Source of the DNA: an uncultured Victivallales bacterium
Lineage (GTDB): Bacteria; Verrucomicrobiota; Lentisphaeria; Victivallales; UBA1829
Direction: 5' to 3'
NCBI GenBank assembly: GCA_944390795.1
Contig: CALXRI010000020.1
Location: forward strand, 1 to 57,513
Length of the DNA stretch: 57,513 nucleotides
Part shown: piece by piece, positions 1-57,513 of the stretch
Layout of the letters: each line of letters begins with the position of its first letter
Numbering within the stretch: the first letter of the stretch is position 1
Notes under the pieces: model-generated
Databases searched by the model: none
What the model was told of the DNA's origin: nothing
Seen by the model: only the letters and a program-made list of their open reading frames with translations
Made by a program: the position numbers and the translations under genes

Positions 1-104
1 CCCTTGTAGGTCACGAAATACACATACTCAGCACCAACGATGATGCCGGCAACGTCATCAAACATCTGGATCTTTTCAGATCTCATCGCTTTTTGAGTTT
101 TCAT
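1..104 (-). CDS. rplJ: Ribosomal protein uL10 (N-terminal part, cut by window edge)
   Basis: Only the first 34 codons are present, reading [20 protein letters not shown] and onward to a YVYFVTYKG strand. This fits the N-terminus of L10, which anchors the L7/L12 stalk on the 50S subunit. Identification rests mainly on position: it follows rplA as in the conserved rplK-rplA-rplJ-rplL order. Its ATG overlaps the rplA stop codon as ATGA (101-104), so translation is probably coupled. No room exists between the two genes for the L10 autoregulatory leader that commonly precedes rplJ. Confidence 0.85.
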   Translation of the reverse strand, partial: MKTQKAMRSEKIQMFDDVAGIIVGAEYVYFVTYK

Positions 105-808
105 GCCAACTCCTTCGCCATGGTGCGTGCGTCAACTTTGATTCCGGGCGTCATCGTGGCGGAAAGCGTGCAGCTCTGGAGGTAAACGCCCTTGGCTGAA
201 GCCGGTTTCGCCTTGATAAGCGCTTTGACGACGGCAATGCAGTTTTCGGTGATGTCCTCGGCTTTGAAGGAAAGCTTTCCGACAGGAACCTGAACGCAGG
301 CGCCTTTGTCCGCGCGGAACTCGACGCGACCCGCCTTCGCCTCCGCAACCGCGTGCGCGACTTTCTCCGTCACGGTTCCGGTCTTGGGATTGGGCATCAG
401 TCCTTTCGGACCGAGCTGACGGCCGAGCGGACGGACCTGAGACATCGCCGAAGGCGTTGCAATCAGGACGTCAAAATCAACCCAGCCTTCCTTGATTTTG
501 CCGATGATATCTTCATATCCGGCAAAATCCGCGCCCGCGTCAAGCGCTTCCTTTCTGCGGGTGTCGTCATCGGCAATGACACAGACCTTCACGGTCTTTC
601 CGGTTCCCTTCGGAAGCGGAAGAGCTCCGCGGACAGTCTGGTCGGTCTGCTTGGGATCCACGCCGAGCTTGAAAGACAATTCGACCGTCTGATCGAATTT
701 CGGCTGCGGAAACTCCTTCAGGACTTTGACGGCCTCGGCAAGCTGATACTGGGTCGCCTTGTCGAATTTCCCGAGCTGCGCTTTGTAAAGTTTACTTCTC
801 TTACCCAT
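101..808 (-). CDS. rplA: Ribosomal protein uL1
   Basis: A 235-residue protein of normal L1 length. L1 binds 23S rRNA at the mobile L1 stalk that helps release E-site tRNA, and represses its own operon by binding the leader mRNA. The conserved core [14 protein letters not shown] near residues 133-146 and the preceding RPLGRQLGP are diagnostic. The start overlaps the end of rplK by 8 bases (801-808), with a GAGGTGG Shine-Dalgarno inside the rplK coding sequence. The stop overlaps the rplJ start. Confidence 0.98.
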
Positions 809-1229
809 CTACCACCTCAATTCCCATGCTGCGGGCAGTGCCTTCGATGATTTTCATCGCGGCAGCTTCGCTGCGGGCGTTGATGTCGTTCTTCTTCGTC
901 TGCACGATCTGCTTGATCTGGGAGCGGGTGATCTTGCCGGCTTTTTCACGGCCGGGAGCCTTGGAACCGCTCGCGAGACCCGCCAGCTTCTTGATCAGAA
1001 CAGCAGCCGGCGGAGATTTCGTGATGAACGTGAACGAACGATCCTGGTAAACGGTAATCACGACAGGGATAATGGTCCCCGACTGCGATTGTGTTGCGGC
1101 GTTGAACTGTTTGCAGAACTCCATGATGTTCACGCCGGCCTGACCGAGAGCAGGGCCGACGGGAGGCGCCGGATTCGCGGCGCCCGCGGGAATCTGCAAA
1201 CGAATCTCCGCTGTTACCTTTTTCGCCAT
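801..1229 (-). CDS. rplK: Ribosomal protein uL11
   Basis: A 142-residue L11 protein, the 23S GTPase-centre component contacted by elongation factors and by stringent-response RelA in other bacteria. The N-terminus [16 protein letters not shown] and the motif [20 protein letters not shown] are textbook L11. The reading frame extends 17 codons further upstream, but the start at 1229 is chosen because GGAGGAACAA lies directly before it and the family begins at MAKK. It is followed by rplA with an 8-base overlap. Confidence 0.98.
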
Positions 1230-1250
1230 TTGTTCCTCCGTATTCGCAAT

Positions 1251-1281
1251 TGTGGTCCGGAAAAGCAGGATTCCTCCCACA
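1251..1281 (-). promoter_or_regulatory. Putative L1-binding autoregulatory leader of rplK-rplA
   Basis: In the nusG-rplK gap the mRNA can form UGUGG/CCACA closed by an inner GGAA/UUCC helix, with a GGGAG-side internal loop and a GGA on the opposite side. The UGUGGGAGGA...CCGGACCACA pattern resembles L1 mRNA sites described in bacterial L11-L1 operons, which mimic the L1 site on 23S rRNA. It lies 22 bases upstream of the rplK start. Recognition is by eye only. Confidence 0.65.
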
Positions 1282-1325
1282 GTCGCGACGTCATTTTATA
1301 CGAATGAGTTGTCCGAACCGGGAAA

Positions 1326-1895
1326 TTATTCCTCGCGTTCGACCTGCCAGAACTCAACTTCAACTGGTGTGGAACGACCGAAAATGGAAACCATGAGCTT
1401 GAGTTTGCCTCTTTCCGGATCGACTTCGACGATGACACCTGAAAAATTCTCAAAAGGTCCGTCCTTGATGCGGACAGTTTCGCCCACTTCGCCGGGAACC
1501 GCCGCCGGCGGACGGGGCTGTTCCGCAGGATGGTTGACCCAGATGTCAATCTCCTCCTGGGACATCGGCATGGGTTTCTCGCCGCCGCCGCTGAAACTGA
1601 TCACGCCCTGGATGCCGTGAATAAAATGCCAGGTGTTCTCATCCAGGTTTCCCTCGGAATCATAAAGCTCCATGCGGACCAGCACATAACCCGGGAAAAA
1701 TTTCCGCTTCACAGTGGTCTTCTTCCCGTTCTTCACCTCGGTGATCTGCTCAGTCGGAATCAGAACCTCATAAACAGGCAGAGAAGCATCCTCCATTCTG
1801 ATCTGTTTTTCGATATTCTCGCGGACACGGTTTTCCTGTCCGGAAAGGGTGTGGAGAACATACCATTGTCCTGCTGTTTTGTCCATGATGCTCAA
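1326..1895 (-). CDS. nusG: Transcription termination/antitermination factor NusG
   Basis: A 189-residue NusG with an N-terminal NGN domain (WYVLHTLSGQENRVRENIE, then KRKFFPGYVLVRM) that binds the RNA polymerase clamp, and a C-terminal KOW domain (GETVRIKDGPFENFSGVIVE). It links RNAP to Rho or ribosomal protein S10. The start codon is a TTG at 1895, chosen because AGGAG sits 5 bases before it; the ATG three codons in would be 14 bases from that site. It lies between secE and rplK, the usual order. Confidence 0.97.
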   Translation of the reverse strand: MSIMDKTAGQWYVLHTLSGQENRVRENIEKQIRMEDASLPVYEVLIPTEQITEVKNGKKTTVKRKFFPGYVLVRMELYDSEGNLDENTWHFIHGIQGVISFSGGGEKPMPMSQEEIDIWVNHPAEQPRPPAAVPGEVGETVRIKDGPFENFSGVIVEVDPERGKLKLMVSIFGRSTPVEVEFWQVEREE

Positions 1896-1952
1896 CTATG
1901 CTCCTGAGAGTATGAAATATTATGAAACGGAATAACCGTGTCGCACGCAAAA

Positions 1953-2159
1953 TCAAAAAGTGGTAAGATATCTGACAATTCTGAAAAGAACCTGGTCGAC
2001 GGCGGCAAGATAAGCGGTCGCAATGACAAGCGCAACAATAACAAGAATGGTGGATTCGAAAAGCTGATCCCTCGTCGGCCAGTTGCACTTTCTCATCTCT
2101 TCCACAGTGTCGAAGATGAAAGTTCTTATTTTATCTATCCAAACGCCCATGATCGGCAT
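1953..2159 (-). CDS. secE: Preprotein translocase subunit SecE
   Basis: A short single-span SecE of about 68 residues that clamps SecY in the SecYEG protein-export channel. It shows the conserved amphipathic stretch EEMRKCNWPTRDQL followed by one membrane helix (STILVIVALVIATAYLAAVD) and a short tail. The open frame extends further upstream, but starts at 2159 or 2150 (MPIMGVWI) are preferred because GGAAAGGATC precedes them and family members begin close to the amphipathic helix. The position between tRNA-Trp and nusG is canonical. Confidence 0.93.
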   Translation of the reverse strand: MPIMGVWIDKIRTFIFDTVEEMRKCNWPTRDQLFESTILVIVALVIATAYLAAVDQVLFRIVRYLTTF

Positions 2160-2212
2160 GATCCTTTCCCGGTCTTTCCTTTTTCTCCGCCTGGACCGGA
2201 TCAGGCAAAAAA

Positions 2213-2289
2213 TGGCAGGGGCGGTGGGGCTCGAACTCACGACCTGCGGTTTTGGAGACCGCTGCTCTAGCCAACTGAGCTACACCCCT
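2213..2289 (-). tRNA. trnW: tRNA-Trp (anticodon CCA)
   Basis: A complete cloverleaf on the minus strand. The acceptor AGGGGTG pairs with CGCCCCT, the anticodon loop is CTCCAAA between GCGGT and ACCGC, and the T-arm carries GAGTTCGAGCCC. The discriminator is G and CCA is encoded. It is embedded between rpmG and secE, its usual place in this operon. Confidence 0.98.
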
Positions 2290-2337
2290 GCATGTTCCGG
2301 CTTTTTTACGCAGCAGCCGGGACCGCGTCAGGCGACC

Positions 2338-2487
2338 TTACTTGGTCTCCTTGTGCACTGTATGCTTGCGCTGAAACTTGCAGTATTTCTTCTTCTCGAT
2401 ACGACCGGGAGTATTTCTCTTCTCCTTCGTCGTCGTGTAATTCCTGCGCTTGCACTCAGTGCATTCCAGTGTAATAATTTCACGCAT
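2338..2487 (-). CDS. rpmG: Ribosomal protein bL33
   Basis: A 49-residue gene translating to [20 protein letters not shown], a Lys/Arg-rich middle, and a [11 protein letters not shown] segment ending in HKETK. This is bL33 of the 50S subunit. The first zinc-ribbon pair C9-x2-C12 is intact. The second pair is incomplete: C36 is present but the position of the fourth ligand (residue 39, often Cys in a YCPRC motif) is Gln. AAGGTGAATCAAG precedes the ATG. It lies between tuf and tRNA-Trp, the standard location. Confidence 0.96.
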
Positions 2488-2532
2488 CTTGATTCACCTT
2501 GCGGAGCCCTTCCGGACCCCCGCTGTTAAGCA

Positions 2533-2557
2533 CAGTTCCCGGATGAACCGGGAACTG
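2533..2557 (-). other. Strong stem-loop between tuf and rpmG, no U-tract
   Basis: The perfect 10-bp inverted repeat CAGTTCCCGG / CCGGGAACTG has a 5-base loop. No T-run follows in the minus direction, so it is not a standard intrinsic terminator. It may be a processing or mRNA-stability hairpin that uncouples the high expression of tuf from the downstream genes. Confidence 0.6.
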
Positions 2558-2574
2558 CGCCGGCGCAATGGAAA

Positions 2575-3783
2575 TTAAGCAAGAATTTCCGTTACGCGGC
2601 CGGAAGCAACGGTGCGACCGCCTTCGCGGATAGCGAAGCGCTGGGTCTTTTCCATCGCGATCGGGGCGATCAGTTCGACCTCAATCGAAACCTTGTCGCC
2701 GGGCATGACCATCTCGACTCCTTCCGGAAGCTTGATGACGCCGGTGACGTCCGTGGTTCTGAAGTAGAACTGCGGTCTGTAGTTGGAGAAGAACGGGCTG
2801 TGACGACCGCCCTCGTCTTTGGACAGAACATAGATTTCAGCGGTGAATTTCGTATGCGGGGTGATGGAACCCGGCTTCGCGAGAACCTGTCCGCGCTCGA
2901 CTTCCTCTTTCTTGGTGCCGCGGAGGAGGCAGCCGATGTTGTCGCCGGCCTGGCCTTTGTCAAGCTCCTTGCGGAACATTTCAACGCCGGTGATCGTGGT
3001 TTTGCTGGTCGGTTTGATGCCGACGATCTCGACAGCGTCGCCGACTTTGACTTCGCCGCGCTCGACTCTTCCGGTCACCACCGTTCCGCGCCCTTCAATG
3101 GAGAACACGTCTTCAATCGGCATCAGGAAGGGTTTGTCAACTTCGCGCTCGGGTTCCGGAACCCATGCGTCGATGGCATCCATGAGCTCCTGAATGCATT
3201 TGCACTCGGGTGCGTTCGCATCGGTCGCCTGCAGAGCCGGATAGGCGGCGCCTTTGATGATCGGGGTGTTGTCGCCGTCGAAGTCATATTTGCTGAGAAG
3301 TTCGCGGATTTCCATTTCGACGAGGTCGAGAAGTTCCGGATCGTCCACAAGATCAACCTTGTTCAGGAAGACGACAATCTTCGGCACGCCGACCTGTTTT
3401 GCAAGGAGGATGTGCTCACGAGTCTGGGGCATCGGGCCGTCAACCGCACTGACAACCAGGATCGCACCGTCCATCTGAGCGGCGCCGGTGATCATGTTCT
3501 TCACATAATCCGCGTGACCGGGGCAGTCGACATGCGCATAGTGACGCTTGTCGCTCTGATACTCGACGTGAGATGTCGCGATCGTCAGAATCTTCGTGGA
3601 GTCGCGGCGTCCCTGGGACTCGGATGCCTTCGCAACCTGGTCATACGGGATGTAGTCCGCCAGACCTTTGAGGTTCTGCACATGGGTGATCGCCGCCGTG
3701 AGCGTCGTTTTGCCGTGGTCAACGTGACCGATCGTGCCTACGTTAACGTGAGGCTTCTCTCTGAGAAATTTTTCTTTGGCCAT
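2575..3783 (-). CDS. tuf: Elongation factor Tu
   Basis: A 402-residue GTPase that brings aminoacyl-tRNA to the ribosomal A site. Visible motifs are the P-loop GHVDHGKT (residues 19-26), DCPGH (switch II) and NKVD, followed by domains 2 and 3 with the C-terminal [13 protein letters not shown]. It is slightly longer than the common 394-396 residues. AAAGGAGGACACGAG precedes the ATG. It is probably transcribed from the promoter upstream of tRNA-Thr. Confidence 0.99.
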
Positions 3784-3876
3784 CTCGTGTCCTCCTTTTG
3801 ATGACTTCGCCTATGGCATTAGCTTTACCGTTATTTATTGTTATTCCGTCTCTCTATAACCCAATCCGAAAATATA

Positions 3877-3952
<76 letters not shown>

Positions 3953-4020
3953 GCTCCGTCTCCATCATATGCAGGCGGCCCGGCGCAACAGCGCAAAGAA
4001 CCTGCGACAGCAGAGCCTTT

Positions 4021-4048
4021 ACTATAGCCTCCGCAGTCTGTATTTCAA
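4021..4048 (-). promoter_or_regulatory. Promoter of tRNA-Thr-tuf operon
   Basis: The minus strand reads TTGAAA, a 16-base spacer, then TATAGT, about 70 bases before tRNA-Thr. A T-rich/A-rich stretch (4050-4130) lies upstream and could act as an UP element. This is expected for a highly expressed translation operon. Confidence 0.65.
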
Positions 4049-4149
4049 ATGATTTTTCCATTTTTTTCGCGTTTTTTCCATATTTTCAATCTAAAAGCGC
4101 CCATACAAAATCTGAAAAAGACGAAAAGAAGGAATGCGAAGAGGAAATC

Positions 4150-4233
4150 TGGTGCTCGAGGGGAGACTCGAACTCCCACGGATTGCTCCACTAGCACCTC
4201 AAGCTAGCGCGTCTGCCATTCCGCCACCCGAGC
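4150..4233 (-). tRNA. trnL: tRNA-Leu (anticodon GAG)
   Basis: A class II tRNA with a long variable arm. The acceptor is GCTCGGG/CTCGAGC, the anticodon loop TTGAGGT lies between CTAGC and GCTAG, the T-arm is GAGTTCGAGTCTC, and CCA is encoded. Confidence 0.97.
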
Positions 4234-4269
4234 ATGTCATCTGTCTTCATCTGACAAATGACAGCTTTT

Positions 4270-4297
4270 ACTTTACGCCGATTCTTTCATTTGTCAA
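4270..4297 (-). promoter_or_regulatory. Promoter of tRNA-Leu with adjacent inverted repeat
   Basis: The minus strand carries a consensus TTGACA, a 16-base spacer and TAAAGT. Just downstream, between the expected start point and the tRNA, is an imperfect inverted repeat: TGTCATCTGTC (4235-4245) versus GACAAATGACA (4253-4263), 10 of 11 matching. It could be an operator or a processing stem in the tRNA leader. Confidence 0.65.
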
Positions 4298-4326
4298 GCC
4301 GGAATATGATTTTTTTCATATTTTTT

Positions 4327-5031
4327 TCACCGAGCCGCCCCGGAAGGGCAAATCACTTTGATCCAGAGCGCCGGAAACATCCACTCCACGCGCCCGCGAT
4401 CCTCCCTGTAATTCCACTTCTCCGACGCTTCCGCCCCGGGAAACGGCTCCAGCACAACACTATCCCCCGCACAGAGCACCCTGCAGACACGCAAACGCGC
4501 CCCGCCGCGCATTCTCAATACCGCAAACGCATCATTTTTCACACGCTCGTCAGCAGCACAGAGCAGAAGAGTCTCCCGGCAGCCGGACAGCAGAGAATCA
4601 CAATCTTCCAGCTTCACAGCAAAACACCTTTTCCTGGCATCGCACAGGAACATTGCCTTTTCACAGGCGAACTTTTCCGCAAATCCGCGAACCGACTCCA
4701 TGACGGGATCATAATTCATCATATCCGCTTCCCGCACCACAGGCACAGACAACACCTGTTTTTCCCCGAACACCCCGTCAAAACTGTCCGCATATTTTTC
4801 ACGAACGACCCCCAGATCGACTTCGCGAAGATTTTCCGCCAGATACGATTCGATTTCCGGATATACACGCCCGCGCCACAAGTCACTGTTGATCCGCCTG
4901 GTTTTTCCTGTCAGCCAGAACAGAACCGTACTGTGCGCAACGCCAATCCGCCGACTGAATGCAAGCACTCCGCCCGCTCTGTCCACAGCCTCCGACAGCG
5001 AGCTGCGGATCACATGATCAATTAAACGCAT
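4327..5031 (-). CDS. HTH regulator with LexA/CI-like C-terminal domain
   Basis: A 234-residue protein. Residues about 19-43 (LAFSRRIGVAHSTVLFWLTG) form a likely Cro/CI-type helix-turn-helix. The C-terminal half resembles an S24/LexA sensor fold: a VKLEDCDSLLSG segment sits where G-D-S-M normally carries the catalytic serine, then strands LRMRGGARLRVCRVL and VVLEPF. The lysine expected in the vKR strand appears replaced by Cys/Val, so self-cleavage is doubtful. The start at 5031 is preferred over one 14 codons upstream because GAGGTG lies 9 bases before it. It may be a phage-type repressor or a domesticated regulator; targets are unknown. Confidence 0.6.
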   Translation of the reverse strand: MRLIDHVIRSSLSEAVDRAGGVLAFSRRIGVAHSTVLFWLTGKTRRINSDLWRGRVYPEIESYLAENLREVDLGVVREKYADSFDGVFGEKQVLSVPVVREADMMNYDPVMESVRGFAEKFACEKAMFLCDARKRCFAVKLEDCDSLLSGCRETLLLCAADERVKNDAFAVLRMRGGARLRVCRVLCAGDSVVLEPFPGAEASEKWNYREDRGRVEWMFPALWIKVICPSGAAR

Positions 5032-5405
5032 AAGGACAGCACCTCTTCGGTTTTCACTTTGAATTCGATTCATGACATTAACATAGCAATAAACATAATT
5101 TTTACAAGCGTGGATATATTTTTATTTTTCTTTTATTTCAATATTTGATTTTGTTTTTGGCACAAATACAATACACGTTTATAAAAAACCGGACAATCTC
5201 GCTTAAATTAAACATGAAAAACAGCATAATAAAATAAAAAATCAAATAAAATAAATTAAATGATAAACACGTAAATCAAATAAATAAAAATAAGTTTCAA
5301 TGTAAATATAAAAAATAAACAAACAGAAAAATATCGTATTTTCCAGATTTTATTTGACGCTTGAAGACAGAAGGAACAACCACAACAATCGAAAGGAACA
5401 ATGTT
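5032..5405. other. Extremely AT-rich intergenic region
   Basis: No gene is seen. From about 5090 to 5350 the DNA is almost pure A/T with A-tracts (for example AAAATAAAAAATCAAATAAAA), in sharp contrast to the GC-rich surroundings. It separates divergent genes and may hold promoters for both, a nucleoid-protein binding site, or traces of transferred DNA. I could not pick one convincing promoter because too many weak matches exist. Confidence 0.7.
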
Positions 5406-5879
5406 ATGTTCGGATGTCACAACTGCGGAAAGAAAATTGAGAGAAACACTCCTTACGCGCAATCCCCCTGAGCAACGTGCAAAACAGAACAGAATCCGAT
5501 GCCGCAATCTCAATATCGGACAGATCCGGCGGAATTCCGGAATCTTCAGATTATGCATCCCGCTTATGAAGAACCCGACGAACAGTCCATGGAATTCCAG
5601 ATCAGAGAGAAGATATTCCGTTCTCTCGCAAAAACCATCCGCCTCCTGACCAAAATGAAAGAACAATATCCGGAAACCTACAAATTCATCGAAGCGAAAA
5701 TGGACAATCCGAGACTCACATACACCGAGCTGGCCGGAATGTTTTCCTGCAAAAAGCAGAATGTTCTTTACCATTTGAAGAAAGCGACGGCAATCTGTCC
5801 GGAACTCCGGAATGCCTTGCTGATCGACGCACGCTTTTCCGGCGGGCATTACGCTCTCCGCGCATCAAAAAGAAGCTGA
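5406..5879 (+). CDS. Zinc-ribbon + HTH protein interrupted by an in-frame UGA
   Basis: From ATG 5406 (AAGGA 8 bases upstream) the frame reads MFGCHNCGKKIERNTPYAQSP, then TGA (5469-5471), then ATCKTEQNP, and continues open to 5879. C4-x2-C7 and C25 would make a standard CxxC...CxxC zinc ribbon if the UGA position (22) were Cys. TGA is one base from TGC/TGT and could also encode selenocysteine. After the stop the 126-residue part starting at ATG 5499 has a helix-turn-helix-like segment LTYTELAGMFSCKKQNVLYH. Alternatives are a nonsense mutation, a sequencing error, readthrough, or translation only from 5499. The gene's job is unknown; neighbours hint at phage origin. Confidence 0.5.
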
Positions 5880-6011
5880 TGCCGGAAATCCCGTGCAGGC
5901 GCTCCCGAAATCCCGCATGCTGGAATTCTCCAGCCGGAAATGCTCCGGCGTATTTCATAAAAACAACGGGCGCACGCTCCCGAAGACAACAGAACAAGGA
6001 AGGAACGGCAT

Positions 6012-6452
6012 ATGACCAGTCACATGACAATTTTGTCCGCGCTGAAAGAGAAATTCGAAACGCTGAAAAACAACAGCGGAAAAGCTCTTTTCACATCTGT
6101 AACAATTGAGACGCGTCCGGTCACGCCGGAAAGCATGTTTGATCTCCACCCTGATATGACGGAATTTCCGGCAGCCGTCCTTGTGCCGGGGGAAACACTT
6201 CCAGCCAACGGAGGTCTGACTGCAACTCTGACTCTGGATCTTTTCCTGATTACGGAAGACTGTCATTCCGACGGAACATCCGGCAGACATCTCAGGCTTC
6301 TGGAAAACATTCTGGAAATTCTGAGTCCGGACTCAGCGGGAAAAGCACCTTCCGCCGGAGGGGCGCATCTTCTGGCGGTCAATGCAAAAACGGAAATGTT
6401 CGGCGATGCCTATCCTGGATGGCGCATCCGCCTGAAAGCCTGTCACGAGTAA
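6012..6452 (+). CDS. Hypothetical protein, possibly phage-tail related
   Basis: A 146-residue protein with no signal peptide or membrane segment. AGGAAGGA lies about 8 bases before ATG 6012. The pattern is an N-terminal helix (ILSALKEKFETLKN), a strand-rich middle (FPAAVLVPG, LTATLTLDLFLI), and a C-terminal GWRIRLKAC strand. It vaguely recalls small phage tail-completion/Gp37-like proteins that begin with a helix and end in beta strands. That resemblance is weak. It lies 132 bases after the UGA-interrupted gene, same strand. Confidence 0.45.
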   Translation: MTSHMTILSALKEKFETLKNNSGKALFTSVTIETRPVTPESMFDLHPDMTEFPAAVLVPGETLPANGGLTATLTLDLFLITEDCHSDGTSGRHLRLLENILEILSPDSAGKAPSAGGAHLLAVNAKTEMFGDAYPGWRIRLKACHE

Positions 6453-6493
6453 CGGGAAACGGTTTTCCGCCATAACGGAATTTCCCTCCAGCA

Positions 6494-7705
6494 CTACAGC
6501 CAGCGGTCGGCGAAATCCAGATAGTATTTCCAGTCCTGCGGAGTCTGGTCATGCTCTCCGGTCCGACAGTGAAAACTGATCAGGCCGGCCGCCGGAGCAT
6601 CCGGAGGCGGCATCTCCGGAACGGGCAGCCCCGGAAAACCGAAAAGGCGGTAGACGTCGGAGGCATGCACGCAGGAAAGAAATTCTCCCTTCGGATCGGC
6701 GTTAAGATCCCTCGTCGCGGTCCCGATGGCCAGGGGACGCGGTGCAATCAGCGCCAGAAGCTCGTGCTGGTCAATCGGCAGATCCTCCTCCCGCCAGACA
6801 AAACGCTCCAGCTCCCGGACGAACCAGGAAGGGTATCCGATATTCAGATGATACTGGAAGTGAAGCGAAAGGTTCTCTCCGATCTTCCGTTTGTGCAGCG
6901 CGCCTCCGCCGCATCCGGAGCAATTGGCGACGACCATTTTGAATCGAGTGTCCGCCGCACCGGCCCACAGGGAGGTTTTGCCGAGCCGGGAGTGTCCGTG
7001 CACGGCGACCCGGGAAGCATCGACATCCGGATCGGTTTCAAGATAATCCAGCGCACGGCTCAATCCCCACGCCCATGCGCCGATCACGGAATATTTTTCC
7101 GGAATGGAAGCATACTCCTCCGGTTCGAAAAACAGACGGAACATGCTGCGCCCCGCTGCATTCACCGCATCTGGATGGATGTCATGATAACAGACCGTGG
7201 CGGAGGCATAGCCGCGTCCGACAACCGCCGGAAAATCCCAGCGCGCCTTCTGGACGCCGCGTCCGGGATCGGCCAGGACATCGGGCGCAAGGAATCCGGT
7301 CGGACGGACATCGGGCTCATCGGTCGTGTTCTGATTGCCCTTGAAATTCAGTCCGAGAAATGCCGGTGCGCGTCCTTTGCGGTTCTTCGGCACATACAGC
7401 AGCAGGTCAAAGGAGATTTTCCGTCCGTTGTTCATCCCGCACACGATCCGGATTTCCTTCCGCACCGCCATGCCGGACAATGCGTCCTCCCGGCGGCTCA
7501 GCAACTGAAAACGCATCCGGTCCGGACGCGGCGGAATTTCGCCGTATTCATATTTTTTGAATTGCTCCAGAATCTCCCCGCGGCGGGAAAGAGCCCATTC
7601 CGCCGCATCGGCAATTCGGGAACCGTCCTCCCTGCAGAGCGGATCGGGAAGCGTATACGCTGCGGCAAATTTTTCTTCCGTCGGGTAAGTGTCGAATTCC
7701 TTCAT
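6494..7705 (-). CDS. Glucuronoyl esterase-like alpha/beta hydrolase (CE15)
   Basis: A 403-residue protein. CE15 enzymes cleave the ester between glucuronic acid on xylan and lignin alcohols. The nucleophile elbow VAVHGHSRLGKTSLW (Ser about 239) has the CE15 G-x-S-R-x-G-K signature; the catalytic His is likely in TGEHDQTP near residue 385, and a PIDQHELLALIAPRPL segment precedes it. No signal peptide is visible, unusual for a polymer-acting esterase, so it may act on imported oligosaccharides. The start at 7705 is chosen because GGAG lies 9 bases before it; an ATG five codons earlier has no such site. Convergent with the 6012-6452 gene. Confidence 0.85.
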   Translation of the reverse strand: MKEFDTYPTEEKFAAAYTLPDPLCREDGSRIADAAEWALSRRGEILEQFKKYEYGEIPPRPDRMRFQLLSRREDALSGMAVRKEIRIVCGMNNGRKISFDLLLYVPKNRKGRAPAFLGLNFKGNQNTTDEPDVRPTGFLAPDVLADPGRGVQKARWDFPAVVGRGYASATVCYHDIHPDAVNAAGRSMFRLFFEPEEYASIPEKYSVIGAWAWGLSRALDYLETDPDVDASRVAVHGHSRLGKTSLWAGAADTRFKMVVANCSGCGGGALHKRKIGENLSLHFQYHLNIGYPSWFVRELERFVWREEDLPIDQHELLALIAPRPLAIGTATRDLNADPKGEFLSCVHASDVYRLFGFPGLPVPEMPPPDAPAAGLISFHCRTGEHDQTPQDWKYYLDFADRWL

Positions 7706-7980
7706 CGGGACCGTCTCCATCCTGTTTGCAGCGGCAGGCGGAGGAGCGGCTTCGGAAACCGCCCTCCGGCAGCCGTCAGTTTCAGTATAATAACATGGGA
7801 GAGCGTTATTTCAAGAAAAAAAGCTGTTTTCCTGTCCGGGGAAATAAGTTTCCCCCGGGATTCGATACATAGCGGCCGCCGGACCGGAAATACCGTTTCC
7901 CCGTTCCGTCTGAAAGGGAAAGCGCTCCGATGCGGCGGCCTCAAGTCCCTCCGGAAGGAGGGGAATAATCGTTACAGGCG

Positions 7981-8853
7981 TTATTCGACGATCTTGTTCA
8001 GCGGATATTCTACGATGCCGCTTGCCCCGAGATGCTTGAGATCTGGAATGAGCTCGCGCACGACATGCTCGGAGACAATCGTGTTCAGCGCCACCCATTC
8101 CGGATCGGAAAGCGGCGAGATTGTCGGACGTTCCAGTGCGGGCAGCTTGCCCAGAATCTGCTCCAGATCGGCCTTTTTCGCATTCAGAAGAAGCCCGACT
8201 TTTCCCTCCGCCGCAAGAACGGCTTTGAGAAGCAGGGCGATGTTCTCGATCTTCTCCTTCTTGACCGGGTCGAGATACGCCTTCTTGTTGGCGATGAAAC
8301 GGGTCGTGCTGACGCAGAGCGTATCAATGATTTTGAGATGATTGGCCCGGAGGGAGGAACCCGTTTCCGTAATCTCGACAATCGCATCGGCAAGTCTCGG
8401 CGGCTTCACCTCGGTTGCGCCCCAGGAGAACTCAACGGTCGCTTGCACGCCGTTCTTTTCCAGATAGCGCTTCGTCATGCCGACAGCCTCGGTGGAAATG
8501 CGCTTGCCTTCAAGGTCCTTGACGGAGTGAATTCCGGAGTTCTCCGGAACGGCCAGCACCCAGCGGAGGGGGTTGCGTCCGACTTTTCCGTAAACCAGCT
8601 CGGCGGCCTCGACAACGTCGGAACCGTTTTCCTGGATCCAGTCGTATCCGGTGAGCCCGCAGTCGAGAATCCCCTCCTCGACGTAGCGCGACATCTCCTG
8701 AGCGCGGATCAGCATGCATTCAATATCCGGATCGTCAATCGTCGGATAATAGGAACGGGAACTGATTTCGATCTTGTAACCGGCTTTGGCAAACATATCC
8801 ACGGTGGACTGTTCCAGACTGCCTTTCGGAAGGCCGAGCATCAATTTTGACAT
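7981..8853 (-). CDS. hisG: ATP phosphoribosyltransferase, long form
   Basis: A 290-residue HisG that condenses ATP with PRPP, the first step of histidine synthesis. The N-terminus [14 protein letters not shown], the [10 protein letters not shown] segment and the loop [13 protein letters not shown] (PRPP site) are typical. The C-terminal about 80 residues form the regulatory ACT-like domain of the long, HisZ-independent form ([17 protein letters not shown] onward), ending in [14 protein letters not shown]. No other his gene is adjacent. A sigma70-like promoter lies 70 bases upstream. Confidence 0.96.
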
Positions 8854-8923
8854 TTTGCTTTTTCCTTATCGTTGCATGTTGAGACGAAAACTCAGAATCC
8901 TGCGTAAAAACAATGGAACTTGT

Positions 8924-8952
8924 AATATAATCCCGCTGCCGCCTTTTTGCAA
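8924..8952 (-). promoter_or_regulatory. Promoter of hisG
   Basis: The minus strand reads TTGCAA, 17-base spacer, TATATT. The rest of the 320-base gap between hisG and the GH36 gene (8854-9173) holds no gene. It has a T-rich tract at 9105-9113 and a TATATT at 9127-9132 that may serve the plus-strand gene, with no clear -35. Confidence 0.55.
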
Positions 8953-9173
8953 TCCCGATTGCGGAAAAAGAATCCCGCGGCGGGCAGGATGCGCAAGCCG
9001 GAACGCTCTCGGAACGGCATGGTCTCTGCATTTCCGCATTCCGGCAATCGCACAAAAACACAACAAAACAGCACGTTTTTCCCATATTTTCCCGAGGCGT
9101 TCTCTTTTTTTATCCTTCAGTGCTGTTATATTTGGAAGCGGAATCTTCCAACAAAAAATACAAGGAGTTCTCC

Positions 9174-10781
9174 ATGCAAACCACCGTCTGGCAGCCGGAA
9201 ACGGCATGCTACCGCGCCAGCCTTCCGCTGGATCTTCCGCCCGAGGCGACCTTCGTCTGCAGAAACAACAACAATATGGCCCCCTCCGTTCCCAATCCGA
9301 ATGTCTGCACGCTCGGCGGCATGGACTGGACGATGGACAGTCAGGATGTGATCGTCGTCGGAGACGCGGCGACGAAACGTTATGTGCTTGCAGGCGCGCT
9401 GACGGCAAAACGCTCCATGAGCTATTTCACATTGATCCGCAAGGGACGCTTTGTCGGAATCAGCGTGATCCAGCCGTTTATCAAACCCGGGGAAAAACCG
9501 GAGGAGCTGCTGGTCCTGGAAGGTTCGGACTGGCGCGACCTGCTGCTTCAGTATGCCGACGCGGCCGCAGCAAAAATGGGGGTCGGACCAATCGAAGCTT
9601 CCCGGAATCTGACCGGCTACTGCACCTGGTATTACTATTATGCCGATGTTTCGGAAAAAAACCTTCTGGACAATCTGAGCGCCCTGAAAAAAAACCGCTC
9701 TCCCTATGCGGCGCAGGTCGTTCAGATCGATGACGGATACCAGACACATCAGGGAGACTGGCTCGACCAGCGCGACGCATGGCCGACACCCTTGAAAGAC
9801 ATCGCAGGGGAAATCACTGCCGCCGGCATGGAAGCCGGCATCTGGACCATGCCGATGCTTGCTTCCACCGCCAGCAGAGTCTTCCGTGAACATCCCGACT
9901 GGTTTGTCAAGGACGCCGGCGGCGAACCGCTGGCGGTCCAGGGCTGGTCGCCGCCTCCGGATAATCACTGGCTCTGCCTGGATGCAACCATTCCCGCCGT
10001 GCAGGAACATCTTGCCTCCGTATTCCGGACATTCCGCTCCTGGGGATACACCTATTTCAAGATGGACGGACTGGGCTACGGACTCGCTCCCGGCAGACGC
10101 CATGATCCGGACGCAACGCCGGTCAGCGCCTTCCGCCTGGCGCTCAAGGCGATCCGCGACGCGGTCCCGGACGCCACACTGCTCGGATGCTGTCCTCCTT
10201 TCATGCCGTGTCTCGGACTGGTCGACAACTGCCGCGTCAGCGGCGACACAAGCCGTTATTACAACAGCCCAAGCCCCGCCTTCGCCAATTTCGACTCCGA
10301 CAACGGATGCTCGATCCGCAATGCCATGCATGTCACAATGGCGAACTGGTGGAAATTCGACCGCTGGTTCCGCTGCGATCCCGATACGCTGATGGCGCGG
10401 CAGGACAACGCCTTCTACACCTACGGCGAAGCGAAAATGTCCGTTCTGACCGGCATCATTACCGGCGTCTGCATCACAAGCGACAACCTCGGAACCATTG
10501 CGCCGGACCGTCTCGCCCTTCTGGGACGCGCACAGAATCTCCGCCTCCGGGATGCAAAGCCGTTCGAATGGCCGGGAAATTACTGGCCGCAGGTGTTCGA
10601 AGGCACAGTCGACGGCAGAAAGGCTGTCGCAATCTTCAACGACTGCGATCACGAGATGGCCTATGAATTTGAGAAATACGGCCTTCCCGAAGAATGCGAT
10701 GAGCTTCTGGACGTTCCCTCCGCCAGAAAGAGGAAAATCATTCTGCCCTCTCACGACGCGGCGCTGATCGTCGCACGCTGA
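9174..10781 (+). CDS. Alpha-galactosidase-like glycoside hydrolase (GH36/clan GH-D)
   Basis: A 535-residue enzyme. An N-terminal beta-sandwich is followed by a TIM barrel with IDDGYQTHQGDW, then YFKMDG with the likely nucleophile D298, and VSGDTSR with the likely acid/base D358; this pair and its spacing are the GH27/GH36 pattern. The probable reaction is release of alpha-galactosyl residues by a retaining mechanism. There is no signal peptide, so it is probably intracellular. ATG 9174 is chosen because AAGGAG lies 7 bases upstream; the frame is open further 5'. A more distant GH-D specificity cannot be excluded. Confidence 0.8.
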   Translation: MQTTVWQPETACYRASLPLDLPPEATFVCRNNNNMAPSVPNPNVCTLGGMDWTMDSQDVIVVGDAATKRYVLAGALTAKRSMSYFTLIRKGRFVGISVIQPFIKPGEKPEELLVLEGSDWRDLLLQYADAAAAKMGVGPIEASRNLTGYCTWYYYYADVSEKNLLDNLSALKKNRSPYAAQVVQIDDGYQTHQGDWLDQRDAWPTPLKDIAGEITAAGMEAGIWTMPMLASTASRVFREHPDWFVKDAGGEPLAVQGWSPPPDNHWLCLDATIPAVQEHLASVFRTFRSWGYTYFKMDGLGYGLAPGRRHDPDATPVSAFRLALKAIRDAVPDATLLGCCPPFMPCLGLVDNCRVSGDTSRYYNSPSPAFANFDSDNGCSIRNAMHVTMANWWKFDRWFRCDPDTLMARQDNAFYTYGEAKMSVLTGIITGVCITSDNLGTIAPDRLALLGRAQNLRLRDAKPFEWPGNYWPQVFEGTVDGRKAVAIFNDCDHEMAYEFEKYGLPEECDELLDVPSARKRKIILPSHDAALIVAR

Positions 10782-10877
10782 GAACAGAAATCCTCCGGCA
10801 CGGGCGGAAGAAAGACGTCTTTCTTTCCGCCCGTTCTGTTTTTTCCGCAAAAAACAGAAAAAACAATCAAATTCCGC

Positions 10878-10905
10878 TTGAAAAAAACGGAATGACGTTT
10901 ATAGT
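10878..10905 (+). promoter_or_regulatory. Promoter of tRNA-Gly
   Basis: TTGAAA, 16-base spacer, TATAGT, ending 19 bases before the tRNA. It is nearly the same element set as the tRNA-Thr promoter at 4021-4048. Confidence 0.7.
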
Positions 10906-10924
10906 AATGCGCATCGACCGGCAA

Positions 10925-10999
10925 GCGAGCATAGCTCAGTGGTAGAGCATCACGTTGCCAACGTGATGGTCGTGGGTTCGAGTCCCATTGCTCGCTCCA
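10925..10999 (+). tRNA. trnG: tRNA-Gly (anticodon GCC)
   Basis: The cloverleaf has acceptor GCGAGCA/TGCTCGC, anticodon loop TTGCCAA between TCACG and CGTGA, T-arm GGGTTCGAGTCCC, and encoded CCA. A T-run follows directly. It stands alone with its own promoter. Confidence 0.98.
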
Positions 11000-11154
11000 T
11001 TTTTTCTTTTCCCGATATTTTTTGCGTCTGAAGTTTTCTGCTGTACGGATTTTACCGTAAATCTCATGAAGCGCGGCAGGAGAGACTTTCGCTGCCGCAC
11101 CGACGGTTGTGAAAAGAGAAACCGCCCGAAACTGCCGGCTTATGGCGGTGAAAC

Positions 11155-11190
11155 AAAAAACCCCTCCGGGATAGCGGATCCGGGAGGGGT
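11155..11190 (-). terminator. Intrinsic terminator after the flotillin gene
   Basis: The minus strand forms a CACCCCTCCCGGATCC / GGGAGGGG-type hairpin (11161-11190) followed by six T residues. It lies 20 bases after the stop of the flotillin-like gene and closes the DUF486-NfeD-flotillin operon. Confidence 0.85.
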
Positions 11191-11209
11191 GAAAGAAAAC
11201 GGACGGACT

Positions 11210-12778
11210 TTACTGCTGCGCGGAAGAAACATCCTCAGGCGCGGCATTCTCCGATTTGAGTTTGCCGAGATAGCCGGGCAGATCGATTCCCGCCATGCCC
11301 GCCACATCATGAAGCGGCGGAATGCTCTGCATCATGCCGCTGAGAAAATTGGCCGTGGAGGTTTTGCCGTTGACCTGGCTTCCGCCGTCCCAGACCGTGA
11401 CCTTGTCGATCTTGATATTCCGGATCGCCTCAGTCTGAAGCTTGACCAGTTCCTCAAGTTTTTCGATGAGAAGCATTTTTCCCGCGGCATCGGCGTTGCC
11501 GCAGCAGGCGGTAATGATCTGGTTGTAGCCTTCGCCTTTGGCTTTGAGGATTTCATAATTTCCACGTGCCTCGGCTTCCAGTTTCGCATAGATCGCATCC
11601 GCTTCACCCTTGGCTTCGCGTCTGCGCTTCTCCGCCTCGGCCTCCGCCTGAATGACAACCTGCTCCTTCTCGATTTCCGCATGAACAAGCGTTTCGGCCT
11701 TCTGCTTTTCGGTCTCCATCTTTGCGCGGGCAATCTGCGCAAGCATTTCCGCCTCGTAATCGGCCTGCTTGATCTTGGCCTCCGCAATCCGCTTGGCGGC
11801 TTCCGCCTGACGATAGGCGTCGGCTTCGTTTTCCACCCTTGTGGCATTGGACTTTGCAATCTCGATCGCGGAGACGTTTTCGCCCTCGATCGCAAGGGCT
11901 TCCGCCTGCTTGATGGAAATCCGGCGTTCCTTGTCGGCGTTGGCTTCTCCGATCTGGGCCTCGGCCTCCGCCTGAGTCACGGCGATGCGGCGTTCCCGGT
12001 CGGCATTGGCCTCTCCGGCCTGCGCCTCGGCCTCCGCCTGGGAAACGGCGATGCGCTGAGCCTTGCGCGCCTCGGCTTCTCCGATTCCGCCCTTGCGCTC
12101 CTCTTCCGCGACTTCGATGCGGGCCTTGTTGATGGCTTCCGACGCGGCACGTTTTCCGATGGCGTCGATATATCCGCTCTCGTCGGTGATGTCGGTGATG
12201 TTGACGTTCAGCAGAAGAAGGCCGATCTTGTTGAGTTCCTCGGCGACGTTCTGCTCAATGCTCCGCAGGAAGGTTTCGCGGTCGGAATTGATCTGCTCGA
12301 TCGTCATGGAGGCGATCACCAGGCGGAGCTGGCCGAAAATGATGTCCTTGGCCAGTTCGCCGATGGCGTCCGGCTGAAGTCCGAGCAGACGGTTCGCCGC
12401 GTTCCCCATGAGCATCTCGTCCGTGCTGACCCCCACCGTGAAGACCGAGGGGACATTGATGCGGATATTCTGTTTGCAGAGGGCGTTGCGCAGATTCACC
12501 TCCAGCTGGATCGGCCGCAGCGAGAGGAAGCCGTAATCCTGGATGACCGGCCAGATGAACGCCGTCCCGCCGTGGATGCAGCGCGCGGCATGCCGGGTCG
12601 CCTTGTCCCGGCGGAGAACCTGGGAGCCGTAGATGACCATGATCCGGTCGGACGGACATTTCTTGATTCTGGCAAGGACGCTGATAAGTACGGCGAACGC
12701 CACAAAGACGATGATGACGATGAGCAGAATTGCTCCGCCTCCGATCTGCTGAGCTGCAAGCAGCGGCATGAAATCCAT
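11210..12778 (-). CDS. Flotillin-like SPFH/band-7 membrane scaffold protein
   Basis: A 522-residue protein. One N-terminal membrane helix (residues about 13-36) precedes an SPFH domain (about 38-215), then a long Ala/Glu-rich coiled coil (about 215-430) typical of flotillin/YqiK/FloT. Members form membrane microdomain scaffolds affecting fluidity and protein assemblies. The coiled coil contains a near-perfect 22-residue tandem repeat (242-299). GAGGAG stands 8 bases before the ATG. It lies 37 bases after an NfeD-like gene, the classic flotillin partner. Confidence 0.92.
   Translation of the reverse strand: MDFMPLLAAQQIGGGAILLIVIIVFVAFAVLISVLARIKKCPSDRIMVIYGSQVLRRDKATRHAARCIHGGTAFIWPVIQDYGFLSLRPIQLEVNLRNALCKQNIRINVPSVFTVGVSTDEMLMGNAANRLLGLQPDAIGELAKDIIFGQLRLVIASMTIEQINSDRETFLRSIEQNVAEELNKIGLLLLNVNITDITDESGYIDAIGKRAASEAINKARIEVAEEERKGGIGEAEARKAQRIAVSQAEAEAQAGEANADRERRIAVTQAEAEAQIGEANADKERRISIKQAEALAIEGENVSAIEIAKSNATRVENEADAYRQAEAAKRIAEAKIKQADYEAEMLAQIARAKMETEKQKAETLVHAEIEKEQVVIQAEAEAEKRRREAKGEADAIYAKLEAEARGNYEILKAKGEGYNQIITACCGNADAAGKMLLIEKLEELVKLQTEAIRNIKIDKVTVWDGGSQVNGKTSTANFLSGMMQSIPPLHDVAGMAGIDLPGYLGKLKSENAAPEDVSSAQQ
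11882..12055 (-). repeat. 66-bp tandem repeats in flotillin coiled coil
   Basis: Two full and one partial copy of a 22-residue unit: RIAVSQAEAEAQAGEANADR..., RIAVTQAEAEAQIGEANADK..., and RISIKQAEALAIEG. They are also closely repeated at the DNA level (66-bp period), which suggests recent internal duplication and possible length variation between strains. Confidence 0.85.
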
Positions 12779-12815
12779 ATGCGACTCCTCTATTATGTTG
12801 AATGTTTCAAACCGG

Positions 12816-13409
12816 TCACTGCGTCTTTTTCACAAGAAAATGCCTGCCGTCCACGGACTTCACCACGACAATCGGCGTGCCCGTGGGGAGAGGTTCCTCC
12901 GCCACGGCCGGAAGCTCATGCGTGGCGCCGCCGCAGGAGACCACAACTTTTCCGGTCTCCGCCATGCCGCCTGGAATGCTCAGGTAAACGGTTCCGCTCC
13001 GGCCGATGAAATCCTTCGTCCCGACATTTCCGCTGTACTGCAGGCGCATTGTGAAATACAGGATGGATGCGGTAATCAGCATGGTCAGAAAACCGCAGAA
13101 CAGGGCAAGAAGAAAACCGGAAATCCCACGGCTGCCCCAGATGACGCCGCCCCAGCCGAACACCGTGAGAAACGCCAGAATGGAACGCAGCGAGAAAAGC
13201 TTGAAATCCAGATATCCCGTATCCGCATGATCCAGAACAGAACCGTCCGCGTCGAAATCGGGATGATCGATCCCGCCGAGTCCGAACAGGCTCAGGATGC
13301 AGACAATTCCGAAAAAGACCGTTCCCGCAATGGCGAGAATCCAGTACATCATCATCGCCCGGGCGCCCGCAAGAAAGTTGCCAACTTCGCTCAGAATGGT
13401 ATCGATCAT
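12816..13409 (-). CDS. NfeD-like (YqiJ/YuaF-type) membrane protein
   Basis: A 197-residue protein. The N-terminal half has membrane helices (about 22-42, 74-94, 96-120) and an acidic loop (GGIDHPDFDADGSV); the C-terminal half is an OB-like beta domain (GRSGTVYLSIPGGMAETGKV). This architecture is that of NfeD-family proteins encoded beside flotillins and thought to aid their microdomain localisation. Start 13409 is preferred to one 24 codons upstream since GGGGAG lies 8 bases before it. Operon: DUF486, this gene, flotillin. Confidence 0.85.
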   Translation of the reverse strand: MIDTILSEVGNFLAGARAMMMYWILAIAGTVFFGIVCILSLFGLGGIDHPDFDADGSVLDHADTGYLDFKLFSLRSILAFLTVFGWGGVIWGSRGISGFLLALFCGFLTMLITASILYFTMRLQYSGNVGTKDFIGRSGTVYLSIPGGMAETGKVVVSCGGATHELPAVAEEPLPTGTPIVVVKSVDGRHFLVKKTQ

Positions 13410-13484
13410 TGCGCTTCTCCCCTTGTTTTGGTCCCCGTTTTCCCCGCTTCCCGTAAAGATAGCATAACGCGGGTTTTGCAATTT

Positions 13485-13826
13485 TCAAGTGCGGAACATG
13501 AAATAAACCGCGCCGACCAGGCAGAGACCGGCCCAGATGAAATCCAGTTTGAAGCCTTCCTTCATGTAGAGGATGGAGAACGGCACGAAGACGGAAAGGG
13601 TGATGACTTCCTGCAGAATCTTCAGCTGCGCAAGCGACAGCTGAGTGTAGCCGATCCGGTTCGCCGGAACCTGGATCATATATTCAAAAAATGCGATTCC
13701 CCAGCTTGCCAGCGCGGCGACGAACCAGGGTTTCGCGGACATGTTTTTCAAATGCGCATACCACGCGAAGGTCATGAACAGATTGGAGCAGACCAGCAGA
13801 AGAACCGTTTTTATGATGACCGTCAT
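13485..13826 (-). CDS. DUF486 / DMT-superfamily small membrane protein
   Basis: A 113-residue protein with four predicted membrane segments. Sequence blocks LFMTFAWYAHLK, SWGIAFFEYMIQVPANRIG and LSLAQLKILQEVITL are highly characteristic of the DUF486 family, a four-helix branch of the drug/metabolite transporter superfamily of unknown substrate. Start 13826 fits the family N-terminus; AAGGAG is 13 bases upstream. It is first in the probable operon with nfeD and flotillin, 75 bases before the former. Confidence 0.9.
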   Translation of the reverse strand: MTVIIKTVLLLVCSNLFMTFAWYAHLKNMSAKPWFVAALASWGIAFFEYMIQVPANRIGYTQLSLAQLKILQEVITLSVFVPFSILYMKEGFKLDFIWAGLCLVGAVYFMFRT

Positions 13827-14079
13827 GATGCAATGCAATCTCCTTGTGCTTGCCGGGGGAAAATACCCCTTTCCGGAAACGCGTCCCCGCACCATGCCCG
13901 GACGCGCCGTTTTCAAAGTGTGTAAATATCGTCATTTTTGCGTGAAAATCAAGTATGGAGCTTGAGATAATGAAGAAAATGTGGTAAATTATACGGTTCC
14001 GCCTCCGGGATCACGGCGGCGGAATTGGGAAATCCGAATGGGGAAAATTGACGGAATTTTTAAGATAGAGGTTGCTGCC

Positions 14080-15150
14080 ATGTCTCTGGATGAATTGCGA
14101 AGGAAAATCGATGAAATCGACACACGGATCGTCGCGCTTCTCAATGAACGCTATCAGACCGTGATCGAGATCGGGCGTCAGAAGAAAAACTCTCTCGGGG
14201 CGATTTACGTGCCCGAACGCGAAAAGATCGTTTTCGAAAAGGTCGCGGCTCTCAACCGGGGACCGATGAGCCAGACCACGCTCAGGGCAGTCTACCGCGA
14301 GATCATGTCAGGCGCTCTCGCGCTGGAGCATCCGCTGAACATCGCCTATCTCGGGCCGGAAGGCTCGTTCACCCATCTGGCCGCGGTCTCCAAGTTCGGG
14401 CACAGCGTCGCCTACGTGCCCAAGGGCAACATCGACGACATTTTCTCGGATGTCCACAACGGACGCGCGGACTACGGCTGCGTGCCGGTTGAAAACTCCA
14501 CGGAGGGAGTCGTCTCGCACACACTCGACATCTTCGTCAACTCCGATGCGAAAATCTGCGCGGAAATCAATCTGCGCGTCCATCACTCCCTGCTTTCGAA
14601 ATTCCCGATGAAGTCAATCCGGAAGCTCTACAGCCATGTGCAGTCCCTCAGCCAGTGCCGCGCGTGGATCAGCGAATATCTGCCGGATGTGGAAATTCAT
14701 GAATGCTCCAGCAACTCCCGCGCCGCCGCGACCGCCGCGGAAGAACCCGACTCCGCCGCCATCGCCGGCTGTTTCGCAGGCGAAATCTACGGACTGAACG
14801 TTCTCGCGCAGAACATCGAGGACAACCCGAACAACACGACACGTTTTCTTGTGCTCGGCAATCAGATGCCGCTCCCGACCGGAAACGACAAGACATCCAT
14901 CTGCTTTGCGATCAAGGACCGCGTCGGCGTCCTGTATGACGCGCTTCTTCCCTTCAAAAACGAGGGAATCACGCTCACGATGATCGAAAGCCGTCCCTCC
15001 AAGGTGCAGAACTGGGAATACTACTTCTTCATCGACCTGCTCGGCCATATCGAGGATGAAAAAGTCAAACGCGCAATCGAATATCTGCGCCCGCAGACGC
15101 AGGCGCTCCGCGTGCTCGGCAGCTATCCCTGCGGCGACGAAGCGATTTGA
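14080..15150 (+). CDS. pheA: Bifunctional chorismate mutase / prephenate dehydratase
   Basis: A 356-residue P-protein converting chorismate to prephenate and then phenylpyruvate for phenylalanine synthesis. Residues 1-85 are the AroQ chorismate mutase helices (LDELRRKIDEIDTRIVALLN). Residues about 90-265 are prephenate dehydratase (YLGPEGSFTHLA, VPVENSTEGVV, NNTTRFLVLG). The C-terminal ACT domain carries the Phe-binding ESRPSK motif, implying feedback inhibition. Start 14080 fits the family start; GAGG lies 9 bases upstream. Confidence 0.97.
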   Translation: MSLDELRRKIDEIDTRIVALLNERYQTVIEIGRQKKNSLGAIYVPEREKIVFEKVAALNRGPMSQTTLRAVYREIMSGALALEHPLNIAYLGPEGSFTHLAAVSKFGHSVAYVPKGNIDDIFSDVHNGRADYGCVPVENSTEGVVSHTLDIFVNSDAKICAEINLRVHHSLLSKFPMKSIRKLYSHVQSLSQCRAWISEYLPDVEIHECSSNSRAAATAAEEPDSAAIAGCFAGEIYGLNVLAQNIEDNPNNTTRFLVLGNQMPLPTGNDKTSICFAIKDRVGVLYDALLPFKNEGITLTMIESRPSKVQNWEYYFFIDLLGHIEDEKVKRAIEYLRPQTQALRVLGSYPCGDEAI

Positions 15151-15196
15151 AGAAAACGCCAGAAAACACCCGGATTCGAAAGTTGAGACGGCAATC

Positions 15197-15997
15197 ATGG
15201 AAACAACACCCGCTCTTGTGATAAGAAACGCGACTCTGAAACTCGAAGGCAATGAAATTCTCCACGACTTCAACTGGGAGGTCGGACGCGGGGAGCACTG
15301 GTTCATCCTCGGGCCGAACGGAGCCGGGAAAACAACGCTGGTCAAGATGATCCTCGGCATGGCATGGCCGCTCTTCGGCGCGGAAGTGAGCGTGCTCGGC
15401 AACCGCTACGGCGCATGCGACATCACGGAGGTCCGGAAGAAAGTCGCCTGGGCCAGCCCCTTCCTGCAGGCGTGGACCGCGGATACGAGCATCCGCTGGA
15501 AAACCATCGACGTGGCGCTCTCGGGGCTGGATTCGACCGTCGGATTCTACCGCAAGGCGTCCGATGCCGAAATGGAGCTCGCCCTGACCGCGCTCGACCG
15601 GATCGGGGCGAAGCATCTGGCTGACCGCTATTTCGACCGCCTCTCCTCCGGAGAGCAGATCAAGGCCCTCATCGCCCGCGCGCTGATCGCCAAACCCGAA
15701 CTGGTGATTCTGGACGAAACATGCGTCTATCTCGATCTCAAGAGCCGCGAGTATCTTCTGGAGGCGATCGACGGACTCGCGAAAGCGGAAAACTCGCCGA
15801 CCATGCTTTTCATCACCCAGAGAATCGAGGAGATCACCGCGAGTTTCGACCGCGGCATCATCCTCGGCGACGGACGGATCACCAGTTGCGGACTGCGCGC
15901 GGACGTTCTGAATGAAGCGAACCTGAGCGCAGCCTTCGGCATTCCGATCAAACTCTATCCGCGCCCCGACGGACGGCTCTGGCCGGTGCTCGGCTGA
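15197..15997 (+). CDS. Stand-alone ABC ATPase
   Basis: A 266-residue single ATPase domain with Walker A GPNGAGKTT, Q-loop region WASPFLQ, signature LSSGEQ, Walker B ELVILDET with catalytic Glu, and a late ITQRIEE in place of the H-loop His (Gln instead of His is notable; ModF-like ATPases vary here). No permease or binding protein is adjacent. It sits 46 bases after pheA and 19 before the methyltransferase, so the three may share a transcript. Closest in style to ModF/YlmA-type ATPases of uncertain role. Confidence 0.8.
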   Translation: METTPALVIRNATLKLEGNEILHDFNWEVGRGEHWFILGPNGAGKTTLVKMILGMAWPLFGAEVSVLGNRYGACDITEVRKKVAWASPFLQAWTADTSIRWKTIDVALSGLDSTVGFYRKASDAEMELALTALDRIGAKHLADRYFDRLSSGEQIKALIARALIAKPELVILDETCVYLDLKSREYLLEAIDGLAKAENSPTMLFITQRIEEITASFDRGIILGDGRITSCGLRADVLNEANLSAAFGIPIKLYPRPDGRLWPVLG

Positions 15998-16016
15998 CTG
16001 CGCCCGGAACTTTCCC

Positions 16017-17210
16017 ATGAAAGAGGATCTGCGCAAGTTCCACGAATTCGGAAGCGTGACGGAGCGCTCTTTCACGGCGGTCCCGGAGCTGAAACTTGAA
16101 ATTGAGACTTTCACAAACGAATTCTGGACCTCCGCCCAGCGCGCCTGCCATTCCCTGCATGAAATTTCCTACCGCGCCTGCTTCAAACCGCAGCTTCCGG
16201 CATTCTTCATCCGCCGTCTGACCCGACGGGGGGATGTCGTCTACGATCCCTTCATGGGACGCGGCACCACGCCGCTGGAGGCCGCGCTCTCGGGCCGCGT
16301 TCCGGCGGGATGCGACGTCAATCCGCTGAGCACCTTTCTGCTTGCGCCGCGTCTCGCCCCGCCCTCCCCGCGGGAACTCGAGGAGCGTCTGCGCGCACTG
16401 GATCTGACCTGGAACAACGCACTTCCGGAAGAGCTGCTCGTCTTCTATCACGAGGAGACGCTGCGGGAACTCTGCGCCCTGCGGGAATATTTCCGCAGCC
16501 ATTCCCTGGACGGAACCGACGCATGGCTCCGGATGGTCGCGCTCAACCGCCTCACCGGGCATTCCACAGGATTCTTTTCAGTCTATACGCTGCCGCCGAA
16601 CCAGGCGGTTTCCGTGGATTCCCAGCGGAAAATCAACGAAAAACGCCGCCAGACGCCCCCCCGGCGCGACGTGAAAGCCATTCTGCTGAAAAAAAGCCGC
16701 GCACTCCTGAAGGACTGCACGGCAGCGGACTTGAAAAGACTTGGAAAACTCTCCCGCGCCTGGATTCTGACCGGGAGTGCCGACAGGACGCCCCAGATTC
16801 CAGACAATGCCGTCTCGCTGGTCGTGACCTCGCCGCCGTTTCTGGACATTGTGGATTACCGGCAGGACAACTGGCTCCGTTCCTGGTTTGCCGGCATTGA
16901 TCCCGACGCAGTTCCCGTTACAATGGAACGGACGCTGTCCGGCTGGAAGAAAGCGATGGGCGCAGTCTTTCATGAGCTTGCGCGCATTGTGAAACCGGGC
17001 GGACATGTGGCCTTTGAAGTAGGAGAGGTGCGGCGCGGCTCCGTCCGCCTGGAGGAGCACGCCGTCCCCTGCGGCGCGGAAGCAGGATTCGTTCCCGAGC
17101 TGATTCTCATCAACCGCCAGCGCTTCACCAAGACGGCGAACTGCTGGGGCGTCTCAAACAACACCGGCGGAACGAACACGAACCGGATCGTGCTGTTCCG
17201 CCGGGATTGA
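16017..17210 (+). CDS. Orphan DNA methyltransferase
   Basis: A 397-residue protein. Motif X/I region: PQLPAFFIRRLTRRGDVVYDP then FMGRGTTPLEAALSG (AdoMet pocket) around residues 60-92. The catalytic motif IV is TSPPFLDIVDY about 200 residues later, so the motifs run I then IV with a possible target-recognition region between. TSPPF is typical of amino-methylating enzymes (N4-cytosine or N6-adenine). No restriction endonuclease or specificity gene is nearby, so it is an orphan by context. It is 19 bases after the ABC ATPase gene. Target sequence unknown; an RNA substrate is less likely. Confidence 0.78.
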   Translation: MKEDLRKFHEFGSVTERSFTAVPELKLEIETFTNEFWTSAQRACHSLHEISYRACFKPQLPAFFIRRLTRRGDVVYDPFMGRGTTPLEAALSGRVPAGCDVNPLSTFLLAPRLAPPSPRELEERLRALDLTWNNALPEELLVFYHEETLRELCALREYFRSHSLDGTDAWLRMVALNRLTGHSTGFFSVYTLPPNQAVSVDSQRKINEKRRQTPPRRDVKAILLKKSRALLKDCTAADLKRLGKLSRAWILTGSADRTPQIPDNAVSLVVTSPPFLDIVDYRQDNWLRSWFAGIDPDAVPVTMERTLSGWKKAMGAVFHELARIVKPGGHVAFEVGEVRRGSVRLEEHAVPCGAEAGFVPELILINRQRFTKTANCWGVSNNTGGTNTNRIVLFRRD

Positions 17211-17372
17211 AATGAACCGCCTCGGCGAGGAGCACACGCCCGTCTCGGGGATTTCGCCCGCCTCGGCCTGCTTGTGCAGATGAGACCCAAGCAGGAGGGC
17301 TGAAACTCCCGCACGAAGCAGTCTTTGCGATGCAGAGCATCGCGGTATTCACTTAAATTTTTTACGGGATGC

Positions 17373-19052
17373 TCACTCTTCAAACTTCGCAAGCAGTTCC
17401 GCTTCAGTCGCCGTGGTATAGGTGCCGTCCGCGGCGAATGTCTTTTCCAGTCCGGGCACCAGATCGGCGATTCTGTCCACAGCCGTCAGCGGCATGTCGG
17501 GACAATTCGGGAAAATCACGGTCTTGCCGGGGAACTTCGCATTGGCGACCGCCTCAAGCCCCTCCTTCAGGGCTTTCATGCCTCCGATTGCCGCCAGGGC
17601 GGAGACCGGGTTGAGCTTTCCTGCCTCCACCATGCGGATCGTGTGGCGCAGATCCTCGGTGCGGCTTCCGCTCGAACCGATGAAGCGGCAGCCGTTTGCG
17701 GCAATGCCGGAAGTCGGCAGTTCCGCCTCCTTGCCGGCGGGAATGCCGGCGAAAATGTTCATGACGCCGTCCCGCCCGAGATGCTTCGCGGAGCCGGAAA
17801 CCAGCGCCGGAACGGGAACCAGCATGATGATGTCGTCAAATCCTTCCGGCGCGAACGCGGACACGGCCGCATCGAATTCGGCAGGAGACGCGAAATCGCC
17901 GGGATTCATCAGCTTGAACTCGACGCCGCGTTTTTCGGCAATCGGCCCGAGCAGCTCCTTCACATGGGCGAGGCGCGCATTGTCCATATCCGTCACGAGG
18001 ACGCGGGAGGGACCGTTCTCGTCGGCGACGGCAAGCTGCGTATGCATCTGCCCCATCGCGCCGGCGCCGCCGGGCAGCCAGCAGACGCCGCCCTTCCTGA
18101 CGGTGCTTCTGACGTTTCTCCCGTATGCCCCGGAAAGATCCGTGCCGGCCGTGCCCTGATAGAACCAGCCCTGATAATGGATGCTGCCGACGTCGAACAT
18201 CCAGTTTTCAGACGAATAGTCGCCGACGAAACTGATGCAGGCCCCGGTCTTCCCGGCTTTCGCCGCGCCTTCGCCCTCGGCGCGCGTGCAGCCGCAGAGG
18301 AAGATGTCGTCGTACTTCGCTCCTTCGGGAAGCGCGGAGGCGGCGCAGACCTTGACGCCGGGATAGGCCTTTGCGATTTTCGAAGCGAAGTCGGCGGACG
18401 CCTTCACCAGCGTGACGGAGGCGGGTTTCGCTTCCGAAAGCAGCGCTCCGAGTTCATACTGCGCCGCGTTCGATCCGAAGACAAAGAGCATGTCGCCGCC
18501 GTCCGCGGGTTTGACGCGGTTCCGGATCAGATGGCTGGCCAGGACGCAGGTCCAGGGTTCCAGCAGCGCCGCGACGGCGGAGGGCATCGAATCCGCGATC
18601 GGCAGAAGATAACAGCCTTCGTCCCCGTTCAGGACCTTCTGATTGATGACGCTGTACTGCGCCATGCCGCCGTTCAGGGCATAGCCGTAGGCGAAACCGA
18701 CGCCGTTGACATAAATATCCGCCTGAATGATGTAGCGGCTGCCGACCCGGAACCTGTCCTGAATCTTCGAACCGACCTTGACAATGCTCATCACGGCCTC
18801 GTGACCGGGAATCACGGGATCTTCCTTCAGGTTTTTGGAGATCACGCGCGGATGCGCTTCGCCGGCGCGGATCAGCTTCACATCGGAGAAGCAGAGTCCG
18901 ATCGCCTCGATCTTAACCAGCAGTTCGTCATCCGCGATTTCCGGCATGGGAAGGACGGACGGTTTGTCGTCTTTGCCGAAATTTTCAAATCCGGCGCCGA
19001 ACAGCTGCCATGCCAGAATTTTCTCCGGCATCTTTCTTGTTTGTTCGCTCAT
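17373..19052 (-). CDS. Zinc-type medium-chain dehydrogenase with duplicated nucleotide-binding region
   Basis: A 559-residue protein, far longer than the usual 340-380. The N-terminal catalytic domain has a zinc-site Cys (C54) and PGHEAV (H84, E85), as in alcohol/sorbitol dehydrogenases. Two Rossmann-like segments follow: a degenerate one (MLFVFGSNAAQYELG, about 188-202) and a canonical one (LPGGAGAMG, about 326-334). This enlarged build recalls L-sorbose-1-phosphate reductase-like enzymes. The probable reaction is NAD(P)-linked oxidation or reduction of a sugar or polyol (phosphate). Third in a minus-strand operon after the deoxyribosyltransferase and Nudix genes. Confidence 0.75.
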   Translation of the reverse strand: MSEQTRKMPEKILAWQLFGAGFENFGKDDKPSVLPMPEIADDELLVKIEAIGLCFSDVKLIRAGEAHPRVISKNLKEDPVIPGHEAVMSIVKVGSKIQDRFRVGSRYIIQADIYVNGVGFAYGYALNGGMAQYSVINQKVLNGDEGCYLLPIADSMPSAVAALLEPWTCVLASHLIRNRVKPADGGDMLFVFGSNAAQYELGALLSEAKPASVTLVKASADFASKIAKAYPGVKVCAASALPEGAKYDDIFLCGCTRAEGEGAAKAGKTGACISFVGDYSSENWMFDVGSIHYQGWFYQGTAGTDLSGAYGRNVRSTVRKGGVCWLPGGAGAMGQMHTQLAVADENGPSRVLVTDMDNARLAHVKELLGPIAEKRGVEFKLMNPGDFASPAEFDAAVSAFAPEGFDDIIMLVPVPALVSGSAKHLGRDGVMNIFAGIPAGKEAELPTSGIAANGCRFIGSSGSRTEDLRHTIRMVEAGKLNPVSALAAIGGMKALKEGLEAVANAKFPGKTVIFPNCPDMPLTAVDRIADLVPGLEKTFAADGTYTTATEAELLAKFEE

Positions 19053-19105
19053 TGCAACTTTCTCGCTTTCTCAGGATGCATCCTGAAGGGTTGATATGAT
19101 TTGGT

Positions 19106-19651
19106 TCATGATTGCCGTTCCAGTTCCATGAATCGGCGCAATGCGTTCCGTGCCGAATCGGAGGAGAGTTCCGCAGGATCGATCTCTCCGGGACGGAGGC
19201 AGACAATCCCCGCACTCTCGTCCAGCGGACGGGCGGAGGAAAATCCGGCGACGTCCGCTTTGAAGTAGAGATCCGTGGAGACGTAAGTCACACCACGGTA
19301 AAGATAACGGTTGAATCCGCAGTAAAAACAGGTCATGTCCCGCTGGGAGAGCCCCATGCCGCACTCCTCGGCAAGCTCTCTGCACGCCGCAGCCTCAGGC
19401 GTTTCGAAGATGTCGGCGAATCCGCCGGGAAAGGCAAGTTTCCCTTTCGCGGGCTCCATGGCGCGGCGGGTCAGCAGAAGTTTTCCCGACGCATCGCGGA
19501 GAAGAACGGCCGCGGCAAGCGCCGCATTGAAAAAAAGAACAAATCCGCAGCGTGCGCATTCCATATGGTTCTCCCGCTGCGGCGTGCCGATGGGTGCGCC
19601 GCACTTCGGGCAGAAACGGATGGCGTCCAGCGTCGGATGGTATTGCTTCAT
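19106..19651 (-). CDS. Nudix hydrolase with zinc ribbon
   Basis: A 181-residue protein. An N-terminal four-cysteine ribbon (CPKCGAP...CARCG) precedes a Nudix domain with a full box GGFADIFETPEAAACRELAE-ECGM matching Gx5Ex7REUxEExGU. Members hydrolyse nucleoside diphosphates linked to another group, such as NADH or ADP-ribose; the zinc ribbon recalls NudC but the protein is shorter. Its ATG overlaps the upstream stop as ATGA (19648-19651), so it is translationally coupled to the deoxyribosyltransferase-like gene. Confidence 0.9.
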   Translation of the reverse strand: MKQYHPTLDAIRFCPKCGAPIGTPQRENHMECARCGFVLFFNAALAAAVLLRDASGKLLLTRRAMEPAKGKLAFPGGFADIFETPEAAACRELAEECGMGLSQRDMTCFYCGFNRYLYRGVTYVSTDLYFKADVAGFSSARPLDESAGIVCLRPGEIDPAELSSDSARNALRRFMELERQS

Positions 19652-20289
19652 GACAACAGTCCGAGCTCCGCTTTTTCCCTGAGAATCGCGCCGATGCGCT
19701 CCGGCGTCATCTGCGCTTCAAAATCCGAGCCGCAGCTTTTTACAAACCAGCGGTAGACCTCCTCCGCCTTCCGGAGATTTCCGCCGAAAAGCGAGGGCCT
19801 TGCGGACACTTCGTCCATCGCCGCAGTCACCTGCCGTGCGATTTCGCGCAGATAACGGTCCAGATCGCCCGGCCCGGTCACAAGCTTGTTGTAGAGAGCC
19901 AGCGCGTTGATTTTCAGCGTCAGGCTGCGCGGATATCCGGAACACATCAGGTTCCATGGATCGGCGCTGACGGACTGGTCGCCGGCATTGCGGAAATCCG
20001 TCCGCAGAAGGACGCAGGGGATGTCGAGCATTTTCGCGGCCATGAACTCCACGACGGTGCCGGAATCCAGATCCGTCCCGTCAAAATTCAGCAGCGCCAG
20101 ATGGCAGCTCATCACCATGTCGAGATCCCCGTTCCGGATATTGGCATTGCGCAGTTTGTTTCCTTCGTTCGCCTGTGGCAGAAGCGTCCGGTATTTCCCG
20201 GCGGACGCCTCCGCAATCGCCGCGCTCAGAAGCAGGTTTCCGGCGAGATGCTTGAAATCGAACAGGTCGCCCGCATGATAGACGTTCAT
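19648..20289 (-). CDS. Nucleoside 2-deoxyribosyltransferase-like protein
   Basis: A 213-residue protein with the family pattern: N-terminal YHAGDLFD, ANIRNGDLDMVMSCHLALLN, then DGTDLDSGTVVEFMAAK, where E81 aligns with the catalytic Glu that attacks the deoxyribose C1'. A C-terminal extension of about 70 residues is unassigned. Likely role is nucleotide salvage or cleanup, in keeping with the coupled Nudix gene. Start 20289 is chosen for GGGGGAA 8 bases upstream. Confidence 0.82.
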   Translation of the reverse strand: MNVYHAGDLFDFKHLAGNLLLSAAIAEASAGKYRTLLPQANEGNKLRNANIRNGDLDMVMSCHLALLNFDGTDLDSGTVVEFMAAKMLDIPCVLLRTDFRNAGDQSVSADPWNLMCSGYPRSLTLKINALALYNKLVTGPGDLDRYLREIARQVTAAMDEVSARPSLFGGNLRKAEEVYRWFVKSCGSDFEAQMTPERIGAILREKAELGLLS

Positions 20290-20412
20290 CAGATATTCCC
20301 CCTTGACGGATTGACGCGGCTTGACTTTCCGCCGCCGTGTTATATGGTAACAAAGCATGAGACTAATATGAACTCATTTCCGTATTTTTCAAGCGGAAAA
20401 CCGGAGGAAAAC

Positions 20413-21687
20413 ATGACGATTGACGATTTTTGCGCCGCAATGGGATTCGGACACGCGGAAAAACATCTTCTGGAGGAAATCTGGGACGAGGTTCTGAAAA
20501 CCGCGCCGCAGGGCGTTCCGGAATTCATGACGATGGATTTCTGCAGGAAATACTACCCGGTGACAGGCGGCGACCTCAAACACCTGGAACGCATGGAGGA
20601 GGTCTGCCGGATCGTTGAACGGACGCCGGAAGCCGCCCTTTACGCATGGCTCCTCCATTACGGGCTCTTCCTCAGGAAAATGCAGGCGAATCTCCGCAAT
20701 CTCCCGCTGCCGGAAAAAACCTTCGGAGAAAATGCGGGCATCTTCCAGCTGATGGTGGCCGTCAGCGCCATCCCGCTGATTGAAAAGACTCTGGAACGCA
20801 TGAAAATCCCCCTCTCCTATGCTTCGGACATTGCAAAATGGATCGGCGGCACCATCGGAATTTTCGAAACGGGAAACAACGGCCTTCCGGGACATTCCCT
20901 CCAGCAGACGAGCTGGATCCGCAACTACATCGACGGACGCCTCTTCCGGATCGGACGCTTTGAATTCCTGATGCATGAATACCCGCCGTGGATGCCGGCC
21001 GTCTACCGGAACCGCAAGGACGGTTCGCTGATGGTGTTCTGCCGCGACGGATGGCGCTTCCTGCCGGACGGCAGCCGCCCGAAGGCGGGAACCCCGGACT
21101 CGGAGGTCGTGTTCACAAGACTGAAGATTCTTGACAGTCATGTCACAGGCACGCCCGTCACGCCGCGCGGCAGAGTGCTCCTCGGACGCAAGGTGACGAT
21201 TGATCTTTCCGAATGGGAGGGAATCTGCCAGCCGTGGGAACTTGCGCCGAGCATTCACATCCCCGCCGGCGGCGGCATGAAGCCGGAACTTGCAAAGAAA
21301 TCCCTGATCGCGGCAAAGGAGTTCTTCCGCAGATATTTCAAGCAGGATGTCAAAGTTTTCATCTGCCATTCCTGGATTCTGAATCCCGACTGGGAAACCG
21401 AGCTGCCGGATTCGAACCTTGCAAAATTCATGCGGGAAGGTTACATGACGCCGGGTCTGGAAACCGACGGACGCGACGGCGTGTTCTTCATTTTCGGGCG
21501 CGCGGACGACGTCGATCCCCTCGCCTGTCCGGCGGTTACCTCCATGCAGAAGGCGTTCCACAGGATTCTCAGATCCGGACGCCGTCTCCGGAGCGGAACG
21601 ATCTTCTTCCTGACCGACAGACTGGACCGTTTCGGCACGCAGTATTACCGGAATCAGGAAAGACAAAGCGGAGAAAGCGGCCGATGA
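20413..21687 (+). CDS. DUF5596-like acyltransferase-domain protein
   Basis: A 424-residue soluble protein beginning MTIDDFCAAMGFG. Segments EWEGICQPWELAPSIHIPAG and VKVFICHSWILNPDW, and the two-part helical N-terminus/beta C-terminus build, match my memory of the DUF5596 acyltransferase-like family found next to sugar genes in gut bacteria; this is a recalled similarity. ATG 20413 has GGAGG 6 bases upstream and is preferred to an ATG 15 codons earlier. It diverges from the deoxyribosyltransferase operon and precedes fucI, which has its own promoter. Confidence 0.6.
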   Translation: MTIDDFCAAMGFGHAEKHLLEEIWDEVLKTAPQGVPEFMTMDFCRKYYPVTGGDLKHLERMEEVCRIVERTPEAALYAWLLHYGLFLRKMQANLRNLPLPEKTFGENAGIFQLMVAVSAIPLIEKTLERMKIPLSYASDIAKWIGGTIGIFETGNNGLPGHSLQQTSWIRNYIDGRLFRIGRFEFLMHEYPPWMPAVYRNRKDGSLMVFCRDGWRFLPDGSRPKAGTPDSEVVFTRLKILDSHVTGTPVTPRGRVLLGRKVTIDLSEWEGICQPWELAPSIHIPAGGGMKPELAKKSLIAAKEFFRRYFKQDVKVFICHSWILNPDWETELPDSNLAKFMREGYMTPGLETDGRDGVFFIFGRADDVDPLACPAVTSMQKAFHRILRSGRRLRSGTIFFLTDRLDRFGTQYYRNQERQSGESGR

Positions 21688-21737
21688 CAATGTTCGTTTT
21701 ATTCATATAAAATCGCCGATTATTCATATTTCAGACG

Positions 21738-21766
21738 TTGACGAAGTTCATATTGCCGCTTATGTT
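21738..21766 (+). promoter_or_regulatory. Promoter of fucI
   Basis: TTGACG, 17-base spacer, TATGTT, giving a 5' leader of about 77 bases that ends in a strong AAGGAGG Shine-Dalgarno. Confidence 0.55.
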
Positions 21767-21849
21767 TTTTGAACCGGCGGATTTTCCGGAGGATATTAAA
21801 CTCAAAAATGGAATGATCATTCATAACCCTAACAAGGAGGTATGTCCAA

Positions 21850-23601
21850 ATGTATCCGAAAGTTGGAATTCGTCCCGCAATCGACGGACGCCGCAAAGGC
21901 ATCCGCGAGTCCCTGGAAGACCAGACCATGAATATGGCGAAAGCCGCGGCAGAGCTGATTTCCAGGAATCTGCGCTACACGGACGGCACCCCGGTGCAGT
22001 GCGTCATCGCCGATTCCACGATCGGCGGAGTTGCCGAAGCGGCCGCGTGCGCGGACAAATTCCGCCTGGAAAACGTGGGCGTCTCCCTGACCGTCACCCC
22101 CTGCTGGTGCTACGGCTCGGAAACCATGGACATGGATCCGCATACCCCGAAGGCAGTCTGGGGCTTCAACGGCACCGAGCGTCCCGGAGCCGTGTATCTG
22201 GCCGCCGTTCTCGCCGCCCATGCGCAGAAGGGACTTCCCGCATTCGGCATCTACGGACGCGACGTGCAGAACGCCGATGAGACGAAAATCCCGGACGACG
22301 TCGCGGAGAAGATCCTCCGTTTCGCGCGCGCCGGCATCGCAGTCGCCGAAATGCGCGGCAAATCCTATCTTTCCATCGGCTCCGTCGCGATGGGCATCGC
22401 CGGTTCCATCCTCGATCCCGAGTTCTATGAATCCTATTTCAACATGCGCTGCGAATCCGTCGACATGACGGAGATCATCCGCCGCGTCAACGAAAACATC
22501 TACGATCCCGCGGAAGCGAAGAAGGCGATCGCGTGGGCGAAGAAGAACCTGAAAATCGGCAGGGACGTCTACAACGGCAAAAAAGGCCTCTCCGCAAAGG
22601 AGCAGCAGGCGAAATTCGAGTACTGCATCAAGATGACGATGATCGCGCGCGACCTCATGATCGGAAACGAACGCCTGAAAGAGCTCGGATTCATCGAGGA
22701 AGGCATGGGCCACAACGCCATCATGGCCGGCTTCCAGGGACAGCGCCAGTGGACCGACCACATGCCCAACGGCGACGTCATGGAGACAATCCTGAACTCC
22801 TCGTTCGACTGGAACGGCATCCGCAAACCCTACATCCTGGCAACCGAGAACGACGGGCTCAACGGCGTCGCGATGCTGTTCGGGCACCTGCTCACCAACA
22901 CGGCCTCCGGCTTCTCCGATGTCCGCACGTTCTGGAGTCCCGAAGCGGTCAGGAAGGCGACAGGACACAAGCTCGCGGTTCCGGGACTGATCCATCTGAT
23001 CAACTCCGGCGCGACAACGATGGACGCCACCGGACGCCAGACGATCAAGGGAAAACCCGCCATGAAGCCCTTCTGGGAAATCACGGCGAAAGAGGCGCAG
23101 GCATGTCTCGACGCGACGGAATGGGTTCCCGCGAACCTCGGCTATTTCCGCGGCGGCGGATTCTCCTCCCACTTCCTGACGAAAGGCGGAATGCCCGTCA
23201 CGATGTCGCGCGTCAACCGCATCCACGGCCTCGGCCCTGTCCTTCAGATTGCGGAAGGCTACACCTATGAACTGCCCGCGAAGATTCACGCGATCCTCGA
23301 CAACCGGACCGATCCCGGCTGGCCGACCACATGGTTCGTTCCGAACCTGACCGGAACCGGCGCGTTCAAGGACGTCTACAGCGTCATGGCGAACTGGGGC
23401 GCGAACCACGGTGCCTTCAACTACGGGCACATCGGCGCGGATCTGATTACGATGGCGTCGATTCTCCGCATCCCCGTATGCATGCACAACGTCGCGCCGG
23501 AAAAGATCTTCCGTCCGGCGGCATGGGCCGCGTTCGGCATGGATCAGGAAGGCGCGGATTACCGCGCATGCGCGAATTTCGGACCGCTTTACAAGAAGTG
23601 A
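21850..23601 (+). CDS. fucI: L-fucose isomerase
   Basis: A 583-residue enzyme of near family length converting L-fucose to L-fuculose (and often D-arabinose to D-ribulose) with Mn2+. Recognisable blocks are [20 protein letters not shown] at the N-terminus, [49 protein letters not shown] (metal-binding Glu/Asp) and [20 protein letters not shown] near the C-terminus. A terminator follows directly, so it is a single-gene unit; fuculokinase and aldolase are not in the window. Confidence 0.97.
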
Positions 23602-23625
23602 TTCCGGAACCTGAAAAAAGAAAAA

Positions 23626-23659
23626 CCGCGGGGAGCATTCCGCCTCCCGCGGTTTTTTT
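23626..23659. terminator. Bidirectional intrinsic terminator fucI / M16 protease
   Basis: The hairpin CCGCGGGGAG...CTCCCGCGG is flanked by seven T residues on the right and five A residues on the left, so it can end transcription of both convergent genes. Confidence 0.85.
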
Positions 23660-23700
23660 CATGCCGGGATTCCGGGAATCACGGCGGACGGCAGCGCCAT

Positions 23701-26652
23701 TCAATAGCCGAACACCTGCTCCGGAGCGAGATCCACGATTTCCCCGTAGCGTCTGAGCTTTTCCCGGTCCAGGCTTTTCACGTCGCCGGCGATGAAAACC
23801 TCATAGACGCGCGGCGCGACTTCCTTTTTCGCAAATGCCGCAATGTCTTTCAGTTCCAGCGTCTGCAGCTTCTCGAACGCCGTCTTGCGCCAGTCGTATG
23901 CGATTCCCATTTTGTTTGCGCGGAACCAGATCCCCGAAAGATCGCCGAAACTCCGGTCCGAAGTCATGGATTTAACGACTTTCGATTTGGCATTGTCGAA
24001 CCGGGCCTGCTGCAACGGCATTTTCCGGAAAAGTTTGAGCATCTCGTCGATCGCGGTGAAGCATTTGTCCGGCTGAGTCGCGACAAAACCCATGAAGACA
24101 TCGTACTTGTCTTTCTCCATCGCGCTGCCGTAATAGGCATAGGCGCTGTAAGCCAGACTGCGCGATTCGCGGATCTCCTGGAACACGATGCTGTCCAGTC
24201 CCCCGCCTCCGAAATACTGGTTGAACAGCATGGAGACGGGGAGATTCGCAAGGTCGAATTTCGCGCCCCGCGTCCGGATGCCGATCAGAAGCTGGGTCGA
24301 GTCATACGGAATCAGGTAGACTTTCGGCCTTTCCGTCGCAAGCTGCCGGAATTCGCGCCGGGCGGGATGCACGCCGGAAGCGGGAGTTTTTCCACCGAAA
24401 ATTTCCGTGCAGAGTTCCGCTACCCGGGCCCGCGGCGCCGGTCCGACATAGGTCACAACATGTTCCGTCGCATTGAAATCGAAGTATTTCTTCATGAGGG
24501 CGACCAGATCAGCGGGTCTGACCGCCAGAAGCTGTTTTTCCGTCATGGAGTTTTCATACAGAAGAGGATTGTTCATGCCGGGTCCGTAGGCTGCATACAT
24601 GTTGACGGCGCGGAACAGTGCTTCGTGGCTCTTTTTCACATCCGCGCGCGCCTTCATCAGACGCGCGACATAAAGTCTGTAGGCATTCTCATCCGGTTTC
24701 ACACTGTCGAGGAAGTGACGGATCAGCCTGAGTCCGGCTTCCATCCTGTCGGCAAATCCGCTCAGATGGATGGCGGTCCGTTCGTCGGAGCCGGAGATGG
24801 AGAAGTCGAGCGCAAGCTTGTAGAACTCGTTTCGGAATTCGGAGGCGGAATAGCGGTCCGTTCCGAGAAAACTCATGTAACCGGCCGCCAGCGGAAGCAG
24901 AAGATCGTGATCCCGTCCGTATTCGGCGACGATGCCCAGGGAAAACAGCGTATCGTTCACGGGAGAGGGCTTGTTGCTGTAAAAGAGCTTCCAGTTTCCC
25001 TCGTTCGTCACGGAGAAATCCTTTTTGAAGTCAACGGTGTCGAGCTTCGGGAGCGGAGACGGCGGCAGCGCGGCGAATTTTTTCCCGTAATCGGAAGTTT
25101 TGTCCGCATTCATCGTCACGGGGGTGATTTTCGGCTTTTCCACCTTCACGCGGTTTTCCGGCGTTCCGGTGAGTTTGTTGACCCGCGCATGGAAGCGGAG
25201 CGATCCGGCGAAACGCACGATCTCCTCCTTCCGGATGTCCGCAAGGGAATCGATGTATTTGAGATTGTCGATGTAGGGAGTGCCCTTGATGAAGGAATCC
25301 AGATAGGTCCAGGAGGCGTTTTCGGGACTCTCGCGCGACTGGACAAGCCCTTTGCGGTAATTGTCGATGACGGCCTTGAGAAGCCATTCGGGGAAATCGC
25401 CCTTTTTGATCCGGTCGAGTTCGTCGAGAAGCAGCGAAGCCAGTTCATCCAGCGTCTGTCCCGCGCGCGGCGCGCCGTAAAGATAGAAGATGGAATAGTC
25501 GCGCCGGTCGTAGAATCCCGCGCCGGCGCCGAGCACCTTCTGGCTGCGGAGCAGATCGTGGTCGATCAGTCCGGAGGTTCCGTTGCTCAGCAGAGACGCG
25601 GTCAGGGTTGCAAGCAGCTCGTTTCTGCGTCCGGGTTCGACGCGGAACCCGATCATGATCCGTTCTGGTCCGGGGCCCTTGACGTCCTCGGTGACGTTCG
25701 CGGTCATCGGCTTTTCGCGCGGAAGATCGCGGACGGGCGCCGCGCCGCCTTGCAGAGTGCCGAAATAGCGGTCGACAAGCTGAATGGTCCTGTCGAAATC
25801 CAGATCGCCGCAGAGCAGAAGCGCGATGTTTTCCGGCGTGTAATAACTGCGGTAGAATTTCCTGATTTCCGTGATGGACGGATTTTTCAGATGTTCGGCG
25901 TTCCCGATGAACGGCGTCCACCCGTAGGGATGCGACGGAAACAGACGGCGGGACAGCGCCTCGAACACCAGGCCGTTCTCATTGTCCTGTCCCTGGTTGA
26001 ATTCCTCGTAAACGGCTTCCAGTTCGGTATGGAAGAGACGCATGACCGGATCGCGGAAACGTTCGGATTCCAGCTTCAGAAGTTTCTCCAGTTCCTGCGA
26101 GGGAATGTCCACCACATAGACCGTCATGTCGGAGGCGGTGAACGCGTTGAGCCCCATCCCGCCGATGGAGGAAACCAGTTTGCTGTATTCGCCGGCGGAG
26201 GCATATTTCGCGGCTTCGGCGGAGAGTTTGTCGATTTCGGCATACAGTTCCGCCTTTTTTGCCGGATCAGCGGTTCTGCGCCGTTCTTCAAACAGGGATT
26301 CGATCCGGTCGAGGAGCGCTTTTTCCTTCGCATAGTCCAGCGCGCCGATTTTCCCGGTGCCCTTGAACATCATGTGTTCGAAGTAATGCGCCAGCCCGGT
26401 CACGTCCGCGGGAGAATCCGCCATTCCGCCCCGGACCGCCGCCTTGAAGGAGATGCGCGGCTTGACGGGAATCCGGGAAAGATAGACCTTCATGCCGTTC
26501 TTCAGCGTATATTCGCGGGCGTTGTAAGGGTCGTCCGTCACATAGGTATAGGCATAGCCGTTCGGATCGACGGCCTGTCTGGATTCATAATTCTTTGCCG
26601 ACAGTGTCAGGGCGACACCGAGGATCAGCAGGACTGCCAGGCATTTCTTCAT
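23701..26652 (-). CDS. Secreted M16 (pitrilysin/insulinase) zinc protease
   Basis: A 983-residue protein with signal peptide MKKCLAVLLILGVALTLSA. The first M16 repeat holds the inverted zinc motif H89-Y-F-E92-H93 within GLAHYFEHMMFKG and the downstream Glu in AVYEEFNQGQDNENG. Later repeats (for example RGAKFDLANLPVSMLF and the SLAYSAYAYYGSA segment) lack the zinc site, as usual. A Lys/Glu-rich insertion sits at about 110-150. Probably periplasmic, degrading peptides. A hairpin terminator of the upstream DUF362 gene lies in the gap before it. Confidence 0.93.
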   Translation of the reverse strand: MKKCLAVLLILGVALTLSAKNYESRQAVDPNGYAYTYVTDDPYNAREYTLKNGMKVYLSRIPVKPRISFKAAVRGGMADSPADVTGLAHYFEHMMFKGTGKIGALDYAKEKALLDRIESLFEERRRTADPAKKAELYAEIDKLSAEAAKYASAGEYSKLVSSIGGMGLNAFTASDMTVYVVDIPSQELEKLLKLESERFRDPVMRLFHTELEAVYEEFNQGQDNENGLVFEALSRRLFPSHPYGWTPFIGNAEHLKNPSITEIRKFYRSYYTPENIALLLCGDLDFDRTIQLVDRYFGTLQGGAAPVRDLPREKPMTANVTEDVKGPGPERIMIGFRVEPGRRNELLATLTASLLSNGTSGLIDHDLLRSQKVLGAGAGFYDRRDYSIFYLYGAPRAGQTLDELASLLLDELDRIKKGDFPEWLLKAVIDNYRKGLVQSRESPENASWTYLDSFIKGTPYIDNLKYIDSLADIRKEEIVRFAGSLRFHARVNKLTGTPENRVKVEKPKITPVTMNADKTSDYGKKFAALPPSPLPKLDTVDFKKDFSVTNEGNWKLFYSNKPSPVNDTLFSLGIVAEYGRDHDLLLPLAAGYMSFLGTDRYSASEFRNEFYKLALDFSISGSDERTAIHLSGFADRMEAGLRLIRHFLDSVKPDENAYRLYVARLMKARADVKKSHEALFRAVNMYAAYGPGMNNPLLYENSMTEKQLLAVRPADLVALMKKYFDFNATEHVVTYVGPAPRARVAELCTEIFGGKTPASGVHPARREFRQLATERPKVYLIPYDSTQLLIGIRTRGAKFDLANLPVSMLFNQYFGGGGLDSIVFQEIRESRSLAYSAYAYYGSAMEKDKYDVFMGFVATQPDKCFTAIDEMLKLFRKMPLQQARFDNAKSKVVKSMTSDRSFGDLSGIWFRANKMGIAYDWRKTAFEKLQTLELKDIAAFAKKEVAPRVYEVFIAGDVKSLDREKLRRYGEIVDLAPEQVFGY

Positions 26653-26698
26653 CAGGAATCTCCTTCCAGTTCAATTGATTTCACCGCTCCCGTTCCGG

Positions 26699-26732
26699 AA
26701 AAAAAGAGGGACGCACAGAATGTGTCCGTCCC
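26699..26732 (-). terminator. Intrinsic terminator after the DUF362 gene
   Basis: On the minus strand GGGACG pairs with CGTCCC with an inner CACA/TGTG helix, followed by TC and a seven-T run. It separates the DUF362 gene from the M16 protease gene. Confidence 0.8.
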
Positions 26733-26768
26733 CGGATTCTCCAATAGACAGCGTATTCTCCCAAAGGT

Positions 26769-27863
26769 TCAGAAAACCTCTTCCAGCTCGTATTTGCGGG
26801 AGCCCAGTCCGTGCCGTTCCAGCGCGTCGACCTGGACAAAGGGATCCTTGCCGTGGATTTTTTCGAGCAGATGAGTCCCCTCTCCGAGCGTGGCGTCGCC
26901 GATCAGGGAGCCCTCGATGAAGTTTTCTGTGCGGATCATGTCCAGCGACGCCTGCTCGATGGCGACGATGTCGTGCGAAGCGAGCACGCCGATATCCGGC
27001 ACCATGCTCGGAGTCGTCATCCCCCAGCAGTCGCAGAACATCGTGATGTCCGTCAGAAGATTGATGTGCAGCAGACGCTCCGGTTCCAGGTGTTCGAGCG
27101 CAAGTTTCGTCGTGATCGCCATCCCCTCCTGAAAATGGCGGAATCCACGCTCGTCGTTGACCACGAGCGCATGCTCCGGACACGCGAGCGCACAGTGACG
27201 GCAGTAGCGGCAGGCGTGAAAGTCGATCTGAAGCGTTTTCTTCTTCGGATCGATTTCAATCGCGTGACGGTCGCATGCGGCGGCGCATTTCCCGCAGAAG
27301 CGGCAGCGGTCCGCAACCCAGTCGATTCCGCCCCGGAGCGCATGGATCTTGCGTCTTGTCCGGCCGTTGACGCATCCCATTGCGATGTTCTTGCAGGCGC
27401 CGCCGTAGGCGCAGACGCCATGCCCCTTGACATGGGAGAGATTGATCAGGCATTTCGCCTCGGCGATGAGTCCGAAAATTTCCGCCGTGTCGTAGGTGAG
27501 ATACCCGGCGCGCTTTTCCACGACATGGGAGTTGAACACGCCTCCGGCGGCGACGATCGGACAGCCGACGGTCTCGCGCGTATAGCCGTGAAGATGCGCC
27601 TCCGCCACCGTCTCGAAGTAGCCGTCCACGACGACCGGCTTCCCGCCCGCTTCCTGCACAGCTTCCGTGACCATTCTCACCAGAAGCGGATGCACGGTCG
27701 AATAGCCGAGCCCGCCTCCGAGGTGCATTTTGACCGGCACCCAGTCCCCGGAACAGAGTCTGGTCAGGTTGCATTTTTTAAGAATCCGCTGCAGCTTGCC
27801 CGGCAGCGTGGAGGGTGCGGAAGGTTTTGTCACCGCGACGGAACCGAAATACACTTTTGCCAT
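26769..27863 (-). CDS. DUF362 protein with two 4Fe-4S clusters
   Basis: A 364-residue protein. The N-terminal DUF362 region has VPVKMHLGGGLGYSTVHP and LSHVKGHG-x-CAYGGACKNI. A ferredoxin-like insert carries two cysteine sets, C187/C190/C193/C197 and C218/C221/C224/C228, each binding a 4Fe-4S cluster. The end contains DIGVLASHDIVAIEQASLD. The family function is unsettled; it is widespread in anaerobes and suggests an oxygen-poor life style. No twin-arginine signal is seen, so probably cytoplasmic. Confidence 0.88.
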   Translation of the reverse strand: MAKVYFGSVAVTKPSAPSTLPGKLQRILKKCNLTRLCSGDWVPVKMHLGGGLGYSTVHPLLVRMVTEAVQEAGGKPVVVDGYFETVAEAHLHGYTRETVGCPIVAAGGVFNSHVVEKRAGYLTYDTAEIFGLIAEAKCLINLSHVKGHGVCAYGGACKNIAMGCVNGRTRRKIHALRGGIDWVADRCRFCGKCAAACDRHAIEIDPKKKTLQIDFHACRYCRHCALACPEHALVVNDERGFRHFQEGMAITTKLALEHLEPERLLHINLLTDITMFCDCWGMTTPSMVPDIGVLASHDIVAIEQASLDMIRTENFIEGSLIGDATLGEGTHLLEKIHGKDPFVQVDALERHGLGSRKYELEEVF

Positions 27864-28105
27864 TCTTCAGAACCTTTTCTGCAAATTGTGAATATGAATC
27901 ATTTTTGAAGGTAAAATATCAGAAAAAAAAGGAATTGCAATGCACCGCGCATCTCTTTTGACGCTTTTCCGCCCCTCCGGGACGCAGTCCGGCAGCGGGA
28001 TATGCTTCTTCTTCCGTTGAAAAAATTCCCAGGGTATGAGAGACGGAAGACGGCAAGGCATGGGAGGGGGACAGGATGAAAAGCGCTCTGCGAATCCTGC
28101 GGGGA

Positions 28106-28954
28106 TCAGCCGAAATCGCCGCCGAGCACGCCGTAATAGCACGCTGCGGGAAGCGGTCCGGACTCTCCGAAATCCATCGCGACCATTTCCGAAGCACGCG
28201 GAATCCCGCGTTCCGCCAGCAGCGCAATCAGGCGTTTCTGCGTGTCGAATGCGGTCAGAAGCACGCGCGGAGAAGGTTCCCCCTGACGGGCGACCGCGTC
28301 AAACAACGCAAGCGCGTCCTCCTCCTTCGCCGCCGTCAAGGCGCATGCCTGACGCGAAACGGGACCGATCCGCCCGATTGTGAATCCCGTGATGCGCTCT
28401 TTTCCGATGATTTTAAAGGAAAGTTCCGGATGACGGCTGTAAAAATACTCCAGAAGCGCGCCGCGTTCCGCTCCGAAACTCCGTTTGTCCAGCGCGGTGA
28501 TTTCAGGAAGGTCTGACGGCAGAAGCGGAACAATGCGCCGGTCCTGTTCCGGAAGCGGCGCATAGGAGTCCGAGGCGAACTTGTGCAGCGTCGCATAGGT
28601 CCGGAATCCGAGTTTTCCGTAGACACGGCTTCCCGCCGGCGTGGCGTAAAGCCGGAGCGTGCGGCAGCGATGCAGCATCTCCATGAGCTTTTCAAGCATT
28701 CGTGTCGCGATTCCGCGCCGCCGGAAGGGTTCGCGCACGATCACCATGTTGATGTATCCGATCCGGTTTCCCTCATAAATCATCGCGGCGGCGGAACCGA
28801 TCACGCGTCCGTCGCAGACGGCGAAAACGCCGGTGGCGCCGGGAGCGAGAAGCATCTCGCGGCAGTCGCGGCGCGTCTGGTTCCAGCCGACGGTTCCGGC
28901 AAGTTCAAACAATGCGTCCGGATCAGTTGCGCGGACGATGGCGATCCCGTTCAT
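28106..28954 (-). CDS. GNAT N-acetyltransferase, two-domain type
   Basis: A 282-residue protein. The first half is a GNAT domain: IGYINMVIVREPFRRRGIAT gives strand beta4 and the acetyl-CoA loop (RRRGIA). The second half (about 135-282), with GFTIGRIGPVSRQA and AFDTQKRLIALLAERG, looks like a degenerate second GNAT unit as in YitH-like proteins. Substrate unknown. Its ATG overlaps the upstream hydrolase stop as ATGA (28951-28954), indicating co-translation. Confidence 0.85.
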   Translation of the reverse strand: MNGIAIVRATDPDALFELAGTVGWNQTRRDCREMLLAPGATGVFAVCDGRVIGSAAAMIYEGNRIGYINMVIVREPFRRRGIATRMLEKLMEMLHRCRTLRLYATPAGSRVYGKLGFRTYATLHKFASDSYAPLPEQDRRIVPLLPSDLPEITALDKRSFGAERGALLEYFYSRHPELSFKIIGKERITGFTIGRIGPVSRQACALTAAKEEDALALFDAVARQGEPSPRVLLTAFDTQKRLIALLAERGIPRASEMVAMDFGESGPLPAACYYGVLGGDFG

Positions 28955-29655
28955 GGTTTCAAGTCTCCCTGTTCCGGATGACGTTCAAAAGCGCCGTGCA
29001 GAAGGAAATGCGCCGCCTGATGCGCGGTCTGTTTCCGGAACAGAATCGCGGTATGGGAAGACCGAAGCGTCAGATGGTCGCGCTCGTGCGTCAGGCGGGT
29101 GCTCGCCACGGCGACTTTCCGGTCGTGCGAACCGGCGATGATTCCGATTTCAAAAGTCTCATCCGGTTCGGGAAAGGCATTTGCGAACGAGTGCGGCACG
29201 GAGGAGAGATCCGGCAGACATCTGACGATTTTCTCCGCAAAGGACAACCTCCGCAGAACGGCCTCGGCCACGTCGGAACCTTTGTTCGGCGGCGCGATCA
29301 TCACGATTCTCCCGACCCTCTCCCGCGCGCGGAGAGAAAGCTTCCGCAGCGCGGAACGGAGGAGAAGCCCCCCCATGCTGTGGGTGACGAAGTGAAGCCT
29401 TCCTCCGGACGGTTCCATGGCGGAAATCTCCCTTTCGATGAACGCTCCCAGAACTGCGCCGTGCTCGTCCACGCCCGCGCGCCGCGTCGGATAATCGTAA
29501 AGAACGGAGAGGAACCCCCGACGCGCCAGATGCGCGCCGACCGGGTACAGCACATGACCGGACATCAGGAGTCCGTGAACAAGGATCACCCGATCGCCGG
29601 AAGCACATCCGCCGCGCGGCGCAAAACGCCGGATTTCCTTTGCACAAGAAGGCAT
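28951..29655 (-). CDS. Alpha/beta hydrolase (esterase/lipase-like)
   Basis: A 234-residue hydrolase with oxyanion motif LVHGLLMSG, nucleophile elbow THSMGG (S93) and catalytic-His candidate in the C-terminal SSHTAILF segment. It resembles PGAP1/EstA-like lipases that work on acyl esters. The start at 29655 is a cautious choice (weak GGAA upstream); a TTG 19 codons earlier is possible. Coupled to the GNAT gene and divergent from purM. Confidence 0.82.
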   Translation of the reverse strand: MPSCAKEIRRFAPRGGCASGDRVILVHGLLMSGHVLYPVGAHLARRGFLSVLYDYPTRRAGVDEHGAVLGAFIEREISAMEPSGGRLHFVTHSMGGLLLRSALRKLSLRARERVGRIVMIAPPNKGSDVAEAVLRRLSFAEKIVRCLPDLSSVPHSFANAFPEPDETFEIGIIAGSHDRKVAVASTRLTHERDHLTLRSSHTAILFRKQTAHQAAHFLLHGAFERHPEQGDLKP

Positions 29656-29756
29656 GACGATTCCAGTTCCGTTAAATTTCCGTAATATAACCGCAAAGCG
29701 CCGCTTCGGCAAACGCGGCGGGATCAGATTATTTGCAAAAAAACCGTTCCCCGGGG

Positions 29757-29784
29757 CTGAACTTTCCGGAATTCATGCTATATT
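29757..29784 (+). promoter_or_regulatory. Possible promoter of purM
   Basis: CTGAAC, 16-base spacer, TATATT. The -10 is good and the -35 weak; the spacer matches the tRNA promoters of this window. No purine riboswitch is apparent in the short leader. Confidence 0.4.
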
Positions 29785-29830
29785 ACCGCGATCGCATCAT
29801 CATGAACGGGCAAACACAACGGAGCAAAAC

Positions 29831-30886
29831 ATGACACAAAGCAGCGGAAACGGGCACTCGACCTACAAGAGCGCCGGAGTGGATATCGATCTGGCAACTG
29901 ACCTTCTGAAACGTCTCAAACCGAAATTCGCCGCCGCGAAGCGTCCCGAAATGCTTGCTCCGATCGGCGGATTCGGCGGACTCTTTCAGATCGATCCGGC
30001 GAAATGGAAGAATCCGGTCATGGTCGCCAGCATCGACGGCGTCGGAACCAAGCTCATGGTCGCGGCGATGATGCACAAATTCGACACGGTCGGGCACGAT
30101 ATCGTCAACCACTGCGTCAACGACATCTCCGTCCAGGGCGCCGAACCGGTTTATTTCCTGGACTACATCGGCATCGGAAAACTCAGGAGCCCGCTCTATG
30201 AGGAGGTCGTCGGGGGGATCGCGGACGCCTGCCGCGAGGTCGGATGCGCGCTCCTCGGCGGGGAAACGGCGGAAATGCCCGGCATGTACGGCGACGACTT
30301 CGACCTGGTCGGCGTCATCACAGGCATGGTGGAGAAGGACCGCATCATCACCGGAGAAAAAATCCGTCCGGGACACGTCGCGATCGCCCTGCCCTCGAAC
30401 GGACTCCACACCAACGGCTTCAGCCTTGCGCGCCGCGTGCTCTTCACGATGCGCCGCTACGAAGTGTCCTCCCATCTGAAGGAGCTCAACGGCGAGAGCA
30501 TCGGCGAAGCGCTCCTCAAGCCGCACACCTGCTACTGGAAGGCGGTCCGGAGCCTGATGGACTCGGAAGTCTCTCTCGACGGCGTCGCCCATATCACAGG
30601 GGGCGGCCTCTACGACAACGTTCCGCGCATTCTCCCCAAAGACGTGGACGCGGTCTTCTACAAGGAGACGATCCAGAATCCGCCGCCGATCTTCAAGCTG
30701 ATCGTCGAAGAGGGCAATATCGAGGACTCCGAAGCCTTCCGCGTCTTCAACATGGGCGTCGGCATGGTGTTCTTCGTTCCGGAGCACGACAAAGAGGAGG
30801 CGCTCCGTCTCTGCCGCGAGGCGGGATTTGATGCGTTCGCCTGCGGCGAGGTCGTTTCCGGAACCGGAAAGTCCCACGTGAAATAA
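29831..30886 (+). CDS. purM: Phosphoribosylformylglycinamidine cyclo-ligase (AIR synthetase)
   Basis: A 351-residue PurM that closes the imidazole ring in purine synthesis with ATP. Motifs: YKSAGVDIDLATDLLKR, VASIDGVGTKLMVA, HDIVNHCVNDISVQGAEP, LLGGETAEMPGMY and HITGGGLYDNVPRILP. The start at 29831 has GGAG 8 bases upstream and matches the family N-terminus. No other purine gene is adjacent. The thioesterase gene follows 84 bases later. Confidence 0.97.
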   Translation: MTQSSGNGHSTYKSAGVDIDLATDLLKRLKPKFAAAKRPEMLAPIGGFGGLFQIDPAKWKNPVMVASIDGVGTKLMVAAMMHKFDTVGHDIVNHCVNDISVQGAEPVYFLDYIGIGKLRSPLYEEVVGGIADACREVGCALLGGETAEMPGMYGDDFDLVGVITGMVEKDRIITGEKIRPGHVAIALPSNGLHTNGFSLARRVLFTMRRYEVSSHLKELNGESIGEALLKPHTCYWKAVRSLMDSEVSLDGVAHITGGGLYDNVPRILPKDVDAVFYKETIQNPPPIFKLIVEEGNIEDSEAFRVFNMGVGMVFFVPEHDKEEALRLCREAGFDAFACGEVVSGTGKSHVK

Positions 30887-30970
30887 ACGCATTCCTCTCC
30901 GGACGCGGAAATCCTCTCCCGGACGCTTCCGCATCCGTATTTTTTCACATCACCTAAGGAATCAGGATTT

Positions 30971-31369
30971 ATGGAATATCTGGAACAGGTCAAGGCGTTC
31001 ATCAACGAAAACGACACTTTCTGCAAGGCGAACCATATGACGCTGGAAGTCGTGAAACCCGGCTACGCGGAAGCCGTGATGCTTGTAACCGAACACTCCT
31101 ACAACGCGGTGCGCACCGTGCAGGGCGGCGCCATGTTCACGCTGGCGGACATGGCTTTCGCGGGCGCGGCGAACTCCTACGGCGACAAGTGTATCGCCAT
31201 GAGCGCGGCGGTGTCCTTCATCCGTCCCGGCTCGGGCAATACCCTGCGCGCTGTCGCGCGGGAGGTCAGCAAGGGCAGACGTTCCTGCGTCATGGATGTC
31301 GAAATCCGGAACGAAGAGAACAAGCTCGTGGCGAAATTCCAGTTCACCGGCTTCTTCTTCGAGAAATAG
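30971..31369 (+). CDS. PaaI-type hotdog thioesterase
   Basis: A 132-residue single hotdog domain. NAVRTVQGGAMFTLADMAFA is the PaaI/YdiI-type catalytic helix region (the V-Q-G-G stretch replacing H-G-G, with the D of LADMA as catalytic candidate), followed by VSFIRPGSGNTLRAVAREV. These enzymes hydrolyse acyl- or aryl-CoA thioesters. CTAAGGAATC lies before the ATG. No CoA-pathway neighbour is seen. Confidence 0.85.
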   Translation: MEYLEQVKAFINENDTFCKANHMTLEVVKPGYAEAVMLVTEHSYNAVRTVQGGAMFTLADMAFAGAANSYGDKCIAMSAAVSFIRPGSGNTLRAVAREVSKGRRSCVMDVEIRNEENKLVAKFQFTGFFFEK

Positions 31370-31466
31370 TCCCCTCCCGCCTCCGGCAGCGGGACGCGGT
31401 ATGCCATCCCGCTTTCCCCGGCCCGATCCCGAGCGGCAAAAAACCGTTTTTTTTCGCTTTTCCCTC

Positions 31467-31512
31467 TTGAAAAAACGATTTAATCGTTTAAACTTAATTG
31501 AAACGATTAAAT
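31467..31512 (+). promoter_or_regulatory. Promoter with palindromic operators of the lacI-type regulator
   Basis: TTGAAA (31467-31472), 16-base spacer, TAAACT (31489-31494). The spacer is filled by a perfect 17-bp palindrome AAACGATTTAATCGTTT (31473-31489). A further half site AAACGATTAAAT (31501-31512) makes a 12-bp inverted repeat with 31478-31489 across 11 bases. A repressor bound here would block RNA polymerase, so autoregulation is likely. Confidence 0.75.
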
Positions 31513-31532
31513 TCGGAAGGGGATTTCCGTTC

Positions 31533-32573
31533 ATGATTACGCTGAAGGACATTGCCGCCGCAAGCGGAGTAAGCTCCGCGACGGTTTCCTACGTCATGAA
31601 CCGCAGCGCCAAGGTGAAAATCTCGGCGCCGACGAGGAAAAAGGTGCTTGCCGCTGCAAAACGGCTCGGATACGAGCCCAATGAGCTGGCGCGCTCCGTC
31701 CGCAGGGGATACTCCAATGTAATCGCACTGGTCTGCACCACGGGACTTGCCTCGGATTACTTCTACAACATCTTCAACAGCATCTGCCGCACGGCGACCG
31801 CGCGGGATTACGCGGTGAAGGTTCACGCGCTTGAGAACGACACGCCGGCTGCGCTGAAAATGCTGGTGGAACAGCGGGTTGCGGGAGTCCTCTTCCACAC
31901 TTCGGATTTCAATAAATGCCGCGAACTGGCCCTGGGGCTTCAGAAGCGCGGAATTCCCGTGGCGGCGGTCAACTGCCGGGCGAACATTCCGGACTGCCCG
32001 AGCTTCGCATCGGATGACCGCGGGGGCGCACGTGCGGCGGTACGGCATCTTTACGATGCCGGATGCCGGAACATCGCGTGCATGACGCACCGGGGGACCT
32101 ATGACTATATCCTCCTCCGGAACGAGGGCTACCGGGAGGCAATGCGGGAACTTCTGCCGGACCGTCCTCCCGTGCTTCTCGACGGAACCGTCTTTCATCA
32201 CCGGGAAAAAACAAATTCCATCCGGAAGCTTCTGGCAGATCCGTCGGAACGTCCGGACGGGATCTTCTGCATCGCGGACGGACACGCCTTCCATCTTTAC
32301 CAGCTGGCCTATGAGCTCGGGATCCGCATTCCGGAAGAGCTTTCCATCGTCGGATACGGCAATCTGTCCGGATCGGCCGACGCGATGGTGCCCCTGACCA
32401 CAGTGCAGCAGCCGTTCGAGGAAATGGGCCGCCTCGCCGCGGAAACGGTCATTGATGCGGCCGGCGCGGGAAAAATGCCGGATGACGGGATCACGGAACT
32501 GCCGGCATCCGTGCTGACGCGCGCTTCCGTAAAACAGGCGGAAACCGGCCGCGGAACACGTTCAGAAATCTAA
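31533..32573 (+). CDS. LacI-family transcriptional regulator
   Basis: A 346-residue regulator. The N-terminal HTH (TLKDIAAASGVSSATVSYVM, residues 3-22) and hinge helix are followed by a periplasmic-binding-like sensor domain (about 60-330; SNVIALVCTTG, GIPVAAVNCRA, ELSIVGYGNLSGSA, PLTTVQQPFEEMGRLAA). It should bind a sugar and control the glycosidase gene 38 bases downstream and itself. GGAAGGGGA precedes the ATG. Confidence 0.95.
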   Translation: MITLKDIAAASGVSSATVSYVMNRSAKVKISAPTRKKVLAAAKRLGYEPNELARSVRRGYSNVIALVCTTGLASDYFYNIFNSICRTATARDYAVKVHALENDTPAALKMLVEQRVAGVLFHTSDFNKCRELALGLQKRGIPVAAVNCRANIPDCPSFASDDRGGARAAVRHLYDAGCRNIACMTHRGTYDYILLRNEGYREAMRELLPDRPPVLLDGTVFHHREKTNSIRKLLADPSERPDGIFCIADGHAFHLYQLAYELGIRIPEELSIVGYGNLSGSADAMVPLTTVQQPFEEMGRLAAETVIDAAGAGKMPDDGITELPASVLTRASVKQAETGRGTRSEI

Positions 32574-32611
32574 AATACAAGAATTCGCACCACAAACCAA
32601 GGAGTCCCATC

Positions 32612-34576
32612 ATGGCGAAGTTCAACTACGGGCTGTTCTACGATTTCCACACAGCCACGACAATCCCCGACGTCGGAGCGAAATTCGACGTGGAAGCCTT
32701 TACGGATCAGGTGAAATCCTGCGGAGTCGACTTTCTTACCTGGCATGCGCGCTGCAATCAGGGCAATGCCTATTACAACACGAAAATCGGCATGCGCCAC
32801 CCCTCGCTTCAGTTCGACATGATCCGCGCGCTGGGGGAATCGTGTCACAGAAAAGGCATTCTTCTCAGCGTGTATTTCAACGGGCATCTGAGTGACGAGG
32901 AACTGCTCCATCACCGCGACTGGATGGCTATTTCTCCGCAGGGGGACACCTATCGGAGCATCGAAAATCCGGGTGACTTCACAAGCCCGTGGGTCCGGAC
33001 CGTCTGCTACAACTCCCCGTTCCGGGAACACCTGAAGGCGATGACGCTTGAACTGGCGGAAAATTATCCCGTGGACGGCTTTTTCTTCGACTGTCTCGGC
33101 GCCTATCCCTGCATCTGCGAACACTGCGCCGCGGAAATGCGGGAGAAAGGCATCGATCTCAGCGACACGAAAGCCGTCACCGCCTTCAGCGCATTTTCCG
33201 TGCACCGCATGTGCGAGGACCTGAACCGCGCAATCCGGGAAGTCAAGCCGGACGCCCTGCTGTTCTTCAACGGCCGCCCCTTTGAAGAGGTCATCCATAT
33301 GGAAAGCCATCTGGAATGCGAATGCCTGCCGACCGCCGGATGGGGATATGAGTATCTGCCGGTCGCGGCACATTACATGCGTACGGTGGCAGGACCGGAC
33401 AAGAGCGTTCTGAACATGACCGGACGCTTCAACGACTGGGGCGACTTCGGCGGCCTGCGCACGGCGGAAGGGCTGGAATATGACCTGTTCTACGGGGCGG
33501 CAAACGGCATGCGCCCGGATATCGGCGGACATTTCCATCCGCGCGGAGATCTGGATCTTCCGGTCTTCGACCGCATCCGCGAAGTGTACGGAAATCTGCA
33601 GCAATACGACGAATGGGTGCTCGGCGCGGTGAACGATCCCGAAATCGCACTGGTCTATCCGCGCCGCGGGGAACATCATCCGGCCCGTCCCGCCGCCGCA
33701 TCCGCCGTCCGGATGCTGACAGAACTCAAGGTACAGTTTGACCTTGTCACGGAATTTGTGCCGTGGGACAAATACAAGCTTCTGATCTTCCCCGACGACG
33801 TGCCGTTCACGGAAGAATACGCGAAACGCGTGGAAAAGCACCTGAAACGCGGCGGCGCCGTTCTCGCCACCTCCCGTTCCGGACTGGATCCCGAAGGCAG
33901 ACGTTTCGCCCTGGATTCCTGGCCGGCGGTCTACGAGGGGCCCATCGGATACCATCCGCTTTATTTCATGCCGGCGGGCAGATTCGCCGACGGACTTCCG
34001 GAAATGCCGCTCTCCGTCTACGCCTCCGGATCGAAGATCCGCGCGGCGGAAGGCGCGGATACGGAAATGTATTACGTGAAACCCTACTTCAACCAGGGAT
34101 GGGACGGGCTGCGCTCGAATTATTACGTCCCGCCGCAGGAAGTCACGGATGAACCGTTTTTCGTGCGGAAGGGCTCCGTCATCTACATCGCCGGGGAAAT
34201 CTTCCTCGGCTACTGCAACCGCGCTCCCGTCCAGCTGCGTCAGCTTCTGGGCCGGGCGCTCGAAGCGCTGGATCCGAATCCGAAATTCAAATCCGCCACC
34301 CTTCCGAGCTTCGCCCGCGCATTCGTCCAGAAAAAGGGGGAAACGGAGATGGTCCATGTTCTGGCATACTGCCCGGAGAGACGCGGCAACGCCAACGCGC
34401 TTGAGGACAGGATCACGCTTGTGGACACGGATCTCCGGCTCCGGACCGACGGAAGAGAAATCAGGCGGGTCTATCTGGCGCCGGACAGACAGGAGCTGCC
34501 GTTCGAAATCAGAGACGGATACTGCTGCGTGAACGTCCCCCGGATCACCGGATATGCGCTGATCGTGTTCGAGTGA
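32612..34576 (+). CDS. GHL6-like glycosidase with beta-galactosidase trimerisation-like domain
   Basis: A 654-residue protein without signal peptide. The TIM-barrel part (about 1-360) shows VKSCGVDFLTWHARCNQG, GILLSVYFNGHL, VDGFFFDCLGAYPCICEHC (D160) and LFFNGRPFEE, resembling the hypothetical glycoside hydrolase 6 and GH29-like barrels. Residues about 370-560 look like the glutamine-amidotransferase-like trimerisation domain of GH42 enzymes (KYKLLIFPDDVPFTEEYAKR, LKRGGAVLATSRSG). AAGGAG lies 8 bases before the ATG. Co-transcribed with the LacI gene; substrate unknown, fucose- or galactose-linked glycans being a guess. Confidence 0.75.
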   Translation: MAKFNYGLFYDFHTATTIPDVGAKFDVEAFTDQVKSCGVDFLTWHARCNQGNAYYNTKIGMRHPSLQFDMIRALGESCHRKGILLSVYFNGHLSDEELLHHRDWMAISPQGDTYRSIENPGDFTSPWVRTVCYNSPFREHLKAMTLELAENYPVDGFFFDCLGAYPCICEHCAAEMREKGIDLSDTKAVTAFSAFSVHRMCEDLNRAIREVKPDALLFFNGRPFEEVIHMESHLECECLPTAGWGYEYLPVAAHYMRTVAGPDKSVLNMTGRFNDWGDFGGLRTAEGLEYDLFYGAANGMRPDIGGHFHPRGDLDLPVFDRIREVYGNLQQYDEWVLGAVNDPEIALVYPRRGEHHPARPAAASAVRMLTELKVQFDLVTEFVPWDKYKLLIFPDDVPFTEEYAKRVEKHLKRGGAVLATSRSGLDPEGRRFALDSWPAVYEGPIGYHPLYFMPAGRFADGLPEMPLSVYASGSKIRAAEGADTEMYYVKPYFNQGWDGLRSNYYVPPQEVTDEPFFVRKGSVIYIAGEIFLGYCNRAPVQLRQLLGRALEALDPNPKFKSATLPSFARAFVQKKGETEMVHVLAYCPERRGNANALEDRITLVDTDLRLRTDGREIRRVYLAPDRQELPFEIRDGYCCVNVPRITGYALIVFE

Positions 34577-34618
34577 CATCCCGAAACGGCGAAGACGAAA
34601 ACAAGAAGCCGTCCGGAA

Positions 34619-34649
34619 CGGAATCCCCGCCGCGGGATTCCGTTTTTTT
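34619..34649 (+). terminator. Intrinsic terminator of the lacI-glycosidase operon
   Basis: CGGAATCCC pairs with GGGATTCCG around a 6-base loop and is followed by seven T residues. The T-run touches the stop codon of the convergent AraC gene. Confidence 0.9.
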
Positions 34650-35506
34650 CACTCGCCGTCCGTATTGCGAAAATATTTCGGTGTGCGCCCGAACTCCTGC
34701 TTGAAGACCTTGCAGAGATGGTTGCTGTCGCAGAATCCGCAGCGGAGGGCGATTTCCGCGATGGAAAGTCTTTTGTCCCGCAGAAGCTCCATGGCGTGCA
34801 GCGTCCTGATCCGGATCAGATACTCATACGGCCCCATCATGATGCTTTCATGGAACTGCCGGAAGAGACTGCGCTCGGACATGCCGGCAATGCGGCAGAG
34901 CCGGGCGATCGAAATTTTCTCCCGGTAGTGGCTGTTCATATAGACAATGGCCTTGCGGAGACGCCAGTGCGCGTTCACCTCGATATGGGTGGAATATCCG
35001 CGGGCGAAATATGTGACGATCTCCGTGAACAAAGCCGGGACCAGCAGCTTGTGCCCCAGCCTTTTGTGCCGCACTTCATAACGGAGGCGCAGCAGCATCC
35101 CCATCATCATGGCAAAGTCGCACTCGGGGAATTTTCCGATCGGCTGCGCCTCGTTCCGTTTCGGGGCTCCGCGTTCCGGATAAAACTCCCGCATCAGGGG
35201 AAATCCGCTTGACGCCAGCGGCGCATACGGCACCTCGGCATCATAGAGCAGCGAGATCGCCTCCACTTTCTCCGCGTGCTCAAAACAGTGCACGGAACCG
35301 GGATGCACAAGAAGCACATCCTCCGGGCCGACTCCGGCGCTTTTCCCGTCGCAGCGATGCAGGCATTTTCCTTTTGTAATCAGCGTGAGCTCGGAAAATT
35401 CATGCGAATGCGCCTCCCCCGCGGACAGCCCGGAATATGGCATGCGCTCCACCATGACCGGAAACTCTCCCGGCACAAAATGTTCGGAAAAAAGGATCGT
35501 TTTCAT
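34649..35506 (-). CDS. AraC-family regulator with cupin sensor
   Basis: A 285-residue protein. The N-terminal cupin (about 15-110; EAHSHEFSELTLITKG, LVHPGSVHCFEH) probably binds a sugar. The C-terminal double HTH (about 185-280) has ISIARLCRIAGMSERSLFRQF and LSIAEIALRCGFCDSNHLCK, ending in EFGRTPKYFR. Divergent from the six-gene sugar operon starting at 35669, which it likely activates. Its own promoter contains two direct repeats with 21-bp spacing. Confidence 0.93.
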   Translation of the reverse strand: MKTILFSEHFVPGEFPVMVERMPYSGLSAGEAHSHEFSELTLITKGKCLHRCDGKSAGVGPEDVLLVHPGSVHCFEHAEKVEAISLLYDAEVPYAPLASSGFPLMREFYPERGAPKRNEAQPIGKFPECDFAMMMGMLLRLRYEVRHKRLGHKLLVPALFTEIVTYFARGYSTHIEVNAHWRLRKAIVYMNSHYREKISIARLCRIAGMSERSLFRQFHESIMMGPYEYLIRIRTLHAMELLRDKRLSIAEIALRCGFCDSNHLCKVFKQEFGRTPKYFRNTDGE

Positions 35507-35531
35507 GAACGGAATGCAGTGTTTTTTCTAT

Positions 35532-35569
35532 TTTGGCAGTATTATACGATTCTTTGGCAGTAATGTCAA
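35532..35569 (-). promoter_or_regulatory. Consensus promoter of araC-type gene overlapped by 21-bp-phased direct repeats
   Basis: The minus strand has perfect TTGACA (35569-35564), 17-base spacer and perfect TATAAT (35546-35541). Two copies of TTTGGCAGTA (plus strand, 35532-35541 and 35553-35562) are 21 bases apart, two helical turns, as AraC-family dimers prefer. They cover the -10 and spacer/-35 edge, so bound regulator should repress its own gene. A TATAAT at 35591-35596 may be the -10 for the divergent operon. Confidence 0.8.
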
Positions 35570-35668
35570 GGCGGATTCCGGATTTTCGGCTATAATTATA
35601 TGAAAAATGGAAATCCGTCGGAGCACGCCTATGGCGAGGGAGGATTTCCGCAACGGGGAAGGACTCTC

Positions 35669-36613
35669 ATGAAACGGCATTTTGATCTGGCGTATCCGCT
35701 GCAGACCGTCCGCTGGGACGGGACATGCATCACAGCAGTCTCCGATGCGGAACTGGAACATTCGCTTGACGTCTTCCAGAGCGTCTCCATCGGGAAAGTC
35801 ATGCTGGCAGGCTACCATGTGGAGGAGAAGGCCGCCTTTGACATGGATGCGGAATCGCGCAGAATCGGAGCGATTCTCCGAGCGCGCGGCGTAAAGGCGA
35901 CACAGCACCACAGCGTATGCCCCTCGTTCGCGCTGGCGGGGACTTCGCAGGCTCCCGTGCGGGAACATCTGTTCCGGGCGATCGAGTTCACGGCGAATCT
36001 GGGCGCGGAAAACATGGTGATGCATGCGGGCCGTCCGTTCGGACATCACGATTCCGTACGGACCTTCTGCGGACTCTATCTGGCGGAAGTGGAGCGGATC
36101 GGGCTGGACGCGCTGCTGGAAATCACGGCGGAAAACCTGCGGGAGGCCGGAGAATTCGCCAAAGGCTGCGGCGTCAGGATCGCGCTGGAAAACATCGACC
36201 GTTCGGAACCGCTCTGCGATCCCGTGCTCCTGCCGCGCCTCGTTGACAGGATCGGGCTGGACAACGTGGGATACTGTCTGGACGCCGGTCACGCGCACTG
36301 CGCGGGCAACAGCATTGCGGCGTGGATCGAACGGATGGGCAGACGGATCTTCACCACGCATCTGCACGACAACCGCGGTCCCGGAAAAACGGCGGAGGAC
36401 AAATCGCCTTTCATCTGGCCGCAGGGCGTCGACGAACATCTTTCCCCGGGCTTCGGCACCATCGACTGGCGCGCCGTCGTCAGCGCGCTCCGGAATGCGT
36501 CGCAGCTTGAGGAAGTGACATTTGAAACCGGCGGCTGGCCGGTTGCGGACCGTGCGGAAGGCTACCGTCTGGCAATCGCCTACTGGCGCGCCGTCGAGGA
36601 CATGGCGGACTGA
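35669..36613 (+). CDS. Xylose-isomerase-like TIM-barrel sugar isomerase/epimerase
   Basis: A 314-residue AP-endonuclease-2 / xylose isomerase-like barrel. Metal-ligand strands are visible: VRIALENIDRSE (Glu), VGYCLDAGHAHCAG (Asp, His), IFTTHLHDNRGPG (His, Asp) and LEEVTFETGGW (Glu). Such enzymes isomerise or epimerise keto sugars; the exact substrate is unknown. Start 35669 has GGAAGGA 7 bases upstream and is preferred over an ATG 23 codons earlier. First gene of an operon to 44078. Confidence 0.85.
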   Translation: MKRHFDLAYPLQTVRWDGTCITAVSDAELEHSLDVFQSVSIGKVMLAGYHVEEKAAFDMDAESRRIGAILRARGVKATQHHSVCPSFALAGTSQAPVREHLFRAIEFTANLGAENMVMHAGRPFGHHDSVRTFCGLYLAEVERIGLDALLEITAENLREAGEFAKGCGVRIALENIDRSEPLCDPVLLPRLVDRIGLDNVGYCLDAGHAHCAGNSIAAWIERMGRRIFTTHLHDNRGPGKTAEDKSPFIWPQGVDEHLSPGFGTIDWRAVVSALRNASQLEEVTFETGGWPVADRAEGYRLAIAYWRAVEDMAD

Positions 36614-36658
36614 CCGGAAGAAAAAAATGCGTTTCGCAAAACAGGAAAGGAATGGGAT

Positions 36659-37381
36659 ATGAACACCAGAAAAAAATTCTTTTCTCCGGATAGGGGATAC
36701 GGATTTTTCACATTGATCGAGCTCCTCGTCGTGATTGCGATCATCGCCATTCTGGCTGCCATGCTGCTGCCCGCCCTGAACAAGGCGCGGGAGCAGGCGA
36801 GGCGGATTTCCTGCGCGAACAACGTCAAGACAATCACTTCCGCAATCCTTCAATACGCAGTCACCTACAATGACTGTCTCCCCTGGTGGAACTACGAGGG
36901 ATGCCGCTGGATACATCAGGTGGTTTTTATTGTGTATCCCCGCTTGAACAAAGGATCTGAAATAACCAATGCCCACTTGAAATTTTTCCAGTGCCCCTCC
37001 ATGGAGACTCCGCCGGAACGATACTCCTACGGATACAACAGAAACATCGGTTATTCCTACCTCTCGAACTCCTCTCCCACTTATCCCATTGTCAAACTCA
37101 ACCGGGTCAGACGCCCTTCGCAAATTATTGCAATTGGAGACGGCGACGGCGATGCCTATGACTCAGACGATGCGAACACGAACATTTATATGAGCTGGAA
37201 TCTGATCGGCGATTTTCATTCCGGAGGCGCGCCCCTGGGATTTCTGGACGGTCATGTGCAGAACCGGAAACGCAAGGAGGTTTCCGTTCCGGGCGCCATC
37301 CCCTCCGACAACAGCTCTCTGGGAGCCTCGACTGCGGAGCTGAAGAAAATGTGGGGGGAATGGCAGGAAATGTATCAATGA
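36659..37381 (+). CDS. Type II-style pseudopilin (prepilin-like, DUF1559-type)
   Basis: A 240-residue protein. A short basic leader is followed by [21 protein letters not shown], the type IV prepilin/pseudopilin signature (Glu21 as E+5 if cut between F16 and F17; the residue before the cut is then Phe rather than Gly). The globular part has [19 protein letters not shown], and ends with a [11 protein letters not shown] motif typical of the large Lentisphaerota/Planctomycetota pseudopilin-like family. Probably surface-exposed; its presence inside a sugar operon suggests a role in glycan capture. Confidence 0.88.
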
Positions 37382-37434
37382 ATCAAATGGCAAAAACAAT
37401 GTCATAAAATCAGGAAAAAGGAAAGGATTCTGTT

Positions 37435-38019
37435 ATGAAAACTGTTGTGATTTCTGCGGGAATTGCGCTTCTTGCAACGGCTCTTCTGGGAGCGGAAAAC
37501 CGGACCGTCGTGTTCAGCGACGATTTCAGGGATGCGAAAACATTTGCGCAGAACTGGGATTTCCGCGCTCCGACACAGCCGGAAAACGGCGTTCTTTTGC
37601 TTGCGAAAGACCATTTTGCACCGGTTGCCAAGACCTCGCTTGCTGGGAAAGACAAGGTGACTGTCGAAGCGGAAGTCGCAGTCATGAACGACAAGGGCTT
37701 CGGCGGAGTGAACATTGACGGCATCAGTTTCTTCATCCGGGGGGGAAACGCCGTCGCGGTTTTCAAGTCTCCGCTCAAAAATTATATGGACAGCAAGCTG
37801 AAGAAAATCCCGGACTTTGCCACGGACAAATTTTTCAAGATTGCAGTAACACGCACAAAAAGCGGAGAGGATTACGAGTATCTCTATCTGGTCGACGGCC
37901 GTGAAATCTGCACGGTGAAGGACCAGAAAATCCCGGCGACCGACAAAGTCTCACTCTCCAAAAGCCAGACGGACATCAAAGTGAAGAATTTCCGCATTTC
38001 GGAAGATGCCGCCAAGTAA
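37435..38019 (+). CDS. Secreted beta-sandwich (LamG/DUF1080-like) protein
   Basis: A 194-residue protein with a signal peptide (MKTVVISAGIALLATALLGA). The rest is a single concanavalin-like beta-sandwich: VVFSDDFRDAKTFAQNW, VTVEAEVAVMNDKGFGG, YLYLVDGREICTV, IKVKNFRIS. It is similar in order and motifs to the N-terminal domain of the next gene, so the two are paralogous. Likely a secreted carbohydrate-binding module. AGGAAAGGATTC lies before the ATG. Confidence 0.75.
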   Translation: MKTVVISAGIALLATALLGAENRTVVFSDDFRDAKTFAQNWDFRAPTQPENGVLLLAKDHFAPVAKTSLAGKDKVTVEAEVAVMNDKGFGGVNIDGISFFIRGGNAVAVFKSPLKNYMDSKLKKIPDFATDKFFKIAVTRTKSGEDYEYLYLVDGREICTVKDQKIPATDKVSLSKSQTDIKVKNFRISEDAAK

Positions 38020-38056
38020 ACACTCCATCAGAAAACCATCAAGTCAAGGATGCCGC

Positions 38057-41000
38057 ATGAAACAAGTTCTGACGCTCTTGTCCGCCCTGATCCTGTCGGG
38101 GGGAATCTGCCATGCCGCCACAGGGCCGCTGATATTTTCCGACGATTTTGAGACCGTAGGTCTCTTCGCCGAGAACTGGAACGCATCAAAGGGGCTGAAA
38201 CCGGAAAAAGGTTTCCTCTCCATCAACGGGAACGGGAACATCCAGCTCCGCAGGAAAATGACGGACACGGATTTCGCGGTCTCCGCCGACCTGACGCCCG
38301 GAAAAAACAACGGGGAATACGGACATACGGGTTTCATCATCGACGGAATCCACTTCATGCTCTATGCCAGCGGAAAAGCGGGAACCGCCTACCGTCCCCC
38401 GACTTACAAGCGCTCTCTCGGGCATGCCGCCGCGATTCCCGGCTACACCTTCGGCGACACCTGCAATGTGAAGGTGATCCGCCAGTACAACGGGAAATCG
38501 CGCAAGTATGTCTTCCAGGTCAACGGCAGGACCCTGATATCCTTTCAGGACAGCGACATGGTTCCGACCGACACCGTGAAAATCTACGCCTACCGCGCAA
38601 AACTAGCCGTAGACAACGTTGCAATTCATTCCGTGTCCAGGGGATCCGATTCTCCGAATCTGGTCGTCAACAGCTCCTTCGAGCATCTTCTGGACGGCAT
38701 GCCCACTTATGTGAATCTGGCAACCAACCGCAACATCACCTGGAAGACTCCTTACAGCGAGTATCTGAAAACCGCCGTGATCGACACGAAGGAAAAGCAT
38801 TCCGGAAACAATTCCCTCCGCCTCACGTTCAACGACTCGGTTTCCAAGGCGGGGTTCCTCATGTGGAGCGCCGGATGCTCGGTCGGGAAACCGGTGACGG
38901 GAAGCGTCTGGCTCAAGGCGGACCGCCCGCAGCTCGAAGCGACGCTGAATATCTGGGAACTGCATCATAAAACCCATTCCAAAAAAATCACCGTCACCGA
39001 CCGGTGGAAACGCTATGAGTTCACTCTGCTGAAACCGGAGCGGAACCGCGTCCAGTTCGGAGCCGCCCTCAGCGCCCCCGGCGTCATTTGGGCGGATGAC
39101 ATTCAGGTCGAACTGGGGGAGAAGGCGACTCCTTACAAAGCAAGCGCGCTTGACGCGGATAAATTCAATGTTCCGGCGGCAAAACCCGTCTCCATCATGC
39201 CGGATGTGAAAATCGCGGCCGTCAGAAAGGCGCCCGTGATCGACGGAGATCTCTCCGATTTTCCGAAGGAATGCAAAGTGACGGGTTTCCTGCACAAGGG
39301 GAGTGAAGCCCCCCGGGAAAACACTGTCGCCTACCTCGCATGCGACACCCGGAATCTCTATGTCGCATTCGAGTGCGCCGTTCCGGACGCTTCGAAAATC
39401 AATGCGCAGCCGTTTCCCCGGGACATGGGCAAGGTTTACGCTCCGGAAAGCATTGAGATGTTCTTCGATCCGGCCTTCAGCCGCAGGCAGTATTACCAGT
39501 TCGCCGTCAACGCCGCCAATTCGCAGGCGGACTGCGGCCCCGGACGCAATTCCGGCTGGAACGGCGACTGGAAAAGCGCGGTGAAAATCAATCCGGAAAC
39601 CGGCAGCATCCATTATGAAATCGCAATCCCCCTCAGCAATTTTGCGGATGCGGAAATGACGGATGCGTGGGGCTTCAACCTCGGGCGCAACTGCAGGGCG
39701 TCCCATCAGCTTCTCTCTCTGCTTCACACGCCGCAGCTGAACTATCATCTGGTTTCGATCTATCCGAAACTCGTCTTCCCGCCGGGCATGCTGAACCGGG
39801 CGCGGATCGGCTTCGTCTCGCCGGGACTCCATGAAGGGGCGGACGGCAAAGCGACTTTCAGCGCGACAGTGCGCAATCTCACGGGCAAAGCAATTCCGGA
39901 TGGGACCCTCCGTCTTCTGGATTCCAAAACAGGAGAAACGCTCGGCAGCTCCGCAATCCGCCTTCCCGCAGGGGATACGGAGGTCCGGTTCGCATCCACT
40001 CTTCCGAATTCCGAGAAAAACCGCAATATCACGCTGGTCCTCTCCGACGGAGGAGAAACACTCACCCGGAAAAATTTCATTCTGAGCGTCGCCGGACCGC
40101 TGGAGCTGTACAGCCGCTACAATTTCTTCCTGCCAGGTGAAAACGCGGAATTCCGGGGACGCTGTTCCCTTCCTCCCGGGAAGTGGACGGGAACGGCACG
40201 CATCGCCGGAAAAGAGTTTTCCTTCCCCGTGAAGCCGGAACTCGGAATTCAAATTCCCCTGAAAGACATCAAGCCGGGCAGACATCCGGTCGTCTTCACG
40301 ATTTCGGGAAAAGCCGGAAAAGCGGCCTCCGCGACTGCGGAAATCACGATTCTTCCGGAGGGGAAACAGCATTACTGCCGGATCGACAGGAAATACCGCA
40401 CCCTGGAAATCGGGGGGAAACCCGCTCTGATCGTCGCTCCGTTCCTCGGAGTGGAGCGGAAATTCACACCGGAAATGTCACGGAATCTGGTCCGGACCTT
40501 TGCGGAAGCCGGATTCAAATATCTGACCTGCGGCAGCCATGAGCCGGACAATCCTGCCACGCGCGCCTTCATGGAAGAAGCGGAAAAACACGGCATCCAG
40601 GTCGTCTACTGGAATTTCTACGCATGGCGCATGCGCGACAAATGGAATCCGGAAGAGTTCGCCGCGAAAGTGAGACGCTATCCCAACCTCATCGCAGTGC
40701 TCATCGTCGACGAACCGGAACTCTATGCGAAAAGCGATGAAGTGAGAGCGTTCATGCGGAAATATCAGGCCGTCCTTCCGGAATTCCCGGTCTTCATGAA
40801 CAACACGGTAATCGGCATTCCCGCCCGTTTCGCCGATCTTGCAACGGACATCGTCATGATCGACGACTACCTGACCAACAGCGAGACACGCACGCTCCAG
40901 GAGATGCTGAACGGTGCGGAGATGGTTGAAAAGGCCGGACGCTCCGAGCGGAAGCCGGCATGGTTTTTCCCGTCCGGCGACAACCTGCACAATCACTACC

Positions 41001-41428
41001 GCGAATGCTCCTTCGCCGAACAGCTTGCGCAGTGCTACGGCATGCTGATCCGCGGATGCACGGGACTGGTTCATTTCGCCGGTCTGCCGAAATATCCGCG
41101 CAACTGGGAGGCGCTCCAGCAGGTCAACCGGGAATTCCAGGAACTGCAGGACATCGTCTTTTCCGCGGAGAACTGTCCGGATGCGGTTTCCTCCGACAAG
41201 TCCCTCGCCGTCATGACGCGCAAGTCCGGAAACACGCTCTGCGTCATTGCGCTCAATCCGGGCACAAAACCCCTCAGCGCGACGTTCCGGCTCCCGGCGG
41301 AATACAAGTATGCGGGAAAAGCCGACGTCCGTTTTGAAAAACGCTCCATAGCCCTGGACAACGGCATGATCCATGATGTGTTCCAACCCATGGAACGCCA
41401 TGTCTACATGATCAGAACGGCGGAATAA
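38057..41428 (+). CDS. Large secreted multidomain glycosidase-like protein
   Basis: 1123 residues. Domains in order: signal peptide (1-21); LamG/DUF1080-like sandwich (about 25-190, PLIFSDDFETVG, paralogous to the preceding gene); CBM4/9-like module (about 200-355, NLVVNSSFEH, KHSGNNSLRLTF); CBM9/DOMON-like module (about 380-580, APVIDGDLSDFP, ESIEMFFDP); Ig-like strands (about 590-755); a TIM-barrel-like domain (about 760-1030) with VLIVDEPELYA, E886 being a catalytic candidate; and a C-terminal beta domain. Start 38057 has AAGGA 7 bases upstream and begins the signal peptide. Substrate unknown. Probably extracellular or surface glycan degradation. Confidence 0.8.
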   Translation: MKQVLTLLSALILSGGICHAATGPLIFSDDFETVGLFAENWNASKGLKPEKGFLSINGNGNIQLRRKMTDTDFAVSADLTPGKNNGEYGHTGFIIDGIHFMLYASGKAGTAYRPPTYKRSLGHAAAIPGYTFGDTCNVKVIRQYNGKSRKYVFQVNGRTLISFQDSDMVPTDTVKIYAYRAKLAVDNVAIHSVSRGSDSPNLVVNSSFEHLLDGMPTYVNLATNRNITWKTPYSEYLKTAVIDTKEKHSGNNSLRLTFNDSVSKAGFLMWSAGCSVGKPVTGSVWLKADRPQLEATLNIWELHHKTHSKKITVTDRWKRYEFTLLKPERNRVQFGAALSAPGVIWADDIQVELGEKATPYKASALDADKFNVPAAKPVSIMPDVKIAAVRKAPVIDGDLSDFPKECKVTGFLHKGSEAPRENTVAYLACDTRNLYVAFECAVPDASKINAQPFPRDMGKVYAPESIEMFFDPAFSRRQYYQFAVNAANSQADCGPGRNSGWNGDWKSAVKINPETGSIHYEIAIPLSNFADAEMTDAWGFNLGRNCRASHQLLSLLHTPQLNYHLVSIYPKLVFPPGMLNRARIGFVSPGLHEGADGKATFSATVRNLTGKAIPDGTLRLLDSKTGETLGSSAIRLPAGDTEVRFASTLPNSEKNRNITLVLSDGGETLTRKNFILSVAGPLELYSRYNFFLPGENAEFRGRCSLPPGKWTGTARIAGKEFSFPVKPELGIQIPLKDIKPGRHPVVFTISGKAGKAASATAEITILPEGKQHYCRIDRKYRTLEIGGKPALIVAPFLGVERKFTPEMSRNLVRTFAEAGFKYLTCGSHEPDNPATRAFMEEAEKHGIQVVYWNFYAWRMRDKWNPEEFAAKVRRYPNLIAVLIVDEPELYAKSDEVRAFMRKYQAVLPEFPVFMNNTVIGIPARFADLATDIVMIDDYLTNSETRTLQEMLNGAEMVEKAGRSERKPAWFFPSGDNLHNHYRECSFAEQLAQCYGMLIRGCTGLVHFAGLPKYPRNWEALQQVNREFQELQDIVFSAENCPDAVSSDKSLAVMTRKSGNTLCVIALNPGTKPLSATFRLPAEYKYAGKADVRFEKRSIALDNGMIHDVFQPMERHVYMIRTAE

Positions 41429-41537
41429 GGAGCACTCCTTTTCAGGACCCCGGAACAATCCGGTGCGGCGAAAACAGAAGCCGCTCCGGATTTTCCGGAT
41501 TCAATTTTTTCTGGAACAAGCCGGAGCATTGCAAAAC

Positions 41538-42218
41538 ATGAACTTGAAAGAACAGCATTTTCTGATTGACATCGACGGAACGATCACAAAATACAGGAAG
41601 ACGGCGACACAGCCGGAATTCACGCTTTTCCACAACTGTTTCCTTCCGGTGATCCGAGACCTCATGCTCCGGCACGGCTGGGAAAAGACGGCCGCGGAAA
41701 AAGCGCTCTTTGAAAGCGTGCACAATGTCCTGCGCTGGGATTACGGGGAACTGCTGAGAAAATTCCGGATTCCCCGGGGAGAGGCGGACGATGCCATGCG
41801 CCGCCGCCATGAGGAAATGCTTGACTTTCGGCCGGACACGGTTGAACTGATCCGGCGCCTGCACACCGCCGGAGCGCATCTTTACATCATCAGCAACAAC
41901 CCCTACTGGGGGTGCCGCTGGAAACTGCAGCGCGCGAACCTGGACACAGCCGCCTTCGAGCATATTTTCAGCACGGATCACACGGGAGGATGCAAATCCC
42001 TGGATTATGTCTGGGAATTTGTTCTCGCGCGGATCGGTGCGGAGCCGGACAGCATCAACACGCTTGGAGACGATCCGCGCGAAGACGGCATTCTGCCGCT
42101 GTCACTGGGCGCGGGACGGGCGTTCATCCTGGCGCGCCCGGGAACGGGGGCAAATACCGATCCGCGGATCCATCTCCTGGAAAATGCGCTGGACGTTCTG
42201 AATTTCTTTGAGAAGTAA
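41538..42218 (+). CDS. HAD-superfamily phosphatase
   Basis: A 226-residue HAD hydrolase: motif I FLIDIDGTI (D11 nucleophile, D13), motif II IISNNP, and motif IV TLGDDPREDG. A helical cap lies at about 20-100. Probably dephosphorylates a sugar phosphate made in this operon. GGAG lies 11 bases before the chosen ATG. The next gene begins 12 bases after its stop, so they are co-translated or at least co-transcribed. Confidence 0.88.
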   Translation: MNLKEQHFLIDIDGTITKYRKTATQPEFTLFHNCFLPVIRDLMLRHGWEKTAAEKALFESVHNVLRWDYGELLRKFRIPRGEADDAMRRRHEEMLDFRPDTVELIRRLHTAGAHLYIISNNPYWGCRWKLQRANLDTAAFEHIFSTDHTGGCKSLDYVWEFVLARIGAEPDSINTLGDDPREDGILPLSLGAGRAFILARPGTGANTDPRIHLLENALDVLNFFEK

Positions 42219-42230
42219 GGAGGAGGAAAC

Positions 42231-44078
42231 ATGACAGAGGGAAAGCAGACGGTCCGCGTCGGCGGAATGAGTGAATCCGGCTACGGCATCGCCACGCTGG
42301 AACATTTCAGAAATGAAAAACTCGGCAATTACACGGTGCTGTTCGTCGGGCCGTGGACGCCGGAGAAACTTCGCGAAATCGGGAGGTTCTGCCGGAAGGA
42401 GAACATGCGTTTCGTCATGGACGAAATGGTCAACCGCCTCACGGGGGAAATCACGGGGGGCTATGCGACGATTCGCGCGGAAGTGCTGAAGACGCTCTCC
42501 GAATATGCGGACGTCTGCGACGGCTCGCTTCTGATGTGCGAATACGGGGGACTGATGTTCTACTGGCCATGGAGCACCGTTGCGGAAAGCCGGACGCTTC
42601 CTCCGCCGGCGGCGGATTCCGCAGAGGCCGCGCGCAATACGGAACAGCGAATGCGGGAAGCCATCGCCTGCGCCCGCGCAAAAGGCCTGAAATCGCCGTT
42701 CATCTGCATCGAAGCCTGCGGAGTCGCGGCATCGTTCCTCTACCGCGCGGGAATCGACCGGGTCGATCTGGAAGTGATCTACACGCCGGAGCTGGAGCGC
42801 GGCTACGCCGCCGTGAAAGGGGCGTCCCTTGCCTTCGGGAAACCGTATTTCGGCGTGGACATGGCCATGGTCTGGTACGGGGGCAGCCAGCATGACGAAC
42901 TGTGGGCGAAACGCTGGCGCACCTCGCTCTTCCACGCGTTTCTGCGCGGCGCGGATCCCATCTATGCGGAACACGGCGTCATGGATTACAAGGCGCTCGG
43001 CAAGCATTACGGAACGGATCATCCGCAGGTCCGGCGCTTCCGCTCCATTCTTGCGGAAGTCGCGGACTATGCTTCGAAGCATCCCCGCCCGACAGGTTTC
43101 CCGGAAGGTGCGATCGGCGTCATTCAGGGACGGTTCGACGGCTTCACAGGCGCGGGCCAGACCCATCTCTGGGGACAGAGAAAAAACGAGGATTTCCGTC
43201 TCGGCGCGCCCGACCGTTCCTGGGAGCTTTTCGAACGGCTCTACCGCCGCCGCTCATGGGAAAACCGTGAAAAATACGGAGACGCGGACTTCTCCGGAAA
43301 CCCGCCGCTCGGCCAGGCGGACATCATTCCGTTCGACGCGCCGGATGAACTTTTCTCCCGCTACAAGGCTCTCATCTTCCTCGGCAGAAATTCCATGGAC
43401 GACACACTCTACCGGAAACTGATCCGTTTCGTTCAGAACGGCGGACAGCTCCTGATGTGCGCGGCGCATCTGAACGCATCCGTTCTCCCCTCCGGCGCAT
43501 ATGAACCGTTCCGGAACGGAGACTGGAGCGAACTCTTCGGCGTCCGCCTTGCAGGCGCGGACGGAGGAACGCTTCCCTGCGGAATCAAGTTCAAGGCGGA
43601 ACCGTCCTGCGGATGGCGCTTCCCGCTCTGGTCGCCGAACTGCGACCCGAAGTACACCGACGGAGGATTTCCGCTTGGAAAGCTGGAAAATGCGGACGCG
43701 GAAGTCCTCGCTGTCGCCTCCGACCGTTTCGTGGACGGAAAATGGTCCGACGCCATGCAGGGAGTTCTGTATGCAAAAACACTGGGGCGCGGCTGCGCGG
43801 TTCTCGTCAATTCGCTGGACTATCCGGGCGCAGACGGCCTGAGAAATCTCTACGGGTTCCTGATGGACTCCTGCTGTGAAGCCAATCAGGACTATCCGAA
43901 AGTGGAATGTTCCGACCGTGTCCGGTTCGCCACCTATGCGCATCCGGAAGGGCGTGTTCTCTATTTTCTGAACACGGAGGAACGGCTCTCCCAGGACGTC
44001 ATACTCCATGCCGCGCCGGGCCGGGAGGAGGCCTTCACGCTCGCCCCCGGCGAAATTCTGGAAAAGCGTCTGACCTGA
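42231..44078 (+). CDS. Uncharacterised glycosidase-like protein
   Basis: A 615-residue soluble protein with a strong GGAGGAGG site. The N-terminal about 330 residues look like a TIM barrel (YTVLFVGPWTPEKLREIG, RFVMDEMVNRLTG, SPFICIEACGVAASFLYRAG, GKPYFGVDMAMVWYGG, RGADPIYAEHGVMD). Residues about 360-500 resemble the trimerisation-like Rossmann domain (FSRYKALIFLGRNSMDD, VQNGGQLLMCAAHLN). A C-terminal beta domain ends at FTLAPGEILEKR. The layout echoes the protein at 32612 but sequence identity seems low. Last gene of the operon; no family assigned. Confidence 0.6.
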   Translation: MTEGKQTVRVGGMSESGYGIATLEHFRNEKLGNYTVLFVGPWTPEKLREIGRFCRKENMRFVMDEMVNRLTGEITGGYATIRAEVLKTLSEYADVCDGSLLMCEYGGLMFYWPWSTVAESRTLPPPAADSAEAARNTEQRMREAIACARAKGLKSPFICIEACGVAASFLYRAGIDRVDLEVIYTPELERGYAAVKGASLAFGKPYFGVDMAMVWYGGSQHDELWAKRWRTSLFHAFLRGADPIYAEHGVMDYKALGKHYGTDHPQVRRFRSILAEVADYASKHPRPTGFPEGAIGVIQGRFDGFTGAGQTHLWGQRKNEDFRLGAPDRSWELFERLYRRRSWENREKYGDADFSGNPPLGQADIIPFDAPDELFSRYKALIFLGRNSMDDTLYRKLIRFVQNGGQLLMCAAHLNASVLPSGAYEPFRNGDWSELFGVRLAGADGGTLPCGIKFKAEPSCGWRFPLWSPNCDPKYTDGGFPLGKLENADAEVLAVASDRFVDGKWSDAMQGVLYAKTLGRGCAVLVNSLDYPGADGLRNLYGFLMDSCCEANQDYPKVECSDRVRFATYAHPEGRVLYFLNTEERLSQDVILHAAPGREEAFTLAPGEILEKRLT

Positions 44079-44160
44079 ACGATCCTGCACGCGCCGGAAA
44101 AACTCCCGATGCAGCAGACACGCAGAGAGCGGAAGCCCGCAGTCTCAGAGCAGGGCGGAA

Positions 44161-44702
44161 TCAGCGGTAGTCCGGTTTGTCGCTCCGGAACGGAGGCGCG
44201 GCAAACCCCTCGCGGTTGCAGAACTTGACGTCGCCGCGACACTGAACCCAGGCGTAGCGGACGTTCACAGGATTCTTCACGCGCGGAGAGGAAACCACAA
44301 CCGTGTCGCCGTCGATCATGGCGTCCGCCCAGACATATTTTCCATCCTTTCCCGCGTTCATCGAGGGAAACAGCGCCCCCCGCGAAAGTTTCCACTGTCC
44401 GCTCCAGCCGCGGATCAGAAGTTTGTGAAGAGAGAACAGTCTGCGCGCGCGGCGTTCGAGCGTCCCGGATGCCAGATGACGCCGCGGATCGGGAAACGCG
44501 TCCACGCCGCAATCATCGAATTGAACAGCGTCGCAGGGAAAACGGTCTTTCCGCGGAATCTGACCGCAAGCGCTTTTCCCGGCGCGGGCATGCCGGAGAT
44601 TTTCCCCGGCGTCCGACGCTCAAGCGCCATATGGGAAGTGAACATTTCATGCATGGTGAACTGCTCCGCCATCTCCTCCGGAAGCGGAATACCGGCACAC
44701 AT
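44161..44702 (-). pseudogene. Decayed sialate O-acetylesterase
   Basis: Two frames carry pieces of one SGNH sialate-O-acetylesterase-like protein. Frame one (44415-44702) has PATLFNSMIAAWTRFPIRGV, then IWHPGRSNA where intact members read IWYQGESNA. Near 44440 homology shifts frame to RLFSLHKLLIRGWSGQW, then jumps straight to the family C-terminus DGKYVWADAMIDGDTVVVSS and RYAWVQ, skipping the central 100-odd residues. Frameshift, internal deletion, mutated GESN motif and missing start all point to a dead gene. Confidence 0.65.
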
Positions 44703-44801
44703 GACCGCTCCGGCGATCCGTAGAACGGCGCCAGAAATCCATGCCGTTTCCCCATGTCATTTTCCTTTTCCGTTGAAAAACCGCGGGCGAACATGCGGAT
44801 A

Positions 44802-45644
44802 TCATACAACGGGATTCCCGTTTTCCCATTCCGCGGGAGAGGCCCGGAAACGGATTTTACCGGGCGGACGCCCTGTTGCCCGGGAAATGACCCGTGAAAA
44901 ATAGGAAACCGAGGAAAAGCCGCACAACGCCGCGATTTCGGCAACTGGCAGCGCGGTGTTTTTCAGATAATCCAGCGCAGCCCGGATTCTGCATCCGGCG
45001 AGATATCCGGAAAGGGAAGTTCCGTACAACCGGGAAAAACTGCGGCTCAGCGAAACGCGGTTCACATGGAGCAGTTCCGCCAGACGCGCCACATTGAGAT
45101 CCGGATCGGAAAAATCCGCTTCAATCAGAAGGCGCGCCTCTTCCGCGCAGCTCTTTCTGGCGCCCGTCCGCCGCGTGACGGTGACTGCAAGCGTCAGGAT
45201 GGAAAACGCCAGCGACAGAGAAGCCAGACGGCGTTTCCGGTCCGGCGAGGCGATCTCCAGCTCCAGCTTCCGGAACAGAGTCTCCGGACACTCCCCCGCA
45301 TAACGGGCGCCGGGGCGGAATCCAAGCCCCTCGAACAGAGTGCGGGCGGACACGCCGTCGATGGTCAGCCAGCGGTATTCGAAAAAATCTCCGGCGGGGA
45401 AGAAGAAATGTTCCGAGCCGGGCGGATAATACCAGACATATCCCGGTTTCAGAAGATGCTGTTTCCCGTTCAGCATGAAATATCCGGCGCCGTCCACCGC
45501 CCAGAAGATCTCGGGGAAATGCGCCTTCTTGCAGGACCCGCGGTCAATCCGCGCCAGACGGAAATGCCCCGCGGAACGGACGAAAAAGTCGAATTCGCTC
45601 TTCCGGATCGGAGCAAAACAGCAGTTGGCAAATGTTTTCATCAC
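44802..45644 (-). CDS. AraC-family regulator
   Basis: A 280-residue protein. The N-terminal AraC-type cupin (FPEIFWAVDGAGYFMLNGKQ, YYPPGSEHFFFPAG) is followed by a C-terminal double HTH (LNVARLAELLHVNRVSLSRSF, LPVAEIAALCGFSSVSYFSR, ending ATGRPPGKIRFR). A GTG start at 45644 fits GGAG 7 bases upstream; the next codon is ATG. Divergent from the GH2 gene at 45810, its probable target. Confidence 0.92.
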   Translation of the reverse strand: MMKTFANCCFAPIRKSEFDFFVRSAGHFRLARIDRGSCKKAHFPEIFWAVDGAGYFMLNGKQHLLKPGYVWYYPPGSEHFFFPAGDFFEYRWLTIDGVSARTLFEGLGFRPGARYAGECPETLFRKLELEIASPDRKRRLASLSLAFSILTLAVTVTRRTGARKSCAEEARLLIEADFSDPDLNVARLAELLHVNRVSLSRSFSRLYGTSLSGYLAGCRIRAALDYLKNTALPVAEIAALCGFSSVSYFSRVISRATGRPPGKIRFRASPAEWENGNPVV

Positions 45645-45722
45645 TGAGGGACTCCGTTTTGATTCTCAAAACCGTATTTCAGGAAGGCTACAAAATTCAA
45701 TATGCATGTTACAATTTTATCA

Positions 45723-45750
45723 TTGCCATTTTTAAATTTATGATTATAAT
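45723..45750 (+). promoter_or_regulatory. Promoter of the GH2 gene
   Basis: TTGCCA, 16-base spacer, TATAAT in a very AT-rich divergent intergenic region (45660-45800). The leader from the expected start to ATG 45810 is about 50 bases. Confidence 0.65.
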
Positions 45751-45809
45751 GCTGTTTTGAAATATAAAACCATATTATAAAAATACAAATTGGAATGAGG
45801 AAGAGAATC

Positions 45810-47468
45810 ATGCTGCACACACAGAGCCTGAACGGGGAATGGGAGTTTCATTTTACGGAAAAGCGGCTTTCCGAAATCGATCCGTCCAAAATCTCTTACG
45901 AGTGCAAAATGCCGGTTCCCGGATGTTTTGACGCAAAAGGGCCTTACCGTTTTCTCCGCGGCTGCGGCATTTACCGCAGATGCGTCCTGTGCGGCGGAAA
46001 AGTCAGGCTGAAGATCGGCGCAGCCGGTCTGCGCGCAAAACTCTTCTGGGACGGAAAAGAGATCGGCTCCATGGTCAAACCGTTCACCGGAGAATCTTTC
46101 CTCTTCGATGCGGGGCCGCGGAAAAATCATGAACTTGTCATCGCGACGGAAAACGTCTTCGACCGGAGCGCCTCGTCCCTGTTTCACCCGTTTTACGATT
46201 TCTACGCATACGGGGGAATCTACCGGGATGTCTCCATTACGGAACTGACGGGCGCGTTTTTTGAATATGTACGGGTCACGCCGCTGGACCTTGACGAGGG
46301 GACCGTCGCCATTCATGCCGAATTCGGCGGAGAACCCGGAGAGAAGAAGGAGCTTGAACTTTGTTTCGACGGGGGAGAGTGCGAACGGATTTCCACAGAC
46401 GGAAAAACGGCGGACATTGTGAGGAAAGTTCCCGCACACAGGCTGTGGACTCCCGAGACGCCGAATCTCCATGCCCTGCATCTCAGAATCGGAGAGGATG
46501 AGCGCGAAATCCGGTTCGGAATGCGCAAGGCCGGCATTCGGAACGGCAGGATCACCCTGAACGGGAAGACGATCAAGCTGATCGGCTTCAACCGCCATGA
46601 CGCGCATCCGGATTACGGTTATGCGATTCCCCGGGAAATGACGCGCACGGATCTGGAAATGATCCGCGCGAAAGGCTACAACTTCATCCGCGGCTGTCAT
46701 TATCCGCAGTCCGAAGCAATGCTGTCGATCTGCGATGAAATCGGACTTCTGGTCTGGGAGGAGTCGCTCGGATGGGGAAACAGCGCGGAAAGTCTGCGCG
46801 ATCCCGTCTTCATCCGCGGTCAGCTGGAGCAGACGCGTCAGATGGTGCGGAAAAGCGTCAATCATCCCTGCGTGATTCTCTGGGGCTTCCTGAACGAGGC
46901 GGAAACACACGAACCATGCGCAAGGGAACTTGTGGACGCACTGGTCCGGACGATCCGCGAAGAGGACAGAACCCGCCTGGTCACTTTCGCTTCCAACAGG
47001 ATTTTCAGGGACGTGTGCCTGGACTCCCTGGATGTGGTCTCCTTCAACACCTATCCCGGCTGGTATGGCATGCAGGACGCCCAGCAGTTCCCCGAACAGG
47101 AGGTGCTCGACGCGCTTCGCGCGATCATTCGGTTCGTGTCCGATGAGAAATACCGCGAAAAGGGCGTAATTCTGAGCGAGATCGGCGCCGCCGCACTGCC
47201 CGGGGATCACAGCGGCCTGCGCTGGTCGGAGGAGTATCAGGCGGAACTTCTGAAAACCGTCCTCGGGGAAATCTGGCGGGAAGACCGCTGGTCCGGCGTG
47301 GCGTTCTGGCATTTCTCCGATACGAAAACCTACTCCGACGGCAGGGCGATCCACCGCCCGCGCGGGTTCAACAACAAGGGGCTTGTCACGGAATACAGAG
47401 TCCCGAAACTGGCCTGGAAAGCTCTTGCGGAACATCTGAAAAAGCTGAAGAGCAGCGCGGAATCCTGA
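45810..47468 (+). CDS. GH2 glycoside hydrolase (beta-galactosidase/glucuronidase-like)
   Basis: A 552-residue enzyme. An N-terminal jelly roll (LNGEWEFHFTEKRL, FYDFYAYGGIYRDVSI), an Ig-like domain and a TIM barrel follow the GH2 order. FNRHDAHPDYGY and YNFIRGCHYPQSEAML are GH2 landmarks; the acid/base is E363 in WGFLNEAETH and the nucleophile E457 in ILSEIGAAAL. No signal peptide, so intracellular. The small size suits beta-glucuronidase/beta-galactosidase-like enzymes. ATG 45810 has GAGG 9 bases upstream and is preferred to one five codons earlier. Confidence 0.92.
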   Translation: MLHTQSLNGEWEFHFTEKRLSEIDPSKISYECKMPVPGCFDAKGPYRFLRGCGIYRRCVLCGGKVRLKIGAAGLRAKLFWDGKEIGSMVKPFTGESFLFDAGPRKNHELVIATENVFDRSASSLFHPFYDFYAYGGIYRDVSITELTGAFFEYVRVTPLDLDEGTVAIHAEFGGEPGEKKELELCFDGGECERISTDGKTADIVRKVPAHRLWTPETPNLHALHLRIGEDEREIRFGMRKAGIRNGRITLNGKTIKLIGFNRHDAHPDYGYAIPREMTRTDLEMIRAKGYNFIRGCHYPQSEAMLSICDEIGLLVWEESLGWGNSAESLRDPVFIRGQLEQTRQMVRKSVNHPCVILWGFLNEAETHEPCARELVDALVRTIREEDRTRLVTFASNRIFRDVCLDSLDVVSFNTYPGWYGMQDAQQFPEQEVLDALRAIIRFVSDEKYREKGVILSEIGAAALPGDHSGLRWSEEYQAELLKTVLGEIWREDRWSGVAFWHFSDTKTYSDGRAIHRPRGFNNKGLVTEYRVPKLAWKALAEHLKKLKSSAES

Positions 47469-47504
47469 AAACTCCGCAGACTGGAAAGACTCGTCCGGGG
47501 CGTT

Positions 47505-49694
47505 TCACCCGGACGCACGCCCCGTCAGTTCCCGGATCAGACGCTCGCAGCTGACGACTTTTTCCATCAGGTCGTTTTCCGTGTAATAATAGTGGTTGCT
47601 CGCTTCGTATCCCATCCGGGAATCGGCGCGGAGCGCCCGCATCTGAAGCTTTGCCAGCGCAATCTCCTCCTGCAGAATCGGCAGAAGTTCCGCCGCATTG
47701 CGCTTTGCCCGCCTCCGGATGAAGCAGATCTGCAGCCAGGAACTCCGGAAATGGCAGTAGAAGGTGCGCGCAACGGCCAGAAGCCCGGCGCAGGCGCCGC
47801 CGCCCGCATCCGGGATTCCGGAAACCGCGCGCACCAGAATCTCAAGACCGGACCGGATGCCTTCGGACATCTCCCGGAACGCCTCCTCCAGCACCTCGGG
47901 CGGATAGGGTTCCACAGGATGTTCCGCGCCCCGCCAGCGTTCCAGATCGTCATACGGGAAACAGACCATTGTCGCACTGCGGCCCGTCGGCTTCAGGAAC
48001 AGCAGGTTCGCCGGCCCGGAGGTCTGCGGCCCGTTGTAGATCAGAGCGGAACTGCTGAACGGAAACAGCCGGAACGCGGCATCCATGCAGTCCCATGCGC
48101 GGAGAACCTCCGGCGCGGCGTCGCCGAATTCGTCCGCTGCAATTTCCTTCCGGCTCCGGACCAGAAGCTCCAGATTGCCGCCGGGGAATCCGCCGAGCGT
48201 CCAGCTCGCCATCAGCGCGGTGATCCCCTCCTTTTTCAGATTTTCGAGGTGCCGCTCCACCAGTCCGGGAGTCGGCAGATAGGGAACCGCGGACATCTCC
48301 CAGGAATTGTTCACCTGAATCTTGGCGGCAAGGCGCAGTCCGCGCCGGCGTGCCGCCTCCCAGAGACGTTTCGCCCGCGCTCCGGGGCCGGGTTTGGAAA
48401 TGGAATAATCCAGCACCCTGCCTTTCACGCCGCCGCACTCGGTCGGAAGTCCGGTTTCGCTGGTCGCCATCAGAATGACGGACGGATGCAGAAGTTCCGC
48501 CGCACGGACCGCCCACTCCTCCTTCCAGGCCCAGTCCCATACAATCACGTCCGCCTCCGGACTGGCGCGGTGGACTCCTTCCTCGATCGTATTGCAGACC
48601 TCCGCAATGACCTCGGCGGGCTGCCGGCTTCTGCAGACCGGACAGCAGGATTCGAATTTGGACCGGCAGTTTGTCAGATTTTCCGACATGGTGATGACAA
48701 ACACGCCGCCCAGTTCCGGCACGTTCCGGAACAGATCCGTCATTCCGTTGCGCAGCGCATCCCGGACCGCGGGCACGCTGGTGCAGATGGAAACGCAGTC
48801 CATGTGCGGCGCGACAACCCCGCCGCGCCATTCCGGATGCCTCTGAAAAAAACGCTCCGGCATGCCGCGCGGCTCATTCATATACAGAAACAGGCGGATG
48901 CCGTACTGCTTCAGGCGGTGCGTCAGCATGCGCAGATTCTCCTGCCGGATCTCCCAGTTCCGGGAGCATTCCTCGTCCGCTCCCATCCACGGCGTCAGCT
49001 GATACAGCACTCCCTGCAGCCAGAGCGCGTTGATTCCGGACGCGGCATAATCCGAAAGCACTTCATCCGGAAAAAGCGCATTCTCCGGGTGAAGCAGAAA
49101 ATCGCCGTAAACAGCGGAATAGGGATAGACCATCCGCAGGGAGAACGGAGAAGGGTTCGCGGATTCCCGCCGGATTCTCCGTCCGAATTTCCGCTTGAAA
49201 TCAAACGGCTGTTCCGCCGCCGGCTCCATTCCCGCGAAGTGGCGGAAAACCAGTTTCCGGATCTCCCCGGTTTCCTGCGCCTCGTGTTTCGTCAGGGGGC
49301 GGTAGAAAACTTCTTCGCACTCCGGTTTCAGATGCCCGAGCTTCGACCAGAGGAAATCATCCTCCTTCAGGGCGAACATCATCTGTTCCGCCGTCCAGCC
49401 CAGCAGCCGGAGCAGCTGGGAATAGGGAAGCAGATCCCAGTTTCTCCGGATGAGTGTCACATAACCGGAAGAGAGCCATTCTCCGAACTTGGCCCGGTTT
49501 TCCGGCGGAAGTCCCAGAGCGGCGGCCGCCGCCGCAACCTCTTCCCGCGAAGCTCCGATGACCTCGCCGATCCTTTCCGGCGCAACCAGATTCCAGTTGC
49601 GCCAGACCACAGCCTGCCAGCGCGTCGGGAAATGCTCAAAACGCAGCGCGGGCGGACGGCTTCCCGCGGGCAGATCCTCGATTTGCATACCCAT
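47505..49694 (-). CDS. Uncharacterised 729-residue glycosidase-like protein
   Basis: No family is recognised with confidence. The N-terminal about 150 residues are helical with two near-parallel segments, TRWQAVVWRNWNLVAPERIG-type and LIRRNWDLLPYSQLLRLLGW, each pairing RNW with an L-G-hydrophobic helix, possibly a duplicated HTH-like unit. The centre (about 190-540) looks like a TIM barrel: AASGINALWLQGVLY, YGIRLFLYMNEPRGMPERFF, GGVFVITMSEN, CCPVCRSR and ADVIVWDWAWKEEW. The C-terminal about 150 residues are helical. No signal peptide. A GC-rich hairpin (47492-47515) without T-run overlaps its end. Expressed with 49738-51783. Confidence 0.55.
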   Translation of the reverse strand: MGMQIEDLPAGSRPPALRFEHFPTRWQAVVWRNWNLVAPERIGEVIGASREEVAAAAAALGLPPENRAKFGEWLSSGYVTLIRRNWDLLPYSQLLRLLGWTAEQMMFALKEDDFLWSKLGHLKPECEEVFYRPLTKHEAQETGEIRKLVFRHFAGMEPAAEQPFDFKRKFGRRIRRESANPSPFSLRMVYPYSAVYGDFLLHPENALFPDEVLSDYAASGINALWLQGVLYQLTPWMGADEECSRNWEIRQENLRMLTHRLKQYGIRLFLYMNEPRGMPERFFQRHPEWRGGVVAPHMDCVSICTSVPAVRDALRNGMTDLFRNVPELGGVFVITMSENLTNCRSKFESCCPVCRSRQPAEVIAEVCNTIEEGVHRASPEADVIVWDWAWKEEWAVRAAELLHPSVILMATSETGLPTECGGVKGRVLDYSISKPGPGARAKRLWEAARRRGLRLAAKIQVNNSWEMSAVPYLPTPGLVERHLENLKKEGITALMASWTLGGFPGGNLELLVRSRKEIAADEFGDAAPEVLRAWDCMDAAFRLFPFSSSALIYNGPQTSGPANLLFLKPTGRSATMVCFPYDDLERWRGAEHPVEPYPPEVLEEAFREMSEGIRSGLEILVRAVSGIPDAGGGACAGLLAVARTFYCHFRSSWLQICFIRRRAKRNAAELLPILQEEIALAKLQMRALRADSRMGYEASNHYYYTENDLMEKVVSCERLIRELTGRASG

Positions 49695-49737
49695 TTTCCT
49701 GATCCTTCCTCCTTCTGTCTTCCGGTATGCCGGGAGG

Positions 49738-51783
49738 TCACTTCAGACGTTTCCCGACCATGCGGATTTCCTTTTCCGCCGCGAGTTTCTCCCGCTCCGT
49801 GCAGGGAGTTCCGTCAAACGAGCGGGGCGAGATGAAATTCACCTTCCCCGCGCCCAGGGCAACCGCCAGGGACACATCGCCCCAGTTCAGGAATCCGGGC
49901 ATCGAAAGGGCGGGAGAGTAAATCCCTCCCGGCAGAAACTTCTCAAAGGGTCCCGCGGGAACCAGACTGGAGGTCCTGGAGTCGAAAAGCAGCGAGAGCG
50001 GCGTATCAAACGCGTCCACGCCGTCGATTCCGCCGGTAAACACATTCCCGCAGATTGCGGCAAAGCCCATCTCGCGGATGCCGGAAACGCGGACATCGCG
50101 GGCTTTGAAATCGCGCCGGAGCATGTTCACCAGCGCAAGCAGGTCAAAGGTCCATTCGCCGATCAGGGAGCGTCCCGTCCAGAGCAGCTGGCGGTAAAAC
50201 TGATAATGCAGGCAGATGGTATGATTCGGCTGCGCCGTCTCCCCGGTTCCGAACAGGTCCGGCAGAATCAGCGTCGCGCCGTCGGAGGCAGCCTGGCGGA
50301 GCGTCTCCTCCTCCAGCATTCCCTTCCCCTCCGGATGAAGCACCACGCGGAACTTTCCGGAAACGCGCCCGGGGACGATCAGAAACGGAATCAGATGCTC
50401 TCCGACCTCCAGGGCGGCGCGCCCGACTCCTCCCTCATCCGCATAGAGGTGCAGTCTTCCGGACGGAACGGCCCGCAGCCGGAGAATGTCCTTCAGTTCC
50501 CGCCGGGCCTTCGCGGCCGGAATCGAAGGACGTCCGAGATAGGCTTCGCGCAGGGCCTCCCCGGTCATACGGCAGTGTTCCGGAATGGAACGCACGCGAT
50601 ATTTCCTTCTCTCCGAAGGATCCGAAAAAAGATGAAGCTCCTCTTCCTCCATGACCTCGTATTCCGGTTCCGGCAGGGGATTGCCATGGCCTTCCCCCTT
50701 CAACGCGCAGGCGAAAAATCCGAGCACGGACTCCCGCTGCCGGTCCGTCATTCCATGCACCCGGTCGGCGACATAAAAGGAGATGTTGTCCGGCACGCCG
50801 AGATTCCAGTAGATCCGCTCGACCGGATGATAGGTTTTCAGCATTTCCGCAACGCTGAAATCATGATTGCAGTCATACAGCGCGTTGCCGATCCGAAGCG
50901 GACGCGGCGCGATCAATGCAAGAACACCCGCCTCCTCCGTGATGGTCAGACCGTCCGGAAGCAGTTCGCAGACGCAGTTCACTCCGTAAACATAGGATGC
51001 AAAGGATCCGACGCTCACCACAGGCATCGCGGCGGCAATGCGCGGATCCATCGCGCTCAGCCACATCGTCTGGTTTCCCCCGCCGGAGGCTCCGGTCGCG
51101 CCGATCCGGTCCTTCCGGACAAACGGAAGACTGCGCAGAAGGTCCACGCCGCGCATGTTGTCCACGACCTGCGCCCCCATCAGGGTCTCCCCGACATTGA
51201 ACAGGCTCGCGCCGAGAAAACCGCCGTGCCGCTCCTTCGTGTAACAGGCATCCGCCCGTTCGTAGGTGCCGAAGGCGTCCACCATGAGGCAGACATAACC
51301 GCTTTTCACCAGAGCCAGGGACATGGCCTGCGGATTGTGCGCGAACTTGCCCTCCGGATTGTGGCCGTGCATCTGAATCACGCCGGGGAACGGTCCCTTC
51401 CCGGACGGCACGTAAAGCAGCGCCGTGACAAATATCCCGGGACGGCTCTGATAAATCAGTTTCGTAATGGAGAAATCAGGTTTCCGGATCGTTCCGAACT
51501 CGCGGACTTCCAGCGGAAGGGACCCGTCGTAGCGGCATCCGAATTTCCGCCACAGTTTCGCCCGCAGCCCCCTCTGAAAACTCCGGAGGCGCGTTTCGTC
51601 GGCAATCACATCCAGCTGATGCAGACACGCCAGACGACCAGCCTCGAAACGCAGAAAGCGGTTGACCTGGCAATCGGGAGACATGTCCAGATGGAACAGA
51701 CCTTCCCGCGGATAAGGGGGAAGATCGAAATTCCACACCCTGATTCTTGAAATCTTTTCCATACTTTCACCCTGTTTCATCAT
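49738..51783 (-). CDS. Acetyl-xylan-esterase-like alpha/beta hydrolase
   Basis: A 681-residue protein. The first alpha/beta-hydrolase domain (about 100-370) has GVIQMHGHNPEGK (oxyanion region), IGATGASGGGNQT (nucleophile S233), ALIAPRPLRIGN and DRVHGMTDRQ (His candidate), as in AXE1/CE7-like and related large esterases. The second half (about 390-680) has hydrolase-like segments (LILPDLFGTGETAQPNH) without a clear nucleophile. No signal peptide. GAGG precedes ATG 51783; an ATG at 51762 with AGGGTG is an alternative. First gene of the operon with 47505-49694. Confidence 0.78.
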   Translation of the reverse strand: MMKQGESMEKISRIRVWNFDLPPYPREGLFHLDMSPDCQVNRFLRFEAGRLACLHQLDVIADETRLRSFQRGLRAKLWRKFGCRYDGSLPLEVREFGTIRKPDFSITKLIYQSRPGIFVTALLYVPSGKGPFPGVIQMHGHNPEGKFAHNPQAMSLALVKSGYVCLMVDAFGTYERADACYTKERHGGFLGASLFNVGETLMGAQVVDNMRGVDLLRSLPFVRKDRIGATGASGGGNQTMWLSAMDPRIAAAMPVVSVGSFASYVYGVNCVCELLPDGLTITEEAGVLALIAPRPLRIGNALYDCNHDFSVAEMLKTYHPVERIYWNLGVPDNISFYVADRVHGMTDRQRESVLGFFACALKGEGHGNPLPEPEYEVMEEEELHLFSDPSERRKYRVRSIPEHCRMTGEALREAYLGRPSIPAAKARRELKDILRLRAVPSGRLHLYADEGGVGRAALEVGEHLIPFLIVPGRVSGKFRVVLHPEGKGMLEEETLRQAASDGATLILPDLFGTGETAQPNHTICLHYQFYRQLLWTGRSLIGEWTFDLLALVNMLRRDFKARDVRVSGIREMGFAAICGNVFTGGIDGVDAFDTPLSLLFDSRTSSLVPAGPFEKFLPGGIYSPALSMPGFLNWGDVSLAVALGAGKVNFISPRSFDGTPCTEREKLAAEKEIRMVGKRLK

Positions 51784-52166
51784 CGCATATTGCCTCTTTT
51801 TTCACTTCAGGCGGAGGGAAACGCTCCTTTCGGAAAACCTTCTTTCCCGCAGGAGAAACTGCGTATTTCCCTTCTCCGGCGGATACGCCGCCGGGACGCC
51901 GGAAATATAATACCGCCGGACATTCCTTTTTTCCAGTCAGAGACATCGGCGGCGGTCTGAATCTTCGTTTTTTTTCGCAGCCGCCGACCGAATTTCCGCG
52001 ATTTCCGGGATATTTCAGAAAAAAATCTTGATTTCCCTCCCCGCACCCGTTATAATGGAAGAGAACAGCGCAGGGAAACCGCCGGATTGAAAGGCGGCCG
52101 TTGCGCGCAGAGAGGAGCCGGAAGGCCGTTCCTGTCATGAAAATGAAAAACAAGCGGAGAACTGCC

Positions 52167-52943
52167 ATGATACCGTTTCTCGAATCCGTGGTCAAACGCG
52201 CCGGAGCCGAGGCAATGGCGTATTTCAATCACAGCAGGGAAAATGCCGTCACGTCCAAGAAAAACCGCAACGACCTGGTCTCCGCCGCGGACAAGGCCGT
52301 GGAAAAAGTCATTATCGGCGCCATTCGCGAACGCTATCCGGAAGACGCTTTTTTCGGAGAGGAATCGGGCCGTTCCGGAACTGTCTCCGAATACTGCTGG
52401 GTGATCGATCCCATCGACGGGACACAGTCCTTCGTGAAAAATCATCCCTTCTTCTCCATTTCGGTCGCGCTGCAGAAAAACGGCAGGACGATTGCGGGCA
52501 GCGTCTATGCTCCCGCGCTCGGACTTCTTTTTTCCGGCGAAACGGGACGCGGAGCTTTTGAAAACGGCATTCCGATCCGCGTTTCCGACTGCCGCTGTCT
52601 TTCGGAAGCCGCTTGTTCCACAGGATTTGCCTGCATCCGTGCGGGACTGAAGAAAAACAATCTGGCCTACTTCAATGCGATCGTGCCGGAAATCCGCGAC
52701 ATCAAACGCTGCGGATCCGCCGCGCTTGACCTCTGTTTCGTCGCCTCCGGACGCTATGACGCCTACTGGGAACTCTGTCTGCAGGAATATGATATCGCGG
52801 CGGGCGCCCTGATCTGCTCGCTCGCCGGGGGCCGGGTCTGCGATCTGGAGGGCGGAGCGAACTACCCGGAAAAGGGAATTCTCTGCGGCAACCCGGCACT
52901 GGTCAGATGTTTTCTTCCCTTCTTTCAGGAAAAATCCAGATAG
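52167..52943 (+). CDS. Inositol-monophosphatase-family phosphatase
   Basis: A 258-residue lithium-sensitive-type phosphatase with metal-site motifs FFGEESG, WVIDPIDGTQSF and, near the end, YWELCLQEYDIAAG. Substrates in bacteria include inositol phosphates, histidinol phosphate and 3'-phosphoadenosine derivatives; no choice is possible here, although the histidinol phosphatase branch also has this build. Start 52167 has GGAG 8 bases upstream. Its 3' end overlaps the convergent radical-SAM gene by 19 bases. Confidence 0.9.
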   Translation: MIPFLESVVKRAGAEAMAYFNHSRENAVTSKKNRNDLVSAADKAVEKVIIGAIRERYPEDAFFGEESGRSGTVSEYCWVIDPIDGTQSFVKNHPFFSISVALQKNGRTIAGSVYAPALGLLFSGETGRGAFENGIPIRVSDCRCLSEAACSTGFACIRAGLKKNNLAYFNAIVPEIRDIKRCGSAALDLCFVASGRYDAYWELCLQEYDIAAGALICSLAGGRVCDLEGGANYPEKGILCGNPALVRCFLPFFQEKSR

Positions 52944-54052
52944 GGAAACGCCTTCCGGGCCGGCCGCCCCCGGATTCCGATGTCCTCCAGGGCACGGATG
53001 CGGAAGTTCCGCCGGGCACGGAGAATGCGCTCCACGGAAACCGGCCCCAGCGCGGGAACGCGGAGCAGCGCCTCGCGGTCGTCCCGGTTGATCCGCACGG
53101 GGAAGAACTCCGGATGGGAAACCGCCCAGGCTTCCTTCGGATCGCGCGAAAGATCCAGATTGCCGTTTTTGTCATACACCATCTCCGAAGCGCCGAAACG
53201 GTAGGAGCGCATCAGGAAGTCCACCTGGTAAAGCCGATGCTCCCGCGTCAGACGGTCGCCCGGTTCCAGGGAAAAATCCCGCTCGCCGGGAAGGCCGGGT
53301 TTCCCGAGCCCGGTCTGATACGCGGAAAAGTAGACCCGTTCGAAGTTCAGACGGTTGTAGATGCCGTCCATGCAGCGGACAATTTCGCGGTCGGTTTCAT
53401 CGGATGCGCCGACGATGAACTGCGTCGTGCATTTGACTCCGGCATGCCGCGCTCCTTTCCGCGTTTCCGCGGCCATGAGCCGGAGCGGACCGATAATGTC
53501 ACGCTTATAATCCTTGTAATCCGAAAGTCTGGCAAAATGCTCCTCCCCGGGCGTTTCGATATTCAGGGAGACGGCAGTGGACAGCTGCAGGGCGCGGCGC
53601 ACGGCCGCATCCGAGGCGCCGGGAATGATCTTCAGATGAATATAGCCTTTGTAACGGTATTTCCGCCGGAGAATCGCCGCTGTGTCCGTGAGCAGCTGCA
53701 TCGTATGGTCCGGCGATCCGACGATCCCGGAACTCAGGAAAATGCCGAGAAGCCATCGGCGGGAGAGAAGATCCATGAAGACGCGCGCGGTCTCGTCCGG
53801 CGAGAGCGTGCAGCGCCGCACACTGTTTCCGTCATGACGCAACGGGCAGTATCTGCAGTCGCTGGAACAGATATTCGAAAGCAGGGTTTTGAGCATGATT
53901 CCGCGCCCGCCGCGCGCCAGAGGCACGGGATACAGCCATCTGCCTTCGCCGATCCGCGTGCGGCGGTTGTCTCCGGGAGAACCGCAGGAACAGGCAAGGT
54001 CGTACTGCGAATCCTCGGAAAGAATGTCCAGTTTCTGAATTGTGTCAAGCAT
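52925..54052 (-). CDS. Radical SAM protein with helix-hairpin-helix (putative DNA repair/modification)
   Basis: A 375-residue protein. The radical SAM cluster motif is CSSDCRYC (C62, C66, C69), followed by barrel segments (IFLSSGIVGSPDHTMQ, YIHLKIIPGASDA, VSLNIETPGEEHF, TTQFIVGASDETDREI). The C-terminal LLRVPALGPVSVERILRARR is a helix-hairpin-helix DNA-binding motif. This matches the family annotated as putative DNA modification/repair radical SAM protein, often next to a uracil-DNA-glycosylase-like partner; no partner is seen here. Start 54052 is the likely ATG, with weak ribosome site. Confidence 0.9.
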   Translation of the reverse strand: MLDTIQKLDILSEDSQYDLACSCGSPGDNRRTRIGEGRWLYPVPLARGGRGIMLKTLLSNICSSDCRYCPLRHDGNSVRRCTLSPDETARVFMDLLSRRWLLGIFLSSGIVGSPDHTMQLLTDTAAILRRKYRYKGYIHLKIIPGASDAAVRRALQLSTAVSLNIETPGEEHFARLSDYKDYKRDIIGPLRLMAAETRKGARHAGVKCTTQFIVGASDETDREIVRCMDGIYNRLNFERVYFSAYQTGLGKPGLPGERDFSLEPGDRLTREHRLYQVDFLMRSYRFGASEMVYDKNGNLDLSRDPKEAWAVSHPEFFPVRINRDDREALLRVPALGPVSVERILRARRNFRIRALEDIGIRGRPARKAFPYLDFS

Positions 54053-54127
54053 AAGAGCCGTCCGGTCTTTTTCCCCATATCCGGAACATAGCCCCCGTTC
54101 AGAAAAAAGCAAGCCACCGGACGGCAG

Positions 54128-55804
54128 TCATTTCCCCGTTTTTTCCCCGCGATCCAGAGCGGTGACCGTCTGCAGAATTCTCTGCAGCGCGTCGGTGAAT
54201 CCGGCATAGTATTCTGAGCCTCTGTTTCTGCCCAGCGGAAGAGCGGAAGCATCCTTCAGGTCAATCGCGGAAGGATAGAGGTAACAGAGCGCGTCTTCCC
54301 GGCCCTCCAGCGAATTGACCGCAACGCTTACGACAACGCCGATGAACTCCCCCTCCTTGGAAATCACAAAATCGCCGACCTCCGCAGGCAGTTCACTGCC
54401 GTTCCGCTGCGAATTCCGGATATGAAGATAGGAATAACCCTGTTCCAGCGGAAGGGAACAGCGTCCGTTCAGGGATGCCGTTTCCGTCCCGAAGCTCCCG
54501 AACTTGAACAGCGTGAGATTCTGCAGTCCGCGTTTCTTGAGTTCCGCCCCGGTGATCGCCTTCAACGGCGTTCCGGACGGTTTGGGAAGGGCAAAGAGAC
54601 AGGCCCGCGGATCGGCATTGAGCGACCAGAGCGGACCGGGCAGCAGCGCGGGAGCTCCCGGCGCACCCGGTTTCTTCACCGCATAGGCCAGCTCGACAAC
54701 CCGCGTATAGCCGGCATAGCGTTTGAGAAGCCCCGTCAGCGAGCGGAAGGCGCCGGGCAGATAGGTTTTTCCGCCGATTTCGATTACCGGCGCATAAAGA
54801 GTCTCATTCAACTGAAAATCGTTCATGAAACGCTCGTTTTTCAGGTGGAAAGTGAGCTGCACGGCTGCGGCGGAATACTTCTCCAGAGCTTCACTGCGCA
54901 GGAGTTTCTCGGTTTCCGCAAGACGGCGGCGGGTTTCCGCAAGACTCTCCGCGCGCGCGCTGGATTCCGCAGTCACACGGGAAAGAGTTTCCCGTGTCTT
55001 CGCAAGCGACGAATTCGAATCCGCCAGGTCTTTCCTCATGCGCCTGAGTTCCTCCTGCGTCTTTCCGGCATTCCGAACCGCGGCATCCAGCAGGCGTTTC
55101 GTATTCGCAAGCTCCACGCGTGTCTGCTCCAGTTCAACGCCGCGGGTATAGAGCGCCTTTGTCGAGGCCTCTTCTTTGATCTTCGCTTCGGCAAGCTCCT
55201 TTTCCGTCCGGCTCAGCGAACCTTTCGCATAGGAAAGCCCCATTTCAGTCTCCCGCAGCCGGCCTTCGGCTGTTTTCAACTTTCCGGAGACAACGGCCAG
55301 ATTCGCCTTTGATTCCTTCAGTTCGGCGGTGCGGGAGGCAGTCTCTTTCCGGGAATGCCGGAGCTCCGCGCTGGCATTTTCATATTTTGCGGAAACGTCC
55401 CGGATATCCGCAAGCGCCTGCTTCAAGGCTTCATTCTGTCTGGCCAGCTCCTCATCGCGGCTCTTCAGAGTCTTTTCCTTTTCCCGAAGGGTCATGCGGG
55501 CGGCCAGGAGCGCCTTTGAAGTCTCATTCAGTTTCATGGTCCGGCTGTCCACATCTCCGGCGAGCTGGGCGAGCTGAGCGCGGAGCTTTTCCAGTTCGGA
55601 CTCCGCCTGCGCTTTTTCCGACTGAATCCGCGCACGTTTCTTCAATTCCTTGTGCATCTGTTCGATATGGGCGTCCTGCGCGGCGGTGCGGGAAATCACG
55701 GTTCCGCCTCCCGGCGTGGAGGTCATTTCCCCGACGCCGATCGACAGGGACATTGCCGACAACACGAGGAAATCGCAGATGACGATCAGAATGGAACGGT
55801 TCAC
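54128..55804 (-). CDS. MotB/ExbD-like membrane subunit with long coiled coil
   Basis: A 558-residue protein starting at a GTG (55804) overlapped with the upstream stop (GTGA). One N-terminal helix, SILIVICDFLVLSAMSLS, contains an Asp (D11) followed by F-L-V-L, like the proton-carrying helix of MotB/ExbD (DFxxL). Then comes a continuous coiled coil at about 45-310 (many heptads such as LRETEMGLSYAKGSLSRTEK), and a C-terminal globular domain about 320-545 with trypsin-like-looking strands (VGDFVISKEGEFIGVVVS). No family recognised. Pairs with the TolQ/MotA-like gene just upstream. Confidence 0.6.
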   Translation of the reverse strand: MNRSILIVICDFLVLSAMSLSIGVGEMTSTPGGGTVISRTAAQDAHIEQMHKELKKRARIQSEKAQAESELEKLRAQLAQLAGDVDSRTMKLNETSKALLAARMTLREKEKTLKSRDEELARQNEALKQALADIRDVSAKYENASAELRHSRKETASRTAELKESKANLAVVSGKLKTAEGRLRETEMGLSYAKGSLSRTEKELAEAKIKEEASTKALYTRGVELEQTRVELANTKRLLDAAVRNAGKTQEELRRMRKDLADSNSSLAKTRETLSRVTAESSARAESLAETRRRLAETEKLLRSEALEKYSAAAVQLTFHLKNERFMNDFQLNETLYAPVIEIGGKTYLPGAFRSLTGLLKRYAGYTRVVELAYAVKKPGAPGAPALLPGPLWSLNADPRACLFALPKPSGTPLKAITGAELKKRGLQNLTLFKFGSFGTETASLNGRCSLPLEQGYSYLHIRNSQRNGSELPAEVGDFVISKEGEFIGVVVSVAVNSLEGREDALCYLYPSAIDLKDASALPLGRNRGSEYYAGFTDALQRILQTVTALDRGEKTGK

Positions 55805-56364
55805 GAGTCGCGGCCTCCCGGTTTGAGAGCGGAATCTTCAAGACGCTCCCGGAGCAGTTTCTGGCGGATCGGATATTGAAGCGCCACTCGCAGCAGAACA
55901 CTGAAAATGATGCCGACCAGTGTGGATGAGTAGGCGATCAGACGGCTGATCTGAGGATTGAAGGACATGACGATAAAAGACGATACCGTGCCGAACAATC
56001 CGAAATAGAGCGGAAGATCAAGGAAAAGGTCCGCATACTCCATCTTCTTCATCCGGATGTCATAAGATTCCCCGCTCTTCGCGATGTTCAGAAACACCCA
56101 CAGCGCAGTGATAAAGGCAAAGAGCTGCAGCAGCATGACAAAGATCAGGATATAGAACGACAGTCGCGCAGTGGTTTCCGCCAGGTTCCCGCCGGAAGCG
56201 GCAGTCGCTCCATCCGGAGACGGCGCGGCCTGCAGGGCGCCGCCTTCAAACAGGGAACGGAAAAAATCCGAACTGTGATAAAAATACTGCATCAGCAGAA
56301 TTACGATAAGCGCCGTTCCAATGTAAATTGCGGCAGCTCCGGCCCACCTCAGAAATTTTTTCAT
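55801..56364 (-). CDS. MotA/TolQ/ExbB-like membrane protein
   Basis: A 187-residue protein with four predicted membrane helices (about 8-29, 72-96, 116-133, 138-163). The last two, LYFGLFGTVSSFIVMS and AYSSTLVGIIFSVLLRV, resemble the paired channel helices of MotA/TolQ/ExbB (LGTV... and A-x-sT-x-G). A cytoplasmic loop with YDIRMKKMEYADLF links helix 2 and 3. Start 56364 has AGGA 8 bases upstream, better than one three codons earlier. Its stop overlaps the start of the coiled-coil subunit, implying a fixed two-protein complex. Confidence 0.6.
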   Translation of the reverse strand: MKKFLRWAGAAAIYIGTALIVILLMQYFYHSSDFFRSLFEGGALQAAPSPDGATAASGGNLAETTARLSFYILIFVMLLQLFAFITALWVFLNIAKSGESYDIRMKKMEYADLFLDLPLYFGLFGTVSSFIVMSFNPQISRLIAYSSTLVGIIFSVLLRVALQYPIRQKLLRERLEDSALKPGGRDS

Positions 56365-56630
56365 TGTCCCCATCCTGTCGTAATTGAATGTTTGTCTTAC
56401 CTGTTTTTAATGTAATGCGGCTTTTTCATTTATCAAGGTTCCGCGCGGAAGCATTGCCAAAAAATAATTGGCATTACCTGCGGGATATCAACAAAATCGG
56501 AATTTTATCATCGCCTTCCGGAGGAAAGATCAGCAGCTTTCGTTTTCGGAAGACATGCCAGGGAAACACGTTTTTCCGGTCCGGCATTTTCCGGAGGCTC
56601 TGCAAAATTATATTTTTTTTTGTTTTCAGC

Positions 56631-56658
56631 TTGCATTTATGAAGATCCCCGTTATATT
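56631..56658 (+). promoter_or_regulatory. Promoter of tRNA-Val
   Basis: TTGCAT, 16-base spacer, TATATT, ending 21 bases before the tRNA. A T-rich tract precedes it (56608-56620). Confidence 0.6.
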
Positions 56659-56679
56659 AAAGAGCGTCAATAAGAGCGA

Positions 56680-56756
56680 GGGTGTATAGCTCAGTTGGTT
56701 AGAGCGTCACGTTGACATCGTGAAGGTCACTGGTTCGAGTCCAGTTATACCCACCA
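56680..56756 (+). tRNA. trnV: tRNA-Val (anticodon GAC)
   Basis: The cloverleaf has acceptor GGGTGTA/TATACCC (one G-T pair), anticodon loop TTGACAT between TCACG and CGTGA, T-arm CTGGTTCGAGTCCAG, and encoded CCA. Confidence 0.97.
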
Positions 56757-56772
56757 TTTTTAAAATTCTCCG

Positions 56773-56798
56773 CCGACCGGTCTTCTGGTCGGTTTTTT
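56773..56798 (+). terminator. Intrinsic terminator after tRNA-Val
   Basis: CCGACC pairs with GGTCGG around GGTCTTCT and is followed by six T residues, 16 bases after the tRNA. Confidence 0.85.
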
Positions 56799-57503
56799 CG
56801 TTTCGGGGGTAAATTTGAGCTCAACTCGCGTTTTGCCCGAAAGCGGAGAATCTCCGCTTTTCTCTTATGAAGGTGTGGTTCAGACCCTCTCCCGGTAAAT
56901 TCTCCGGGGGAGTAAAAGACCGGTCTTTTGGTCTGGAGAGCATTTTTTGGAGGAAGCACACGTTGAAAAACCGACCTTTGATCGTCAATTTTTCTCTGCC
57001 ATACATTCATTTTGTAATCTCTTATTAAAGTAACATACTGGTAATCAACGAATAAAGCAAAAATATGCTAGCAAAGGACATGTGTTCGAAAAATCCAGAG
57101 GTCGGTACTCTATTCGCCCAATTCATAACAAAAGTCTTTTTGATTCAGAGAATTTTTCGAGTTTTGCGAAATTCGTTTTTTCAGAACAAACGACCTTTGC
57201 TTCAGCATTCATTCCGTCCTTCGGACGGTTCCACGCTTCCGGATCGCCTTTCTTTGAAAGCCGATCCTCCAACGTCGGTCAATTTTAATCCATCATTCAA
57301 ATATTCCTGATTTGCAATCACATTTCTTCATGCTATTTTATTCTTATTGACAGAATATGATGCATTGTTACATCATATTGACTGTCAATTTATTAACATG
57401 GAGAAAAGTGTCACCTGTTTTTTACTGAAAAACAGAACCATTTTATTAGGAGATATTATACTTTATCGGAAATAAAGTAGGGGTTGCTGAACCGGAGGGG
57501 ATC
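56799..57503. other. About 700 bp without a convincing gene, hairpin-rich
   Basis: No frame here has a ribosome site and protein-like composition. The region contains a hairpin AAAGCGGAGA/TCTCCGCTTT (56841-56862), a second copy of the terminator core GACCGGTCTTTTGGTC (56918-56933; first copy at 56775-56790, one mismatch), a CCGTCC/GGACGG hairpin near 57209-57223, and becomes AT-rich after 57300. Its place directly behind a tRNA fits an old integration site, but no copy of the tRNA 3' end was found. Confidence 0.6.
57346..57389. repeat. Long inverted repeat (16 bp of stem)
   Basis: Nested arms: outer ATTGACAG/CTGTCAAT, inner ATATGATG/CATCATAT, 8-base loop, with small internal asymmetry (1 versus 3 bases). 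A second hairpin, CTGTTTTT/AAAAACAG, follows at 57415-57435. No terminator-like T-run is attached to the large one, so it may be an operator or RNA structure for the gene starting at the window end. Confidence 0.7.
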
Positions 57504-57513
57504 ATGTTGCATT
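57504..57513 (+). CDS. Possible gene start at window edge
   Basis: ATG TTG CAT at the extreme end is preceded by a strong GGAGGGG 4 bases before the ATG. Only three codons are visible, so nothing can be said about the product. Confidence 0.3.

Follow-up and report, generated by a model that had tools for sequence, protein, structure and literature searches.

Does an in-frame UGA at the place of a zinc-ribbon cysteine announce a new selenoprotein or a recoded codon, or has the gene simply acquired a stop? The question arises in a 57,513-nt contig of an uncultured Victivallales bacterium, analysed here over its whole length and called the window (contig 20 of a 3.44-Mb draft genome of 66 contigs, ~95% complete). 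From the ATG at 5406 the forward strand encodes MFGCHNCGKKIERNTPYAQSP*ATCKTEQNPMPQ..., with cysteines at codons 4 and 7 (C4, C7), a stop at codon 22 and a cysteine at codon 25 (C25), and the frame stays open for 135 further codons up to a TGA at 5877-5879. This is the frame that a first-pass annotation had described, and the supplied sequence confirms it. Our analysis points away from a new selenoprotein: most probably the codon-22 stop is an ordinary nonsense mutation of recent date, or else a sequence error.

The interrupted gene and its relatives

The gene is chromosomal and uncharacterised, and no second copy was found in the window's own genome. Codons 1-21 (5406-5468, forward strand), which hold the first half of the ribbon with C4 and C7, lie upstream of the stop and are conserved in all relatives. 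The in-frame TGA occupies 5469-5471 (forward strand), and the rest of the frame (5472-5879, forward strand) comprises C25, a linker, a helix-turn-helix (HTH) domain and the terminal TGA. Eight nucleotides upstream of the ATG at 5406 is a Shine-Dalgarno-like AAAGGA (5392-5397, forward strand), with a similar AGGA in relatives. The upstream ATG, already favoured by the first-pass annotation, is supported as the true start, since all relatives retain the ribbon. We rejected the ATG at 5499 as the native start: the ribbon is found in every relative, and the corresponding Met32 only within the genus. An extra out-of-frame ATG at 5401-5403, missing in the closest relative (G002), lies just upstream of the start and could compete for initiation.

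We searched 137 genomes of the order with an alignment. Twelve of them, counting the window's own, have a single close copy; further matches were weaker. At codon 22 all 11 of the other close copies have a Cys codon and none has TGA; the same holds for four relatives on viral contigs (Cys in 4/4, TGA in 0/4). In each of the 11 other close copies the N-terminus matches CxxC-x14-CxxC fully or almost fully, which is the ribbon that had been predicted for a cysteine at codon 22; the window copy lacks the full motif, one Cys having been lost to TGA. Within the genus this zinc-ribbon/HTH protein is 75-94% identical. The closest copy, that of G002 (94% amino acid identity), reads TGC at the site of the window's TGA, a single substitution that is polarised to the window branch.

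The conserved HTH-like C-terminal domain is present in the window copy, as judged by identity, by alignment and by the structural model of the G002 protein. In that model (mean pLDDT 71.5), residues 62-140 form a confidently predicted helical region that is separate from the ribbon at the N-terminus. We use the name HTH tentatively, on weak matches in Pfam and generic HTH similarity in the PDB (Foldseek). No Pfam or PHROG family was reached for the window protein, and a PDB sequence search with it found no relative. The viral-contig relatives (L107-L110, around 4992-5741) have a longer C-terminus, and three of the four contigs are 164-179 kb long.

Substitutions past the stop show how the frame has been maintained. 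Against G002, the closest species, dN is 0.037 and dS 1.21 (dN/dS about 0.03). After codon 22 the window branch carries 3 nonsynonymous and 15 synonymous changes, where the neutral expectation is a ratio near 3.7; by a crude parsimony polarisation, the neutral fraction of this branch has an upper bound of about 0.10-0.12. These sequence comparisons show that the frame past the TGA kept strong purifying selection until very recently. It follows that the stop is very recent, or is an error, or that the downstream part is still made.

Selenocysteine machinery, UGA usage and the candidate hairpin

The first-pass annotation had raised the possibility of a new selenoprotein, in which UGA 22 would be read as selenocysteine and serve as a structural zinc ligand. 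The TGA does align precisely with a conserved Cys, and it is followed by a hairpin whose geometry is loosely permitted. The genome, however, provides none of the four parts sought. SelA has no match; SelB has none above the cut-off, the best match being EF-Tu at 2533-3747 of the window; SelD matches reach at most 35 bits against a cut-off of 125; and all tRNA-Sec matches fall below the gathering score, the best coinciding with tRNA-Ser, tRNA-Leu and tRNA-Gly genes. SelB and SelD likewise stay below their cut-offs in every sampled genome of the same family. Three genomes of the same order (G053, G054 and G059) pass for SelB, SelD and tRNA-Sec, so the searches work on this order. At ~95% completeness one missing gene would be weak evidence; the absence of all four, together with the family-wide absence of SelB and SelD, is not.

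The hairpin offers little help to this reading. The 6-bp inverted repeat proposed as a SECIS element (5495-5520, forward strand) is as described, with arms TCCGAT (5495-5500) and ATCGGA (5515-5520) and a loop that begins with G at 5501. What does not hold up is its significance. The 70 nt that start at 5466 fold less stably than dinucleotide-shuffled versions do on average (z = +0.76). Of all TGA triplets in the window, 4-5% are followed by a Watson-Crick stem of at least 6 pairs with this geometry, a share that rises to 19-27% when G-U pairs are allowed, the distance and loop limits being set after the bacterial SECIS consensus. The repeat is thus at chance level, and it is not conserved: G002, the nearest relative, lacks the 3' arm. 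An Rfam search gave no SECIS match.

A published criterion for selenoproteins asks that two or more different sequences share the UGA, and singletons with TGA opposite Cys are treated as candidates only, owing to sequencing error (PMC1088965). Here UGA occurs in 0/11 other close relatives of the order and 0/4 viral relatives. With TGA in none of the relatives, the machinery not found and the hairpin unsupported, we consider selenocysteine refuted, save for a complete Sec locus in the 5% of the genome that the assembly lacks, and give it almost no weight.

General reassignment or efficient suppression of UGA in this genome, the other form of recoding, seems just as remote. The in-frame TGA itself is the only point in its favour. 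Against it, UGA is the commonest stop in the window, ending 28 of 47 genes; prfB is present; and none of the 45 tRNAs typed in the genome has a UCA anticodon. Stop counts, prfB and tRNA anticodons together led us to reject it, and recoding in the wider sense fails on the absent Sec machinery and on the relatives, every one with Cys and none with TGA.

Origin of the codon-22 stop

What remains of the first-pass annotation is its plainer suggestion, a TGC-to-TGA nonsense change or a base-call error, and this is the part that the evidence supports. We favour a recent single-base nonsense change of Cys codon 22 to TGA in a conserved single-copy regulator gene, with a probability of roughly 0.7. 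On this account the codon for the third of the four zinc-ribbon cysteines would have become TGA by one base change, and RF2 would terminate the chain at 21 residues; the normal 157-residue protein would therefore not be made. Termination at codon 22 would presumably be efficient, and the change would be real in the population, not an assembly error. Any residual product would probably come from weak restart at the ATG at 5499 and consist of the HTH domain without the ribbon.

Two other accounts of the TGA were weighed. One is that it reflects a base-call, assembly or strain-mixture error, the gene being intact in the organism itself, with Cys encoded at codon 22. The assembly is a 66-contig draft, the frame around and past the stop shows no sign of decay, and a singleton TGA opposite Cys is a known class of error in selenoprotein screens (PMC1088965). 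On the other hand, in the comparison with G002 the conserved gene pairs of the window showed no further clear premature stop, the remaining flagged ORFs being antisense or start extensions as judged by inspection; the consensus therefore looks accurate, and we regard error as unlikely, although it is the rival that we take most seriously. The other account is that truncation is adaptive or tolerated: restart at the internal ATG would give a functional 126-aa product (5499-5879, forward strand) that has shed the ribbon and whose DNA-binding part is under selection. It would explain the selection on the frame downstream of the TGA, it draws on a Met32 shared by 4/4 genus members (and conserved only there), and in the predicted fold the HTH region (residues 62-140) is separated from the ribbon, so that restart at 5499 would yield an HTH-only protein. 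Yet a good Shine-Dalgarno sequence was not seen directly before 5499, all relatives have kept the ribbon, and a very recent stop explains the selection signal equally well. We judge such a truncation improbable, well behind error.

A recent nonsense change thus remains our preferred reading. In itself the finding matters little: it illustrates that a UGA opposite a conserved Cys, together with a chance hairpin, can mimic a selenoprotein, and that checking the genome's Sec machinery and the homologues settles the question.

Genomic context, a UAG observation and known systems

The neighbourhood draws attention to a conserved, uncharacterised Victivallales regulator pair with relatives on large viral contigs. 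A divergent XRE/YdaS-like putative repressor of 248 aa (4327-5073, reverse strand) is a conserved neighbour of the gene family; its homologue adjoins the zinc-ribbon gene in the window and in G001, G002, G003, G020, G041 and G048, and the divergent pair is conserved in different genera and families within the order. The arrangement looks like a domesticated phage-type switch. The element TTTATTTGACGC (5349-5360, forward strand), a putative promoter or operator, occurs once in the window. Upstream of the zinc-ribbon gene, at ~45-60 nt, it is conserved in the window and in G001, G002 and G003, as well as in other genera. Downstream is a 146-aa ORF of unknown function (6012-6452, forward strand), which also follows the gene in G002 and G003.

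The window and G002 are collinear almost throughout, apart from a 6.8-kb segment present only in G002 and smaller differences near 44.4 kb. The segment (C10 68628-75436 of G002) is missing between 6475 and 6492 of the window, just downstream of the gene. As read from its translations, it encodes an AraC-type regulator, a pseudopilin-like protein and large enzyme-like ORFs. A decaying prophage, which the phage-repressor-like neighbour, the viral relatives and the missing 6.8 kb had suggested, is unsupported, the segment being without phage genes.

Among the relatives, G006, a member of the window genome's family, apparently uses UAG as a sense codon genome-wide, and we find this more interesting than the codon-22 stop itself. 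Across 29,324 aligned codons G006 has 25 in-frame TAGs at 14 loci (for example L111 17672-18151, L121 1016-3223, L122 2319-4124, L140 4425-5510 and L251 6661-10980), compared with 2 in 40,094 codons in the control G011, 0 in 14,709 in G018 and 0 in 11,304 in G000/G002. The first stop after the C-terminal end is TAA or TGA in 64 of 65 aligned G006 genes; in the remaining gene the TAG comes 36 codons past the end. Within this genome, which is 78% complete, prfA was not found and none of the tRNAs typed has a CUA anticodon; prfB was found and itself contains an in-frame TAG. The residues opposite the TAGs include K, Q, A, T, R and others, and three TAGs fall on Gln; Gln as the residue inserted at UAG would be a guess. 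The G006 homologue of the zinc-ribbon gene is interrupted by two in-frame TAGs. We had considered it a case of independent decay in the family and dropped this reading, TAG being apparently sense throughout G006. A 2021 survey gives UGA as the codon in all bacterial stop reassignments then known (PMC8629427), and the titles and abstracts of the literature searched contain phage and eukaryote cases of UAG recoding and no bacterial one. In another genome, G018, prfA was also not found, though in-frame TAGs number 0 in 14,709 codons; a tRNA fragment with a long variable arm, truncated by a contig end of G018 (L176 1-57), has the loop TTCTAAA, which would give a CUA anticodon if the fragment is read as a tRNA.

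Among known systems, the interrupted gene resembles nonsense alleles and young pseudogenes of conserved bacterial genes, which share the single-base stop, the otherwise intact and constrained frame and the intact relatives; the sole peculiarity here is the position of the stop at a zinc-ligand Cys. In bacterial selenoprotein genes, too, a UGA within a CxxC context corresponds to a conserved Cys. The present gene differs from them in having no Sec machinery in its genome, no other UGA homologue and no supported SECIS element, and its UGA falls at a structural zinc-ligand position, not at a redox site. As to its protein, an N-terminal CxxC-x14-CxxC followed by an HTH-like helical domain recalls small zinc-ribbon plus HTH regulators (HTH_20, HTH_24 and the sigma-70 region 4-like HTH). 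Unlike these, the window protein reached no Pfam or PHROG family and matched no PDB relative by sequence, and its gene is paired with a divergent XRE/YdaS-like gene.
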